From an uncultured Bacteroidales bacterium (lineage in GTDB: Bacteria; Bacteroidota; Bacteroidia; Bacteroidales; UBA932), in contig CAMXAU010000003.1 of the NCBI GenBank assembly GCA_947179325.1, forward strand, positions 86,402-150,401: a stretch of DNA of 64,000 nucleotides, given 5' to 3'. A program made the position numbers and the translations under genes. Positions 1-64,000 of the stretch are shown here, piece by piece. The notes under the pieces were generated by a model that searched no databases, was not told the DNA's origin, and saw nothing but the letters and a program-made list of their open reading frames with translations. Position 1 is the first letter of the stretch. Each line of letters opens with the position of its first letter.

Positions 1-1077
1 ACAACGGAAAGCGCTGTGATGTGGTGGCGGAGCTGGAGCCCTGCAAGCCTAAACAAGGCACTCCAGGAGGGTCACCCAGTCATAGTCACACCTTCAGAAT
101 ATTATTATCTTGCAGAGGACCAGGACAGGAATACACTGGCAAAGGTATATGGCTACGAGCCTGAATGCGGGACAAGCCCTATACGGAAAGGCAAGGTCAT
201 CGGAATCCAGGGCAACCTGTGGAGCGAGAAGGCTGCAAGCATAGAATGTGTCGGGGAGCGCATGTTCCCACGGCTCTTCGCTATAGCGGAATCCGCATGG
301 AGCCGGGCTGGCGACAAGGATTTCGGCTATTTCATGAAAAGGCTCCCGGTACATCTGCAGAAGCTGGACCAGGCAGGATGGAAATACAGGATGCCTGATG
401 TCAAAGGCATATACGACAGGAATGTAATAACAGAGGGGATGGTCACCGTATCTCCGGAAATCCCGGATGGGGCTGCCATGTATTTCACGACAGACGGCTC
501 GGTGCCGGACATGTCCTCCACCATGTATAGCGGTCCATTCGTGATACGTGACAGCTGTGTGCTGAAATACAGATGCTACAATGGCAGAGGTGTAGCAGGC
601 AAGCTTTGTGAGGCCCTGTTCCTGGAAAGGGACTATATGCCGGCAATGGCTGACAGCCCTGTACTTTCTGACGGACTGCTTGTAAACTGGTATGACTTCA
701 ACGGTGAAAGCTGCGAGATGATAGACAAGGCCCCGATAAAGGAGAGCTTCACATGCAGGACAATCTGCGTGCCTGATGATGTAACAGGAAACATAGGGCT
801 TATATTCAACGGATACATCACCATCCCGGAAGACGGCATTTATCAGTTCTACACCTACTCCGACGACGGAAGCACACTCCACATTGACGGGGTCCTTACA
901 GTAGACAATGACGGCCTGCACTCCAGACTTGAAAAGACCGGGCAGGCCGCTCTGCGGAAAGGTGTACACAAATTCACCTTGCGGTATTTCGATTCCAACG
1001 GAGGTATCCTGGAGGCCGGCATGACAGATTCATCCGGCAACCATATACCTTTCGGGAAAGGGATGCTCAGGCACTAG
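1..1077 (+). CDS. beta-N-acetylhexosaminidase (GH20) C-terminal part with chitobiase-like C-terminal and PA14 domains; 5' truncated by window
   Basis: Frame is open from base 1 (TTESAVMWWRSWSP...). GH20-like 'IGIQGNLWSE' and 'MFPRLFAIAESAWS'; PA14-like 'YITIPEDGIYQFYTYSDDGSTLHIDG'. Confidence 0.85.
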   Translation, partial: TTESAVMWWRSWSPASLNKALQEGHPVIVTPSEYYYLAEDQDRNTLAKVYGYEPECGTSPIRKGKVIGIQGNLWSEKAASIECVGERMFPRLFAIAESAWSRAGDKDFGYFMKRLPVHLQKLDQAGWKYRMPDVKGIYDRNVITEGMVTVSPEIPDGAAMYFTTDGSVPDMSSTMYSGPFVIRDSCVLKYRCYNGRGVAGKLCEALFLERDYMPAMADSPVLSDGLLVNWYDFNGESCEMIDKAPIKESFTCRTICVPDDVTGNIGLIFNGYITIPEDGIYQFYTYSDDGSTLHIDGVLTVDNDGLHSRLEKTGQAALRKGVHKFTLRYFDSNGGILEAGMTDSSGNHIPFGKGMLRH

Positions 1078-2387
1078 CGGCGGCGCATCCCAGGGAAGTT
1101 CCCTGTCATGACGCTCTTCATCATCGAGCGTGTCCCCTCGAACTGCTTGAGGAGACGGTTGACTTCCTGTATTGTTGTCCCGCTTCCGTCCGCGATACGC
1201 TTGCGGCGGCTTCCGTTGATGATTTCAGGATGCTCCCTCTCGCCAGGTGTCATCGAGAGTATTATGGCCTCGATACCCTTGAAGGAGTCATTGTCCATAT
1301 CAACATCTTTCAGGGCCTTGCCCATTCCAGGAATCATGGAGGCAAGGTCCTTTATATTTCCCATCTTCTTTATCTGCTGGATCTGGTTGTAGAAGTCCAT
1401 GAGGGTGAACTGGTTCTTTGCCAGTTTCTTCTTGAGCTCGCGTGCCTGCTTCTCGTCAAACTGCTCCTGTGCCTTCTCTACGAGGGAGACAACGTCACCC
1501 ATTCCGAGGATACGGTCAGCGATACGTGCAGGATAGAATATGTCAAGCGCCTCCATCTTCTCGCCAGAGCTGACGAACTTGATCGGCTTGCCTACGACAG
1601 CCTTGATTGAAAGTGCGGCACCGCCACGTGTGTCACCGTCCATCTTGGTAAGGACAACTCCGTCAAAGTCAAGGCGGTCGTTGAATGCCTTGGCTGTCTC
1701 CACTGCATCCTGTCCTGTCATTGCATCAACCACGAACAGGGTCTCTGTCGGCTTGACAGCTTCCTTGAGCGCAGAGATCTCATCCATCAGCTCCTGGTCT
1801 ACCGCAAGACGTCCGGCTGTATCGACAATCACGACTGAATATCCTTCTGCCTTGGCCTTTGCTATGGCATTGCCTGCAATCTTCACTGGATCCTTGACAT
1901 CCGTCTCCGAATACACAGGGACACCTATCTGCTCCCCAAGCACCTTCAGCTGGTCGATTGCAGCAGGGCGGAATGTGTCGCATGCGGCAAGCATGACCTT
2001 CATCCCCCTCTTGCTCCTGATGTTGAGTGCAAGCTTTCCAGAGAATGTGGTCTTACCGGAACCGTTCAGTCCGGCAACGAGCACAACCGCAGGATTTCCC
2101 TTTACATTGATCTCGGAATGCTCGCTTCCCATCAGGGCCGCAAGCTCGTCATGCACAATCTTGACGATCATCTGCTGAGGCTTGACAGCCGTAAGGACAT
2201 TCTGTCCAAGGGCCTTCTGCTTTACCTCATCACAGAACTGCTTGGCAATCTTGTAGCTGACATCGGCATCCAGCAAAGCCCTGCGTATATCCTTCAGGGC
2301 CTCGGCAATATTGATCTCCGTAATCTTTCCCTCACCTTTAAGTATCTTGAAGGACCTCTCAATACGCTCTGATAAATTTTCAAACAT
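1074..2387 (-). CDS. ffh: signal recognition particle protein Ffh
   Basis: GTPase motifs GLNGSGKTT, DTAGR, TKMDGDTRGG; M-domain 'MIPGMGK', 'INGSRRKRIADGSGTTIQEVNRLLKQFE'. Confidence 0.97.
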   Translation of the reverse strand: MFENLSERIERSFKILKGEGKITEINIAEALKDIRRALLDADVSYKIAKQFCDEVKQKALGQNVLTAVKPQQMIVKIVHDELAALMGSEHSEINVKGNPAVVLVAGLNGSGKTTFSGKLALNIRSKRGMKVMLAACDTFRPAAIDQLKVLGEQIGVPVYSETDVKDPVKIAGNAIAKAKAEGYSVVIVDTAGRLAVDQELMDEISALKEAVKPTETLFVVDAMTGQDAVETAKAFNDRLDFDGVVLTKMDGDTRGGAALSIKAVVGKPIKFVSSGEKMEALDIFYPARIADRILGMGDVVSLVEKAQEQFDEKQARELKKKLAKNQFTLMDFYNQIQQIKKMGNIKDLASMIPGMGKALKDVDMDNDSFKGIEAIILSMTPGEREHPEIINGSRRKRIADGSGTTIQEVNRLLKQFEGTRSMMKSVMTGNFPGMRRR

Positions 2388-2400
2388 ATATTTTTATTTT

Positions 2401-3618
2401 TTAATTATTCAAATTGTCAAAATACTCTGTCCGCAGGTGCGCCCCATGCATGTCATCCGAATAGACGGCAGGGGCAAAGTCACGCAGATTGTAGCGGCTC
2501 GACATCACCTGCCCATATGCACCGGTTGAGCGGATTGCCATGAGGTCCCCGCGCACACTCAGCGGAAGAAGCCTCCCTGCCCCCCAGACATCGCTTGACT
2601 CGCATACCGGCCCTACAACATCATACACCTGCGACTGCGGCAGATTCGGACGAAGGATGGCGGAGATGTTCTCGATCTTGTGGAACGCCCCGTACAGTGC
2701 CGGCCTGATAAGGTCATTCATGCCTGCATCCAGGATAAGGAAATTCTTTGTCTCCCCTGTCTTCACGAACAGCACACGGGATATGAGGCTGGCGCATTGC
2801 GCGACCATCGAGCGTCCAGGCTCAATATGGATCTTGCGTCCCTCACGGCGGTGTATCCCCCCGGACACGACACGGAACCATGTCGCGAAATCAGCGACTG
2901 GATTCCCGTCCGGGTCCTCGTAGTCTACCCCGAGGCCTCCGCCGAGGTTGACATTGTCCACCTTCAGGCCCTGCCCCTCAAACCAGTCGACTATCTCATT
3001 CGCCCGTGCGCACTCCAGTGCGAAGACCTCCTCGACATCGGTGATCTGTGACCCTATATGGAAATGCAGCCCGGCAAAATCTATGTTCCCGCATCTCTTT
3101 ATCATCTCCACGGCCGCGCTGAACTCATGGTCCGAGATGCCGAACTTGTTCTCATATGTGCCTGTGGTGATATATCTGTGTGTGTGCGCATCAACTCCCG
3201 GATTGACCCTTATGCTGACATTCACCCTCTTCCCGAAGCGCCCTGCCATGGCATTTACGACAAATATCTCCTGCAGGGATTCGCAGTTGAACATCCCGAC
3301 ACCGGCCTTGATGGCCTCGGCAATCTCCCTGTCGCTCTTGCCGACACCTGCAAAGACAATCTTCTCTGCAGGGAAGCGGCAGCTGCATGCATGCATCACT
3401 TCATTTCCGCTTACGCAGTCAGCACCGAACCCCATGGAGCTTATATATTCCAGGATTCTCCTCTCCACATTTGCCTTGACGGCATAATGCACCGTGATGC
3501 CGTATTCTGCAGACAGGGCAGCAACCTTCTCCACGGTGCTGCGCAAGAGGTCCATATCATAGAAATAAAATGGTGTCTCTACCTGTTCGAAAAACTCTAT
3601 CCTATTGACATCAAACAT
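2401..3618 (-). CDS. lysA: diaminopimelate decarboxylase (start likely MFDVNRIEFF, downstream of ORF start 3663)
   Basis: PLP motif 'HYAVKAN', 'HFHIGSQI', 'EPGRSMVA', 'GPVCESSDVW'. Confidence 0.9.
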   Translation of the reverse strand: MFDVNRIEFFEQVETPFYFYDMDLLRSTVEKVAALSAEYGITVHYAVKANVERRILEYISSMGFGADCVSGNEVMHACSCRFPAEKIVFAGVGKSDREIAEAIKAGVGMFNCESLQEIFVVNAMAGRFGKRVNVSIRVNPGVDAHTHRYITTGTYENKFGISDHEFSAAVEMIKRCGNIDFAGLHFHIGSQITDVEEVFALECARANEIVDWFEGQGLKVDNVNLGGGLGVDYEDPDGNPVADFATWFRVVSGGIHRREGRKIHIEPGRSMVAQCASLISRVLFVKTGETKNFLILDAGMNDLIRPALYGAFHKIENISAILRPNLPQSQVYDVVGPVCESSDVWGAGRLLPLSVRGDLMAIRSTGAYGQVMSSRYNLRDFAPAVYSDDMHGAHLRTEYFDNLNN

Positions 3619-3775
3619 ATTATTCAAATCCGGAAAACATCTGTGCAGGCCGTTTCCGGCCATTCATCAAATAAATTGTCAAAACGGTTGCAAAAATAGG
3701 GAAAAAATCCTTAATTTCGCGGCTGTTTCATAGAATATAGCCTTGAAACTTGAGTAAATTGACATATAAACAACA

Positions 3776-4756
3776 ATGGGAATGGAAAAAGGACCTATTT
3801 CAAAATTCATTACACACCATTATCGCCATTTCAACTCTGCAGCTCTTGTAGACGCTGCAAAGGCATACGACGAACACATGAACAAGGGCGGAAAGATGAT
3901 GCTGGCGATGGCCGGCGCCATGAGTACCGCAGAGCTTGGACTGTCTCTCGCTGAGATGATCCGCCAGGACAAGATACAGATTGTGTCCTGCTCGGCAAAC
4001 AACCTTGAGGAAGACATAATGAACCTGGTTGCACACAACCACTACTACAGGGTGCCGAACTACAGGGACCTTACTCCGGCACAGGAGAAGGAGCTTCTTG
4101 ACAACCACATGAACCGTGTGACCGACACCTGTATCCCTGAGGAGGAGGCATTCCGCCGCCTTGAGCATCACCTCATCGACGTATGGAACGAGATGAAGGC
4201 CTCTGGCGAAAGGCTTTTCCCTTGGGAGGTAATCTACAAACTTCTCCGCAGCGGAGTGCTTGAGCAGTACTATGAGATTGACCCTAAGGACAGCTGGGTG
4301 CTCGCGGCATGCGAGAAGAACATCCCTATCGTGGTGCCTGCATGGGAGGACTGCACGACAGCGAACATCTTCACTGCACACTGCATCAGGGGCGAGTACG
4401 AGACCAACATGATCAAGAACGGAATCGAGACCATGATATTCCTTACCGAGTGGTACCGCGAGAACTGCGGCGGACAGGGAGTGGGATTCTTCCAGATCGG
4501 AGGCGGCACAGCCGGCGACTTCCCTATCTGCGTTGTTCCTATGATGGCCCAGGACCTCGAGTGGCCTGACGTTCCTCTCTGGGCATATTTCTGCCAGATC
4601 TCAGACTGTACGACATCATACGGTTCATATTCTGGTGCAGTGCCTAACGAGAAGATCACATGGGGCAAGCTTGACGTGGACACACCGCGCTTCATCGTAG
4701 AGTCAGATGCGACAATTGTCGCTCCGCTCATCTTCTCATACGTACTTGGCTGGTAA
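3776..4756 (+). CDS. deoxyhypusine synthase family protein
   Basis: DHS-like fold signatures 'GGGTAGDFPI', 'SDCTTSYGSYSGAVPNEKITWGKL'; Lys in the WGK motif retained. Confidence 0.85.
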   Translation: MGMEKGPISKFITHHYRHFNSAALVDAAKAYDEHMNKGGKMMLAMAGAMSTAELGLSLAEMIRQDKIQIVSCSANNLEEDIMNLVAHNHYYRVPNYRDLTPAQEKELLDNHMNRVTDTCIPEEEAFRRLEHHLIDVWNEMKASGERLFPWEVIYKLLRSGVLEQYYEIDPKDSWVLAACEKNIPIVVPAWEDCTTANIFTAHCIRGEYETNMIKNGIETMIFLTEWYRENCGGQGVGFFQIGGGTAGDFPICVVPMMAQDLEWPDVPLWAYFCQISDCTTSYGSYSGAVPNEKITWGKLDVDTPRFIVESDATIVAPLIFSYVLGW

Positions 4757-4808
4757 GACCCGCCATGCACATAACGCGGCCATGCACACGGCCGCATGAA
4801 ACTGGAAT

Positions 4809-5966
4809 ATGGATTTCTTGACCGATATCACAAACATCAGGACAATACAATGGCTAGCATGTACGGACTCGTTCATGCTAGCCTTCATATTGATGCTTAT
4901 CAAGGTCCCGCAGACCGAATATTCGAAGAGGCTGGCGAATGCAAAGGCAACCATAGCCATATCATTCCTTGTATGCGGGATGATGATGGCCTTTTCGCTG
5001 TACAAGTACCCTACAGTCTGGAACTACGAGCGTTTCTCGTCGCTTACCATGCTGATTGCCGCAGTATTCTCGTCAATGGCAATGTCATACTCCATGATCA
5101 ACCTGCTTGATGACAAGGCAATCACAGGAAGCCGGTTCATCATGAACATATTCCTGCTCACTGTAGGCTCGATAGCCCTCGTGGAGAGCTTTCTGGAGGA
5201 GAGCTACCTGTACAATTTCGTATTCGTCATATGCATAGCCCTGTTCATCATACAGAGCATATATTATATAATCCTGTTTGACAAGGCATACAAGAAATCC
5301 AGCAAGAAGCTCGAGGCGTATTATGACGAGGAGGAGGACCACAAGATCAGGTGGATACGCTTCTGCTACATAATCGCAATGCTTACAGACCTCTTCCTTC
5401 TTGTCTACATGCTCCTGCCAAACGGATTCATGAAGATCTACATTGCATGGTATGTCCTGTTCATGGTCTATTTCACATGCAACTTCATTTCTTTCATCGG
5501 CAGCCACAAGCTGATACTTGATGCCGTAGCGCACAGGACCCTGTCCGGCCAGGCCATCTTCCCAGTAAAGAAGAAAAAGAAAGAAAACCCTGAAATGGAC
5601 AGGAAAAAGATAGAGAAGGAATTCGACACCCTCGAAAGGCATCTGAAGACATGGGTCGAGAACAAGAAATACCGCGAGTATGACAAGAGCCGTGACGAGA
5701 TTGCCGATGAGCTGAGGACATCAAACGACATACTCCAGCTGTATTTCTCCCAGAGGAAAGGCCAGGACTTCAGGAGCTGGCGCACAGAGCTTCGCATCAA
5801 TGACGCGAAGAAGATACTTCTTGACAACAAGGAGATATCAATCAATATAGCCGGTGAGATGTGCGGTTTCAGCGACCGGTCAAATTTCCACCGCCAGTTC
5901 GTCAAGCTGGTCGGATGTTCACCTAAGAGATGGCGGGACACCGACGGGCATCCGGATGCCATGTAG
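4809..5966 (+). CDS. AraC-family regulator with N-terminal multi-TM region
   Basis: Several hydrophobic helices in residues ~15-240, then C-terminal HTH 'SINIAGEMCGFSDRSNFHRQFVKLVGCSPKRWR'. Confidence 0.85.
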   Translation: MDFLTDITNIRTIQWLACTDSFMLAFILMLIKVPQTEYSKRLANAKATIAISFLVCGMMMAFSLYKYPTVWNYERFSSLTMLIAAVFSSMAMSYSMINLLDDKAITGSRFIMNIFLLTVGSIALVESFLEESYLYNFVFVICIALFIIQSIYYIILFDKAYKKSSKKLEAYYDEEEDHKIRWIRFCYIIAMLTDLFLLVYMLLPNGFMKIYIAWYVLFMVYFTCNFISFIGSHKLILDAVAHRTLSGQAIFPVKKKKKENPEMDRKKIEKEFDTLERHLKTWVENKKYREYDKSRDEIADELRTSNDILQLYFSQRKGQDFRSWRTELRINDAKKILLDNKEISINIAGEMCGFSDRSNFHRQFVKLVGCSPKRWRDTDGHPDAM

Positions 5967-5988
5967 GCAATCCCGCCTCAATTCCCTA

Positions 5989-8553
5989 TCAGAAACGGAT
6001 AGAGCCGCGCAGACGGAGATCTTCGGATGACGGACCTGCCATAATCTCAAATCCGCCACGTTCAAATACCCATTTCCCGGATGTCCCGCTGAAATAGCTG
6101 AAGGCAGAAGCGTCCAGGACAATCTTGATCTCCGCACTTTCGCCCGGGGCAAGAAAAACCTTTTCAAATCCCTTAAGCTCCTTTGACGGACGCGGCTCCA
6201 GTGATTTGCAGTCATGGACATAAAGCTGGGCGACTTCCGCTCCTGCGACATCCCCTGTATTGGTCACAGTAAAGCTGATTTCCGCCACAGGTTCATCACT
6301 GTCTGCGATTGCCCCAGGATTCCGGCCTTTCCACAGCTGCCTTATTGAAAGTCCTGAATAGCTGAACCCTGTATAAGAGAGTCCGAACCCGAAAGGGAAC
6401 AGAGGCGCGACACCGTTTCTGTCATATCCCCTGTAGCCCATGAATATGCCCTCGTCATAGTATATCTTCCTCTCGTCACGCGTCTCGTCATAATGCCCGT
6501 ATGCAGGAGAATCCTCCCATCTGCGCTCTATAGAGAACGGGAGGCGTCCGGACGGGTTCACCTTGCCGGACAATATCGAGGCAAGGGCGCTGCCTCCCTC
6601 CTGCCCAGGATAGAACATATGCAGGACAGCTGCAGCCGAATCAATCCATGAAGCCATTTCAACCGCACCTCCTGCCGAGACTGTCACTATCAATGACGGA
6701 TTCACCCCTGCAATGGCATTTATCAGCCGTGACTGTCCCCATGTCAATTCAAACGGCCTGTCACGCCCTTCCTTCTCTATGTTGCCGTCAAGCCCGGCAC
6801 AGAAGACCACGACATCCGCATCAGCTGCAAGACGCAGGGCATCAGAGAAGTCGAAATCGCTGCCATAGCAATATCCGAGACGTATTTCGCCGGGAAGACA
6901 GCGGTTGCTGCAATACTCCATGCGTACCTTTATCCTTTTACCTGCAATGGCCTGCATCGGGACCACATCAGAGACGAATGAAGGAGACAGGGAGCGGTCT
7001 GAGACAATGGCATCGTCCACATGAAGCCTGTAGCCGCCCTGTGCCTCTGCAAAGAGAAAAAGCGAATCTGACTTTTCCGGAACAATATATCCTTCCCATA
7101 CCGCCCCATACAGTTCGTCCCCTACGCAGCCAGGACGTATTTCCCATTCATGTGAGAGACTGTGCTCCACAGACGTACATGCATTTTCCGAAACATTCCT
7201 GTCAAAAGGGCTTCCGTCAAAGTAGCAGGCATCAAGTCCGTCCGCCCCGTCTTCCGTCACAAATCCTCCCCTGCTGTAGAGCGATCTCCTGAATTCCGTG
7301 GAAATCCCTTCTGCATAGGAAATCTCCGCATCAGGGAACTCATGCATTATTCCTTCGAGAGGAGAGACCGTATACCACGGATGCACCCTTGAGCTTCCGC
7401 CTCCTCCATAGGAGACCGCGCTGACATCGGTACGGGAGTCACTGATTACACGCCAGCAGGCATCAGGTCCGATTACAGCGACTCTGCGGATCCGGTCCTT
7501 GTCCAGCGGCAGAATCCCTGATTCATTTTTAAGGAGGACAGTGCCCTCTTCAGCAATTCTGCGCGACATGGCATTTGCCCGCGGATTGAATACCGGGATA
7601 CCCGGGATACGCTGCTCCCTGTCAAAGAATCCCATCTCGATACAGGCACGGTATATCCTCCTGACCTTGTCATCTATGGCTGCCATGCTGATACGTCCCT
7701 GCTCCAGCATAGGCATGAGCCTTTCCCTTGTCAGCCAGTCATGGCTGCCCATCTCCATGTCAAGACCGTTTATCGCTGCATTCTCCGAAAATGTGCATGC
7801 CCAGTCGGACATGAGGATGCCTCCGAATCCCCATTCCTTCTTCAGGACATCTATAATATGGCTGTTTTCAGTACAATATGTCCCGTTTACAAGATTATAC
7901 CCTGTCATGACGGCCTTTACACCGGCTTTCTGGACAGCTGCGCGGAAAGGCGGGAAATAGATTTCCCTGAGAGCACGCTCCGAGACCTCCGTGCTGACAT
8001 GGTAACGGTCGAATTCCTGGTCGTTTGCGACAAAATGCTTCACCGTCGCTATCACACCGCCGTCCTGCACAGCCCTGATGAAAGGGACGACAAGTTCAGA
8101 TGAAAGATACGGGTCTTCTCCCATATATTCAAAATTGCGGGCGCTCTTTGAGGAGCGGTACATGTTCACACCAGGGGCAAGCATGAAATGTATGCCCCTG
8201 GAACGCCATTCCTCAGCATATACCTCTCCGGCCTCCGCCACAAGCTGCCTGTCCCAAGAAGCGGCAAGCGTAAGCACTGAAGGGAAGGCCGTCGCGCGCC
8301 CATATTCTCCCCACGAGGCAATGCCGAGAGGGCCGTCCGCCATGCTGAAAGACGGAATGCCAAGCCGTGGATAAGGATGCAGATTGAAATTACGCCAGCC
8401 TGACAGCAGGTCGATCTTCTCTTCTGCCGTCATACGGCCGACAAGGTCATCCACCCTCTGCCCGACAGTGAGGGAAGTATCGCGGAAAGGCAATATGTCC
8501 ATTGAAGACAAAGCCATCATAAATGAAACTGCAATGGCAGCAAAACAACACAT
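5989..8553 (-). CDS. GH3 beta-glucosidase-like with PA14 insertion and fibronectin-III-like C-terminus
   Basis: Nucleophile region 'ILMSDWACTFS'; PA14-like insert; C-terminal 'NTGDVAGAEVAQLYV'. Confidence 0.92.
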   Translation of the reverse strand: MCCFAAIAVSFMMALSSMDILPFRDTSLTVGQRVDDLVGRMTAEEKIDLLSGWRNFNLHPYPRLGIPSFSMADGPLGIASWGEYGRATAFPSVLTLAASWDRQLVAEAGEVYAEEWRSRGIHFMLAPGVNMYRSSKSARNFEYMGEDPYLSSELVVPFIRAVQDGGVIATVKHFVANDQEFDRYHVSTEVSERALREIYFPPFRAAVQKAGVKAVMTGYNLVNGTYCTENSHIIDVLKKEWGFGGILMSDWACTFSENAAINGLDMEMGSHDWLTRERLMPMLEQGRISMAAIDDKVRRIYRACIEMGFFDREQRIPGIPVFNPRANAMSRRIAEEGTVLLKNESGILPLDKDRIRRVAVIGPDACWRVISDSRTDVSAVSYGGGGSSRVHPWYTVSPLEGIMHEFPDAEISYAEGISTEFRRSLYSRGGFVTEDGADGLDACYFDGSPFDRNVSENACTSVEHSLSHEWEIRPGCVGDELYGAVWEGYIVPEKSDSLFLFAEAQGGYRLHVDDAIVSDRSLSPSFVSDVVPMQAIAGKRIKVRMEYCSNRCLPGEIRLGYCYGSDFDFSDALRLAADADVVVFCAGLDGNIEKEGRDRPFELTWGQSRLINAIAGVNPSLIVTVSAGGAVEMASWIDSAAAVLHMFYPGQEGGSALASILSGKVNPSGRLPFSIERRWEDSPAYGHYDETRDERKIYYDEGIFMGYRGYDRNGVAPLFPFGFGLSYTGFSYSGLSIRQLWKGRNPGAIADSDEPVAEISFTVTNTGDVAGAEVAQLYVHDCKSLEPRPSKELKGFEKVFLAPGESAEIKIVLDASAFSYFSGTSGKWVFERGGFEIMAGPSSEDLRLRGSIRF

Positions 8554-8564
8554 AAGCTATCTGA

Positions 8565-10931
8565 TTAAAGTATATCGGGTGTATTCCATATCTTGTCGGC
8601 AGTGCATCTGATCATCAATGACTGGTTTCCGCATCTGATACGGAAATCACCGGCCTCAAGCCTCCAGCGTCCGTCATAGCCGACAAAGGCGAGCCTGCTT
8701 GCCTTGATGCGGAATGTCACGGTAGTGCTCTCGCCGGGCTCGAGGGAAACCTTTGTAAAATCCCTCAGCCTTATGGCATCAGGGATCGAAGATGCAACAA
8801 GGTCGCTCGAGAACAGCAGGACAGACTCTTTCCCGGGACGTGTACCGGTATTCTTCACATTGACCCGGAACTCAATGACATCATCTGCAGTGAACTCAGT
8901 CCTGTCTGCACAGAAACCGGAATATTCGAATTCCGTGTAGCTCATGCCATACCCGAACGGCCACTGTATATCCATGACAGCATCATAGTTGTATTCACCC
9001 TCCATTGTCGCCATATTCTCACAGACCTTGTAGTCGTATGTAGCAAAGGAGCTTATATGCTTCGGATATGTAAACGGCAGCTTGCCGCTGAAATTCTCGT
9101 CACCGCAGAGAAGGTCCGCCAAAGCCTCCGCACCATAGTTGCCGGGAAGCATTATGTCAACAATGGCATCTGCAAGAGGCTCAATGTCCGAGATTATGCG
9201 CGGACGTCCCTCGTTCAGGACAAGCACGACAGGCTTTCCGGAAGCAGCGAGTGCGCGTACCAGGTTTTTCTGGCTGACGGAAAGATTCAGGTCGTTCATG
9301 TTGCCTGGCGTCTCGCAATAGCTGTTCTCGCCGATGCAGACGATAATGACATCTGCATCCCCGGCAGCCTTAACAGCCCTTGAAAAGCCATGCACTGTAT
9401 CCTCCTGCCAGTTGTCACCATCCGCAGGAGCATATTCCACTCCAGGCTCATATATGACATTCTCCTTGCCGAATCTGTCGCACAATGCCTCACATATTGT
9501 CATATAGGCTCCTGCAAACTCATCGGCACGGTCTCCCTGCCAGCTGTATGACCATCCTCCGTTAAGGCATCTCATGTTGTCTGCATTCGGTCCCGCAAGC
9601 AGGATCCTTGTCCCCTTCCCGAGAGGCAGAAGTCCATTCCTGTTCTTGAGGAGCACTTCCGACTCCAGCGCGGCGTTGCGAGCCATCTCCACAGATTCCC
9701 GGCATCCGTATTTCACATATTCGCCTGTATCCCAGACAGGTGCTTCAAAAAGCCCGAGCCTGTATTTCAGGCGTAGCACCCTTGATACGGCATCATCAAT
9801 CCTTGACAACGGGACTGCACCCTCCTCGACAAGTTCCTTCAAGTCAATGCAGAACTGCAGCTCAGACGGGACCATGGCCATGTCTATGCCGGCATTTATC
9901 GCAATCCTGACCGCGTCCTTTGCCGAAGATGCAATATGGTCACGGCTATACAGGTTGTTGATGTCATTCCAGTCCGTCACAACCAGTCCGTCCCAGTTCA
10001 GGCCCTCCTTGAGCCATTCAGTGAGCAGTTCCCTGTTGGCATGAAAAGGCATGCCGTTGTTACTCGAAGAATTTACCATGAGCGAAAGTGCGCCTGCGCG
10101 GATGCACTCCTTGAAGGGTTCAAAATATTTTTCACGCATATCGCCGGCAGTAATCGATGACGGAGTCCTGTCCTTGCCTGAGACAGGGACTCCATATCCC
10201 ATATAATGCTTGATACATGCAGCAATATTCATTTTTCCCACATTGTTCGGGTCTGCCCCCTGAAGCCCTGATACTTCCGCCAATGCCATCTCGGAATTCA
10301 GGAGTACATCCTCTCCGAAGCTCTCCCACATCCTCGGCCAGCGAGGGTCACGGCCAAGGTCCATTACAGGTGCAAAGGTCCACGGGATAAGGGCGGCCCT
10401 GGTCTCGTATGCAGTGACCTCTCCCATCTGACGGGCATACCTGCGGTCGAATGTCGCAGCTATGTTTATCTCCTGCGGGAAAAGCACGGCCCCCTGGATA
10501 TATGATGCCCCGTGTATCTGGTCCAGGCCATACAGGCAAGGGATTCCAGTCTCCTTAAGGGACTTTTCCTGTATCTCCCTTATTACTTCGGCATAACGGT
10601 CAAGACAAGGTGCGGCATTCCCGACTACATTCAGGATTGATCCGACTTTGTATTCAGCGAAGACCGTATCCATCATGGACGGATCAAGCCGTGTACGCGT
10701 GCTGTCCATGATGACACCGACCGTAAGCTGTGTCATCTGTCCTATTTTTTCCTCAAGCGTCATCTTCCTGATGAGCCGGTGGATGTTCTTCTCCATTTCA
10801 CGGTCCGCCGGTATGGCAGGGGAAGGCCTGGTGCCGCACGACGAAAGGAAGATCATGCATCCCAGGGCCATGAGTTCATGGATAATGTTTTTCATGCTGT
10901 CAAGGATTTTCATATTCATATATTTTTCCAA
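8565..10931 (-). CDS. GH3 beta-glucosidase-like lipoprotein
   Basis: '[13 protein letters not shown]', '[19 protein letters not shown]'-type GH3 signatures; lipobox-like 'FLSSCG'. True start probably 10895-10919. Confidence 0.9.
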
Positions 10932-12733
10932 TGTTCAGGCTCAACGTATTCATAATAGGATATGATAGGCTCCAGAATGTCCACCTGTCTTGTGCAGACA
11001 GGGCCTGGCACTCCATTGCTGAAGACGGCAGCCTTGAAAGTGACCGGACCGGATATGGCCACGGGAGCTTCGTAGAGCGGTGATGTGCAATCAGGATCTG
11101 TCCCGTCGACGGTATAGCGGACCTCTGCTGGCCATTTCTCAGCATAGACAGTCACAACGGCGTGGTCCCCACAAATTTCCGAGCAGATTTCCAGCCCATC
11201 AGACAAGGTGAAGCTGTTATACCCAAGCGACCTGAGACAATGGACATGCCGGTTCATTCTTCGCCTGAAATCCTCCCAGTCCCTCATCTCCTGCGGAGTC
11301 CATGCAGCCTCAGCTATTGCAAGCGCCCTCGGAAGCATCATGTACTCAAGATGCATGGAGTCCTCAATGAACTCACTCCAGAGACAGCCCTGCACCCCGA
11401 CTATATTCGCCACAGCCTCCGGGGTCCTCAGCCAGTCCACAGGCGTTTCGAGAGGTCCCCCTGTTATCATCTCCTCGTTGCGCTGTGCAGTCAACGAATC
11501 TGAAGGAGCCGGATTGATGCTGTAGACCTTATGGATTGGAGAGTAACCGATCATGGCACGTTTCTGAGTGTCAGGATCTGCCTGGTACCAGTCCATATAC
11601 CATGCTGCCCCTGGCGAGAATATGACTTTATGCCCCCTGTTGGCCGCATCCGAAGCCGTATACTGGCCACGGTATGATATGGACATTGTATTCCTGCTTA
11701 TGGCTCCACGTGATATCTCGTCCCACCCTATGGCAGTCCGGCCATGGGACTCGACATACCTTTCAATATGCGACACCGCCCAGCACTGCAGGGAGTCAAG
11801 GTCCGGAATCCCCTCGCGCGCCATAAGGGCATGGCATTTCGGGCATGTCTTCCATTCTTTCTTGCGGGCTTCGTCTCCACCTATATGGATGTAGCGTCCA
11901 GGGAAAAGGTCCATGACCTCATCAATCACACGCTCCATGAATACAAATGTCTCAGGATTCCCTATGCAGAATTCACCTCCTCCGTATGCACGCCCAGCGC
12001 AGCAGAGTTCCGGATATGCGGCAAACACTTCATCCGAATGGGCCGGGAATTCAATCTCCGGAATTACCTCGATATGCCTTTCGGAGGCGTATGCGACAAG
12101 CTCCCTTATCTCATCCTTGGTATAGTAGCCGCCATATGCCGCCGGAGTGCCTTCCGGCAGATACCGGCGGTCACCCTTGTCCCACCATCTGACCCACTCG
12201 CAGCATGTGCGGAATGCGCCGCATCCGGTAAGTTCCGGGAATGAATCCATCTTTATCCTCCACCCTCCATTGTCCGTGAAGTGGAAATGGAGGGTGTTGA
12301 ACTTGTACATGGCCATCACGTCCATTATCTTCATGATCTCCTCTTTAGGGAAGAAATGCCTTGACACATCAATATGGATTCCTCTATAGGCGAACCTCGG
12401 GAAATCCTCTATCATGACTGCTGGTATATTTTCACCGCAGACAAGCTGGCGCAAGGTCTGCATAGCGTAGAAACGTCCTGCATCCGTAGATGACGACAGC
12501 GTCATTTTCCATGGAGAGACACGCAGTGCGTAGCCCTCGGGATGTATGGACTCATCTGTGACGAAAGAGACCTGGTCTTCCAGCGGGATGTCCGGGTCTA
12601 CATGGAATGCACCATGCCCATATGCAATTGAGACAGGCATAGGTATGATTCCCGGCATATCATTGATGTCAATGGACGTGGCGCATGCTCCAAGCATGAC
12701 CGGCAGCATAAGCAGAATAAGAAACTTCTTCAT
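10916..12733 (-). CDS. GH20 beta-N-acetylhexosaminidase
   Basis: '[11 protein letters not shown]', 'HFTDNGGWR', '[10 protein letters not shown]' (Asp-Glu catalytic pair). Confidence 0.93.
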
Positions 12734-12735
12734 GT

Positions 12736-15006
12736 CTATCTATAGGTTATGTCAACATCTGTCCCGTCTATCACCAGTTTACCTGAATCCTGCATCGGGA
12801 CACCGTTATATTTAACGTTCTCCATGACCAGCCCGGTGATTTTCCCTCCATTGGTATAGATGTGGCAAGGGGCCGTGCCGTCAGGGCAGTCTATCGATAT
12901 ATTGCTGAATAGCACATTGTCCACCAATGCTCCAGACTGCCCGGATTTCTGCCAGATAACGAACGGCCTCCCGGATGTACCGATCTTGTCTATGATGATG
13001 TTGCGGCATACAATCCCAGAAGTCGTGCCCGATGTTGTATGGCCGGTTGCAGGATACTGGGATATTGACAGCCCTGCACCGTCACAGTTGTATGTCCCGC
13101 TGGTCTCAAGCAGCTTTGTCGGATATTCAAGGATTATGCAGTCCTCTACAATGACATCAGATATTGAGCCTCCGGTATCCCATCCGGATTCAGGGCCGAT
13201 GACAATTCCTCTTGCATAGTCTGCCCATATAAGGTTGCCCTGCAGCCTGATGTTTTTCGTATCCACCTTGGAGACATGGTTCACCTTCAAGGTTATGCAG
13301 TCGTCATAGGAGCGAAGGAAACAGTTCTTCACAACACCGTCGTCAACACTGCAGAGGTCTATCCCGTCACCGTTCAGTATCCAGCATATCATCTTTATGT
13401 TGTCTATGAGCACATGGTCTGTGTTGTAGATGGAAAAAGTCCAGCTCGGTGAATCAATGACTGTTATACCCTCCGCAGTAAAATATTGCCTTGTACCCAC
13501 CTTGTTGGCATTTGTCTCAATAAGCTGGTATCCTGACGCATATATGTTGCCGGTATGTGGAAGATGCGCTCCTGAGAGTACTCCCCTGCCCCTGATTGCA
13601 GTATTGTCACCAGTGACATTTATCTTTGCATATACAGTCGCCCCTTCATCGATATAAAGAGTCTCGCCTTCCTTCAGGGTGATCCATCCAACCTCATGCT
13701 CTCCCGGGCCGTAGTATTTCATCCCGGCCGGGATATTCCCAGGATCCGGGCGGTCAGGGTCAGGACGGTCACCGAAAACCATAAGGTTGTGATATCGGTC
13801 TGAATCAAATTCCACAGAAAGCATCCTGTGGCTGTAGTCCCTGACCGTAAATTCGATTGTCCTGTCATCTATCCTTTCCGGAACTATCCCATAGGACGTC
13901 GGCCTTATCTCCACTGTGGAAAATGGCTTCTTGCTTGCCACCCGGACTTTGACTGGTCCTGAAAAGTCATCTATCACACTGACAAAGCTCATGGTGTCAC
14001 GCAGCTTCTTTGAATTGTCCCAGTCATTCCATATCTGCGTGTGGTATCGGAACGCATTCGAGCACAGCGCATAGGAAGGGTTAAGGGATTTCCATTCCCC
14101 GTCGCTACCAAGCACATCTACATCATAATATCTGTTCTCTGGCTGCCTCTGCTCCAATTCCACTTTCTTCAGCCATGTCCTTGTGCTTCCGCTGCCATAG
14201 TTCCTGGTGGACAGCATGACCGAGCAGGCACCTTCTTCTGCAAGGGAGGAACAATCTACAGACACGGTATTGCTGCTTCCTGCTGCCAGCGGGGCAGTAA
14301 CATTGAATGCCCCTGAGATGCTCTCCCCGTCATAGCAGTCCAGTGAAAACGCAAATGTCCACTCCGTCACATCAGAAGCCATGGGGAACATCCTGTACAC
14401 CTTGCCTTCAGACGATGGGGATACATTGAAGCTGCGCCCTCCAACGCCAGCCTTGCCTATGCTGAACATTCCGTCAGATATGGAATAGCAATCCGATATA
14501 TAGGGAATCCCGACATTGACAGACTCAATGATCCCGTCCGGAAGCCCCACGAAAGAGAACTGCAGGTCCATTGTCATAGGTGACATCAGGATACCTCCTG
14601 ATACATATCCCCGGCCATGCCAGATTTCCGGGACATCGGCAAGGATATCATTCACCTTGAGCGAATACACTCCGGATGGAAGTCCGTCCGTCATGACACC
14701 TGTGCCTATATTGTCATCCGAGGCACAGGCAATGGCCACAGCGGTTTCACCGGATACATCCAGATGCATGCCTGAGACCTCCATGTCACCTGGCAGTCCT
14801 GGCCCGGAGAAAAATGAGCAGTCCTCCCCGGAAAACATATAGACATAATGCTGCCATTGTGAGACATTTTCCGGCTCCGAGATAAAGCTGGAGGCCACAA
14901 TGTCTTCTAAATCATACTTCAAGCTGTCCGGTGCCTTGCATGAGGCCACCATTGACAAGGCCATCAAGGCCGAAACGCATATCATTGTTCTTCTTTTCAT
15001 TACCAT
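12736..15006 (-). CDS. right-handed beta-helix glycosidase-like lipoprotein (GH28/GH49-like architecture)
   Basis: 'GPGEHEVGWITLKEGETLYIDEGATVYAKI' and beta-helix repeats 'NGDGIDLCSVDDGVVKNCFLRSYDDCITLK'; lipobox 'MVASCK'. Confidence 0.7.
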   Translation of the reverse strand: MVMKRRTMICVSALMALSMVASCKAPDSLKYDLEDIVASSFISEPENVSQWQHYVYMFSGEDCSFFSGPGLPGDMEVSGMHLDVSGETAVAIACASDDNIGTGVMTDGLPSGVYSLKVNDILADVPEIWHGRGYVSGGILMSPMTMDLQFSFVGLPDGIIESVNVGIPYISDCYSISDGMFSIGKAGVGGRSFNVSPSSEGKVYRMFPMASDVTEWTFAFSLDCYDGESISGAFNVTAPLAAGSSNTVSVDCSSLAEEGACSVMLSTRNYGSGSTRTWLKKVELEQRQPENRYYDVDVLGSDGEWKSLNPSYALCSNAFRYHTQIWNDWDNSKKLRDTMSFVSVIDDFSGPVKVRVASKKPFSTVEIRPTSYGIVPERIDDRTIEFTVRDYSHRMLSVEFDSDRYHNLMVFGDRPDPDRPDPGNIPAGMKYYGPGEHEVGWITLKEGETLYIDEGATVYAKINVTGDNTAIRGRGVLSGAHLPHTGNIYASGYQLIETNANKVGTRQYFTAEGITVIDSPSWTFSIYNTDHVLIDNIKMICWILNGDGIDLCSVDDGVVKNCFLRSYDDCITLKVNHVSKVDTKNIRLQGNLIWADYARGIVIGPESGWDTGGSISDVIVEDCIILEYPTKLLETSGTYNCDGAGLSISQYPATGHTTSGTTSGIVCRNIIIDKIGTSGRPFVIWQKSGQSGALVDNVLFSNISIDCPDGTAPCHIYTNGGKITGLVMENVKYNGVPMQDSGKLVIDGTDVDITYR

Positions 15007-16727
15007 CCTGGATTCTGTATAAGATTTGGATTTTTATATAGTTCTGAATCTGCAACCGGATACCAATACATCCTGTCTTCCCATACGCGTGACTGGACAA
15101 GCACCTTCTCCGCCGTGAATGACTCGCTGACGGCATATCCATCCTCCGTTTCCTCATAGGTTTCATTGCGCCATACGGCAAGCCCGTATATTTCTCTTGA
15201 AGCGTCACCTGTCTTCCACCTCCGGACATCCCAGAAACGATGCCCCTCAAGTGCAAGCTCCACACGCCTTTCATTGCGCATCCTCTTCCTGAAGGCGGCC
15301 CCGGTCTCCATAATGCCAGGCATTCCTGACCTTGCCCTTACCATATTGACAGCCTCACGTGGAGAAAGGGCATAGAGGACTCCTCCGTCCATCCCCTTGA
15401 AGTCGGCATTGCGCTCTGCCTCGAAAAGAGCTTCCGCATAATTAAGGACAATCTCGGCATATCTCATCAAAGGGAAATAGTGCTGATATGACGTTGTGCT
15501 CCCGACAGTAAGGTCCGTATCTTCCTTCAGGTGCTTCCTCATATAGAATGACGTAGGTGTCGCCCCTTCTTTCGGAAGGCCGTTCAGACCGCCGTACCAG
15601 CTCTGTATCACCGTATTCTTGAAAGGCATGCCGTTCATGAGGACGGTCTTTGCGAGACGCGGGTCACGTTTTGACGGATCAAGGGCAATGGCCCTGTGCT
15701 CCGCATTGTTCCAGTCAAATGGTGTCCCGTCCGCAAGGTCGAATGCCTCAACAAGGTTCATTGTCGGGCACAGCCCGGAATTGCCTCCTTCATACCCTAT
15801 AGGAAAATTCGCTGCCTCAACAGAGTTGTCAGCCGCATTGTACCTTGTAAAGATAAGCCCAGAGGCATTTACATTATTCACGGTCTCCTCATCAACAAGC
15901 GCATAGACCCCCATGTCAATCACATCCTTGGCTGCAGACGCAGCTGCAAGCCATTTCTCCTTTGAGTCCTCCGGATTGTTCAGCGGGCTTGCCGCATAAA
16001 GCAGGACGCGTGACTTCAAGGCGAGGGCCATGCCCTTTGTGACACGGGCGGTCTCACCGGAATATGTACCCTTGTACGTGTCAGGGAGACGCCTGGCGAC
16101 CTGGTCGCATTCATCTACGATCCACCCTACAGTCTCATCGAATGAAGAAGGGACAAGCCCGTTCACCTCTTCCGGGAGGAAAGTACGGTCTGCGATCACG
16201 ATATTCCTGTATCTGCGCAGCAGTTCGAAATGGAAATATGCCCTTAAGGCCCTTATCTCAAAAGGGTAGTTTACGAGTTCCGCCCGATACTCTTTATAGC
16301 GTTCCTGATACCGGGTATCCGGAAAGTCATCCGGGCAGTTCTCAAGAAAATAATTCGCCTGCGCTATTGCACTGTACCACCTGCCCCACGTATCATCCAC
16401 AAGGTCACCGGCATTCCAGCTTCCGTCATAGAATTTCTTTATCCCGCCTGTACTCCACGCATATATGGCATCGTCAGAAGCCGCATCAAGCATTGTCCCC
16501 TCGACATCGCCATATCCAGGCAGGACATACGAATAGATGTTCGCAGTAACCTTCTTGACATTGCTGAAACTTGCGAACTGGTAGTCGGTCGAATTGTACA
16601 CGGATTCATCCAGCGCGAGGAAGCCGCACGATGAAAGCAATCCAGACAACACAAGCGCAGCACAAAGCAGAGAACCTGTTCCAGGCCTGCTGCCAATCAT
16701 TTTATATATTTGTCCCATAATGTACAT
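15000..16727 (-). CDS. SusD/RagB-family lipoprotein
   Basis: 'EIRALRAYFHFELLRRYRNI', 'YAEIVLNYAEALFEA', 'RNERRVELALEGHRFWDVRRWK', C-terminal 'LIQNPGW'. Confidence 0.93.
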   Translation of the reverse strand: MYIMGQIYKMIGSRPGTGSLLCAALVLSGLLSSCGFLALDESVYNSTDYQFASFSNVKKVTANIYSYVLPGYGDVEGTMLDAASDDAIYAWSTGGIKKFYDGSWNAGDLVDDTWGRWYSAIAQANYFLENCPDDFPDTRYQERYKEYRAELVNYPFEIRALRAYFHFELLRRYRNIVIADRTFLPEEVNGLVPSSFDETVGWIVDECDQVARRLPDTYKGTYSGETARVTKGMALALKSRVLLYAASPLNNPEDSKEKWLAAASAAKDVIDMGVYALVDEETVNNVNASGLIFTRYNAADNSVEAANFPIGYEGGNSGLCPTMNLVEAFDLADGTPFDWNNAEHRAIALDPSKRDPRLAKTVLMNGMPFKNTVIQSWYGGLNGLPKEGATPTSFYMRKHLKEDTDLTVGSTTSYQHYFPLMRYAEIVLNYAEALFEAERNADFKGMDGGVLYALSPREAVNMVRARSGMPGIMETGAAFRKRMRNERRVELALEGHRFWDVRRWKTGDASREIYGLAVWRNETYEETEDGYAVSESFTAEKVLVQSRVWEDRMYWYPVADSELYKNPNLIQNPGW

Positions 16728-16731
16728 TTTA

Positions 16732-19509
16732 TCAGAAAGTCAACTTAATCCCAACAAGATATGACCTGAGTGACGGATAGTCCGCTGTAACCTGCTCCGG
16801 ATCCATTATGCCGACATAGTCGGCACTGAAGAGTCCCGTCCCCCGCAGATATATCCTGAACTGGCTCATTTTCATTCTCCTCACATACTTCCCGGGAAGG
16901 TCATAATGCACATCGAGCGAGCGCAGCTTGAAAAAGTCTCCTCTCTCTGTCCATAGGCTGGATGGCCGGAAATTATGGTTGTCAGCCAAGGTGGTAAGCC
17001 TCGGATACCTTGCACCTGGTGTCGACCTCGTCCAATGGCTGGAGAGGTACATTTCTGAAATGTTCCTGCTGTTTCCGTAAAGAGGCTGGTAAACAGATGA
17101 GAGGTCCGTAACCACGGTGCTCCTGGCACTTCCCTGGAACAGGGCATCTATGCCGAACCCTGAATAGCCAAGCCCTATACGTATTCCGTAATTGATTTCC
17201 GGCACACTTGAGAAGAGCTGGTATGCTACATCATACGAATCGATTGTACCGTCCCCGTTCATGTCCCTGTACTTGACATCCCCTGGCTGCAGGGATGTTG
17301 TATATGACGATGAAGGCACCCCGTCAGCCAGGCTTCCGTCCGCATTGAAGTCGGATACCTGGTACAGCCCGTCCGCGACAAGACCGCAAAATGTCCCTAC
17401 CGGATGCCCTGTCATGTACATCCATCCATAAGGATGGTATTCCTCCCCGCTGTTGACAATCCAGTTATGCGCATATGAGAAAGTTCCTCCTATAAGGCAG
17501 GAAAACCTGCCGAATGACTTATGCCAGTCCAGGGAAGCCTCTGCTCCATAGCCACGGACCTCCCCGACGAAGAGATAAGGCGGAGCGACGCCCAATATGG
17601 ATGAGATTGTGCCGGAGCCTGGGTTTGATATGTTTCTCCTGTCAAACAGGAAGGCACCTGCAGAGAACGACAAAGAGTTGAAAAGGCCAAGCTCTATGCC
17701 CGCATCCAGCTTCATGTCTGTCTCCGGCTCTATGCCTGATGACGGGAATGCACCGGCTGCAAACCCTGGAGTCTCGATGCTCCCGACAAAGATATACGGG
17801 TCTGCAGATGTGTTGAAACGCTTGTCCATGTCATAACCCAGGAAATAATCCTGGCCTGTAAGTCCAGCAGACACCCTGAATTTCAGAAGATTGACACGTG
17901 CTGCATTTTTCATGAACCCTTCATTGGAGATGACCCACGCAAGGGACAGCGCAGGATACAGGCGATATTTGTCCCCTGCAGCAAGCTTCGGGCTTCCGGA
18001 GCAGTTAAGCACAATGTCTGCCAGATACCTGTCATCATGATTATATCCTGCAGACAGGATCCAGTCCAGGTACCTTCTGGTGGTATTGGCACCGCTGTAT
18101 CTTGACTCTCCCTGGGCATATATTGCAGAGGCCCTGACTTTATCGGCACCGAATGCACGCTCCCAGTCAAGCCTTGCATTCACATATGTCCTCATCACCT
18201 GCCATGCAAGCGAGGCCTTGAAGTCAATCTCGGTATCGTTACCGAACCTCTGGTATGACATTCCGTTGACATCACCATTGTCTCCATAGGAAGGAGAGGC
18301 TATCGAATATGACCAGTTCTTCGACCTTGCATCATAGATATCAGCTGAATTGTCATAGCTCACACGTGCCGTCAATGAAAGTCCCCTGACAAGGGCATCC
18401 AGGCTCTGGGTCAGCTCGAAATCAGCAAACATTGTCCTGTGCAGAGTAAGCCCGTATCCGCCAGCGGACTTCTCTGCAAGCGGGTTCTCATTCTGCTGCA
18501 GCCTCGACCAGCTTCCGTCCGGAGCGTACACAGGGGAGCCGAGAGACGGCATGTCGTACATCAAGGCAAGTCCGACACCGGACATAGGCTGCTGGTTCTG
18601 GCTGAGACGCCCCATCAGATTGAGCCTAACCCTCGTTGTCTTTGTGACCATAGCCTCAAGATTTGCCCTCAGCTTCAGCGAATACACTTCAAGCTGAGTC
18701 GAATATCCGTCATTAAGCCCTGTATTGGCAAACAGTCCGCGGCTGCTGTTGAAATTAGCAAAGGCATAATATCTTGCCCTTTCAGAAGAACCGTCAACAG
18801 AGACATTCACATCATGGCTGTACGCCATATTGCGCAATACCTCCCTCTTCCAGTCCACTGCAGGAAGAAGCGAAGTCCCGTCTGCAATCGCAGCCAGCTC
18901 CGACGGGGTATACCTTGGAGCCATCCCGTCATTGGCCAGAGCCTCGTTCACCGCCCTTGCATAGGAATAGGCATCAGCCATCTCCGGCACACGGAATGGA
19001 GTGGATATTCCGAAATCATAGTTTATCTTTGTCCTTATCTTATGGTCGCCTCCATGCTTTGTAGCTACATATACCGCACCGTCTGCACCCCTGTTGCCGT
19101 ACAGCGCAAGGGATGCGGCATCCTTGAGTACCGTCACTGAAGCAACCTCCTCCACATCAATATCGTTTATCTCCCTCTCCACCCCGTCCACAAGGACAAG
19201 CACCCTGGAGCCTATGTTCGAGCAATATCCACGCACAATGGCTGATGCCGCCTGCTGGCCCGCGACAGATGAGCCTTGCATGAGGAACAGCCCCGGAAGA
19301 CGTCCATAGAGCGTATTGAGGACATTCTTCTCCCCGCTTATGGCAATCTCATCAGCAAGGATTGCGTCCGCTGAGCATGAAGACAGGACCTTGTCTGCAG
19401 ATATTCCATAGCCAAGCTCCACCCTGAGGCTGTCCGGCATGGCATAGGATACGGCGGTGCACATCAGTGCCGGCAATGCCGCAATCATATATTTTCTAAT
19501 CTTATCCAT
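16732..19509 (-). CDS. SusC/RagA-family TonB-dependent transporter, short form without obvious N-terminal carboxypeptidase-like domain
   Basis: Plug 'VLVLVDGVEREINDIDVEEVASVTVLKDAASLALYGNRGADGAVYV', C-terminal beta-barrel strand 'LVGIKLTF'. Start inferred at MDKIRKYM. Confidence 0.92.
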   Translation of the reverse strand: MDKIRKYMIAALPALMCTAVSYAMPDSLRVELGYGISADKVLSSCSADAILADEIAISGEKNVLNTLYGRLPGLFLMQGSSVAGQQAASAIVRGYCSNIGSRVLVLVDGVEREINDIDVEEVASVTVLKDAASLALYGNRGADGAVYVATKHGGDHKIRTKINYDFGISTPFRVPEMADAYSYARAVNEALANDGMAPRYTPSELAAIADGTSLLPAVDWKREVLRNMAYSHDVNVSVDGSSERARYYAFANFNSSRGLFANTGLNDGYSTQLEVYSLKLRANLEAMVTKTTRVRLNLMGRLSQNQQPMSGVGLALMYDMPSLGSPVYAPDGSWSRLQQNENPLAEKSAGGYGLTLHRTMFADFELTQSLDALVRGLSLTARVSYDNSADIYDARSKNWSYSIASPSYGDNGDVNGMSYQRFGNDTEIDFKASLAWQVMRTYVNARLDWERAFGADKVRASAIYAQGESRYSGANTTRRYLDWILSAGYNHDDRYLADIVLNCSGSPKLAAGDKYRLYPALSLAWVISNEGFMKNAARVNLLKFRVSAGLTGQDYFLGYDMDKRFNTSADPYIFVGSIETPGFAAGAFPSSGIEPETDMKLDAGIELGLFNSLSFSAGAFLFDRRNISNPGSGTISSILGVAPPYLFVGEVRGYGAEASLDWHKSFGRFSCLIGGTFSYAHNWIVNSGEEYHPYGWMYMTGHPVGTFCGLVADGLYQVSDFNADGSLADGVPSSSYTTSLQPGDVKYRDMNGDGTIDSYDVAYQLFSSVPEINYGIRIGLGYSGFGIDALFQGSARSTVVTDLSSVYQPLYGNSRNISEMYLSSHWTRSTPGARYPRLTTLADNHNFRPSSLWTERGDFFKLRSLDVHYDLPGKYVRRMKMSQFRIYLRGTGLFSADYVGIMDPEQVTADYPSLRSYLVGIKLTF

Positions 19510-19529
19510 AGTATCAGTTTCTGTAAAAA

Positions 19530-21503
19530 TTACCATCCTGGATTCTGTACCAGTCCATATCCCTTGTTCAGTTCCTCGGACGGGAATGCGCTCATGTACC
19601 ACTTGGTGTCAAACTCCCTTGCCCAATAGCGCTGCACATCTTTCCATGGCTCCGAAAATTCCAGGACGATATCGCCTCCTTCGGCACTTCCGCTCTTCAA
19701 GGTGATGTCGATTCCATACAGGTCCTCCCTGAAGACATCCTCACGCTTCCATCCTACGAGATCAAACCAGCGCACTTCCTCAAAGCACAGTTCCCTCGCC
19801 CTTTCGTCAAGGATCTCCTCCCTGAGAGCCGGGTCTCCGGAAAGCGGGCATTCGCTGTACGACGGATGGAATCTTCCCGCCTGCACTGCAGCAAGCAGGG
19901 CATCGTCCATGTCCGGAAGCCCGACCCTGCCGCGCACAATGTTGAGCTGCGCATAGGCGGCCTCCTTCCGGCCTGTCTCGTTCAGGGCCTCAGCATATGC
20001 AAGATGTATCTCCGCCATTCTCAGGTAAGAGCAGTTTGCCGGACGGTTATAGAATGTAGGCAGGTCATAGTCCCAGAGGAATTTCCTGACCATGAACCCG
20101 GTATATGCCCTTCCGGTGCTTTTTGACCCGCGTTCCGAGCCGTTGAGCCACATTTCGGCCGGCCTGTTCTGGAAACGGTCCCCGACAATCATCACAGTCT
20201 CGTAGAGACGGGGGTCCCTCCCGGTAAACGGATTGTCGTCCAAAGTCCCGATGCCGTTGCGTGCCTTGATCCAGTCCCTGTAAGATGCCGGCCTTCCATC
20301 CGCATATGGGAAGAGGTCTACATAGTTCAGCGTAACGCTTCCTCCGCCATATCCACGGCCTTCATTGGGAGGAGTTGTAGTCATGTCGCTTGAGCAGCCG
20401 TAATACATCCTGTGATAGGATTCGCTGAATGTCCTCAGGTTACGGAATGTCTGGATAAGCATCTCACTGTTGTGCCTGTCCACATAGCAGCCATTGAAAG
20501 CTGTCCTGTAGCCTTCCTCATCGCGGTTCAAAGGCTCGACAAGATGGAAAGGGCTGCCGTTCTTCACATTCTCCCTGAAAAACTCCTCACATGCATCAAC
20601 GACCCTCTGCCATCTCTCCCCGCTATAATTGCCGTACCAGGCCATGTACGGGACATCTCCTGCCGGAATCTTGTCCACATTGCCGGCATAAGGCTCACCA
20701 GGTATCCCATAAGGCGCATCTGCATTGAAAAGAGGCCTTGCCGCAAGCAGCAGCACCCTTATCTTAAGCCCCAATGCACCGGCAGCACAGAAACGTCCGT
20801 CATCAGCACTGGAGACATTCCATGGCAATGCCTCCGCAGCTTCGTCGCAAAGCCCCGTGACATAATCGACAGTTTCAGACAGCGTCTTCCTCGAGAAGTC
20901 CACATCGAGGCTGTTGGAGGCATCCACCGAGCCATAGAGCAGAGGCACACCGCCATAATGGCGCAGAAGTTCATGGTAATGGCACGCGATTATCATCTTC
21001 GCCTCAGCCTTGCGGACAGCCTTCTCCTCATCCGTCATGTCCGGCACGCGGTCAACGTTCTCTATGTAGAGCCATGCTTTCCTTATGCCTTTCCAGCTGT
21101 CTTCCTTTGCCGGCGCAAAGCCGTACTTGGTAGCAGCTCCAGGAGAGACATTCTCGGATTCAGCCGAATAGACTCCTCCGTAATATGTCCCGTAGACACC
21201 TCCCCATTCACAATGTGACTGTATGATGTCCGTGATTGCATCAAGGTTGTCCCAACCAATCTTGTTTCCGGATTCCTGATGCTCGAAAGTCCCGTCATTG
21301 GCATGTACTGTAATAGGTGTGCGCAATGTCGCGTATGCGGATACCAGCGCCCGTTCCGCATACATCCTGGAAGAGAATATCGTATCTATGGTGACATCTG
21401 TCCCCGGTGCCTTCTCAAGGAAACGGCTCCCTACTGTAAGGTCACTGCATGATGCCATCAGGATACCGCACGCCAATGCGCATATATATACTTTTATCTT
21501 CAT
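19530..21503 (-). CDS. SusD/RagB-family lipoprotein
   Basis: 'LRMAEIHLAYAEALNETGR', 'DERARELCFEEVRWFDLVGWKR', C-terminal 'LVQNPGW'. Confidence 0.93.
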   Translation of the reverse strand: MKIKVYICALACGILMASCSDLTVGSRFLEKAPGTDVTIDTIFSSRMYAERALVSAYATLRTPITVHANDGTFEHQESGNKIGWDNLDAITDIIQSHCEWGGVYGTYYGGVYSAESENVSPGAATKYGFAPAKEDSWKGIRKAWLYIENVDRVPDMTDEEKAVRKAEAKMIIACHYHELLRHYGGVPLLYGSVDASNSLDVDFSRKTLSETVDYVTGLCDEAAEALPWNVSSADDGRFCAAGALGLKIRVLLLAARPLFNADAPYGIPGEPYAGNVDKIPAGDVPYMAWYGNYSGERWQRVVDACEEFFRENVKNGSPFHLVEPLNRDEEGYRTAFNGCYVDRHNSEMLIQTFRNLRTFSESYHRMYYGCSSDMTTTPPNEGRGYGGGSVTLNYVDLFPYADGRPASYRDWIKARNGIGTLDDNPFTGRDPRLYETVMIVGDRFQNRPAEMWLNGSERGSKSTGRAYTGFMVRKFLWDYDLPTFYNRPANCSYLRMAEIHLAYAEALNETGRKEAAYAQLNIVRGRVGLPDMDDALLAAVQAGRFHPSYSECPLSGDPALREEILDERARELCFEEVRWFDLVGWKREDVFREDLYGIDITLKSGSAEGGDIVLEFSEPWKDVQRYWAREFDTKWYMSAFPSEELNKGYGLVQNPGW

Positions 21504-21506
21504 GGC

Positions 21507-24500
21507 TTAAAATGTTATGTTGAATCCGAAATTGTATATCCTCACGTTCGGATACGTGTTGGAATCACCGGAAGTGGTCCCTTCTGGGTCAATGTCAAGC
21601 CTGTTCAGCTCCGAGAAGAGGGTCAGAAGGTTATATCCGTTGACAAACAGCCTCATTGAAGAGATGCCCATCCTTCCGAGCCTCGGGAATGCAGACGAGC
21701 TGAAGGTATATGAGACCTCGGCTGTCTTGAGCCGGAGATACGAGGCATCCATCAGCCACAGGGAAGAATCCTGTATGTTATGCGACTTGTTCTGGAAAGT
21801 AAGCCTCGGGAACATTGCATCACGGTTTTCCTCCGTCCATCTTCCATCAGCCAGGAATTTCAGGAGCATACGTCCGTTGTTGGTACCGAAAGGGTTGCGG
21901 TATTCCCCGGTCAGCATCCTTGAGGCATGGAGCGCACCCGTCCACTGCATGGAGAATCCAAGCCCCTTCCAGTTGAATCCCGCCACAAGGCCGAAGACAT
22001 AGTCAGGACGCTGGCCATACCCGAGCCAGGTCTTGTCATTCCCGTCAATCTTACCGTCCCCGTTAAGGTCCCGGTAGAGTACATCGCCTGGACGCAGGTT
22101 TCCTGCCGACATAGACGGAAGCAGAGGTGTGCCGTCACTGCCCTTTTTCAGTTCACCGCTTTCATCGAAATCATCAGGTATGAGGAAACGGTCGAAGACA
22201 TAGCCGTATGTCAGGCCTGTGCTCAGGCCAGTCTGGGCCATATAGGGATAATTAGGGACAACCTCGTCCATATATATGATCTTGTTCTTCGACCACGACA
22301 TGTTTGCAGTGAGAGAATACTCGAAATCACGCGCCCTGTCCATCCAGCCGAGCGACAGTTCATATCCATGGTTCTTTACCTGGCCAAGGTTTATGAGCGG
22401 AAGATTTATATCCGCGATTGAAGGAAGCGTATTCCTTGTCGAGAGGATGTCCCTGCGGTCCTCGAAGAAGACATCAGCAGTGAATGAGAGACGATAGTTG
22501 AGCAGTTTGAGGTCAAGCCCGTAATTCTGCTTTGCGCATTTCTCCCACGTCACATCCAGGTTCCCCATCGTATTCTCCTTCGCATCAGGAAGAAGCGTAG
22601 AGCCGGCATCAGAGCCGAACTGCCAGCTGCCATTTCCGGCCCAGACGTTGTTCAGTCCTGTCCATGAGCCGTCAAGATACAGGAACCTCTCCCCTGAATA
22701 TTTGTCGTTCCCGACAATTCCATATGACGCCCTGACCTTAAGGAAATCTATGACACGCTGCCTTTTCATGAATTTCTCCTCCGAAATGATCCATCCGGCT
22801 GAGACTGACGGGAAGAAGCCGAAACGCTTTCCTGGCGCAAAATTCTCGGAGCCGTTGTATCCGGCATTGAAGTCCACCATATACCGCTTGTCATAGCTGT
22901 ATGTGACCCTGCCGACATACCCGACATATCCTGTCGGGATAGAAGTATATTGTGAAGGATAATATGTCTTGCTCTGGTTGTACAGGAGCAGGCCTGTGAC
23001 CTCATGCCTGCCGAATGACCTCGCATAGCTGACACTAAGCTCGGCATACCAGTTACGGCCCAGCGCCTTTGCGCTCTCATTATATGAAAGAGGCTCATCC
23101 AGGCCTTTGACGCCATCTGTCTGATAGACGATTGTACGGTCAAACCGTGGATCGGAGAAATCCATTCCAGGCTGGGTGAGGGAGCCGAGATAGATAGGGA
23201 TATATGCGCTGTCCGCCCCTACCGGTCCACGTGCGACCATGATTGAATAATTGCTGTTGTACGAGCCTTTGAGAGTGGCGCTCAGCCCCTTTGTGACACA
23301 GTCAAGGTTCTGCTCAAGGCTCATGTCTATGTTCAGCACATTGGATGTCTCAACGCCATGCCCGTAATTGTAATACTGGTCCAGCCCGCTCTCCCCGAGA
23401 ATGGAGATATATTTCATGGATGTATTGCGGATATGCCTGCCGTCAACGAATCCCGGGCCGGCAAACGGGACTGCCCACATGACATTTCTCCACAGCATGT
23501 CAGTGTTGTAAGGTGAATTCTTCTTGCCGACATGCCCTCCTATATTCAGGCGCAGAAGCGTAGTGTTCGTCACATCTATGTCCAGGTTCGCCCTGTAGTT
23601 GTACCTGTCATATGTATAGTTCGGATTGTAGTTCTCATAGTAGCGGCGCAGCATACCGTCCTGGTACAGATATCCGAGCGAGACAAAGTAACGGAACCTG
23701 TCACCTCCCCCGGAAACTGTAAGGTTATGCTGAGTCTGCCATGAATAATCCTTGAATATATATTTGTTCCAGTCCACATCGGGGAACATTATCGGGTCCT
23801 CGCCTGTACGGAACATCTCGACCACGGCCGGCGAGAATGTAAGCTTGTCCGGAGACAGGGACGGATTGTCCCCAAGCTGGGCTTCATTGTAAAGGGTGGC
23901 ATACGTGTAGCTGTCAACTCCATGAAGATTACGGAGCGACTGGGTAAGCCCGGCCTGCGAAGTCCATGAGATCTGCGGCTTTCCGCTGCTTCCCCTCCTT
24001 GTGGTGACAAGCAGGACCCCGTTTGCACCCCTCACACCGAATACGGCTGTCGAAGAGGCGTCCTTGAGGACTGTTATGCTCTCTATTTCATTCGGGTCCA
24101 TTGAAGAGAACTCCCGTTCTACACCATCCACCAATATCAGCGGCCTGGAAGCCGCATCTGTCAGTGAACCGGTACCTCGTATGTATATGGTCGCCTCATC
24201 CGCTCCAGGCTGGCCGGACATCTGCACAGACGAGACTCCAGTCAGCGCACCGGAAAGGGCATTCGCGACACTTCCGCCAGGAGACCTGAGGAGCTGTTCC
24301 GTCCCGACAGACACGATTGACCCGGTTACGGACATCTTGCTCTGCCTGCCATATGCTATGACCTGCACCTCATCAAGCAGCTGGCTGTCCTCCTTAAGCC
24401 TGACCACAAGAGGGCGGTCTCCGTCCGGCACGACCTCGGCCGCCTCGTATCCAAGATAGAAGACCTCGAATACGACATTCTGTACATCTCCCGGGACAGT

Positions 24501-24734
24501 TATTGTGAACTGCCCGTCAATATCGGTATCTGTACCCGTCATTGTTCCCTTTATCCTGACTGTCACTCCCGGCAAAGGCTCGGAAGTGGCATCATCCAGG
24601 ACTGTTCCCCTGAATGTCCTGCCGTCAATTGCCCCGGCCTGCACGCCATATGGCCTTCCGCCCCCGGCCGAGAAAGCCGGAAGCGGAGCCATGATAAGCA
24701 AGACAGCAAACAGATGTGTGCATAATTTCAGCAT
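21507..24734 (-). CDS. SusC/RagA-family TonB-dependent transporter
   Basis: N-terminal 'FRGTVLDDATSEPLPGVTVRIKGT'; plug 'LILVDGVEREFSSMDPNEIESITVLKDASSTAVFGVRGANGVLLVTT'. Confidence 0.95.
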   Translation of the reverse strand: MLKLCTHLFAVLLIMAPLPAFSAGGGRPYGVQAGAIDGRTFRGTVLDDATSEPLPGVTVRIKGTMTGTDTDIDGQFTITVPGDVQNVVFEVFYLGYEAAEVVPDGDRPLVVRLKEDSQLLDEVQVIAYGRQSKMSVTGSIVSVGTEQLLRSPGGSVANALSGALTGVSSVQMSGQPGADEATIYIRGTGSLTDAASRPLILVDGVEREFSSMDPNEIESITVLKDASSTAVFGVRGANGVLLVTTRRGSSGKPQISWTSQAGLTQSLRNLHGVDSYTYATLYNEAQLGDNPSLSPDKLTFSPAVVEMFRTGEDPIMFPDVDWNKYIFKDYSWQTQHNLTVSGGGDRFRYFVSLGYLYQDGMLRRYYENYNPNYTYDRYNYRANLDIDVTNTTLLRLNIGGHVGKKNSPYNTDMLWRNVMWAVPFAGPGFVDGRHIRNTSMKYISILGESGLDQYYNYGHGVETSNVLNIDMSLEQNLDCVTKGLSATLKGSYNSNYSIMVARGPVGADSAYIPIYLGSLTQPGMDFSDPRFDRTIVYQTDGVKGLDEPLSYNESAKALGRNWYAELSVSYARSFGRHEVTGLLLYNQSKTYYPSQYTSIPTGYVGYVGRVTYSYDKRYMVDFNAGYNGSENFAPGKRFGFFPSVSAGWIISEEKFMKRQRVIDFLKVRASYGIVGNDKYSGERFLYLDGSWTGLNNVWAGNGSWQFGSDAGSTLLPDAKENTMGNLDVTWEKCAKQNYGLDLKLLNYRLSFTADVFFEDRRDILSTRNTLPSIADINLPLINLGQVKNHGYELSLGWMDRARDFEYSLTANMSWSKNKIIYMDEVVPNYPYMAQTGLSTGLTYGYVFDRFLIPDDFDESGELKKGSDGTPLLPSMSAGNLRPGDVLYRDLNGDGKIDGNDKTWLGYGQRPDYVFGLVAGFNWKGLGFSMQWTGALHASRMLTGEYRNPFGTNNGRMLLKFLADGRWTEENRDAMFPRLTFQNKSHNIQDSSLWLMDASYLRLKTAEVSYTFSSSAFPRLGRMGISSMRLFVNGYNLLTLFSELNRLDIDPEGTTSGDSNTYPNVRIYNFGFNITF

Positions 24735-24768
24735 AATGTCCGCTATTGCATGTTTTCAGTAATAATGA

Positions 24769-26397
24769 TTATCTTGCATTGAAACAATATACGCAAGCTG
24801 CATTCTGGTCATTGATACCGGCGACCTTCACCCCGTCTATGAACAGCGACGGCATGAATGAATCCTCAGCATAATAGTCACCTCCTGCATAGCATATATC
24901 TGTCCATCCGAGTTCATAGAGGACGTACGCAGCCTGTGAGATTGTCATGCTCTTTGAAGTTACCAGGGCAAGCCCTATCTTGTTGTCAAGCGTCTTGCCT
25001 ATAAATGACCTTGTCCTCCCCATGCTGTTGTACCCATGGCCAAAGGTCTCTGAATCGCCGTCATTTATCAGGAGGTCGATATATGTCAGTTTCCTGCCAT
25101 CACGTACCACCATCGGGTTCACATAGGTCGCGTCTGTCACATCCCACACTTCACCGGCATAGGAGACAGCCTCCTTGCGCGGCCTGAAATTGTCATCCGT
25201 CACCCTTTCTCCATATACTATCCCGAAGTCTTCATAGTTGAAATAAGGCAGCACCTTGAGAGTCCCGTCCACAGACGCCGCCTGCGATATCTTCATCGTG
25301 CCGTCCCCAGTGAAGCCTACAAATGTCCCGAAGTTTCCTTCCCACCAGGACTCGCCGGCAGCCTTGACCATGTTTCCACCAATCTTGAGCATAGGCTTCT
25401 GCGCTGCTGGTGCACCGGTCATGGAGATGGCCGCCCTGACATAGTCAGGAGCTTCTTCCGCCACAAGGTTTCCTGAGAATGAGGCGGCATCGAATGTCGC
25501 GATATAGAACTCGCACGAAGCGATGCTGACCTTCTCGCGTGAATCAGGATAGTCACCGAGGAAACCGCATTTTGCAATCTGGGTCTCCACAGAGCCATTG
25601 CAGTTCCACCACTGGTCTGTTTCAGCCCCCGTATTCTGCGCAGGTACCTGCTTCAGGAGTGATTCTGCCTTCCAGACGCTCAGGGAAGGATATTTCGCTT
25701 TCCAGTCCGATGCTGTAATATCTGAGAAGCCCCATTCTGAAGGGCTCTTGATAGCCGCAGTATAGTCCAGCCTTACAGTAAATTCACGCTCTACGCCGCC
25801 GGACATGACTGAGACCACAGAAGGCCCGTCTGAAAGGTCCCATGCCTTCTGAGAGACTGACGCCCCTTCGATAAGCGCCCCTTCACCAAAGACAATCACT
25901 ACATTGCTCCTGTCCATACCCGCCTGGTATGTGATGATGAACTCCTTCGCTGAAGGGCTGAATATAATGGGATAGCCCCCCTCAACGGTAATCTTCGATG
26001 CATCAGCCACAGGAAGCGCACTTGACGTGACCGCGACGCTGTATATTACATTTTTCTTGTCCGGGCTCTTGAAATAGATATCCTCACCGGCCTCATAGTC
26101 AGAAGGGTCAGACGGCCAGGACAATGTGTAGCCGTCATTGAGCGCGACATCCAGCCTTGACCCGGAGAAATTCTCAGCCTTGTCGAACGCGAAAAGGATT
26201 GTCAATGCCTGATGGTCTGCAACCCCATCCACTGTCTCGCCGTCAGCGGTAACAGAAATCCTTGAAAATGGTTCTGCAGCATATCCGCCTTTGCCAGGCC
26301 CGTCTGACGGAGTCTTCTCACACGAGACAGACATTGTCAATGTTGCTGCAATGATTGCCGGAAAAGCCAGTTTCCCGAAAGAAAATCTTGTTTTCAT
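24769..26397 (-). CDS. phosphodiester glycosidase (NAGPA-like) domain lipoprotein
   Basis: C-terminal 'KLTYIDLLINDGDSETFGHGYNSMGRTRSFIGKTLDNKIGLALVTSKSMTISQAAYVLYELGWTDICYAGGD' resembles NAGPA/DUF2233 domains; lipobox 'MSVSCEK'; start inferred. Confidence 0.65.
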   Translation of the reverse strand: MKTRFSFGKLAFPAIIAATLTMSVSCEKTPSDGPGKGGYAAEPFSRISVTADGETVDGVADHQALTILFAFDKAENFSGSRLDVALNDGYTLSWPSDPSDYEAGEDIYFKSPDKKNVIYSVAVTSSALPVADASKITVEGGYPIIFSPSAKEFIITYQAGMDRSNVVIVFGEGALIEGASVSQKAWDLSDGPSVVSVMSGGVEREFTVRLDYTAAIKSPSEWGFSDITASDWKAKYPSLSVWKAESLLKQVPAQNTGAETDQWWNCNGSVETQIAKCGFLGDYPDSREKVSIASCEFYIATFDAASFSGNLVAEEAPDYVRAAISMTGAPAAQKPMLKIGGNMVKAAGESWWEGNFGTFVGFTGDGTMKISQAASVDGTLKVLPYFNYEDFGIVYGERVTDDNFRPRKEAVSYAGEVWDVTDATYVNPMVVRDGRKLTYIDLLINDGDSETFGHGYNSMGRTRSFIGKTLDNKIGLALVTSKSMTISQAAYVLYELGWTDICYAGGDYYAEDSFMPSLFIDGVKVAGINDQNAACVYCFNAR

Positions 26398-26558
26398 AAC
26401 TGTCATTAATTTAGTGAACATAAAAGTGGCATGCCGCTTCCCCCAAGATGTGGAGCGGACGCAGACACAAAGTAAACAACAGTAATCCCTGACGAGGTCG
26501 AAAATTTTCCGTATTAGGTAGATTAAATCACAACACACTGTCTATCAAAACCATACAA

Positions 26559-29500
26559 TCAGACATGACATTCGGCGATAAATTCTTTCGGAGTCTTCCC
26601 GAACTTCTTCTTGAAGCATGTGCTGAAATATTTCGGGTCGTTGAAACCGATAGAATATGCAAGGTCGCTGATGTGCAGATCCGCCTGTTCTGTCATAAGA
26701 CGGCTTGCCACGGTCAGCCTGACATTGAGGATGAACGCTGCCGGTGTAAGCCCTGTCAGTGACTTCAGCTTTTCCGACAGGACAGTCTTCGAGACACCCA
26801 TGGCCTCCGTGAATTCCTGCAGCCCGAAACCGCTGTCACTGTAGGATGAATTCACGACATCAATGGCTTTCTGTATGAACACCTCGTCCACCGGAGTATA
26901 GTCAAGGGACGCCACATCGAACACAAGCTGCTTACGGAAATCCGCACCACGGCGCTCCCTCCTCTTCAGGCAGTTCGTCACCTGGGCATAGAGCACCGGG
27001 AAACTGCACGGCTTGCTGACATAGCCGTCCGCACCGGACTCCCATCCCTCTATCTGGTCCTTGTCTGTCCTCTTGGCTGTAAGCAGTATAACAGGGATAT
27101 GGGAATATTCCACATTTCCCTTGATGGCACGGCAAAGCTCTATCCCGTCCATGCCTGGCATCATGACATCTGATATTATCAGGTCCACGGTATTGCCACG
27201 GGAAAGATATTCAAGCACCGCCATCCCAGAGCCTGCTGTGACAATGCTGAAATAGCCTGACAGCAGATTGTCAAGAAGCATGCACAGTTCCTCATTGTCA
27301 TCGGCAATCATTACCGTATAGTTTCCCGAAGACTTGAATGCGCCATCCGGCAGTGGCAATGCCCCTTTACAGAAAGGGACTTCATTAACTGCAACGCCAA
27401 GCGTCTCGTCCACTTCTTCAGGAGAATAGCTGTCCCTTGATACAGGAATCGACACTATGAAGCAGTTTCCCTTTTCCTCTGCAGCTGTGACCCTTACAGT
27501 GCCATGATGCAGGTTGACCAGGTCCTTGACAAGTGAAAGCCCGATTCCCGTACCGATGGTGTTGTATCTGCGGTAATCACCATCATAGAAACGCTTGAAA
27601 AGGCCGTCAATTGTCGCGGCATCCATAAGTTTCCCCGTATTCGCGACCTCTATGACAGCCATTCCTGAGCTGTCAAGGGAAAGCTCCACAGAGATACATC
27701 CGTCATCCGGTGTATATTTTGTCGCATTAGAGACAAGGTTATAGACAATCTTGTCAACCTTGTCAGGATCAAACCATGCCCATATCACGTCCGGGTCGCT
27801 CGCGAACCGGATATTCTGGCTGCGGTGCTGTACAAGCGGAAGAAAGGCATCTGTACATCCCTTCACGAATGAACTGAGGTCATTGTACCCGACAGAGAGC
27901 TTCAGGTTTCCGCTCTCCATTTTACGGAATTCAAGAATCTGCTGGATAAGCCTCATCAGCCTCGTCGCATTTGCACCCATTACAGGCAATATGCCCTGCA
28001 TCCCCGATTCTCCTGACACCCACAGGTTCTCCACAGATGCCATTATTATGCTCAATGGCGTCATCAGTTCATGGGTGACATTGGTAAAGAAATTAAGCTT
28101 AAGCTGATTAAGCTCCTTGATCTTGGCTTTCTCCATTTTCTCAAGCCGGATTTTCCCGAGCATCTTGACGCGGTATATCAGAAAACGGACAAAAGCATAC
28201 AATATGCATCCAAAGAGAACGGCATACAGAAGAACAGCCCACCAAGAGAGCCATGGAGACGGCTTTATCCTTATCTCCAGCGTCTTCTCCGCACTGCTGT
28301 TGCCATAGACATCCTGCCCTTTCAGATGAAACACATATTTCCCCGGAGGAAGATTATGATACTCAGCAGAATGCTTTCCGGCTGCAGCCACAATGTCTTC
28401 ACGGTCATATCCGTCAAGCCTGTATGTATATATGTTCCCTCCCGGATCCACATAGTTCATCAGTGAGAATGACAAAGTGAAGTTATTGTCAAGGTGCGAC
28501 AGCACAATCCGGCCTGAATAATCAACATCGCTGCAGGATATGCGCTTCCTGTCCTTTTCCGGGAGAGACCGCAGCGACACACCGTTTATCCTGAAATCAG
28601 TGAATGCAATCGCGGAGCGGACGCTCTCCGGCTTAATACGGCCTGTATCAAACGCCACAATCCCACGGGAACTGCCAAGCAGCAGCCTTCCGTCCGGGAG
28701 CACTGCCGAGGAATTGGAATTGAAAGAGAAAGCCTCCCCGGAAGAGGCTGGAGAATAGAAATTGAGATTGCCCATTCTGTCCGGCCTGCCCTCGGGGACA
28801 AACGAGATGACGACATCGGATGTAGTCATCCACATCCTCCCGGACATGTCCTCGACAATATTGTTCACTCCCCTGTTGTCTATCACAGACATGTAGGTTA
28901 TCGTTTCAAATTCATCAGTATCGGCATTGTACCATGACAGGCCGTCATACATCGACCCGGCCCAGACCCAGCCCCTTGAATCAACATGCAGGCAGGATAT
29001 GTTGTTTGAATCATGCCTCTTTCCGACTGAATACCTCCGGCACTCACCCGTCTGCATAGAAATCCTTACAATCCCGCCATGGGTCGATGCGATCCAGACA
29101 CTTCCGTCTATCCCCTGCCTTATGGCAATGACAGAGCCGGCATCGTCAATCATCCCGTCTGCACCGTGATGATATTCACCTATAGGACTTACACTCCCCA
29201 GTGTATCCAGGACGAACAGCCCATCCCTTGTCGCAATCCACATGCAGTTGTCCTTGTCCTCCATCATGGCCGTGACACCGGAATATGCAATACGGTTGTC
29301 ATCGACAGTCCTGACATCATGGGACTCCTCGTCATAGAACCATACGCCTCGGCTATATGTGCCGAAACAGATTTCACCCGACCGCCTGCTGCGCATTATT
29401 ACATCGACAGATGATGTGTAAGGCATATTGGAGAAGCCAGGAATATCATGATAATCAGCCGCTGTCCCCGATGAGGCATCATAGAGGATCATGCCATATC

Positions 29501-30644
29501 CTATCAGGCCGAGCCAATACCTGTCCTCTCCTGCATGGAAAATGCTCCTCACCGAACTTGTATAGTGGCTGTCACGTACATTGCCGAGGTGATCTACCGT
29601 GAAATCGCCCTCCACACCTTCAACACGGCACAGCCCTCCACAGAACATGCTCAGCCACATTGTCCCGTCTGAAGCCCTGAGGATGGAGCTGACCTCATTG
29701 TACGGCAGGTCATATGGACCTGTCCCCGGGACATAGTTACGGAAATCAGAGACTCCGGCGCCGGTATGCGGAAGGATGCTCAGGCCGCTGCGGGAGCTTA
29801 CCCAGATCCTGCCGTCAGGGTCCTGGTTTATATCATAGACTATATTGTCAAGGAGGGAGCATGGCTCTGCGTCATCATGCACAAAGAGCCTCCGCCCCGA
29901 TATTTCATCCCCGGACAAGGACAGACGCAGAAGCCCCATATCCCATGTCCCGATCCAGATATTCCCATCATTGTCCTCGAATATGGCGTCTGCATACTTC
30001 ATTACCGGATCATCATATGCAATCATGCACCCTGACGCATGTCCATATCTGTAGAGACCGTTTTCACATGCAGCAATCCAGATATCCCCCCTGCTGTCCT
30101 CAATCATTGCAGACACACCTACAATTGAAAGGCTGTCTGCCCCCATCATTTCAAATGCCTCCTCTCCCCGCCTCTTCCTGAAGACACCGCTGCTCCCGCC
30201 TACCCAGATATCCCCGGAAGAAGTGCTGATTATATCCCTGGCATCTATATCAGGGAGCATGCTTCGCGGCACCTGCCCTGTCCTTCCTGTCTTCCTGTCC
30301 AATGTGAACACCCCTTTCTGGGCTGCAATCCACAGGATTCCGTCCAGGTCCTCTGCAACAACATTGAGATGGCAGTTGAAAAGCGCCCCATTGGCTGAGT
30401 CCAGACCATATGTAACTACATCATATCCGTCATAGCGGACCAGGCCGTTATATGTAGGCAGCCATATGAAGCCTTCTGAATCCTGGAACAGGATGCGGAC
30501 CTCCGTGGTAGGAAGCAGTCCCGACGGGACCGGCACGAACCTCAGGTCATTGCCCATGCGGGCAGTCGAAGAATAAGCTAAAAGCGGGCAAATGGCAGCA
30601 GCCAGAAACAGGAGCAATCGTCTCAAATCCATATAAACAAGCAT
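26559..30644 (-). CDS. hybrid two-component system sensor/regulator (HTCS)
   Basis: N-terminal Reg_prop propeller repeats, 'NFFTNVTHELMTPLSIIMA' histidine kinase, receiver 'DLIISDVMMPGMDGIELC', C-terminal AraC HTH 'ISDLAYSIGFNDPKYFSTCFKKKFGKTPKEF'. Confidence 0.95.
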   Translation of the reverse strand: MLVYMDLRRLLLFLAAAICPLLAYSSTARMGNDLRFVPVPSGLLPTTEVRILFQDSEGFIWLPTYNGLVRYDGYDVVTYGLDSANGALFNCHLNVVAEDLDGILWIAAQKGVFTLDRKTGRTGQVPRSMLPDIDARDIISTSSGDIWVGGSSGVFRKRRGEEAFEMMGADSLSIVGVSAMIEDSRGDIWIAACENGLYRYGHASGCMIAYDDPVMKYADAIFEDNDGNIWIGTWDMGLLRLSLSGDEISGRRLFVHDDAEPCSLLDNIVYDINQDPDGRIWVSSRSGLSILPHTGAGVSDFRNYVPGTGPYDLPYNEVSSILRASDGTMWLSMFCGGLCRVEGVEGDFTVDHLGNVRDSHYTSSVRSIFHAGEDRYWLGLIGYGMILYDASSGTAADYHDIPGFSNMPYTSSVDVIMRSRRSGEICFGTYSRGVWFYDEESHDVRTVDDNRIAYSGVTAMMEDKDNCMWIATRDGLFVLDTLGSVSPIGEYHHGADGMIDDAGSVIAIRQGIDGSVWIASTHGGIVRISMQTGECRRYSVGKRHDSNNISCLHVDSRGWVWAGSMYDGLSWYNADTDEFETITYMSVIDNRGVNNIVEDMSGRMWMTTSDVVISFVPEGRPDRMGNLNFYSPASSGEAFSFNSNSSAVLPDGRLLLGSSRGIVAFDTGRIKPESVRSAIAFTDFRINGVSLRSLPEKDRKRISCSDVDYSGRIVLSHLDNNFTLSFSLMNYVDPGGNIYTYRLDGYDREDIVAAAGKHSAEYHNLPPGKYVFHLKGQDVYGNSSAEKTLEIRIKPSPWLSWWAVLLYAVLFGCILYAFVRFLIYRVKMLGKIRLEKMEKAKIKELNQLKLNFFTNVTHELMTPLSIIMASVENLWVSGESGMQGILPVMGANATRLMRLIQQILEFRKMESGNLKLSVGYNDLSSFVKGCTDAFLPLVQHRSQNIRFASDPDVIWAWFDPDKVDKIVYNLVSNATKYTPDDGCISVELSLDSSGMAVIEVANTGKLMDAATIDGLFKRFYDGDYRRYNTIGTGIGLSLVKDLVNLHHGTVRVTAAEEKGNCFIVSIPVSRDSYSPEEVDETLGVAVNEVPFCKGALPLPDGAFKSSGNYTVMIADDNEELCMLLDNLLSGYFSIVTAGSGMAVLEYLSRGNTVDLIISDVMMPGMDGIELCRAIKGNVEYSHIPVILLTAKRTDKDQIEGWESGADGYVSKPCSFPVLYAQVTNCLKRRERRGADFRKQLVFDVASLDYTPVDEVFIQKAIDVVNSSYSDSGFGLQEFTEAMGVSKTVLSEKLKSLTGLTPAAFILNVRLTVASRLMTEQADLHISDLAYSIGFNDPKYFSTCFKKKFGKTPKEFIAECHV

Positions 30645-30690
30645 AAGGAAGCAGCAAAAGTATGAAATTCCGGACGATGTTCCAACATAG

Positions 30691-30722
30691 ATTGGCAGGA
30701 TTGAATAAAAAGCCTACCTTTG
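30691..30722 (+). promoter_or_regulatory. putative Bacteroidota-type promoter for gpsA (aTTGg ... TACCTTTG)
   Basis: TACCTTTG at 30715-30722 fits TAnnTTTG; TTG-containing -33-like box ~19 nt upstream; 25 nt before the ATG. Confidence 0.5.
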
Positions 30723-30747
30723 CATCCTGGTCAAAAACAGATTTTAT

Positions 30748-31761
30748 ATGGAATATAAAATAGGAGAGCAGTCCCGCTGCGGAGTCATAGGATACGGAAG
30801 CTGGGCAACCGCCATTGTGAGTCTTCTGGCAAAGAACGGGAACGAGGTCAGATGGCATATCAGGAACAAGGATGTATATGACGGCCTTGTCACAGAGGGC
30901 AGGAACAGGAAATATCTCAATGAGACCGTATTTGACAGGAATACAATCAAGCCTTCCATGGACATCAACGAGGTTGTGGCTGACTCGGACATCATCGTGA
31001 TGGCCGCACCTTCCGCATATCTCAAGGATTTCCTTGAACCACTCACGGTGCCGCTCAAGGACAAGTTCATTGTCTCCGCGATAAAGGGGATCATCCCCGG
31101 AGACTACAAGACGGCCGTGGAATATCTGCATGACAGATACGACCTCACATACAGGCAGATCGGCATAATGTCCGGCCCGTCACATGCAGAAGAGGTCTCG
31201 CGCGGCAAGGCATCATACCTCGCCATTGTATGTACAGACCAGGAGAATGCAAGGTCAATCGGCAGGAGAATCAGCACTGATTTCCTTATGCTCAACTATT
31301 CTTCCGACCTCTATGGAGTTGAATATGCGGCAATACTGAAGAACATCTACGCCCTTGCCGTCGGGATTGCGACCGGACTTGGATACGGGGACAATTTCCT
31401 CGCCATGCTGATATCATGCTGCGCCAAGGAGATGACACGCTTCCTGCGCGAAAGCTACCCGGCCGAGAGGGACACGATGAACGCCGAATACCTCGGTGAC
31501 CTGCTTGTGACATGCTACTCCACATATAGCCGGAACCGCCGTCTCGGGCTCCTGATCGGGCACGGATGCACAGTAAAGAGCGCGCTCAACGAAATGACAA
31601 TGATTGCTGAAGGCTATTTTGCGGCCGACTGCATAAGGCACATCAATTCCAGGCACAAGGTGAACATGCCGATTGCCGACATGGTATACGACGTCCTGTA
31701 CAGGAACGCCTCCGCAAGGCTGAGCATGAAAGAGCTTACGGGAAAGATCATTACTCCATAA
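30748..31761 (+). CDS. gpsA: NAD(P)H-dependent glycerol-3-phosphate dehydrogenase
   Basis: 'GVIGYGSWATAIVSLLAKNG', 'GPSHAEEVSRG', 'LKNIYALAVGIATGLGYGDN'. Confidence 0.93.
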   Translation: MEYKIGEQSRCGVIGYGSWATAIVSLLAKNGNEVRWHIRNKDVYDGLVTEGRNRKYLNETVFDRNTIKPSMDINEVVADSDIIVMAAPSAYLKDFLEPLTVPLKDKFIVSAIKGIIPGDYKTAVEYLHDRYDLTYRQIGIMSGPSHAEEVSRGKASYLAIVCTDQENARSIGRRISTDFLMLNYSSDLYGVEYAAILKNIYALAVGIATGLGYGDNFLAMLISCCAKEMTRFLRESYPAERDTMNAEYLGDLLVTCYSTYSRNRRLGLLIGHGCTVKSALNEMTMIAEGYFAADCIRHINSRHKVNMPIADMVYDVLYRNASARLSMKELTGKIITP

Positions 31762-31773
31762 TTTGAAAAAGAC

Positions 31774-32145
31774 ATGCACATAAGGCAAGAATACCTCAGC
31801 AGGAGCGGCTCCGAAGTATGGGAGACAGTTGTTGAATATGTAAAGAAGCACGGATGCTTCACGTCAGTGACAGGCATTCCGTATTCCGCCACCTTCGTCG
31901 GAAGCTGCATTTTCCTCAAGGGAGGAAACAAAGGCACAAAACGTGCTGATGAGGGCGAATACCTTACAGGCAAAGACTTCATTGCCGCCTACGACGCAGT
32001 CAAGACACTTGAAGTAATCAACACCGCCAAGGTAAAGCCCTACATCAAGCGGCAGCAGACCCCGTTCATAGGCCTTCTTGTCTGTGCAGGTGTAATTGAC
32101 CTGGAAGATTCAGGGGACACAGGGAATGAACTAAAGATATTTTAA
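31774..32145 (+). CDS. hypothetical protein
   Basis: ORF immediately downstream of gpsA on the same strand; no family recognised. Confidence 0.6.
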   Translation: MHIRQEYLSRSGSEVWETVVEYVKKHGCFTSVTGIPYSATFVGSCIFLKGGNKGTKRADEGEYLTGKDFIAAYDAVKTLEVINTAKVKPYIKRQQTPFIGLLVCAGVIDLEDSGDTGNELKIF

Positions 32146-32149
32146 TGGC

Positions 32150-32530
32150 ATGATACGTAAAATAATGAGAATCGTAGCACTTACCGTGGCACTTGGGCTT
32201 GCGGTATTCGTATATTTCGGGTTCTATTTCGTTTTCGGCGAAGGCGTGAAGGCGGGTGAACTGAATTTCGTCGTCTACAAGGGGTATGTCTTCAAGACAT
32301 ACGAGGGACGCATCATCCAGGCCGGATTCAGGGGAGCCTCAAAGGGAAGCACCTCGACTGCTGTACAGTCATATGAGTTCGACTTCTCGGTCACCGACAA
32401 GGCCATAGCAGACACGCTGAGCCTCTGCGCAGGAAAGAACGTCCAGCTCCACTACAAGGAATACCTCGGGGTACTTCCATGGAGAGGGAAGCAGAAATAT
32501 ATAGTTGACGGCATCATAGCAGTAGAATAA
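32150..32530 (+). CDS. conserved hypothetical, single N-terminal TM helix
   Basis: Hydrophobic N-terminus 'IVALTVALGLAVFVYFGFYFVF'; tightly packed in the operon. Confidence 0.65.
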   Translation: MIRKIMRIVALTVALGLAVFVYFGFYFVFGEGVKAGELNFVVYKGYVFKTYEGRIIQAGFRGASKGSTSTAVQSYEFDFSVTDKAIADTLSLCAGKNVQLHYKEYLGVLPWRGKQKYIVDGIIAVE

Positions 32531-32544
32531 AAGACATAAATACA

Positions 32545-34494
32545 ATGAGACGATCCATCTATACCGCAGCCGCTGCGGCATTCCTCTCCATGGGCCTGTA
32601 CGCCCAGGATATTCCAGGAGCATTTGCAAGCCGCCAGGCAAACGACCAGTCAGGCAGGATACTGACCATGGAGGAGACAATATTGTCAAGGGACCTCTAT
32701 CCGAGAAGCGAAAGGTTCAGGTGGCAGAAAGACGGGAAAACCTATAAGGCAGTAAAGGCATCAGAGGCCGTCCAGCCACAAAGGCGCAATGCCTATGAGG
32801 CCTTCACAGAAGGCAACGGCCTGTATATGCGTGACACCCTGGGGAATGTCACAGCCATAGCCGAGGACTGCGACAGGAACATTGTATATGGGCAGTCCGT
32901 CAGCAGAAACGAATTCGGAATCGACGGCGGGATATTCTGGTCCCCTGACAGGAGCAGGCTCGCATTCTACAGGAAGGACGAAAGCGCGGTCACCGACTTC
33001 CCCCTGCTTGACATCAGGACAAGGACAGGAGAGCTGAAGCCGCTTAAATACCCTATGGCAGGCATGGCGTCTGAGGTGCTGAGGCTATGTGTCTACGACA
33101 TGGCATCCGGGGACACGCTGCATGTGAAGGCAAATGACTTCGGGCACGACCGCTACCTTACCAACATCACATGGTCCCCGGACAGCAGGAGCATATTCAT
33201 ACAGGTCCTTGACCGCAGCCAGAAACACATGAGGCTCAACATGTACGATGCCTCTACCGGTGATTTCGTGAAGACCATACTCAGTGAGGACAACAGCAAT
33301 TATGTGGAGCCGCTTGACCCTCTGTATTTCATAGACGGCAGCAACAGCAGGTTCATATACCGCACTGCAAACAGGGACGGTTTCCGCAACCTGTACCTGT
33401 GCGATACCGACGGGGCTATCCAGAGGCTGACAGCGACTGATGCAGATGTGGAATACATAGGCAATGACGGGAAGGATGTATATTATACCTCGGCGGAGGT
33501 CTCCCCTGTCGAGAACCATTTTTTCAAGATAAACATCAAGACAGGCAAGAAGACAAGGCTGACATATGCAGAAGGATGGCATACCGTCTTCCCAAGCCCT
33601 GACTACAGGCTGTTCATCGACCATTACACAAGCATCGCGAATCCAGGGGTGACAGACCTCTGCACAACGGACGGCAAGAAAAGGGAGAACCTTCATAAAT
33701 GCGAGGACCCTACCATGGACTACGCATATTCGAAGATAATGCTCGGCAGCGTCAAGAGCGCAGACGGAAAATACGACAACTACTACAGGCTGATCCTTCC
33801 GAAGGACTTCGACCCTTCGAGGAAATATCCGATGGTCCTCTATGTCTACGGTGGGCCGCACTCCCAGATGGTGCGCAACACCTACATGGCAGAGCTGCGC
33901 AGATGGGAGATGTACATGGCCCAGAGAGGATATATAGTATATGTACAGGACAACAGGGGGACACAGAACCGCGGACTTGACTTCGAGCAGGCAATCCACG
34001 GGCAGTGCGGACAGGCAGAGATGGCAGACCAGATAGAGGGAATCAGGATGATGGCAGAACTGCCTTTCGTTGACAGGGACCGCATCGGAGTGCACGGATG
34101 GAGCTACGGAGGGTTCATGACAATATCACTCGTGACTAATTACCCGGACATATTCAAGGTGGCAGTTGCCGGAGGCCCGGTCATTGACTGGAAATGGTAT
34201 GAGGTAATGTACGGGGAAAGATACATGGACAGCCCGTCAGTAAACCAGGAGGGATATGAAAAGGTAAGCCTGATCAACAAGGCAAAGGACCTGAAGGGCA
34301 AGCTGCTCATCTGCCAGGGAGCTGTTGACCCGGTCGTTGTATGGCAGCACAGCCTGAGCTTCGTCCAGGAGTGCATCAACAACAATGTGCAGGTGGACTA
34401 TTTCCCTTACCCTACAGCAGAGCACAATATGTTCGGACGGGAGCGCGTGCATCTGTACGACAAGGTCTCAGAATATTTTGACACCTGGCTTTAG
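32545..34494 (+). CDS. S9 family peptidase (dipeptidyl peptidase IV-like)
   Basis: Catalytic 'GVHGWSYGGFMT'; late Asp/His regions 'CQGAVDPVV', 'YPTAEHNMFG'. Confidence 0.93.
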   Translation: MRRSIYTAAAAAFLSMGLYAQDIPGAFASRQANDQSGRILTMEETILSRDLYPRSERFRWQKDGKTYKAVKASEAVQPQRRNAYEAFTEGNGLYMRDTLGNVTAIAEDCDRNIVYGQSVSRNEFGIDGGIFWSPDRSRLAFYRKDESAVTDFPLLDIRTRTGELKPLKYPMAGMASEVLRLCVYDMASGDTLHVKANDFGHDRYLTNITWSPDSRSIFIQVLDRSQKHMRLNMYDASTGDFVKTILSEDNSNYVEPLDPLYFIDGSNSRFIYRTANRDGFRNLYLCDTDGAIQRLTATDADVEYIGNDGKDVYYTSAEVSPVENHFFKINIKTGKKTRLTYAEGWHTVFPSPDYRLFIDHYTSIANPGVTDLCTTDGKKRENLHKCEDPTMDYAYSKIMLGSVKSADGKYDNYYRLILPKDFDPSRKYPMVLYVYGGPHSQMVRNTYMAELRRWEMYMAQRGYIVYVQDNRGTQNRGLDFEQAIHGQCGQAEMADQIEGIRMMAELPFVDRDRIGVHGWSYGGFMTISLVTNYPDIFKVAVAGGPVIDWKWYEVMYGERYMDSPSVNQEGYEKVSLINKAKDLKGKLLICQGAVDPVVVWQHSLSFVQECINNNVQVDYFPYPTAEHNMFGRERVHLYDKVSEYFDTWL

Positions 34495-34499
34495 ACAAC

Positions 34500-35501
34500 A
34501 TGGAAAAATTCAGGATAGGCATTATCGGAGCGGGCCATATCGCAGAGAAGATGGCCGCTACAATTGCAGGCATGGACAATGCTGAAGCCTACGCAGTTGC
34601 CTCGCGAGAACTTGGGAAAGCCAGGGATTTTGCAGACAGATGGGGATTCACCAAGGCATACGGCAGCTATGAGGAGCTTGCAGACGACCCGCTTGTCGAA
34701 CTGATATATGTGGCCACACCGCACTCTCTCCATCACAGACATGTAATGATGTGCCTTGAAAAGGGGAAGCCGGTATTGTGTGAAAAGGCCTTCATGCTCA
34801 ATGCATCAGAGGCAAAGGAGGCTATCGGGCTTGCCAGGAGCAGAGGGGTGTTCCTTGCCGAGGCAATATGGACACGATACATGCCGTCAAGGAGATATAT
34901 CAAAAAGATTATAGACAGCGGAGAGATAGGAGTTCCTTCTCTGCTGACAGCCCACCTCAGCTACCCTGTCTCACACAAGGAGAGGATCATCAGGCCGGAA
35001 CTCGGAGGCGGGGCACTCCTTGACCTTGGGGTCTACTGCATCAATTTCGCCCTGATGAATTTCGGTGACGACATCTCGGGAATCACCTCTGTATGCACCA
35101 AGTCAGAGACCGGGATGGACATGACAGACAATATAACCATTGCCTACAGGGACGGACGCACCGCTGTCCTTACATCATCTGCGTTATGCGCAGACGACAG
35201 GCAGGGCATCATACGTGGGAACAAGGGATATATTGTAGTGGACAACATCAACAACCCTTTACATATAGAGCTGTATGACAGGAGCCACGAACTCGTAAGG
35301 ACCTACGACATGCCACCGCAGATAACCGGATTTGAATATGAAGTCCAGGCCTGCATGGATGCAATCAAGGCCGGGAAGACAGAACCTGAGGCAATGCCGC
35401 ACAGCGAAATCACGAAAGTCATGGAAATCATGGACAGCCTACGCGCGGACTGGGGCGTCCGTTTCCCTGGTGAAGAGAAGCAGCATTCCTGCACAGAATA
35501 A
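34500..35501 (+). CDS. Gfo/Idh/MocA-family oxidoreductase
   Basis: 'IGIIGAGHIAEKMAATIAGM', 'VATPHSLHHRHVMMCLEKGKPVLCEK'. Confidence 0.92.
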   Translation: MEKFRIGIIGAGHIAEKMAATIAGMDNAEAYAVASRELGKARDFADRWGFTKAYGSYEELADDPLVELIYVATPHSLHHRHVMMCLEKGKPVLCEKAFMLNASEAKEAIGLARSRGVFLAEAIWTRYMPSRRYIKKIIDSGEIGVPSLLTAHLSYPVSHKERIIRPELGGGALLDLGVYCINFALMNFGDDISGITSVCTKSETGMDMTDNITIAYRDGRTAVLTSSALCADDRQGIIRGNKGYIVVDNINNPLHIELYDRSHELVRTYDMPPQITGFEYEVQACMDAIKAGKTEPEAMPHSEITKVMEIMDSLRADWGVRFPGEEKQHSCTE

Positions 35502-35527
35502 CATATTGCGAGACAGATTAATTACAG

Positions 35528-36769
35528 ATGAAAAGCATCAGAAACATATACAAGATAGGAAAAGGTCCGTCCAGCAGCCATACCATGGGTCCATACAAGG
35601 CTGTCAATTCATACCTGATGAACCATCCGGACACAAAAGGGCTGCAGGTAACCCTCTATGGTTCACTTGCAGCTACAGGCAAGGGCCACCTCACAGACGA
35701 GGCGATAAAGGAGGCATATTCCTCATGGGCAAAGAATAAAGGCGGAGAAGACAAGGGCGGAGTTGAGATTATATGGAAGCCCAAGGAATCACTTCCCGGA
35801 CATCCGAACGGGATGACAGTCTCATCCATTGGAAATGATGGCGGCACATACGGCAGCTGGACCTACTACAGCATCGGAGGAGGTGACATAAAATGCGAAG
35901 AGAAGCCTGAATCCGAAGACAATCCGGACTATTACAGCCTTGACACATTGAGCGAGATCCTAGAATGGTGCAACCACAACGGCAAGGCATTCTGGGAATA
36001 TGTTGACGAGAAAGAAGGAGCCGTCCCGGGATTCTGGGAGCACCTTGAGCGTGTATGGCAAGTCATGTGCGAGGCCGTGGAACGCGGGATAGACCAGGAA
36101 GGCGCACTTCCCGGCCCTCTGCATATCAGGAGAAAGGCATCAAGCTACTTCATCCGCGCAGAAGGCTATAAGGATGTGCTGCGCACCCGGGGACTGATAT
36201 TCTCGTACGCTCTGGCTGTCAGCGAAGAGAACGCCTGCGGAGGAACGATCGTGACAGCACCTACATGCGGTTCATGCGGGGTTGTCCCTGGAGTGCTCTA
36301 CCATCTGAAAAAAGTCTACGGATTCAGCGACAAGCGTATCATAAGGTCGCTTGCCACAGCCGGTATCGTCGGCAATGTCGTCAAGCAGAACGCTTCTGTA
36401 TCAGGTGCAGAGGTCGGCTGCCAGGGAGAGGTCGGTGTCGCATGCGCCATGGCGGCTGCAGCTGCAACACAGCTCATGGGCGGAAGCCCTTCCCAGATAG
36501 AATACGCTGCGGAAATGGGCCTTGAGCACCATCTCGGGCTGACCTGCGACCCTGTGTGCGGACTCGTGCAGATACCATGCATAGAGAGGAACGCATACGC
36601 AGCAGCAAGGGCACTGGATGCCAGCATATATGCACTCTACACAGACGGGCTTCACAGAGTATCTTTCGACCAGGTGGTCAATGTAATGAAAGAGACAGGA
36701 AAAGACCTCCCGTCTGTCTACAAGGAGACTTCAGAGGGAGGTCTTGCAAAAGTTCTTGAACAAAAATAG
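35528..36769 (+). CDS. sdaA: L-serine ammonia-lyase, iron-sulfur dependent (single chain)
   Basis: 'IGKGPSSSHTMGP', 'APTCGSCGVVPGVLYH', 'GLTCDPVCGLVQIPCIERN'. Confidence 0.93.
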   Translation: MKSIRNIYKIGKGPSSSHTMGPYKAVNSYLMNHPDTKGLQVTLYGSLAATGKGHLTDEAIKEAYSSWAKNKGGEDKGGVEIIWKPKESLPGHPNGMTVSSIGNDGGTYGSWTYYSIGGGDIKCEEKPESEDNPDYYSLDTLSEILEWCNHNGKAFWEYVDEKEGAVPGFWEHLERVWQVMCEAVERGIDQEGALPGPLHIRRKASSYFIRAEGYKDVLRTRGLIFSYALAVSEENACGGTIVTAPTCGSCGVVPGVLYHLKKVYGFSDKRIIRSLATAGIVGNVVKQNASVSGAEVGCQGEVGVACAMAAAAATQLMGGSPSQIEYAAEMGLEHHLGLTCDPVCGLVQIPCIERNAYAAARALDASIYALYTDGLHRVSFDQVVNVMKETGKDLPSVYKETSEGGLAKVLEQK

Positions 36770-36787
36770 CCAAGTACGGATCCCCGG

Positions 36788-39604
36788 CTACCTCATGTAG
36801 GCGGGGACAACTCCGTCATATGGCTTCAGTTCCTTGGCAACCACATACCTCTTACGCCCGTCATAATGCACATCATACTCGTAGACCTGTGCCATCGGGG
36901 CATGTACATAGACCTTTATTTCCCTTTCCTTAAACATTCCATCGAATGATCCGACACGGTCTCCTATAGTAAGTACGCATCTGTCGTTATCCCAATCGAA
37001 ATCAATGCGGCTGTACTTCCCTTTCTCATAATTGTAGTTGACCCCCTCGTCCTCATACAGGTAGGATGAGCCATATGCCCCGGTATAGACATGCACTTCA
37101 AGATAGCCGTCCTGAGACTGTGACGTGTATTCAATCTCCGGCCCCATAGGGATTATGCTTCCGGCACGTACATATACCGGCAGATGCCCGTATGGTGCAT
37201 CAGCAACGATATTCTTTCCTCCATTCAGGAGATGCCCTGTCCTGAAATCATACCATCTGCCCTCCGGGAGATACACCTTTCGGCTGCGTGCTCCGTATTC
37301 ATACACAGGGCAGACCATGAATGAGCTGCCGAACATGAACTGGTCACTGATGTTGTGTACTTTATGCTCATCCGGGAAGTCCATGACAAGCGGACGCATT
37401 ATGGTCCCGTCATGTGTCCATGTCCTGGAAGCCATCGTATAGATATAAGGCATAAGCTTATATCTCAGCTTATTATAATAAAGCATGCTCTGATACGCAG
37501 GATGTGTCTCCGGAGCTATATTGTAAAGCTCACGGTACGGGTACTGCCCGTGGGAGCGGTAAAGCGGGCAGAATGCCCCCCACTGATGCCATCTGGCATT
37601 AAGTTCACGCCATTCCTCCATCTCCGGACTGCCCTCGACAGCGGTCTCGAATTTATGCTGTACGCAGAAGCCTCCTATATCCTGTGTCCAGTAAGGGATG
37701 CCTGACATTGCGAAGTTAAGTCCGGCGGAAATCTGCGCCTTCATATCCTCCCAGCATGTGCCGATGTCCCCGGACCATGTCGCGGTGGAATACCTCTGAA
37801 GCCCAGCGAATCCGGACCTTGTCAGAAGGAAGACCCTCTGGTTCGGAGACTCTTTCCTCTGGCCTTCATAGATAGCCTTGGCATTCATCAGGGCATATGC
37901 ATTCAGATAACGTGCAGAAGAGCCAAGATATGTAGGACCGGACAACGCCTTGCGGTATTCCAGCGAGGCATTGGAAAGGATATCAGGCTCAGACGCATCC
38001 ATCCACCAGGCATCGATGCCCTTTGAGAAAAGATGTTCATTCATCTGTTTCCAGAAAAGCTTGCGGGCCTTCGGATTATAGGCATCATAGAAGGAGCCTA
38101 TATATCCCGGTCCTATCCAGTCACGGACGCTGTCCTGCACTGCACGCTGGTACATGGCCCCGATTTTATCCAGTTCGCGGTAATGCTCCGTAGAGGCATA
38201 GAATTTCGGCCAGACGGATATCATGATATTCGCATTAAGGCTATGCACGCTGTCAATCATAGCCTGCGGATCAGGGAAGCGTGCAGGATCAAATTCATGG
38301 CTTCCCCATGCATCCTCTTCCCAATACGACCAGTCCATGACTATGTTGTCGATTCCAATTCCTCTTCGCCTGTTCTCAGACAGGGCATCAAGAAGTTCAT
38401 CCTGTGTCTTGTAGCGTTCACGGCTCTGCCAATATCCCATTGCCCATTTCGGCATTATCTGGCTTTTGCCTGTAAGCCTGCGGTAGCCAGCGATTACAGC
38501 GTCCGCATTATGCCCTGCAATGAAATAGTAGTCAACCTGGTCACCGATTTCACTCCACCATGACTGCTTGGTCTGCTCCTCTTCTGGAACCGGGGTGAGA
38601 GCCTTCAGGGAAATGTACGAGACACCTCCGTCAGGACGCCATACAACCTTGACTTTGCGCGGCTTTCCCTTCTCCATGTTGACATTGAACTTCACACTGT
38701 TCGGGTTCCATGCTGTACGCCAATGCTCCGGAACGACTTCTTCTCCGTCCATATAGACAGTGGTATATCCTGCATAATACAATATGAAACGGTATGTCCC
38801 GCTTTCTTCAGGTGTTATTTCACCCTCCCAGGTTATAGTCGAGCCATAGAACCTGGACATGAACTCCTCCGGGAAATCCTTTACCTTCTCAAGGTCCGAA
38901 TAGTCCAGTCTCTGCTCATTCCGCTCTATTGTACTGCCGTCGGCATCACGGTATACGGCACGCAGCCCTGAAGTCCCGAATGCCTCGTCAAGCTGGGCGT
39001 AGTCACGGGGATCGCCCCATCTTGTCAGGGAATAATTGTCCCACAGGATACCGTAGCCAACTGTAGAGACGATGAAAGGGACTGAGACTTTAGTGTTGTA
39101 CTGATAAAGCGTCTCATTCTTCCCCTTGTAGTTGAATTCATCGCTCTGATGCTGCCCGAGCCCGTGAAATGACTCGTGCGCAGGAGACAAGAATACCTGG
39201 CGCACTGAATAGCCCTTGCCGTCTTCGGTCTCGATGCCGGTAAATTCCCTTCTGTCCTCCTGGAGCATATGCTTCCCTTTATGGTCAATGTACGTCACCT
39301 TTCCAGTTGCCATGTTGACACTTACATTCAACGAATCTGTAGAGATGACAGTCTCATCCGCTCCCTTTTTGAGCCTGATACGGCAGCGTTTTCTGCTTTT
39401 TTTCAGGACAGACAATGAACTGCGCCTTGAAAACTCCGCTTCCTGCGGGACAGCGGAGACTCTCACTATATTGTCAGAGATAACCTCAACGCGTATCTTT
39501 TCACCGTTTTCGGCCTTGATTGTAACATTTCTGCCGGATCTCCTGACATCACCGCATGACACAGCTGCCAGCAACAGAAGAAAAAGGTATATAGTCCTTT
39601 TCAT
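36788..39604 (-). CDS. GH31 family glycosidase with PA14 insertion, lipoprotein
   Basis: 'DNIVMDWSYW', 'WWMDASEPD' (GH31 nucleophile region), PA14-like 'ITPEESGTYRFILYYAGYTTVYMDGE'; lipobox 'AAVSCG'; start inferred at MKRTIYLF. Confidence 0.92.
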   Translation of the reverse strand: MKRTIYLFLLLLAAVSCGDVRRSGRNVTIKAENGEKIRVEVISDNIVRVSAVPQEAEFSRRSSLSVLKKSRKRCRIRLKKGADETVISTDSLNVSVNMATGKVTYIDHKGKHMLQEDRREFTGIETEDGKGYSVRQVFLSPAHESFHGLGQHQSDEFNYKGKNETLYQYNTKVSVPFIVSTVGYGILWDNYSLTRWGDPRDYAQLDEAFGTSGLRAVYRDADGSTIERNEQRLDYSDLEKVKDFPEEFMSRFYGSTITWEGEITPEESGTYRFILYYAGYTTVYMDGEEVVPEHWRTAWNPNSVKFNVNMEKGKPRKVKVVWRPDGGVSYISLKALTPVPEEEQTKQSWWSEIGDQVDYYFIAGHNADAVIAGYRRLTGKSQIMPKWAMGYWQSRERYKTQDELLDALSENRRRGIGIDNIVMDWSYWEEDAWGSHEFDPARFPDPQAMIDSVHSLNANIMISVWPKFYASTEHYRELDKIGAMYQRAVQDSVRDWIGPGYIGSFYDAYNPKARKLFWKQMNEHLFSKGIDAWWMDASEPDILSNASLEYRKALSGPTYLGSSARYLNAYALMNAKAIYEGQRKESPNQRVFLLTRSGFAGLQRYSTATWSGDIGTCWEDMKAQISAGLNFAMSGIPYWTQDIGGFCVQHKFETAVEGSPEMEEWRELNARWHQWGAFCPLYRSHGQYPYRELYNIAPETHPAYQSMLYYNKLRYKLMPYIYTMASRTWTHDGTIMRPLVMDFPDEHKVHNISDQFMFGSSFMVCPVYEYGARSRKVYLPEGRWYDFRTGHLLNGGKNIVADAPYGHLPVYVRAGSIIPMGPEIEYTSQSQDGYLEVHVYTGAYGSSYLYEDEGVNYNYEKGKYSRIDFDWDNDRCVLTIGDRVGSFDGMFKEREIKVYVHAPMAQVYEYDVHYDGRKRYVVAKELKPYDGVVPAYMR

Positions 39605-39617
39605 GAAATTGTTTATG

Positions 39618-40478
39618 TTATTGATCATTATGGTTATTGTATGACGCCGTCCTCATGGCAACTTCACCGGCAGCCTTTGCGAAATCCTCAGTGCTATCCG
39701 CGAAGAGGATGCCTCGTGAGGAGTTGATGAGCAGGCCTCCGTGGCTGTTGGCACCATTGGCGATGACCTCTTCGGCCGAGCCGCCCTGTGCGCCCACTCC
39801 GGGCACCAGGAGGAAATTGTCAGGACAGAAGCTGCGTATCTCCTTCAGCTTGTCCGCCTTGGTCGCCCCTACCACGAACATCATGTTGTCAGGGGTGGAA
39901 ATCTCCATCATTTCTTCCATGACTGCACGATAGAGAGGCTTTCCGTCTTTCTGCGCTGTCTGGAACTGGACTGCTGACGCATTTGAAGTCAGCGCAAGCA
40001 CAATGGCCCATTTGTCCTTATAGCCGAGGAAAGGTGTCACGCTGTCCGCACCCATGTAAGGGGCAACTGTAACTGCGTCAAAATCCATTTCCTCGAAAAA
40101 GGCCTTGGCATACATTTTTGCCGTATTGCCGATGTCTCCCCTCTTTGCGTCGGCAATCAGGAACATCTCCGGATATCTGCTTCTGATATAGTCCACAGTG
40201 GCCTCCAGTGCCCTTATGCCGTCTGCACCATAGCATTCATAGAATGCAAGGTTTGGCTTGTATGCGACGCAATAAGGAGCCGTAGCATCTATTATTGCCT
40301 TGTTGAACTCGACGATTGAGCGTGCCTTGCCCTTGAAGAGCTGTCCCATGGCAGCGACTTCTCCTCCCTTGGAAAGAGCCTTTACATGTTCCGGCATCTT
40401 GTCGAAATCCACGTCAAGACCGACACAGAGCATCGTTCCCTTTGATTTTATCTGGCTGTATAATTGTTCTCTGTTCAT
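39618..40478 (-). CDS. pyrF: orotidine 5'-phosphate decarboxylase (class 2)
   Basis: 'LCVGLDVDFDKMP', 'FLIADAKRGDIGNTAKMYA', 'VPGVGAQGG'; start inferred at MNREQLYS. Confidence 0.93.
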   Translation of the reverse strand: MNREQLYSQIKSKGTMLCVGLDVDFDKMPEHVKALSKGGEVAAMGQLFKGKARSIVEFNKAIIDATAPYCVAYKPNLAFYECYGADGIRALEATVDYIRSRYPEMFLIADAKRGDIGNTAKMYAKAFFEEMDFDAVTVAPYMGADSVTPFLGYKDKWAIVLALTSNASAVQFQTAQKDGKPLYRAVMEEMMEISTPDNMMFVVGATKADKLKEIRSFCPDNFLLVPGVGAQGGSAEEVIANGANSHGGLLINSSRGILFADSTEDFAKAAGEVAMRTASYNNHNDQ

Positions 40479-40562
40479 ATATCTATTTTTTTGTTTTTCA
40501 TTGTCCTGCATCAGAAAAAGCCGTGCATCCGCAGACTCGCTGCACATTACAGGCACGGCCTC

Positions 40563-41909
40563 CTAATAATATCTGTAGAACAGGGCGATTGATTCCATGC
40601 CGGCAAAAAGCTGCTTAAGCAGGTAGCTTTCGTTAGGCGAATGGATTGTGTCACGTTCAAGGCCGAATCCCATCAGAAGAGGGTCGATTCCGAGGATGCG
40701 CTGAAGGTCTGCAAGAATCGGTATGCTTCCTCCTCCCCTGCTCGGCACAGGCTCTATGCCATAGACTTCGGTCATGGCCTTTGAGGCTGCCTGATATGCT
40801 TCTGAAGAAATCGGGATAAGGAAGCCGTCTCCTCCGTGGCAAGGCTTGACCTCGACCTTGACGTAATCCGGTGCGATTGCCCGGAAGTGCTCGCAGAAGA
40901 GACGTGTTATGGTCTCGCTGTCCTGGTTGGGAACAAGCCTCATCGAAATCTTCGCACGAGCCTCGGAAGGGAGCACCGTCTTCGAGCCTTCACCTGTGAA
41001 TCCGCCCCAGATTCCATTCACATCAAGGCAAGGACGTATTCCGGTACGCTCAAGTGTCGTATATCCTTTCTCTCCCTTTACTTCTTTTATGTCGAGGAAT
41101 GATTTGTATTCTTCAAGGTCGAACGGTGCACGTGCCAGCTTTGCGCGGTCCTCGGCAGAGAGTTCCACGACATCATCGTAGAAGCCTTTCACTGTGATGT
41201 GACCGTCTTTGTCTATCAATGAGGATATCATGTCGCAGAGGACATTTATCGGGTTGGCCACGGCTCCGCCGTAATGGCCGGAATGGAGGTCTTTGTCAGG
41301 TCCTGTCACCTTGACTTCGACGTATGAGAGGCCACGCATTCCGCAGTTGATGGAAGGTACTGATTCTGAAATCATTGTCGTATCCGAGACAAGGATGATG
41401 TCAGCCGCGAGCATCTCCTTGTGCTCTTTTGCCCATTTGGCAAGGGACGGGCTGCCGATTTCCTCCTCGCCCTCGAGGATGAATTTGACATTGTGCCTGA
41501 GTCCGGCTTCGCGCACCATGAATTCAAAAGCCTTTATGTGCATGAAGAGCTGCCCTTTGTCATCGTTGGCTCCGCGTGCATAGATGGCCCCGTCACGGAT
41601 TTCCGGCTCGAATGGAGCAGAATGCCACAGTTCCACCGGATCTACAGGCTGGACGTCATAATGTCCGTAGACCAGGACGGTCTTTGCATCCGGGCTGACG
41701 GTCTTCTGTCCGAAGACCACAGGATGTCCGTCTGTCCGGTAGACTGCCGCCTCATCGGCACCGGCTTCTTTGAGAAGTTCCACAAGACGTTCCGCACAGC
41801 GCACCATGTCCGGCCTGTTTTCAGGTGATGAACTGATTGAGGGAATACGGAGCAATGAGAAGAGTTCCTCAAAAAAACGCTCTTTGTTAGCTTCAATATA
41901 AGTCTTCAT
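40563..41909 (-). CDS. M20 family dipeptidase; start inferred at MKTYIEANKERF
   Basis: 'LVYGHYDVQP', 'YARGANDDKGQ', 'EGEEEIGSPSL'. The first 100 residues of the long ORF (to 42209) cover promoter/repeat DNA and look non-coding. Confidence 0.92.
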   Translation of the reverse strand: MKTYIEANKERFFEELFSLLRIPSISSSPENRPDMVRCAERLVELLKEAGADEAAVYRTDGHPVVFGQKTVSPDAKTVLVYGHYDVQPVDPVELWHSAPFEPEIRDGAIYARGANDDKGQLFMHIKAFEFMVREAGLRHNVKFILEGEEEIGSPSLAKWAKEHKEMLAADIILVSDTTMISESVPSINCGMRGLSYVEVKVTGPDKDLHSGHYGGAVANPINVLCDMISSLIDKDGHITVKGFYDDVVELSAEDRAKLARAPFDLEEYKSFLDIKEVKGEKGYTTLERTGIRPCLDVNGIWGGFTGEGSKTVLPSEARAKISMRLVPNQDSETITRLFCEHFRAIAPDYVKVEVKPCHGGDGFLIPISSEAYQAASKAMTEVYGIEPVPSRGGGSIPILADLQRILGIDPLLMGFGLERDTIHSPNESYLLKQLFAGMESIALFYRYY

Positions 41910-41980
41910 GCAATCATAATTTAATTTCACAATAATATCCCCGCCACGGTCTCCGCCTGGTCCGGCAGCCGGACAGGAAT

Positions 41981-42076
41981 CCCATCCTAAACATCTGTCA
42001 CAACGTAATCTGCGACAAACGTACAAATTTACATTTAATTTCGCAGCAATCAAAACGCGGGGAGAGCGGACGGCAA
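41981..42076 (+). repeat. left copy of 96-bp direct repeat flanking PUL-2
   Basis: cccatcctaaacatctgtcacaacgtaatctgcgacaaacgtacaaatttacatttaatttcgcagcaatcaaaacgcggggagagcggacggcaa; 92/96 identical by eye to 52884-52979. Confidence 0.95.
42024..42054 (-). promoter_or_regulatory. putative Bacteroidota promoter of the M20 peptidase (TTTG-19-TAAATTTG)
   Basis: Minus strand reads tTTTGattgctgcgaaattaaatgTAAATTTG; boxes at 42051-42054 and 42024-42031, spacing 19; lies within the left repeat. Confidence 0.6.
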
Positions 42077-42198
42077 CTATCGGCAAGGCAGCTGCTGCCG
42101 GGAGGAGGGCATGGCGCAAGGTCCGGCACGAAGCAGAATTGTCCGGATGGGTTTCGAGGGCCGGGCACCAGGCTGTTCTGAATGAATGCACACAAAAA

Positions 42199-42229
42199 CT
42201 CCGGAGCATGCGTGAATGCAGCTCCGGAG
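42199..42229 (-). terminator. intrinsic terminator of PUL-2 operon
   Basis: Minus strand: CTCCGGAGC/GCTCCGGAG perfect 9-bp stem followed by TTTTTGTG, ~30 bp after the GH18 stop codon. Confidence 0.8.
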
Positions 42230-42257
42230 CTGAGATGGCTTATGGTTCAGGGGGGTG

Positions 42258-43844
42258 TTATTCCCAGTCTTTGACAAGCCAGTCATAAGCACCTTGTGTC
42301 TCCGGATAAGATTCTGCATTAAAATTGACATTATACATTTTGCTTCCTCCTGTTTCAAAAATATCCGGCATAATGCGCGACGCAAACACACCTACCAGGT
42401 CAGCATATCTTCCTTCCTCAGAACCCTGATGATTTGAAATCAGGTCTCCATAAACAATAATATTGCTTTTCATAAAGCCAGCCTGCTTCCATACAAAAGG
42501 ATTAACCGTAGTAGAAAAATAAGAGTCAAACGATTCTTCCATAAGTGATGAATAGTAAGCGGCAATGGAAATGCATCCATATCTGTCTTGCGAAAGACCC
42601 GCAATAGGTTTTCTTGTGTATTTTGTAAATGGAAAAGAGGCCGATGCTCCAAAAGACATTAAAGCAAGTTCATTCTGCTCAGCTACTTTAGGAGAGTTAT
42701 AGTCAACAATTTCCCACGGGTCAAGTATCTGGAGCTGTTCGTTCCTTTCCATATATCCAGACCATGCATAGTCTATATGTTCCCCGACTTTGATTCCTCC
42801 TGTTGCTTCTGTATCATAAAAATATGCAGTCGGCTCACCGTAGTCTGCAAGGGTCACGAGCTTGCCAGGAAGTGCTGCCCTCATCTTCTGTATAAGCTTA
42901 GGATAAGAGGTCGTGTTCATTGCCGGAAGACCGTTGGACTCAGCCTGCTCGTATGCGGCTCCTTTATCAAAGAAATTGACGCCGTCAAGGTCATTGTCAT
43001 AGACCACCTTCCTTACCTGCGCGACAAAGTCATCTATCTGCGCATCTGTAAGGTTGCAGAAACCAAGGCCGGTTGCCCCTCCTTCGAGAGTAAGGCAGAC
43101 CTTACGTCCCTGGTCCTGAAGAGGAAGAATGTACTTGGTCCTGTTGGCAAGTACATGTTCCATATCTTTACCAAGCACAAGTTCTGCACGGCCTCCGTTA
43201 TTCTTCAGTACGACGGTACGCAAATTTACTATATTAGAATACAAGTAATTTATTTCATCAAGCGTTTCAATACTCATCTCTGTCAGAAACAACGCATCAG
43301 CAATCAATGGCTGATAATCATTAGTATTGACATAGCACACGAAATTATAATCAGGATGGAATCCGTATGCAGATATCTGCGGCGTCCTCACCGTAACCCG
43401 GAACTCAAGCGGATCTGACGCCTTGGTCTCGTCCTCCGCGACCTCCGCCAGCACAAGAGTATAGTCGCCCGCCTGCAGGCCGGATGCCTTAAATGTCAAA
43501 GCAGAGAGAGAGGACCTGTCCTCACCTGCCGCAACTTCCAGTGTGCCGGAATATTCATAGTTGGCCTCAGGAAGAGTGGTCGCAGAGGCATCCACAGCCA
43601 CAGTGATTGTGCGTCCTTCTTCGAGTTCCTTGTCTGCAAGATAATAGATATAAAGATCCCTTGTCTCATCTGTGCCCTCCCTGAGGGTTACGGAAGTGCG
43701 GTTGTCCTCAGCAACAAGGCTTCCCGGTATATATTCAGGAGTCACCGGTTTTCCATTGCCGTTGTCCTCCGGGACGTCCGGCCTGCATGAGGCAAAAAGC
43801 AATGCCGATGCAGCCAATAATGTCAATAATGATTTTGTCTTCAT
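42258..43844 (-). CDS. BT_3987-type N-terminal domain (DUF1735-like) plus GH18-fold lipoprotein; probable pseudoenzyme
   Basis: Lipobox 'LLFASCR'; GH18 strand-4 region reads 'DLDGVNFFDKGAAYEQ', without the expected Glu. Confidence 0.8.
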   Translation of the reverse strand: MKTKSLLTLLAASALLFASCRPDVPEDNGNGKPVTPEYIPGSLVAEDNRTSVTLREGTDETRDLYIYYLADKELEEGRTITVAVDASATTLPEANYEYSGTLEVAAGEDRSSLSALTFKASGLQAGDYTLVLAEVAEDETKASDPLEFRVTVRTPQISAYGFHPDYNFVCYVNTNDYQPLIADALFLTEMSIETLDEINYLYSNIVNLRTVVLKNNGGRAELVLGKDMEHVLANRTKYILPLQDQGRKVCLTLEGGATGLGFCNLTDAQIDDFVAQVRKVVYDNDLDGVNFFDKGAAYEQAESNGLPAMNTTSYPKLIQKMRAALPGKLVTLADYGEPTAYFYDTEATGGIKVGEHIDYAWSGYMERNEQLQILDPWEIVDYNSPKVAEQNELALMSFGASASFPFTKYTRKPIAGLSQDRYGCISIAAYYSSLMEESFDSYFSTTVNPFVWKQAGFMKSNIIVYGDLISNHQGSEEGRYADLVGVFASRIMPDIFETGGSKMYNVNFNAESYPETQGAYDWLVKDWE

Positions 43845-43878
43845 CTTGTTTTGGTTTTAATTGTTAACTATGTAGTTA

Positions 43879-45258
43879 TTATTCATTTTCATATATTTTA
43901 GGAATCTCGATTCCGGCCGGCCAGACAAGGTCGGTTTCCGATATGCCGTCATTGTGGTATCTCGAATAGTCTTTCACGACATTCCCCTTGCCGTCATCGA
44001 ATTTCCAGTAGCCTATCAGCTCCGGACAGGACTCCGGGTCTGCAATCTCATAAATGTTGTCATATATCTCCTGCTCTGTACGGGCTACCGACCATACACG
44101 TGCCTCCGATATCTTTCCCATCAACGGACGGTATTCATTGTAGGAGCGGCCGATGAAAAACTGGTAGGCTTCGTTCAAGCCGCCGTACTGGGCCTCATAT
44201 TGCGGTTTCTGGTCTTCAGGAAGATTGGCATAGAAGTCATAGTATGCCCTGTCGGCGAGGTTGATGACACTTCCTTCTTTAGGCGGTGTCCCGTCTGATT
44301 CGCTCTGAAGCCTGCCGTCCACATAAACACGGGCCTTAAGGGTCTCATAGTCGTATGTGGCAGCTATGTGGTACCAGCGTCCAGTCTCGAGATTCTTCTT
44401 TGCATCGGACTTCGGCATTTTCCCGAATCCTACGGAAGCACCTGAGCCGTCGAACTGTATCTGCTTGCGCTCAAAGCTGACATCACCGATACGGAGGAGC
44501 AGATACTGTTCCTTGCCCATGATTGTGGAAATGTTCACATCCTGGTGCTGCCCGCTTTCGGATGTCATGGAAGAAAGGAAGTCATCGATGTATATGAGGG
44601 CCTCGTATGTCACGGCCTTAAGGTTATTGAAGACCAAGGCGTTTTCCGTGTATTTGTCAAGGGTCGGGAAATTGATCCAGTTGCCAGCCCCGAGCTGGGC
44701 GGCTACGGTGATGTTGGACGAGCGTTTCACGACATAATATGCTACAGAGGATGATTCAAGCAGATCCACCGTGGAGGATGTGATACGCACAGGCACAAGA
44801 TAGTCGGTATCAAGAGGCAATGCGCCTTCCTGCCTGTCCCCTGTCCCCATCAGATTCTTGAGGTGAAGGTTTGCCGTGCCGGAGGTAATCTTGCCTGCCG
44901 GTATAATGAACTCGCCTCCGCTGAAGTCGAAATATTCAGCGGCAAGCAGCGGCAGCGATGTACCGTAGCGGCGGTTGTAGGCCTCGGCACCGGCCGGGTC
45001 GACCTCAATGGTGACCGTGACATCCCTGTCCTCCGGATATGCAAGGACGGCATTCAGTTCATAGTCCACCGACGGGAGCACTTTCCCGAAAGAGGCAGGC
45101 TGGACCGCACGGGTCTGCGAGACGTTCAGATAGGCGACGTTGCCGAAGACACGGGCGTCTTCAGTATTTTTGCGGCAGGACACGCATAATGCAGTGGCTG
45201 CCAATGTAATCAATAATGTAGTTTTTATGTTCTGTTTCATACTTTCCGGGATTTTCAT
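43879..45258 (-). CDS. DUF1735 plus LamG/concanavalin-like lipoprotein (surface glycan-binding candidate)
   Basis: 'VDYELNAVLAYPEDRDVTVTIEVDPAGAEAYNRRYGTSLPLLAAEYF' (DUF1735-like); 'GRWYHIAATYDYETLKARVYVDGRL' (LamG-like). Confidence 0.8.
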   Translation of the reverse strand: MKIPESMKQNIKTTLLITLAATALCVSCRKNTEDARVFGNVAYLNVSQTRAVQPASFGKVLPSVDYELNAVLAYPEDRDVTVTIEVDPAGAEAYNRRYGTSLPLLAAEYFDFSGGEFIIPAGKITSGTANLHLKNLMGTGDRQEGALPLDTDYLVPVRITSSTVDLLESSSVAYYVVKRSSNITVAAQLGAGNWINFPTLDKYTENALVFNNLKAVTYEALIYIDDFLSSMTSESGQHQDVNISTIMGKEQYLLLRIGDVSFERKQIQFDGSGASVGFGKMPKSDAKKNLETGRWYHIAATYDYETLKARVYVDGRLQSESDGTPPKEGSVINLADRAYYDFYANLPEDQKPQYEAQYGGLNEAYQFFIGRSYNEYRPLMGKISEARVWSVARTEQEIYDNIYEIADPESCPELIGYWKFDDGKGNVVKDYSRYHNDGISETDLVWPAGIEIPKIYENE

Positions 45259-45278
45259 GATTGTTCCCCAAACCGTAA

Positions 45279-46184
45279 TCAGCGGTTCAGCATCTGTATG
45301 GCGGCACGAAGCTGAAGGTAGTTGCCGTCGGGAGAGTAATAGTCATCTTCCACATTATATACAGCAAGCCCCGCGTACTGGCCTGACGAAAGCAGGAGCT
45401 CTGCCATCTGCCCCACAGCATCAGCCTCTTTGCCATTGTCAAGGATGAATGTCCCTACGCTTGCGGTGAGAAGAAGCTTTTTCGCAAGGATGCCGGAACC
45501 GACGGCAGAAGAAGCCATTGTGGCAATCGTGCCTGTACGCTGTATGCCCTCGGTATCAAGGACTGTATAGTCCAGCTTCCTGCGGTCTTTCTCCGTGACG
45601 AACTGCGGGTTTCCCTCGAAGACAAGCAGCTGTGCCGCGTCCTTGGCGGAATTCAGTTTGTCGAATATCAAGGCTGCGGCATCCTGCGAGACTTTGTCTC
45701 CCCATTTATATATGCCGGTGAAGGACCAGCCGTCAAGGCCGTATCTGGCCACAGCTACAATAGCCTCGTCCAGGGCAGCTTCCAATGCGGCCATGTCGGC
45801 AAATTCCCCTGAGCGGGATGCATAGTCGAACTGGTAGAGTACGCGTATGCCCTTTTCTTTCATCAGAGGCAGATCCGCAACATCGTTCTGAGAGATGTTC
45901 TGCGAATTTGCAAGGGAGACGATGTCCACCGAGTCGGCAATGCACCGGAGGGAATATTTTTCGCTGCTGAATGATTCCGGGGAATTTTTAAGCCTTACAT
46001 ATATGATATTGTGAGGAGTCGTGCGGTATTCACGGAGGGCAGCCGTATATTCAGCCCAGGCATCGGGGTCTTTTTCCCACGGATGCACGCCTGGAAATTC
46101 AACAGGTCTCGGTTCTGTCCATTCGGAGCACGAGGCTGATAGCATAAAGGGCAAGATCAGGAGTAGTATGTATTTTATTTTCAT
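45279..46184 (-). CDS. GH18-fold lipoprotein lacking catalytic acids (pseudoenzyme/SGBP)
   Basis: Lipobox 'LSASCSEW'; motif position reads 'YGLDGWSFTGIYK' instead of DGxDxDxE-type. Confidence 0.75.
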   Translation of the reverse strand: MKIKYILLLILPFMLSASCSEWTEPRPVEFPGVHPWEKDPDAWAEYTAALREYRTTPHNIIYVRLKNSPESFSSEKYSLRCIADSVDIVSLANSQNISQNDVADLPLMKEKGIRVLYQFDYASRSGEFADMAALEAALDEAIVAVARYGLDGWSFTGIYKWGDKVSQDAAALIFDKLNSAKDAAQLLVFEGNPQFVTEKDRRKLDYTVLDTEGIQRTGTIATMASSAVGSGILAKKLLLTASVGTFILDNGKEADAVGQMAELLLSSGQYAGLAVYNVEDDYYSPDGNYLQLRAAIQMLNR

Positions 46185-46196
46185 AGCATCAGTATT

Positions 46197-47783
46197 TTAT
46201 TTTTTACAGTCCCACCAGAGGTGTGTTCCCATTTTGTCCCCGCTGAAGCCACCTGCAGAGATTTCAGAATCAAGGAGCGTTATGGCATGTTCAAGATTGG
46301 CACGGTTGAGCTGATATTCCTCTACAGGATACGGAAGCCTGCGTGCACCTTCGGCAAGATCAACCGTACTGTTGCTTTTGTCATACTGAGACGGATGCGG
46401 CATCAGCTTAGGGTAGCCTGTCCTGCGGTACTCTGACCAGGCCTCGACTCCGAGAGGGAAAATCGCAATCCATTTCTGTGTGATGATACGTTCAAGATTA
46501 CGTTCGAAGTTGCCGTTTTCCCATGCGATTGTGACGGAAGTCATCTGGTCCTGATACGGGTGCACCTCCCCATGCCCTGAATAAGGCTCGCGTACACTCT
46601 GTGAATCAGCGATATAGTCATCCGCACCGCTGGCACCCTTCTCCTCAAACGACAGCCTGATTCCTTGTTCGTAGAATTTTCTGGCTTCATCATCCGTTCC
46701 CCATCTGAGTTCATATTCAGCCATCAGAAACGACACTTCCGCAGCCGTCATCCACGTATATGGGGTATCAGATGTCACTTTCATGTTGGAATGTCCGGAA
46801 ACTGCGCTGCCCTTGGACGCCACATCTATGCCGATACGTATTCCACGGTATAGAGTCAACTCCTCGCCGGAAACTATGGCCGTGATCTGTGTGAACATAT
46901 TCTCCCGTCTGGGATCACCGTATCCGTTCATGTAGCAGATGATGTCGGCCCCGACGCGGTGGTCAGCCCAGTCATTGTATATGAGCGTAGTGCGGTTCTC
47001 TGCCGCATGCATCGCCGCATTGTCAGCATTTGAAAGTATGACTCCAGCGGCAATTGCCTCAGCCGCCTTCTGGCGCGAAAAGTCCGGCATTACGTAGCTC
47101 AGGCGCATTGCCATTCTCAGTTTCAGCGAGTTGGCATATTTCACCCATTGGGAGATATTGCCATAATAAACAGCATCATACTTGCTCCATGCGTCATTTC
47201 CCAAGTACACGTTGTCACACAGGGCATCTATGGCAGCATCCAGTTCTCCGAACATTTTCATATAGACCTGCTCCTGACTGTCATAACCGACATATATTTC
47301 ATCACTCTGTTCAAGCTGTGAATAAGGTATAGGACCGTATGAGTCAGTCACCCTGTGCATTATGGCAACCTTCATCAGTTTTGCAAGAGCGATGGCCACT
47401 GGGTCGTCAGTTCCGTTCACGACGTCCCTGTACGGGGAATAGGTCTCGGTGAGGACATTGGCAAAAGGCCATTTTCTCCAGTCCGCCGAAGGGTTGTAAG
47501 TTTCAAATTTTGTAGCCCAAGTGTCAACTGTAGCACCGATATAGCCGGCAAAAGGTCCTCCTGTCAGGCTTTCGTTGAATTGGTACATGTGCTCCTGGAC
47601 AGGGATTACAAGCCCCTGAAGTGCCTTTATATTCGAGCCTGTCTTGTAGTTCTTGGCCTGCATCTGGCTGTCGGTGACTTCGTTGGGGTTCTTGTTGATG
47701 TCGTAGAAGAGGGCCGTGCATGAAGTCATGGACAGAGCCACCGCCAGACATGGGATGATATTGCTTATATTGTTGTATTTCAT
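46197..47783 (-). CDS. SusD/RagB-like (SusD-like_2 type) lipoprotein
   Basis: 'LAVALSMTSCTALFYDINKNPNEVTDSQ', 'YANSLKLRMAMRLSYV', 'WIAIFPLGVEAWSEYRRTGYP'. Confidence 0.9.
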   Translation of the reverse strand: MKYNNISNIIPCLAVALSMTSCTALFYDINKNPNEVTDSQMQAKNYKTGSNIKALQGLVIPVQEHMYQFNESLTGGPFAGYIGATVDTWATKFETYNPSADWRKWPFANVLTETYSPYRDVVNGTDDPVAIALAKLMKVAIMHRVTDSYGPIPYSQLEQSDEIYVGYDSQEQVYMKMFGELDAAIDALCDNVYLGNDAWSKYDAVYYGNISQWVKYANSLKLRMAMRLSYVMPDFSRQKAAEAIAAGVILSNADNAAMHAAENRTTLIYNDWADHRVGADIICYMNGYGDPRRENMFTQITAIVSGEELTLYRGIRIGIDVASKGSAVSGHSNMKVTSDTPYTWMTAAEVSFLMAEYELRWGTDDEARKFYEQGIRLSFEEKGASGADDYIADSQSVREPYSGHGEVHPYQDQMTSVTIAWENGNFERNLERIITQKWIAIFPLGVEAWSEYRRTGYPKLMPHPSQYDKSNSTVDLAEGARRLPYPVEEYQLNRANLEHAITLLDSEISAGGFSGDKMGTHLWWDCKK

Positions 47784-47794
47784 AACAATGCAGT

Positions 47795-50700
47795 TTAGAA
47801 GTCAAGTTTTATGTTCAGGCCGAGGCTCCTTGTGGAGGGCATCATGAAATAGTCTATTCCCTGGTAGTTCAGCCCAGTTGAAGCGACTGCCTCCGGGTCG
47901 AAAGGAGCCTTGCACCATATCATCCATAGGTTGCGTCCGACAAAGGACAGAGTAAGCCCCATCTTATCCCTGAACCATTTGCGCGGAAAGGTGTAGCCGA
48001 GCGAGAGTTCAGAAAGACGGAAGTTTGTTGCAGAATAGGTGTAGTATTGCGGAAGGCCGCTCTGGGCACCTACCGTCTGATACCATTTCTGCGGATCTGC
48101 CATGACGCGTCCGTTCACAAGCACTCCGCCTGCGTCACGTGCAGCAGCCGAGGCCTCTGAAACGCCATAGAGGTCAAGATTTGCCTGTGTGGCCGAGTAG
48201 CAAATCCCTCCGATACGTCCGCTGAAGAGTATTCCGAGATGGACTCCGGCATAGCTGAATCCGTTGCGCCATGCAAGGTTGTATTTCGGGAAAACACTGC
48301 CAAGATACATATCCTCGCCGTCGTCAATGACGACCACTCCGCCTCCGTTGTCCACTTCCACATATCCCATATCATTGGTCTTGAGGGCTGAAGAGGTATA
48401 CAGGTCACCGAGTGTGCCGCCTTTTTTAAGGATGTATTTCGCACGTCCAAGTCCCTTTATGTCAAGTTTGTCGATATTGAGCGGTTTTCCTGTAACCGGA
48501 TTGAGCACGTTGTCTGCAAGATCAATGATTTCGTTCCTGTTCCAGGAGAAGGTGAAACCTGTATCCCATCCGAATCCGCCCCAATTGTATGAATATCCGG
48601 CAGAGGCCTCTATTCCTATGTTGCGGACATGGCCGGTCTGGAGGTATATCGTCGAATATGAGGAGGACGGAGGCAGCTGGGGGTCAAAGGTTTGGTTGAA
48701 TGTATCTGCCCAGTACCACGAAAGATTGAGGTTCAGGCTCTTCCACAGGGTTGCATCTGCTCCCAGCTCGTATGTAACGGTGCGCTCCGGCTTAAGTTCG
48801 CCTATCGGATAGTGCGTTTTTGTCTGCCAGACCTTGTTTGTGGCATCATACGAATATGTAGGGACGGTCAGGTAGCGCGGGAATGGCGTGCCGACTGAGG
48901 CGACCGAGCCTCTTATCTTGAGATATGACAATGCGCTGCCCATGTTCCACAGTGACGTAGGCACCCATGACAGGCCGACGGAAGGGTAGAAAAAGCTTTT
49001 GCGCGGAGAGCCGGCAAGCTGTGAGGCCCAGTCATTCCTGCCAGTCACGGTAAGATACAGCATTGATTTCCATCCGATTTCAACACTTGCAAAAATTGAC
49101 TGCGACTGTTCGCGCCAACCGTCTTTTGACGCACGTTTCTTGATGTCGTCAAGGTCAAAGACGTTGAATATGTTCGGCAGTCCTTCTTCACGGATAGGGC
49201 CGGTATAACTCAGTGCATCTGAGGATATGTCATTGAATGATGCGCCGATATGTGCATTGAGAGAGAGTCCGTCCCAGTTCTTGCTTATATTGGCCATGAG
49301 GTCGGCGTATGTCTGCGAGTCGTATGTGCGCGTCTCGCCATACCATCCGTTCTTGCCTCCGTCCGTGACCGTTGTATTGGATGAGGCATATAGTTTCTGT
49401 GTGTAGAGTGTGTTGGAGTTGTCTATGCGGACACGTCCGGAGACCTTCAGCCAGTCAAGTATCTCATAGCTCGCGCTCAATGAGAGCATGTAGCGTTTCT
49501 TGTCGTTGTTGCGCAGATTACGGTAGGCTATCCAATATGGGTTCTGCATACGGAGGTCTCCGCCTTCAAGGTCTGAACTCCAAAACTGCTCCATAAGCTT
49601 TGTGCTGGAGTTATAGCGTTCGAATATACTGTAGTTCACGAATTCCTCGCCACGAGGAAAGAGGTAGGCCGGCACAAGCGGGTTGGAATATACTCCCTGA
49701 TTTGTCATGTTCTGGTCATGCTGCCAGATATAGCTCGCGCTTGCGTCTATGCAGAGTCTGTCTTTCAAGAACCAGCTGGTGTTCCTGAATGTGAAGTTAT
49801 ATCTGTCGTAGGTGTTGTTCGGGACAAGCCCGTCAGAGTTGACAGCCGCGGCCGAGAAGTATGTCTGGTTCTTGTCTGTACCTCCGGAAAGTGAGAATGA
49901 GTTGGTGTAGACATGGCCTGTCCTCAGGAAATCCTTTGGAGTGTAGCCGGACAAGGCTTCTGTGGCGCGCCCCGGTCCCCAGCTGTATACGTTGGAGGCA
50001 CTTTCCTTGCCGCCGCTTCCGGTTCCGTAGCGGTTCTGGAAACGCGGCAGCACGAACGGTGAAAGAAATTCAGTATTGCTGCCGAATGTAACCTTAAGTT
50101 TGCCTTCCTGTCCCTTTTTGGTTGTAATCATGACGGCACCGTTAGCGGCTTCCGATCCGTAGAGGGCTGCGGCGGCCGCACCTGTAAGGACAGAAATGGT
50201 TTCTATGTCATCCGGATTGATGTCAGCGATTGATTCTGTAGCTCCCTTGGAGTCGAATTCCGTTCCGCCTCCTCCCCCGAAGTTGTACATAGGTATGCCG
50301 TCAATTACGTAGAGGGCATTGGATGACTGTGATATGGATTTGTTTCCCCGGAGTATTACCTTGGCTGCACCTCCGACTCCTGAGGAGGAGGCGTTGATGT
50401 TGACTCCGGCGACTTTTCCGTTGAGCGAGTTGATGAAGTTTGCGTCGCGGACAGCCGTTACAGCCTCGGAACTGACTTGCTGGACATTGTAGCTGAGGGC
50501 CTTTTCGTCCCTGCGTATGCCGAGGGCGGTTACGACTGTACCTTCGAGCGCAACGGAAGCTTCGTTGAGCACGATGTCGAAGACTGTCCTTTTGCCTACC
50601 GGCATGGTGAGCGATTCATATCCGAGGCAGTTGACCTCTATTGCACTGTCCGGAGACAGGAGAGTCAGGAAAAATCTGCCGTCCAGGTCCGTGACTGTAC

Positions 50701-51118
50701 CGTTGGATGTCCCGGATTCCAGGACTGCGGCTCCTGGCACAGGCTGTCCGGCTGCGTCTTTAAGTGTGCCGCGGATACTGACCGGGGCCGGCTTTGCCGG
50801 CTCCATGAAGATGAAAATGGTGTTTCTGTCAATGCGCCATCCGATGCCAAGCGGCCTGAAGAGCCTGTCAAGGGCCGATTTTATCGGCACTGCAGAGACA
50901 TTGATGCTGACTTTACGGCCAGTATCATGTACATCCTGGTTGACAAAGAGGTAGTTTGTCTGTTCCTGGATGGCATCCATCGCTTGTCTCAGGGGTACGT
51001 TGCTGAGGTCGAGAGTGACCGGCTCAGGCTGCTGTGCGGCAGAATATGCCGGCAGGAAAGAGCCTTGACAGAACGCAGCCATGAGACAGGCAACGCATAA
51101 TTTTGTCAGTTTTGTCAT
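47795..51118 (-). CDS. SusC/RagA TonB-dependent transporter with N-terminal STN signalling domain
   Basis: STN-like 'LDLSNVPLRQAMDAIQEQTNYLFVNQDVHDTGRKVSINVSAVPIKSALDRLF', then carboxypeptidase-like domain and plug. Confidence 0.95.
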   Translation of the reverse strand: MTKLTKLCVACLMAAFCQGSFLPAYSAAQQPEPVTLDLSNVPLRQAMDAIQEQTNYLFVNQDVHDTGRKVSINVSAVPIKSALDRLFRPLGIGWRIDRNTIFIFMEPAKPAPVSIRGTLKDAAGQPVPGAAVLESGTSNGTVTDLDGRFFLTLLSPDSAIEVNCLGYESLTMPVGKRTVFDIVLNEASVALEGTVVTALGIRRDEKALSYNVQQVSSEAVTAVRDANFINSLNGKVAGVNINASSSGVGGAAKVILRGNKSISQSSNALYVIDGIPMYNFGGGGGTEFDSKGATESIADINPDDIETISVLTGAAAAALYGSEAANGAVMITTKKGQEGKLKVTFGSNTEFLSPFVLPRFQNRYGTGSGGKESASNVYSWGPGRATEALSGYTPKDFLRTGHVYTNSFSLSGGTDKNQTYFSAAAVNSDGLVPNNTYDRYNFTFRNTSWFLKDRLCIDASASYIWQHDQNMTNQGVYSNPLVPAYLFPRGEEFVNYSIFERYNSSTKLMEQFWSSDLEGGDLRMQNPYWIAYRNLRNNDKKRYMLSLSASYEILDWLKVSGRVRIDNSNTLYTQKLYASSNTTVTDGGKNGWYGETRTYDSQTYADLMANISKNWDGLSLNAHIGASFNDISSDALSYTGPIREEGLPNIFNVFDLDDIKKRASKDGWREQSQSIFASVEIGWKSMLYLTVTGRNDWASQLAGSPRKSFFYPSVGLSWVPTSLWNMGSALSYLKIRGSVASVGTPFPRYLTVPTYSYDATNKVWQTKTHYPIGELKPERTVTYELGADATLWKSLNLNLSWYWADTFNQTFDPQLPPSSSYSTIYLQTGHVRNIGIEASAGYSYNWGGFGWDTGFTFSWNRNEIIDLADNVLNPVTGKPLNIDKLDIKGLGRAKYILKKGGTLGDLYTSSALKTNDMGYVEVDNGGGVVVIDDGEDMYLGSVFPKYNLAWRNGFSYAGVHLGILFSGRIGGICYSATQANLDLYGVSEASAAARDAGGVLVNGRVMADPQKWYQTVGAQSGLPQYYTYSATNFRLSELSLGYTFPRKWFRDKMGLTLSFVGRNLWMIWCKAPFDPEAVASTGLNYQGIDYFMMPSTRSLGLNIKLDF

Positions 51119-51183
51119 TGTTATTATGGTTTTAGTTTTTCTATGTGGCTTCAGGAGCGTCTCATCGTGCGGGGATTATGCTT

Positions 51184-52128
51184 CTATCTTATAATGATTA
51201 CATTATCTTTAGGATTCCTGACATAGGTGAAGTCAGATACCTGCTGCAATGTGTGAAGGGCGTTTTCTACGCCGTCAGAAATGCGTACCTGGCCGCTCAG
51301 GACGTTGATTTCCGGAAGGATGTCGCGTTCAATGATAATCTTGACATTGAACGACCTCTCGAATACGGCCATCATTTCGTCAAACGGCATTTTTCTTATA
51401 TGTATATTCCCTTTTGTCCAGCAGAGGTCAGTGAGGTCGTCCGTCTGCGTCTTCTGAAGACGGTCTCCGACAAGGGTAACGACGTCATTCGGAAGCATTG
51501 TGAGAGTCTCCTGCGGATTGATGCGGCTCGTGACCTTGACTTTTCCTTTGAGGAGAGTCGCTGAAAAGATGTTGTGCTGCTGGTCGGCAACCACATTGAA
51601 TTTTGTTCCCAAGACCTGGATATCAGAAGCAAAGGTTTCCACGATGAATGGCCTTTCCGGGTCGCCTGTGACGTCGAACATAGCTTCTCCTGTGAGTCTG
51701 ACAGTCCTTGTGCCGGAGCTGAAGGCCTGAGGGTATTGAAGTGAGCTTCCTGAGTTGAGCTGAACTGATGTGCCGTCCGGAAGGGTAATGAGCATCTGCT
51801 GTCCGATTGAGGCGACGGTGCTCATCTGTCCGTCTGCGGAATTGCCGGACATTGTGCGTCCTATGTATCCTCCGGCCAGTGCGATTGCGATTGATGCAGC
51901 TATTCCGGCTGACCAGCGCAGCAGCTTCCTGCTGAACGGTACCGGCGCTGAATTCTCCTTTGCGGTTCCTGGCGCAGGGGCATAGAGGGCCATTCCGGCA
52001 AACATGAGATGGGCCTTGTCGAATTCTCTGCGGTTGTCGGGGCTGCTTTCAAGCCATGCGAGTATTTCCTCTTCTTCGGACCATGTGGTGTCTCCCCTGA
52101 AATATCTGAATAAAAGTTCCTGTGTCAT
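51184..52128 (-). CDS. FecR-family anti-sigma factor
   Basis: 'LITLPDGTSVQLNSGSSLQYP', 'RTVRLTGEAMFDVTGDPERPFIVETFASDIQVLGTKFNV'. Confidence 0.95.
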   Translation of the reverse strand: MTQELLFRYFRGDTTWSEEEEILAWLESSPDNRREFDKAHLMFAGMALYAPAPGTAKENSAPVPFSRKLLRWSAGIAASIAIALAGGYIGRTMSGNSADGQMSTVASIGQQMLITLPDGTSVQLNSGSSLQYPQAFSSGTRTVRLTGEAMFDVTGDPERPFIVETFASDIQVLGTKFNVVADQQHNIFSATLLKGKVKVTSRINPQETLTMLPNDVVTLVGDRLQKTQTDDLTDLCWTKGNIHIRKMPFDEMMAVFERSFNVKIIIERDILPEINVLSGQVRISDGVENALHTLQQVSDFTYVRNPKDNVIIIR

Positions 52129-52264
52129 AATATGTCCTGTAATTACAATCTTCCGGCAATCAGGCTGTCTTCAAATGAATCCGGAATGCGACTTTAATAT
52201 ATAGTCGTTTATGAAAGGAATGTTTACCCCCTGTTTTTACATTTTTTTTGAATTTTTATTTCCA

Positions 52265-52272
52265 TATCTTTG
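52265..52272 (+). promoter_or_regulatory. putative -7 box TATCTTTG of the ECF sigma gene
   Basis: TATCTTTG fits TAnnTTTG; 22 nt before the inferred ATG at 52295. The upstream TTTG box spacing (~14) is non-ideal. Confidence 0.4.
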
Positions 52273-52294
52273 CGGTCTGCAAACAGATCCCGAT

Positions 52295-52879
52295 ATGCCG
52301 CATACAATAATAGATGCAAAAAAGTTCGACAGTCTGTATTCTGAATACAGGCCAAGATTTGTTGTTATAGCCAATTCGTATGTCCGCGACTATTCGTTGG
52401 CTGAAGATCTTGTTGCAGACAGTTTCATGCACTTCTGGGAAAGCCGCTCAGATATAGACCTGAGTTCCGGAAACATTCCTTCATATATCCTGGGCATCGT
52501 GCGCCACAAATGCATTGACGCTTTGAGAAGGCAGCAGCTCCAGCTGAGTACGCAGGAGAAATTGTACAGGCACAACCTGAGGAACATTCAGGCAAATCTT
52601 GATTCACTGGAGGAGTGCGACCTTGCAAAAATGCTGTTCAGAAAGGAGGTGGAGAATATTTTCCGCAAGCGCATGAATGAGATTCCATCTCTGTCCGCAC
52701 AGATTTTCATGTCCAGCCGTTTTGATGGACTGACCTATCAGGAGATAGCTCAGAAGCACGATGTTTCCGTGCGTAAGGTAACCCGTGAAATCCAGCGGTG
52801 CCTAAAGCTTCTCCGCGAAGACCTCGGAGAGTATCTTCCGGTGTTCATGCTGTTGTTTCCGGGGCTTTTTGAAATTTAG
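52295..52879 (+). CDS. RNA polymerase ECF-type sigma factor (start inferred at MPHTIIDAKK)
   Basis: Sigma-70 region 2 'YVRDYSLAEDLVADSFMHFWESR', region 4 'FDGLTYQEIAQKHDVSVRKVTREIQRCLKLLREDL'. Confidence 0.93.
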   Translation: MPHTIIDAKKFDSLYSEYRPRFVVIANSYVRDYSLAEDLVADSFMHFWESRSDIDLSSGNIPSYILGIVRHKCIDALRRQQLQLSTQEKLYRHNLRNIQANLDSLEECDLAKMLFRKEVENIFRKRMNEIPSLSAQIFMSSRFDGLTYQEIAQKHDVSVRKVTREIQRCLKLLREDLGEYLPVFMLLFPGLFEI

Positions 52880-52883
52880 GGAA

Positions 52884-52979
52884 CCCATTCTAAACATCTG
52901 TCACAACGTAATCTGCGACAAACGTATAAATTTACATTTTATTTCGCAGCAATCAAAACGCGGGGAGACCGGACGGCAA
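52884..52979 (+). repeat. right copy of 96-bp direct repeat flanking PUL-2
   Basis: Begins 5 bp after the sigma stop codon; same orientation as 41981-42076. Confidence 0.95.
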
Positions 52980-53076
52980 ATCATCAGCAGCAGGCTCCAG
53001 AAAACAGCGCATACATCAACATTGGCATAAAAATACTTGCGGAACCTGAGGTTGTTGCTATCTTTGCAGCCCCAAA

Positions 53077-53481
53077 ATGAACCGTACCTATACCATATCG
53101 CCCGATGTATTCCTCGTCATCATGAAAGACGAGGAAGGAAACACATATAACTGTACCCCGATGGACACAATCGACATGGGCGGCTACTGCATCACTGTCC
53201 CGGGAATCTACGACTGGTACCTGTATTTCAACACATATGTAGAATGGACTCGGCACACGATGGACAGCAGGTTCAAGGCAAAGATGTTCCACCGCAGGGG
53301 AAAAGAGCTGGCCAAGATAATACGCAAGCAGATGCCGCATGAAGACACTCTTTTCTATTTCAGGTCAATCGACGACGACAGCGGAGTTGTCCTGAAACGC
53401 AGCAGGGTCAAGCTAAGGGAAGAGAAAGGATACCACGAAAATGGCCTGCAGCTGAGCCTTCCTCTCCATGACGAGATGTAA
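53077..53481 (+). CDS. hypothetical protein
   Basis: ORF preceded by TATCTTTG (53059-53066); no family recognised. Confidence 0.6.
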   Translation: MNRTYTISPDVFLVIMKDEEGNTYNCTPMDTIDMGGYCITVPGIYDWYLYFNTYVEWTRHTMDSRFKAKMFHRRGKELAKIIRKQMPHEDTLFYFRSIDDDSGVVLKRSRVKLREEKGYHENGLQLSLPLHDEM

Positions 53482-53505
53482 AACAAAACAGGACGACACA
53501 AGAAG

Positions 53506-55098
53506 ATGAGCAGCAAGATTTTCAATAAAAAATTCACATTTCCCAATACATACATCATTGTATTCACAGTCATAATCATCTGCGCAGCAGCCACATGGTT
53601 CATACCAGGAGGTGAATATGCACAGAGCGGGGACGGAAGCCTCACATATACACAGATTGAATCGGCACCCCAGACATGGCAGATTTTCAGTGCATTGTAC
53701 AAAGGCTTTGAGAAGCAGGCCGGAATAATCGTGTTTATCCTGATTGTAGGCGGTGCACTGTGGATCATCAATTCTACAAAGGCCCTTGATGCGGGGATAG
53801 CCGCCTTCCTGGCCAAAGCAAGAAAACTTGAACGGTTCTCCGTATTCAGGGCAATAGGAGTCAACAACATAATCCTTGTCAGCATGACAGTCATGTTCTC
53901 CCTGTTCGGGGGGATATTCGGAATGAGCGAGGAGTGCATAGCCTTTGTTGCCATATCGATTCCGCTGGCCGTCTCGATGGGATATGACTCCATCACTGGC
54001 GTCGGCATCGTATATCTGGCTGCGCATGTCGGCTTTGCCGGAGCCTTCCTGAACCCGTTCACCGTGGGAGTTGCACAGGAGATGGCCGGACTGCAGCTGT
54101 TCTCAGGAATGGGATACAGGATAATATGCTGGGCCATACTGACACTGTTCCTCGTAATATTCCTGCTTGCATACGCCACACGCATCAGAAAGAATCCGCA
54201 GAAAAGTCCCATGTACAGCATTGACAGCTACTGGAGGGAGAAAGTTTCGGCGAACGCAGAAGAGATACAGCGGTACACGAACCGTTCATCGTGGCTATCA
54301 TTCGCCCTGGCAATGGCTGCAATCCTGCTGTTCACCGTGGCATACTGGAAAGATTGCGCCATACAGGCCGGGAACGCGTCATACAGTGCCCCGTGGCTTA
54401 TGCCTGCCGCCGCAGTAATGTTTGCTGTGCTGTCTGTGGCATCGTTGCGCAAGTCAGTGCATTTCTACATTGTCACACTTCTGGGCTTTGCCATAATATA
54501 TCTGATCATCGGGGCGATATGCTTCGGGTGGTATATCCCGGAAATCAGCGCGCTGTTCCTTGCGCTGGCCATCCTCAGCGGAATAGCCTCAGGAAACGGG
54601 GCGAACAAGCTGGCAGACGAATTCATCGCAGGAGCCAAGGACATATTCTCCGCAGCATTCATCGTAGGTCTTGCGTCAGGAATAATAATCATACTGCAGG
54701 ACGGGAAGATTATCGACACCATACTTCATGCCATGGAATCATCGCTTGACGGAGCCGGGCCGCTCGCATCACTCAGCATGATGTACGGCCTGCAGACTTT
54801 TATAAACCTGTTCATACCGTCCGCCACGGCAAAGGCTGCAATCACAATGCCCATCATGGCACCATTCTCTGACCTCATAGGACTTTCCAGGCAGGCTACA
54901 GTGCTCGCATTCCAGTTCGGCGACGGATTCACAAATATGATTACACCGACCTCAGGAGTGCTGATGGCCGTGCTCGGAATGGCCCGCATCCCCTATATGA
55001 AGTGGGTAAGATGGGCATGGAAATTCATTATGCTGCTTATCGCAATAGGTTTCCTCCTCCTGCTGCCTACGGTAATATTCAAGATCAGCGGGTTCTGA
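53506..55098 (+). CDS. YfcC-family transporter (C4-dicarboxylate/amino acid antiporter-like)
   Basis: Multi-TM; 'TWFIPGGEYAQ', 'LFGGIFGMSEECIAFV', 'INLFIPSATAKAAITMPIMAPFSDLIGLSRQATVLAFQFGDGFTNMITPTSGVLMAVL'. Confidence 0.88.
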   Translation: MSSKIFNKKFTFPNTYIIVFTVIIICAAATWFIPGGEYAQSGDGSLTYTQIESAPQTWQIFSALYKGFEKQAGIIVFILIVGGALWIINSTKALDAGIAAFLAKARKLERFSVFRAIGVNNIILVSMTVMFSLFGGIFGMSEECIAFVAISIPLAVSMGYDSITGVGIVYLAAHVGFAGAFLNPFTVGVAQEMAGLQLFSGMGYRIICWAILTLFLVIFLLAYATRIRKNPQKSPMYSIDSYWREKVSANAEEIQRYTNRSSWLSFALAMAAILLFTVAYWKDCAIQAGNASYSAPWLMPAAAVMFAVLSVASLRKSVHFYIVTLLGFAIIYLIIGAICFGWYIPEISALFLALAILSGIASGNGANKLADEFIAGAKDIFSAAFIVGLASGIIIILQDGKIIDTILHAMESSLDGAGPLASLSMMYGLQTFINLFIPSATAKAAITMPIMAPFSDLIGLSRQATVLAFQFGDGFTNMITPTSGVLMAVLGMARIPYMKWVRWAWKFIMLLIAIGFLLLLPTVIFKISGF

Positions 55099-55137
55099 TT
55101 CCATTCATTCCATTGCCGCAAATCCGGCATCAGTCTT

Positions 55138-55206
55138 TTTTCCTCACCACGCCGCGCACGGCTTCGGCCTCGAGAGGGTACCTTCCTTATAAGTTCCAGA
55201 AATTAT
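55138..55206 (-). pseudogene. degraded 3'-end fragment of hrpB
   Basis: 42 bp (55138-55179) match 58574-58615 at 41/42; beyond that, pieces tccttataagttccagaaa match hrpB ttcctt...ataggttcc...ccagaaac with deletions. Reads PLEAEAVRGVVRKKD*. Confidence 0.8.
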
Positions 55207-55259
55207 TAATTTGTCTTTAAGTCTTTGTATTGTGACAAACTGTTTCAACCGTACATTCA

Positions 55260-56033
55260 TTATGACATTACAAATTTTATGATTTCTATCACATATTCAT
55301 GAGGGTATTGAGAGAATGAAGATATATGGTCACTATCAAACATCTTGACGGTTGTTTTTCTTGAACGCCTATTGGGTATATCTTCAACTACAGAATATTT
55401 GTCAGCAGTTCCTACAATGTATAATTTGTCTTGATGTCTGTTTACATACTTTGCCGGCTTGTATCCATCCGGAAGTCTGACAGACTTTCCATTAGCAGCC
55501 AATTTTTTTACCCATTTATACGGAGAGGCCACATATCCATCATAAATAAGGAACGTGATAGGGATGGTTGCATTTTTCATATATTCATTGACTATGATTG
55601 TACCCATAGATATTCCCATTAATACAGGAGCCACAGACATTCTTCTATATACATAATCAACGACAGTTGACAAATCTTCAACAAATTCACTGTAAAACAG
55701 CTGGTCTGTATCCATCACAAAATCACCGCTTTCTCCAAAGCCTCTATAATCATACAGCCATACATCAAATCCGTATGCCTGAAGATACATTCCAAGATAC
55801 AACCAATACCCCATATTGCCGGCATCAGATTGTGATATAACAATAGGCAGGCCGCCTGCTTCTGCCGGAAGGTGCCAAACATTTAATGCAATATCATCTT
55901 TTGTTTTTACTCTAATCTCTTCGAAATCAACCCCCAATTTTTCGGGAGTGTTCAAATATTGTTTTTCCGGACGAATTGCAAAAACAGGTAAAACATTAAG
56001 AAGGTTAATTATAAAAATCAATAGGTACTTCAT
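55260..56033 (-). CDS. alpha/beta hydrolase with signal peptide
   Basis: 'LPIVISQSDAGNMGYWLYLGMYLQAYGFDVWLYDYRGFGESG', nucleophile-like 'GISMGT', late 'FDSDHISSFS'; start inferred at MKYLLIFI. Confidence 0.8.
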   Translation of the reverse strand: MKYLLIFIINLLNVLPVFAIRPEKQYLNTPEKLGVDFEEIRVKTKDDIALNVWHLPAEAGGLPIVISQSDAGNMGYWLYLGMYLQAYGFDVWLYDYRGFGESGDFVMDTDQLFYSEFVEDLSTVVDYVYRRMSVAPVLMGISMGTIIVNEYMKNATIPITFLIYDGYVASPYKWVKKLAANGKSVRLPDGYKPAKYVNRHQDKLYIVGTADKYSVVEDIPNRRSRKTTVKMFDSDHISSFSQYPHEYVIEIIKFVMS

Positions 56034-56280
56034 AGCTATGTCAATAATGTTAATTATCAAATTCGGTTGCAAAGGTACTCCATAAAAGTTTCAGATACAG
56101 AATATGCGACCTTTTATATTTTGTCGTATATCATTAATAATCAGCAGATATCTATATTTTAAAAGAATAATCATTCTCAATAGTTTCAGATTAAACTTTT
56201 AATAAGGCAAATATGCTATTTTAGACAGCTACAGATATATCTAACTATGCGCCATGATTAACACAAAGACATCTATGATA

Positions 56281-56529
56281 GAACAGAGATAAAAATTCTT
56301 CTCATACTACCGTACGTTCTGTTCGATTAGTTTCATCTTACGTCTTTCTTAATTTCTGCTTCCGACAGATGAGGCCATACTCCTATACAAGCGTTGTTAC
56401 TATTCTTGAGTCGCCAGAGAAGACATATATCTGCCATCGTTTATCTGCCTGATTAGGCATCTTCTCTTCCAAGCGTCACCGCTTGAAACTTGCAAATCGC
56501 TATAGGGTTCGTTGGCAACTACACCGCAC
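56281..56529 (-). ncRNA. structured RNA, possible truncated group II intron remnant
   Basis: Minus strand starts GTGCGGTGTAG, has AAGCG-GTGA-CGCTT (GNRA loop), GCCT-AATC-AGGC inside AGAGAAGA/TCTTCTCT, and ends with GAACGTACGGTAGTATGAG resembling the domain V 3' strand; no RT ORF. Confidence 0.4.
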
Positions 56530-56684
56530 ATGGACTTTTAGCACAGATGCGTGGCATGCCCGTCATACACAAAAAGAACCTACGATCACTTTACTTCGAA
56601 ATCCAATTATACAAATGTTTCAGATACAATATTTATTAAACACACAATCCTAATTCATGAAATATCAAACCCATAGAAGGGTAA

Positions 56685-58343
56685 TCACTTAGAAGTCAAC
56701 AATTGACGCAGGAAAATGCCGAGGTTGGTATCATGACCGTTCAATCCAAGTCTTTTTCGTATTTCGCTTGTATCGTTGTAATGGCTTTTCTTGTTTATAT
56801 ACCGACTGATTTCATTGCCTTTCAAACCGATGGCATAAAGACAACAATGACCAATCTGCTCATCATTAAGACCAGCGGCCTCTAGATAATGGACAAAATC
56901 AGGATGAGTCCCCAGAAATGTCATTCTAGTAGTATCTAGAAATCGTTCCCTATCCTTTACAAGGCTCTCAAGGTCATTGACTGCCTTCCTGTCGATTTCT
57001 GCATTGAGAGTTATAGAAGCGGCAAAAAAACGATTGAGAAGATTCAATCTGTCGCTTACTGCAGACATCACAGCATCATCCCTATCATTCTGCCTTGACA
57101 ATATTTCTATAAGGTCTTCTTTTTCCATAGACAACTGCTTATACAGATTCTGATAGTGCTCATTTTCCTTTGCAAGTTCCATGTTCTCCACATCCTTGAT
57201 TTTAAGACGTCTCAGTCCCAACACCATTGCATAGACAAATATCAAAATGAGTATAATCAAAATAAATATTATCTTGATACGTTTATTTCTTTCTGTTAAT
57301 ATTCTCAATTCTTTCTCATGACGTTCCTGTATGAACCGTGTATCCTGCGAAAATATGACAAGATCTACAGAATCAGTAATATGCGAATAACTCCTGTATG
57401 CATCAAGTGCTTGCCTATAATCACCCAAAGAGTCACAAAGTTCAGACACATGAATATGATATACTGGATCATTCCTGTAATCGGGGTTATATGACCTATA
57501 TGCATCAAGTGCTTTCTGAGCCTTTGAGAAATCACTATTATTTATATACCAATCTGCGACTGTTAGCCATGCGACCCTTTCGCGACCAACAGTTTTGATG
57601 TAATTGTCAACAAGTGCAGAAATTGGTTCTGCACCAAGCGCCATATTCATTTGTATCATACCATCAAAATAGGCTGTCTTTTTCTCTAAGTCTATCTCAT
57701 CCCACAAGGACACTACTTGATTCATAATAGCCATTGAGGCCTCGGCATCATCCAGCATAAATTTAATATTTGCCATAACAAGCAAAGCCCCTGCATATCT
57801 ATTAAGATCCCCGTCTTCATAATAATGCATACCTGCCTTTTCTGCATAGACATATGCCTTTGAAAAATCAAACAAATATTTATATATTGATGACATTACA
57901 TAATACAGCCTAGCTATGGCCTGATGGTCCTCTGCATTGGGGACAAAGGATTCTGCTTGAACAAAACTTCTCATAGCGGCTTCATTATCACCAGAATTAT
58001 TATATATGCGCCCCTGATAATAATAAGACTTCAATTTTTCATCTGCTGTTCCATGGTGCTTGTAATAGGAGACAGATATATTAATTAGACTATCATTCCT
58101 TATATCTACATAGTTCTTATCCAGAGCAATAGAATAAAGTAGAGCATGTCTGGCCCTCTGTTTCTTTGTCAAGAACCCATCTTTAGAAATATTCTTAAGC
58201 ACAAGCAAAGCACTATCAGGCCTCGTATCAATATAATTCTCAATCGCGTCAAGTCTTTTAGCGACATCAGCGTTATTGCCACATGAAACAGCCAGTATAA
58301 TTTCTGCTATAAGAAAAAACACTTTATTGGGGAACCTTTTCAT
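56685..58343 (-). CDS. TPR-containing, membrane-anchored LuxR-like regulator
   Basis: Lipobox 'LAVSCG', TPR-like repeats, one TM 'IIFILIILILIFVYAMVLGL', coiled region, C-terminal HTH-like 'LYAIGLKGNEISRYINKKSHYNDTSEIRKRLGL'. Confidence 0.7.
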   Translation of the reverse strand: MKRFPNKVFFLIAEIILAVSCGNNADVAKRLDAIENYIDTRPDSALLVLKNISKDGFLTKKQRARHALLYSIALDKNYVDIRNDSLINISVSYYKHHGTADEKLKSYYYQGRIYNNSGDNEAAMRSFVQAESFVPNAEDHQAIARLYYVMSSIYKYLFDFSKAYVYAEKAGMHYYEDGDLNRYAGALLVMANIKFMLDDAEASMAIMNQVVSLWDEIDLEKKTAYFDGMIQMNMALGAEPISALVDNYIKTVGRERVAWLTVADWYINNSDFSKAQKALDAYRSYNPDYRNDPVYHIHVSELCDSLGDYRQALDAYRSYSHITDSVDLVIFSQDTRFIQERHEKELRILTERNKRIKIIFILIILILIFVYAMVLGLRRLKIKDVENMELAKENEHYQNLYKQLSMEKEDLIEILSRQNDRDDAVMSAVSDRLNLLNRFFAASITLNAEIDRKAVNDLESLVKDRERFLDTTRMTFLGTHPDFVHYLEAAGLNDEQIGHCCLYAIGLKGNEISRYINKKSHYNDTSEIRKRLGLNGHDTNLGIFLRQLLTSK

Positions 58344-58495
58344 AATTCATAATAATTTCTGCAAATATAGATGTTTTATTGTCTTATTCCATTAGTGTCC
58401 AGGAGAAAGCCAAATAATATTAATAAATTAAAATTTAATAAGTTACAGGGCAATATCACACATACTCGAATGAGTGCACTATAAAGCATAAGATC

Positions 58496-58512
58496 CAGCT
58501 GGCAGCCAGCTG
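58496..58512. repeat. 17-bp perfect palindrome CAGCTGGC-A-GCCAGCTG
   Basis: Read directly; between the TPR regulator start and the hrpB 3' end. Confidence 0.8.
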
Positions 58513-58553
58513 AAACAGAAACTCGAACAGATACAGGTCTGAGACTATAGCCG

Positions 58554-61058
58554 TCAAAATCCTTTTACCGGCGTTTTCCTCACCACGCTGCGCACGGCTT
58601 CGGCCTCGAGAGGGTTGTCCGGCCATGAGTGCTTCGGGTAGCGGCGGCGGAGTTCCTTGCGGACTTCGAAATAGGTTCCGCTCCAGAAACTGCGCAGGTC
58701 GGAAGTCAGCTGGACGGCCTTGTAGCCCGGAGAGAGAAGTTCCATCAGGACAGGAAGGCGTCCACCGTCAACAGCAGGTGTGTCCGTCAAGCCAAAGCAT
58801 TCCTGCAGACGCACACGGACGACAGGGGCATCCGCTCCCTGCCGGTATTCCAGACGAATGCGGCTGCCTGTCGGCACTGTCACATACTCAGGGGCAAGGC
58901 GCTCCACCTCCTGCTGCAGCATGTACGGCAGTTGTCCCCAGATGACATCGCACATATTGATTTTCTTCAGGTCTGCCGCACTACGGGCATTCCCCATGTA
59001 AAAAGGAAGCCACTCGCCTGCCCTGCCGAGAAGAGCATCAGCCGTGACGTCAGGCAAGCCAAGTTCCGGATGCCATGCTGCGACAGATGAAATCCTGCGG
59101 ATCAGATTTTCCGCCTTTTCCGAGAAATCGAACATGGAGCGTCCCTCTTTCTTTGCAGCCTCGCACATGACATTCATTATCTTTTCTTTCGGAACATCGT
59201 GAAGCACAGACGCACCGAGCAGGATTGCTCCAAGCCGTGTCTCGCGCTGTGCAGTTACGCAGCCCTGCCTGCTGTCCCAGAATATGCGGTCACGGATTTC
59301 CGCCATTGCGCTGGCATCCTCTTCCGAAAGCGGAGCCGCAAGAAAAATCCGTCCGATTCCGTCTTTCCTGAGATTGAGGCAGCAGGCGACAATCCATTCG
59401 CATGAGGACATCATGTCGGCCTCGTCCATAGCTGCAATGCTACCGTCCGGGAACTGGAATCTCCCCTGCCCATCCCTCCAGGCCTTGCCGACCCTTTCAG
59501 GATAGGCTGCAGCGAGGAGTTCCCCGATTTTATATGGGTCAACAGCAGAATTGTCTTGACCGACACCTGCAATACGGCAATATTGCAGAGACGCCTTTGA
59601 AATCCTGCCCCATATTCCTCCCATACATTTTCTGCGGTTTTTCCTAAGTTCTGATATTCTTATGTCGACACCCGTCTCCTGGATACTCCCCATCGGGTCT
59701 CTTTCTTCCAGCAATGCAGCCACATCAGCTGCAAGTGCCTTGTCTGACTGGGTTTCGGCCTTAAGGAGCATCTGTCCGATACGCGGATGGCACGGCAATT
59801 CCGACAATTCACGTCCATGTGCTGTAATCCTGCCTATGGAGTCAATTGCTCCGAGAGATTCAAGAAGCCTTCTTGCACGGTCTATATTGTCTGAATCCGG
59901 AAGAGTCATCCAAGGAATACTCTCCATCTTTTCTCCCCATGCGGCAATATCCAGCATTGTGCCGGCAAGGTCTGCATTCATAATCTCCGGTACACGTGCC
60001 GGAGCCATATTCTTTTCTGCACCAAGGCTCCACAGCCTGTAGCAGACTCCGGGAGCAAGCCTTCCTGCACGTCCGGCCCGCTGATCCGCCATATCCATGC
60101 TGATTCTTACAGTCTCCAGGCGGGTCATGCTGCTGCGCGCTTCAAAGACCTGCCTTCTGCAAAGCCCAGAGTCCACAACGATCCTTACTCCTTCTATTGT
60201 GAGTGAAGTCTCGGCAATGGGAGTCGCAAGCACAATCTTACGTTCCCCCGACTTTGAAGGTGCAATTGCAAGTCTCTGCTCTTCAAGCGTGAGCATTCCA
60301 TATAAAGGATACACCCGGGTATTTCCAAGCCCGTGCCCAAGCATTTCCGCACATCTGCGTATCTCTCCTTCTCCCGGAAGAAAAGCGAGGATATCACCGT
60401 CATGCCTGCCGTGGGCCATCCTTACAGCCTTGGCTGTCACCTCAGCAACATTCACAGCATCAGCTTCTTCACTGCAATGCACCACCTCAACAGGAAACAT
60501 TTTGCCTCCGCTCTCGACAAGAGGCGCATCCAGTTCGCGGCAAAGCCATTCGGTATCCATTGTGGCAGACATGATGACAATCCTGAGATCGGGTCTAAGC
60601 AGATCCTGAGCCTGTCTTGAAAGCGCAAGCGCGACATCTGCAGTCAGGCTCCGCTCATGAAATTCGTCAAATATTACAGCCGAGATGCCCTCAAGCCCCG
60701 GATCATTCACAAGCATTCTTGTAAGGACACCCTCCGTGACGACTTCTATCCGCGTCTTTCCTGACACTTTTGTATCAAGGCGCATCCTGTAGCCTACGGT
60801 TTCTCCTGCCTGTTCACCGAGCATCTCAGCCATCCGGCAAGCTATCTGCCTGGCAGCCAGCCTCCTCGGTTCAAGCATAATGATACGTCCGCCACCGCCT
60901 GGCCCATCCAGCATTGCCAGGGGAAGCAAGGTTGATTTTCCGGCACCTGGAGGAGCGGTGATGACAAGACGCGGAGATTCTGTCAGTCTGCGGTTTACCT
61001 CATCAGCTATATCAGCTGCCGGAAAATTGAAATTCCGTATGTCAAATGCGCATTTCAT
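58554..61058 (-). CDS. hrpB: ATP-dependent helicase HrpB
   Basis: 'TAPPGAGKSTLLPLA', 'IFDEFHERSLTADVAL', 'MSATMDTEWL', 'DQRAGRAGRLAPGVCYRLWS'. Confidence 0.95.
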   Translation of the reverse strand: MKCAFDIRNFNFPAADIADEVNRRLTESPRLVITAPPGAGKSTLLPLAMLDGPGGGGRIIMLEPRRLAARQIACRMAEMLGEQAGETVGYRMRLDTKVSGKTRIEVVTEGVLTRMLVNDPGLEGISAVIFDEFHERSLTADVALALSRQAQDLLRPDLRIVIMSATMDTEWLCRELDAPLVESGGKMFPVEVVHCSEEADAVNVAEVTAKAVRMAHGRHDGDILAFLPGEGEIRRCAEMLGHGLGNTRVYPLYGMLTLEEQRLAIAPSKSGERKIVLATPIAETSLTIEGVRIVVDSGLCRRQVFEARSSMTRLETVRISMDMADQRAGRAGRLAPGVCYRLWSLGAEKNMAPARVPEIMNADLAGTMLDIAAWGEKMESIPWMTLPDSDNIDRARRLLESLGAIDSIGRITAHGRELSELPCHPRIGQMLLKAETQSDKALAADVAALLEERDPMGSIQETGVDIRISELRKNRRKCMGGIWGRISKASLQYCRIAGVGQDNSAVDPYKIGELLAAAYPERVGKAWRDGQGRFQFPDGSIAAMDEADMMSSCEWIVACCLNLRKDGIGRIFLAAPLSEEDASAMAEIRDRIFWDSRQGCVTAQRETRLGAILLGASVLHDVPKEKIMNVMCEAAKKEGRSMFDFSEKAENLIRRISSVAAWHPELGLPDVTADALLGRAGEWLPFYMGNARSAADLKKINMCDVIWGQLPYMLQQEVERLAPEYVTVPTGSRIRLEYRQGADAPVVRVRLQECFGLTDTPAVDGGRLPVLMELLSPGYKAVQLTSDLRSFWSGTYFEVRKELRRRYPKHSWPDNPLEAEAVRSVVRKTPVKGF

Positions 61059-61116
61059 TATCAGATATGTCCCTGTTCTGAAGTATTTATATTGATCTAT
61101 ATGGGCCGCTTTTCCC

Positions 61117-61246
61117 GCCTCGGCACAATCAGGCTACCTTTGCTTTGCTCTGGGCATGACGAAAAGGTTTACTTCCGTACAGCTTTCTCGCGCCTCGGCA
61201 ATTCAAGTAAACTTGATTGCGCTCGGCTTAATCGAAAGGTTGACTT
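61117..61246. repeat. two diverged ~56-bp copies of a CTCGGCA...CTCGGC palindromic intergenic element
   Basis: cgcctcggcacaatcaggctacc...gacgaaaaggtttact (61117-61172) and cgcctcggcaattcaagtaaacttgattgcgctcggcttaatcgaaaggttgactt (61191-61246). Confidence 0.7.
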
Positions 61247-61274
61247 AATATTCCGGTATCCGGGGAAACGGGCA

Positions 61275-61859
61275 TCAGCAGTTCCTGGCTGCAAGGACAG
61301 TCTTAATGACCCTTGCAGGATTCCCGACAGCGACAGAATTGTCAGGAATGTCATTTACCACAACAGAGCCTGCACCTATTGTGACATTGGAACCGATTGT
61401 CACGCCCGGAAGTATAGTCACGCTTCCTCCGATCCATACATTGTCCCCTATCGAAACAGGCTTCGCCCATTCATTGCGCGTGTTGCGTTCCACCGGATCG
61501 GTGCTGTGGCAAGCAGTGTATATGCTCACGTTCGGGCCGATGAAACAATCATCGCCTATTGTCACAGGAGCCTCGTCAAGCACAGTAAACGAGAAGTTGG
61601 CAAAGAAACGTTTCCCGACGGAAATCTGTTTGCCATAATCGCAATAGAACGGCTGGTTTATGATGATCTGGTCATCGGCAATATGTCCAAGCAGTCCCTT
61701 GAGCATCTTCAGTTTGCCGTCAGAGTCACAAGGGCGCAGTATGTTATAGTCATGCACAATCTCCTTGGTTTCATTCAATTCCTTTATAAGTTCTTCGTCT
61801 GCAGCGAAATACTCCAATCCCGCCAGCATCTTCTCTTTGTTTGTCATAGTCTTTTTCAT
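61275..61859 (-). CDS. maltose/galactoside O-acetyltransferase family (left-handed beta-helix)
   Basis: 'KEKMLAGLEYFAADEELIKE', 'GDDCFIGPNVSIYTACHSTDPVERN', hexapeptide repeats 'VWIGGSVTILPGVTIGSNVTIGAGSVV'; start inferred at MKKTMTNK. Confidence 0.92.
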   Translation of the reverse strand: MKKTMTNKEKMLAGLEYFAADEELIKELNETKEIVHDYNILRPCDSDGKLKMLKGLLGHIADDQIIINQPFYCDYGKQISVGKRFFANFSFTVLDEAPVTIGDDCFIGPNVSIYTACHSTDPVERNTRNEWAKPVSIGDNVWIGGSVTILPGVTIGSNVTIGAGSVVVNDIPDNSVAVGNPARVIKTVLAARNC

Positions 61860-61901
61860 ATAATTGGTGCAAAGATAGCATAAAGCATCCGGTTTATATC
61901 C

Positions 61902-62100
61902 TGCTGTGCTTTCTATCTGCATGGACTGTCTTCCCATGGGTTGCGACTGGCTTCATGGATTGCAAGTGTTTTCCCATGAGTTGTGCCTTGCCTTAACAGG
62001 GTACAACTGTTTCCACATGCGTTGCATCTACCGTCCTGGGGTGCATCTATCTTCACACGGGCCGTGCCTGCCTTAACGGGCTATACACCTGTCACTTGCC
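61902..62100. repeat. degenerate ~20-bp tandem array (about 10 units)
   Basis: Units such as ttgtgccttgccttaacagg / gtacaactgtttccacatgc / gttgcatctaccgtcctggg / gtgcatctatcttcacacgg / gccgtgcctgccttaacggg / ctatacacctgtcacttgcc, near-exact 20-nt register. Confidence 0.7.
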
Positions 62101-62221
62101 GCCATAAGATATGCCTGTGAGAAGTGGCTTATGAAAGAAGCCTGACATTTCTGATGAAACTGATATTTCTGCACCGCCGCCATGCTTCGGGAAATGGCGA
62201 CAGACTCACATAAAAACAGGC

Positions 62222-62839
62222 TTACAGCATGTTGAAAAACTGGCCGGCATGACGTGCGTCCGCAAGACCATGGTTGGCTTCAATTGCCACTGTCATCATT
62301 TTGCGTCCGTCGTTGTCCGTGAGCTTGCCGACCGCTATCTGCGGAATGGAATCGCCTGGACGATAGCCTCCGGCATGGCGTATCCCTGTGAAATCAACCC
62401 ATGGAATTGAGGTGAAATATATCAGGTCTGTACGATGTTCATTGCCGTTTGTGCCAAGGCCGGAGCACGCTTTCACCCGTTCAATTTCTTTCGTCGCCTC
62501 AGCCACAAAAAGATTGCGGTCTTCATAATATTCGAAATATGCAAAACCGAATGTTCCGTCTTCACGCGCTATTGTAGGACTTGCACCGACATGCCCGTAC
62601 ATGACAACCTGCCCGTTTTCAATGCGGCATCTAAGTTCAGGAACGGCATTGATGGCTTTCAGTATATGGTGCAATGAGTAAAGAAAAAAGGATGCACAGT
62701 CTGCCTTGGCCTGGTTCCAGCACTCTGTAAAGTCAATTTTTGCCGTCAGTCCAAAGAAGGGATCCGGAAGGTTGCCGAAAAATTCGTAATGTTCTTTGCG
62801 TGGCCATGCGGCAATGTCAATGGTTTCTTTTGTATTCAT
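62222..62839 (-). CDS. chloramphenicol acetyltransferase-like (CAT fold) protein
   Basis: 'WPRKEHYEFFGN', 'HHILKAINAVPELRCRIENGQVVMYGHVGASPTIARED', 'NHGLADARHAGQFF' (His-x3-Asp kept). Confidence 0.85.
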   Translation of the reverse strand: MNTKETIDIAAWPRKEHYEFFGNLPDPFFGLTAKIDFTECWNQAKADCASFFLYSLHHILKAINAVPELRCRIENGQVVMYGHVGASPTIAREDGTFGFAYFEYYEDRNLFVAEATKEIERVKACSGLGTNGNEHRTDLIYFTSIPWVDFTGIRHAGGYRPGDSIPQIAVGKLTDNDGRKMMTVAIEANHGLADARHAGQFFNML

Positions 62840-63030
62840 GTTATGCTGCTGTCTGATGTTATATTATGCTGTGGTAGTGTGCGGTATAACTCCCATTATT
62901 GCAGGCCACGGCTTTGACCCTCGGTTTTCCCGCCCATGGTCCGCGGGCCAAAGTTAGTAAATTTCAGTGTCATTTCATGATTTCGGCTGTTTTGGCAATA
63001 TGTCGGCCTTTTGTTTGCGCTGGAGGTATA

Positions 63031-63354
63031 TTGATGACAGTTATGTATTGGATGCCGTACGTATGTTTATGTTGTCCATATGTTTATGACGGTCATGCAT
63101 TTGACGCCGGGCACGTGTTGATGCCGTACGTATGTTGCTGGCCATTGCTGATGACAGTTATGTATTGGATACCGTACACGTGTTGATGCCGGCCATATAT
63201 TGATGCCACTTCATGTGTAGGTGTTGGTCACATGTTTATGCAGGACATATATTGATGACTATTATGTATTTGTGCCATACGCGTGTTAATGCTGGTCACA
63301 TATTGATGCCACTTCATGTGTGGATGTTTGTCATATATTAATGTCGGCCACGTA
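63031..63354. repeat. degenerate 17-18-bp tandem array (~19 units)
   Basis: Units approximate TTGATGCCGGNCAYRTR: ttgatgccgtacgtatg, ttgatgccggccatata, ttgatgccacttcatgtg (x2), ttgatgacagttatgta, ttaatgctggtcacata, ttaatgtcggccacgta. Confidence 0.85.
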
Positions 63355-63384
63355 TTGGGCTAAATACGTGGCCGACATCATTTT
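63341..63384 (+). terminator. hairpin ATGTCGGCCACGTA-10 nt-TACGTGGCCGACAT then CATTTTTT
   Basis: Perfect 14-bp stem 63341-63354/63365-63378 followed by a T run; left arm is the last array unit. Confidence 0.8.
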
Positions 63385-63391
63385 TTACCCA

Positions 63392-63429
63392 GGCCCAGCC
63401 ACGTTTAAGGCCTTTTTTGTGGCTGAGCC
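63392..63429. terminator. second hairpin GGCCCAGCCAC ... GTGGCTGAGCC
   Basis: 11-bp stem with one mismatch (G-U possible in RNA); between the first hairpin and the minus-strand gene ending at 63447. Confidence 0.55.
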
Positions 63430-63446
63430 ATACAAATTAAAGCTTC

Positions 63447-63944
63447 TTATAGACTATATTTTATATTGTGCTTCTTTTTGAACCTCATTATTCTCATAAG
63501 CAGGGCTTCATTGTCAACATTAAGTATATTATACAGATACTCATCGTACAATTCCATATAAAAGCACACTGCCTTGTCATAAGCAGACGGACTGGCAGGC
63601 ATGATGGAATCAATGCCGCGGGATGCGATATACATAAGTTCCTTATTTTTATGGGACCATGTCCTACATGCATCTTCCTCAATTATTCCGACAGCATCAC
63701 GATATAGTCCAAGGGCAGTTGCTACATATCCGTTTGTACGGCAGATCTCAGCAATGGATATCATTCTTTTTGCCTTTTCCCCTGCATCCTTGACAGATTC
63801 GTTATCTTTACGGCATTCTGCAACGAGGTGCCGCATTGTCTCTGCATCCAGTCTGCTGATTCTTCCGTCTGCTGTACACGCCAATACCGGTTCACAATAA
63901 AATTTAGACATAATAAAATTGATTAAGTGAATTAATAAAAACAT
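63447..63944 (-). CDS. hypothetical protein, alpha-helical, TPR-like
   Basis: ORF MSKFYCEPVLACTADGRISRLDAETMRHLVAECRK...; likely start at the internal MSKFYCEP. Confidence 0.6.
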   Translation of the reverse strand: MFLLIHLINFIMSKFYCEPVLACTADGRISRLDAETMRHLVAECRKDNESVKDAGEKAKRMISIAEICRTNGYVATALGLYRDAVGIIEEDACRTWSHKNKELMYIASRGIDSIMPASPSAYDKAVCFYMELYDEYLYNILNVDNEALLMRIMRFKKKHNIKYSL

Positions 63945-64000
63945 TATGGTAATGGTGCCATTTTTAGTGGGTTTTTAGCATATATTTAAGAGTATGAAGT

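Follow-up and report, generated by a model that had tools for sequence, protein, structure and literature searches.

A PUL16-type operon with two GH18-fold proteins

The window analysed here is a 64,000-nucleotide stretch (G000:C3:86402-150401) of the 3.1 Mb draft genome of an Alistipes-like Bacteroidales bacterium from the gut; in the tree of GH18-like proteins described below, the nearest relatives of its GH18-like protein are, besides one Bacteroidales sister, from Alistipes. The operon under study and its flank comprise the following features, with E-values in brackets:

52211..52879 (+), ECF sigma factor, the divergently oriented operon regulator (Pfam Sigma70_r2 4.3e-14, Sigma70_r4_2 8.2e-10)
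51184..52128 (-), FecR-type anti-sigma factor (Pfam FecR 8.5e-18, FecR_C 1.5e-10)
47795..51118 (-), STN-containing SusC-like TonB-dependent transporter (Pfam Plug, CarbopepD_reg_2, STN)
46197..47783 (-), SusD-like lipoprotein (Pfam SusD-like 1.6e-160)
45279..46184 (-), BT1282-like GH18-fold pseudoenzyme of PF16141, lipoprotein-type, 301 aa (3.6e-29)
45708..45737 (-), its strand-4 motif LDGWSFTGIY, with Thr156/Ile158 at the GH18 Asp/Glu positions
43879..45258 (-), DUF1735 (BT_3987-like_N) and LamG lipoprotein, probably a surface glycan-binding protein (PF08522 2e-18, PF13385 1.5e-15)
42258..43844 (-), BT1284-like GH18-like pseudoenzyme with an N-terminal beta domain and a TIM barrel, lipoprotein-type, 528 aa (PDB 8W01 3.4e-30)
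42960..42989 (-), its strand-4 motif LDGVNFFDKG, with Phe292/Lys294 at EndoH D130/E132
42199..42229 (-), intrinsic terminator, a stem followed by TTTTT at the operon end (fold -24.5 kcal/mol, z -5.4)
beyond the terminator, an M20-type peptidase gene and pyrF, both identified by eye from their sequences

The Pfam searches bear out the architecture of ECF sigma factor, FecR, STN-SusC, SusD and DUF1735/LamG that a preliminary description had assigned to the locus. With the ECF/FecR pair, SusC, SusD, a PF16141 pseudoenzyme, a LamG protein and a BT1284-like protein all present, the operon is of the Bacteroides thetaiotaomicron PUL16 type (BT1282/BT1284/BT1285-type), with the endoglycosidase absent.

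Sequence and fold searches agree on the identity of the two GH18-fold proteins. For the 42258-43844 protein, the best PDB match and first-ranked Foldseek hit is 8W01, the GH18-like protein of B. faecium (E 3.4e-30), followed by BT3987 and BT1285, and the loss of both catalytic acids through non-conservative substitutions places it in the BT1284-like class. The 45279-46184 protein is closest to BT1282, deposited in the PDB as ‘GH18-like’ (8UWQ; E 1e-25, Foldseek rank 1, TM 0.80/0.86), and scores 102.5 bits against PF16141 (BT1044-like), well above the gathering cutoff of 28.7. A literature search found no paper on the function of BT1282.

The kind of pseudoenzyme seen here is thus already known. 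According to the published work, both catalytic acids are missing from BT1284, which has 85 homologous sequences in at least 20 species; BT1284 itself and the B. faecium orthologue (8W01) are catalytically impaired and inactive on high-mannose and complex N-glycans, and Alistipes finegoldii possesses a PUL16 analogue that includes an active BT1285-like enzyme (PMC11180146). PUL16 resembles the window operon in its ECF/anti-sigma pair, SusC, SusD and catalytically dead GH18-like protein (PMC11180146), and the BT1282-like PF16141 protein and the LamG protein are likewise present in the PUL16-type loci compared here. The degenerate pair is nothing out of the ordinary; it is the normal state of a PUL16-type operon, as published for B. 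thetaiotaomicron PUL16.

Both GH18-fold proteins have lost the catalytic acids

Both open reading frames and their previously described motifs (DLDGVNFFDKGAAY in the 42258-43844 protein and LDGWSFTGIYK in the 45279-46184 protein) are present, and neither LDGVNFFDKG nor LDGWSFTGIY fits the DGxxxDxE strand-4 signature of active GH18 endoglycosidases. BT1285, EndoF1 and EndoH align across the motif of the first protein, placing Phe292 and Lys294 at EndoH D130 and E132. Alignments and structural models agree with the original observation that neither protein has the catalytic glutamate, the acid position being occupied by Lys294 in one and Ile158 in the other; the catalytic aspartate is also replaced, by Phe292 and Thr156, respectively. 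In the AlphaFold predictions (pLDDT 86.5 for the 42258-43844 protein from a 40-sequence alignment; 90.3 for the 45279-46184 protein from 36 sequences), the first motif falls on strand 288-291 and the second on strand 152-157, in both cases strand 4, with the non-acidic catalytic positions at or just past the strand end. Chance would not give such a pattern: every aligned BT1284-like sequence (40/40) has an aromatic residue in place of the Asp, seven of them having kept Glu at the acid position, and none of the 36 aligned BT1282-like sequences has an acidic residue at its Asp position. The GH18 Asp/Glu mechanism is unavailable to either protein.

Compared with the B. faecium protein (8W01, 8W04), the 42258-43844 protein has the same DUF1735-type N-terminal domain, TIM barrel and degenerate catalytic site, at 22% identity in the Foldseek alignment to 8W01; in 8W01 the acid position is still Glu (VNLYDE), against Lys in the window protein. 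The 45279-46184 protein shares with BT1282 (8UWQ; 28% identity) the PF16141 fold devoid of the Asp/Glu pair. Both window proteins have N-termini of putative lipoprotein type, with a hydrophobic stretch read by eye and a cysteine, Cys20 in the BT1284-like protein (at least 90% conserved) and Cys19 in the BT1282-like protein (invariant in 36 sequences). The dead family also conserves, to at least 90%, two further cysteines of the 42258-43844 protein, Cys250 (KVC) and Cys263 (GFCN), of which 8W01 retains only the first; a disulfide or another shared role is possible.

The degenerate state is old and conserved

A scan of GTDB genomes yielded 45 loci of the BT1284-like type. Motif counts among them are partly by construction, because one of the two BT1284-like search patterns contained the degenerate motif; the same substitution was found in four loci outside that pattern (IDGVN, FDGVN twice and LDGIS; L050, L069, L081 and L085). 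Of the 45 loci, most that are long enough to show it keep the gene order ECF, FecR, SusC, SusD, PF16141 pseudoenzyme, LamG protein and GH18 pseudoenzyme, and the PF16141 partner is degenerate in every locus where its motif is readable. In a 71-row GH18 tree built with the motif masked, a single branch (100/100 support) separates 42 dead from 29 intact rows, and Nei-Gojobori estimates of dN/dS in close pairs are about 0.09-0.27 for both dead genes, comparable to those of SusC and SusD. Judged from these comparisons, both genes are under purifying selection, and the loss of the catalytic acids is ancient and conserved and does not represent decay.

Two minor features emerged from the same loci. 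A second, divergent type of degenerate GH18 (LDGVALNDKG) is present on the minus strand at L052:12343-14028 and L058:9933-11618, its operon running convergently towards the BT1284-like operon, and in L087 and L088 the SusC gene lies in two frames, reflecting a frameshift, an assembly error or a real split.

The neighbouring endoglycosidase is absent

The preliminary description had read the locus as a binding and import operon without a hydrolase, and the lack of a hydrolase holds: the operon contains no other hydrolase, and the terminator directly follows its last gene. This terminator, revealed as a stem-loop by folding and missing from a consensus terminator scan, occupies the position at which the BT1285-like gene comes next in related loci. 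PUL16 has a BT1285-type active endoglycosidase, whereas the window operon stops at the terminator and carries none. A relic of BT1285 beyond the last gene was also considered and rejected, as the intergenic DNA shows no trace of one in three frames. When the whole source genome was queried with a BT1285-like sequence, the only clear matches were the dead protein of the window and a BT3987-like protein on contig C20, and no BT1285 orthologue was found; a gene could have been missed elsewhere, since the assembly is 93% complete.

This arrangement is common among the relatives. An intact GH18 lies within 3 kb in 14 of the 34 loci with a readable flank (two of these neighbours, in L079 and L082, being short or truncated), whereas the other 20, each with 2.5 kb of flank or more, have none; the remaining 11 of the 45 loci are cut by a contig end and fall outside this count. 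The tree requires 8 or more switches between presence and absence of the intact neighbour, and in two genomes of the same genus (G119 and G172) the dead protein adjoins an intact BT1285-like gene. No replacement hydrolase turned up where the enzyme is lacking: the downstream genes sampled there encode mainly DUF4988 surface proteins, the others being a single fimbrillin-like protein, a regulator and an aldose epimerase. Separately, L051:12417-14495 holds a 693-aa frame with two GH18 stretches (LDGVSFDDEY and LNGITFDDEY) beside another intact GH18.

Candidate endoglycosidases elsewhere in the genome

GH20 and GH3 are exo-acting families, and the GH20/GH3 set of a second locus (PUL-1), put forward initially as a source of cleavage, is for that reason a poor fit. 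The proposed genome-wide search for another endoglycosidase returned no GH85 but did return a GH18 with both catalytic acids, the BT3987-like protein on contig C20, in which Asp and Glu are kept (LDGFFLDEEY); this DUF1735-GH18 protein matches BT3987 with E 1.5e-37. It belongs to a parallel operon (L098, C20:10000-29000) encoding FecR, a 1131-aa frame at the SusC position and SusD-type, PF16141 and LamG-type proteins, the PF16141 partner here being degenerate as well (FDGVIASFTG). Behind the LamG-type gene come the DUF1735-GH18 gene and, after it, genes encoding BACON/LamG, CotH and GH130 proteins, and the contig also carries five GH92 genes. BT3987 and PUL72 resemble the window operon in their DUF1735 and GH18 architecture and in the logic of high-mannose N-glycan uptake; BT3987 is, in contrast, an active enzyme, and its counterpart in the source genome is the C20 locus and not the window operon.

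The source genome has twelve matches to PF16141 (BT1044-like) in 3.1 Mb, of which at least nine, with the contig C12 protein left out, have an intact DxE (for example YDGIDFDYE and CGIDIDYEP), a repertoire that suggests broad use of N-glycans or related glycans. An endoglycosidase-type GH18 with an intact motif is encoded elsewhere in 14 of the 18 genomes that have an enzyme-less module, the source genome being one of the 14; the loci examined in the drafts G582, G589, G591 and G598 yielded no intact enzyme. From their motifs, the C20 protein and the other intact-motif enzymes are predicted to be active.

A likely role in uptake, with cleavage in trans

Taken together, the window encodes a PUL16-type uptake operon without an endoglycosidase, in which the dead pair probably act as non-enzymatic surface proteins while endo-cleavage takes place in trans. 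Uptake here combined with cleavage elsewhere is the likely model because the genome encodes an intact-motif BT3987-like endoglycosidase near GH92 and GH130. The pair would hold N-glycan-derived or glycopeptide ligands or hand them over to SusCD, and cleavage would be performed by an endoglycosidase encoded elsewhere, with the C20 protein as the best candidate, or alternatively by neighbouring bacteria. Of the ‘capture-only’ island proposed originally, the operon without a hydrolase stands, but glycan capture had been assumed, and BT1284, the nearest relative with assay data, did not measurably bind high-mannose RNase B or IgG in surface plasmon resonance (SPR; PMC11180146). Because of this negative result, and because N-glycans fit the B. 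faecium GH18-like structure poorly (PMC11180146), glycan binding is not established for the BT1284 family.

The same result leaves room for a scaffold role: the pair might serve the SusCD surface complex as scaffold or gate, or their ligand might be something other than an N-glycan (a peptide part, or a chitin- or peptidoglycan-type sugar). The strongly conserved pseudo-active face (GRKVC..G.GFCN, DYAWSGY, SYPKLI) signals function with the ligand unspecified and, like the SPR data, is in line with this explanation. Yet in B. thetaiotaomicron and A. finegoldii operons of this type come with high-mannose endoglycosidases, and endoglycosidase-type GH18 genes lie beside 14 of the loci, an association that points to N-glycan use, and we regard a pair without N-glycan binding as unlikely.

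Residual hydrolysis by one or both proteins through relocated catalytic residues is very improbable: a conserved pocket persists in the GH18 barrels, and seven of the 40 family members retain the acid-position Glu, but the window protein has Lys there and Phe at the Asp position, and BT1284 and the B. faecium protein are inactive on high-mannose and complex N-glycans (PMC11180146). The loss of catalytic residues might in principle mark decaying relics of active enzymes, but the full-length frames, the single old branch and the SusC/SusD-like dN/dS contradict this explanation, and we reject it as barely credible.

Three points go beyond the published BT1284 result: the dead state sits on one old branch, the operon's other GH18-fold protein has lost its catalytic acids in parallel, and the majority of readable loci lack an adjacent endoglycosidase. 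The ligand question of these conserved pseudoenzymes thereby becomes directly testable. The pseudoenzyme kind was described in B. thetaiotaomicron, and the twist is that the adjoining active enzyme is absent here and in many relatives, with a likely substitute encoded elsewhere in the source genome. A GH18 annotation in such loci should not be taken as enzyme activity. More tentatively, the BT1282/BT1284-like pair could be a self-contained receptor module of Bacteroidales, in which endoglycosidase barrels have been turned into binders on SusCD, repeatedly parted from a co-encoded endoglycosidase and adapted to glycopeptides or other products that come from enzymes of other loci or from other species. 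Chitinase-like lectins of the YKL-40/Ym1 type are non-catalytic GH18 barrels that serve as binding proteins; they belong to the animal chitinase branch, and their fold similarity is only distant.
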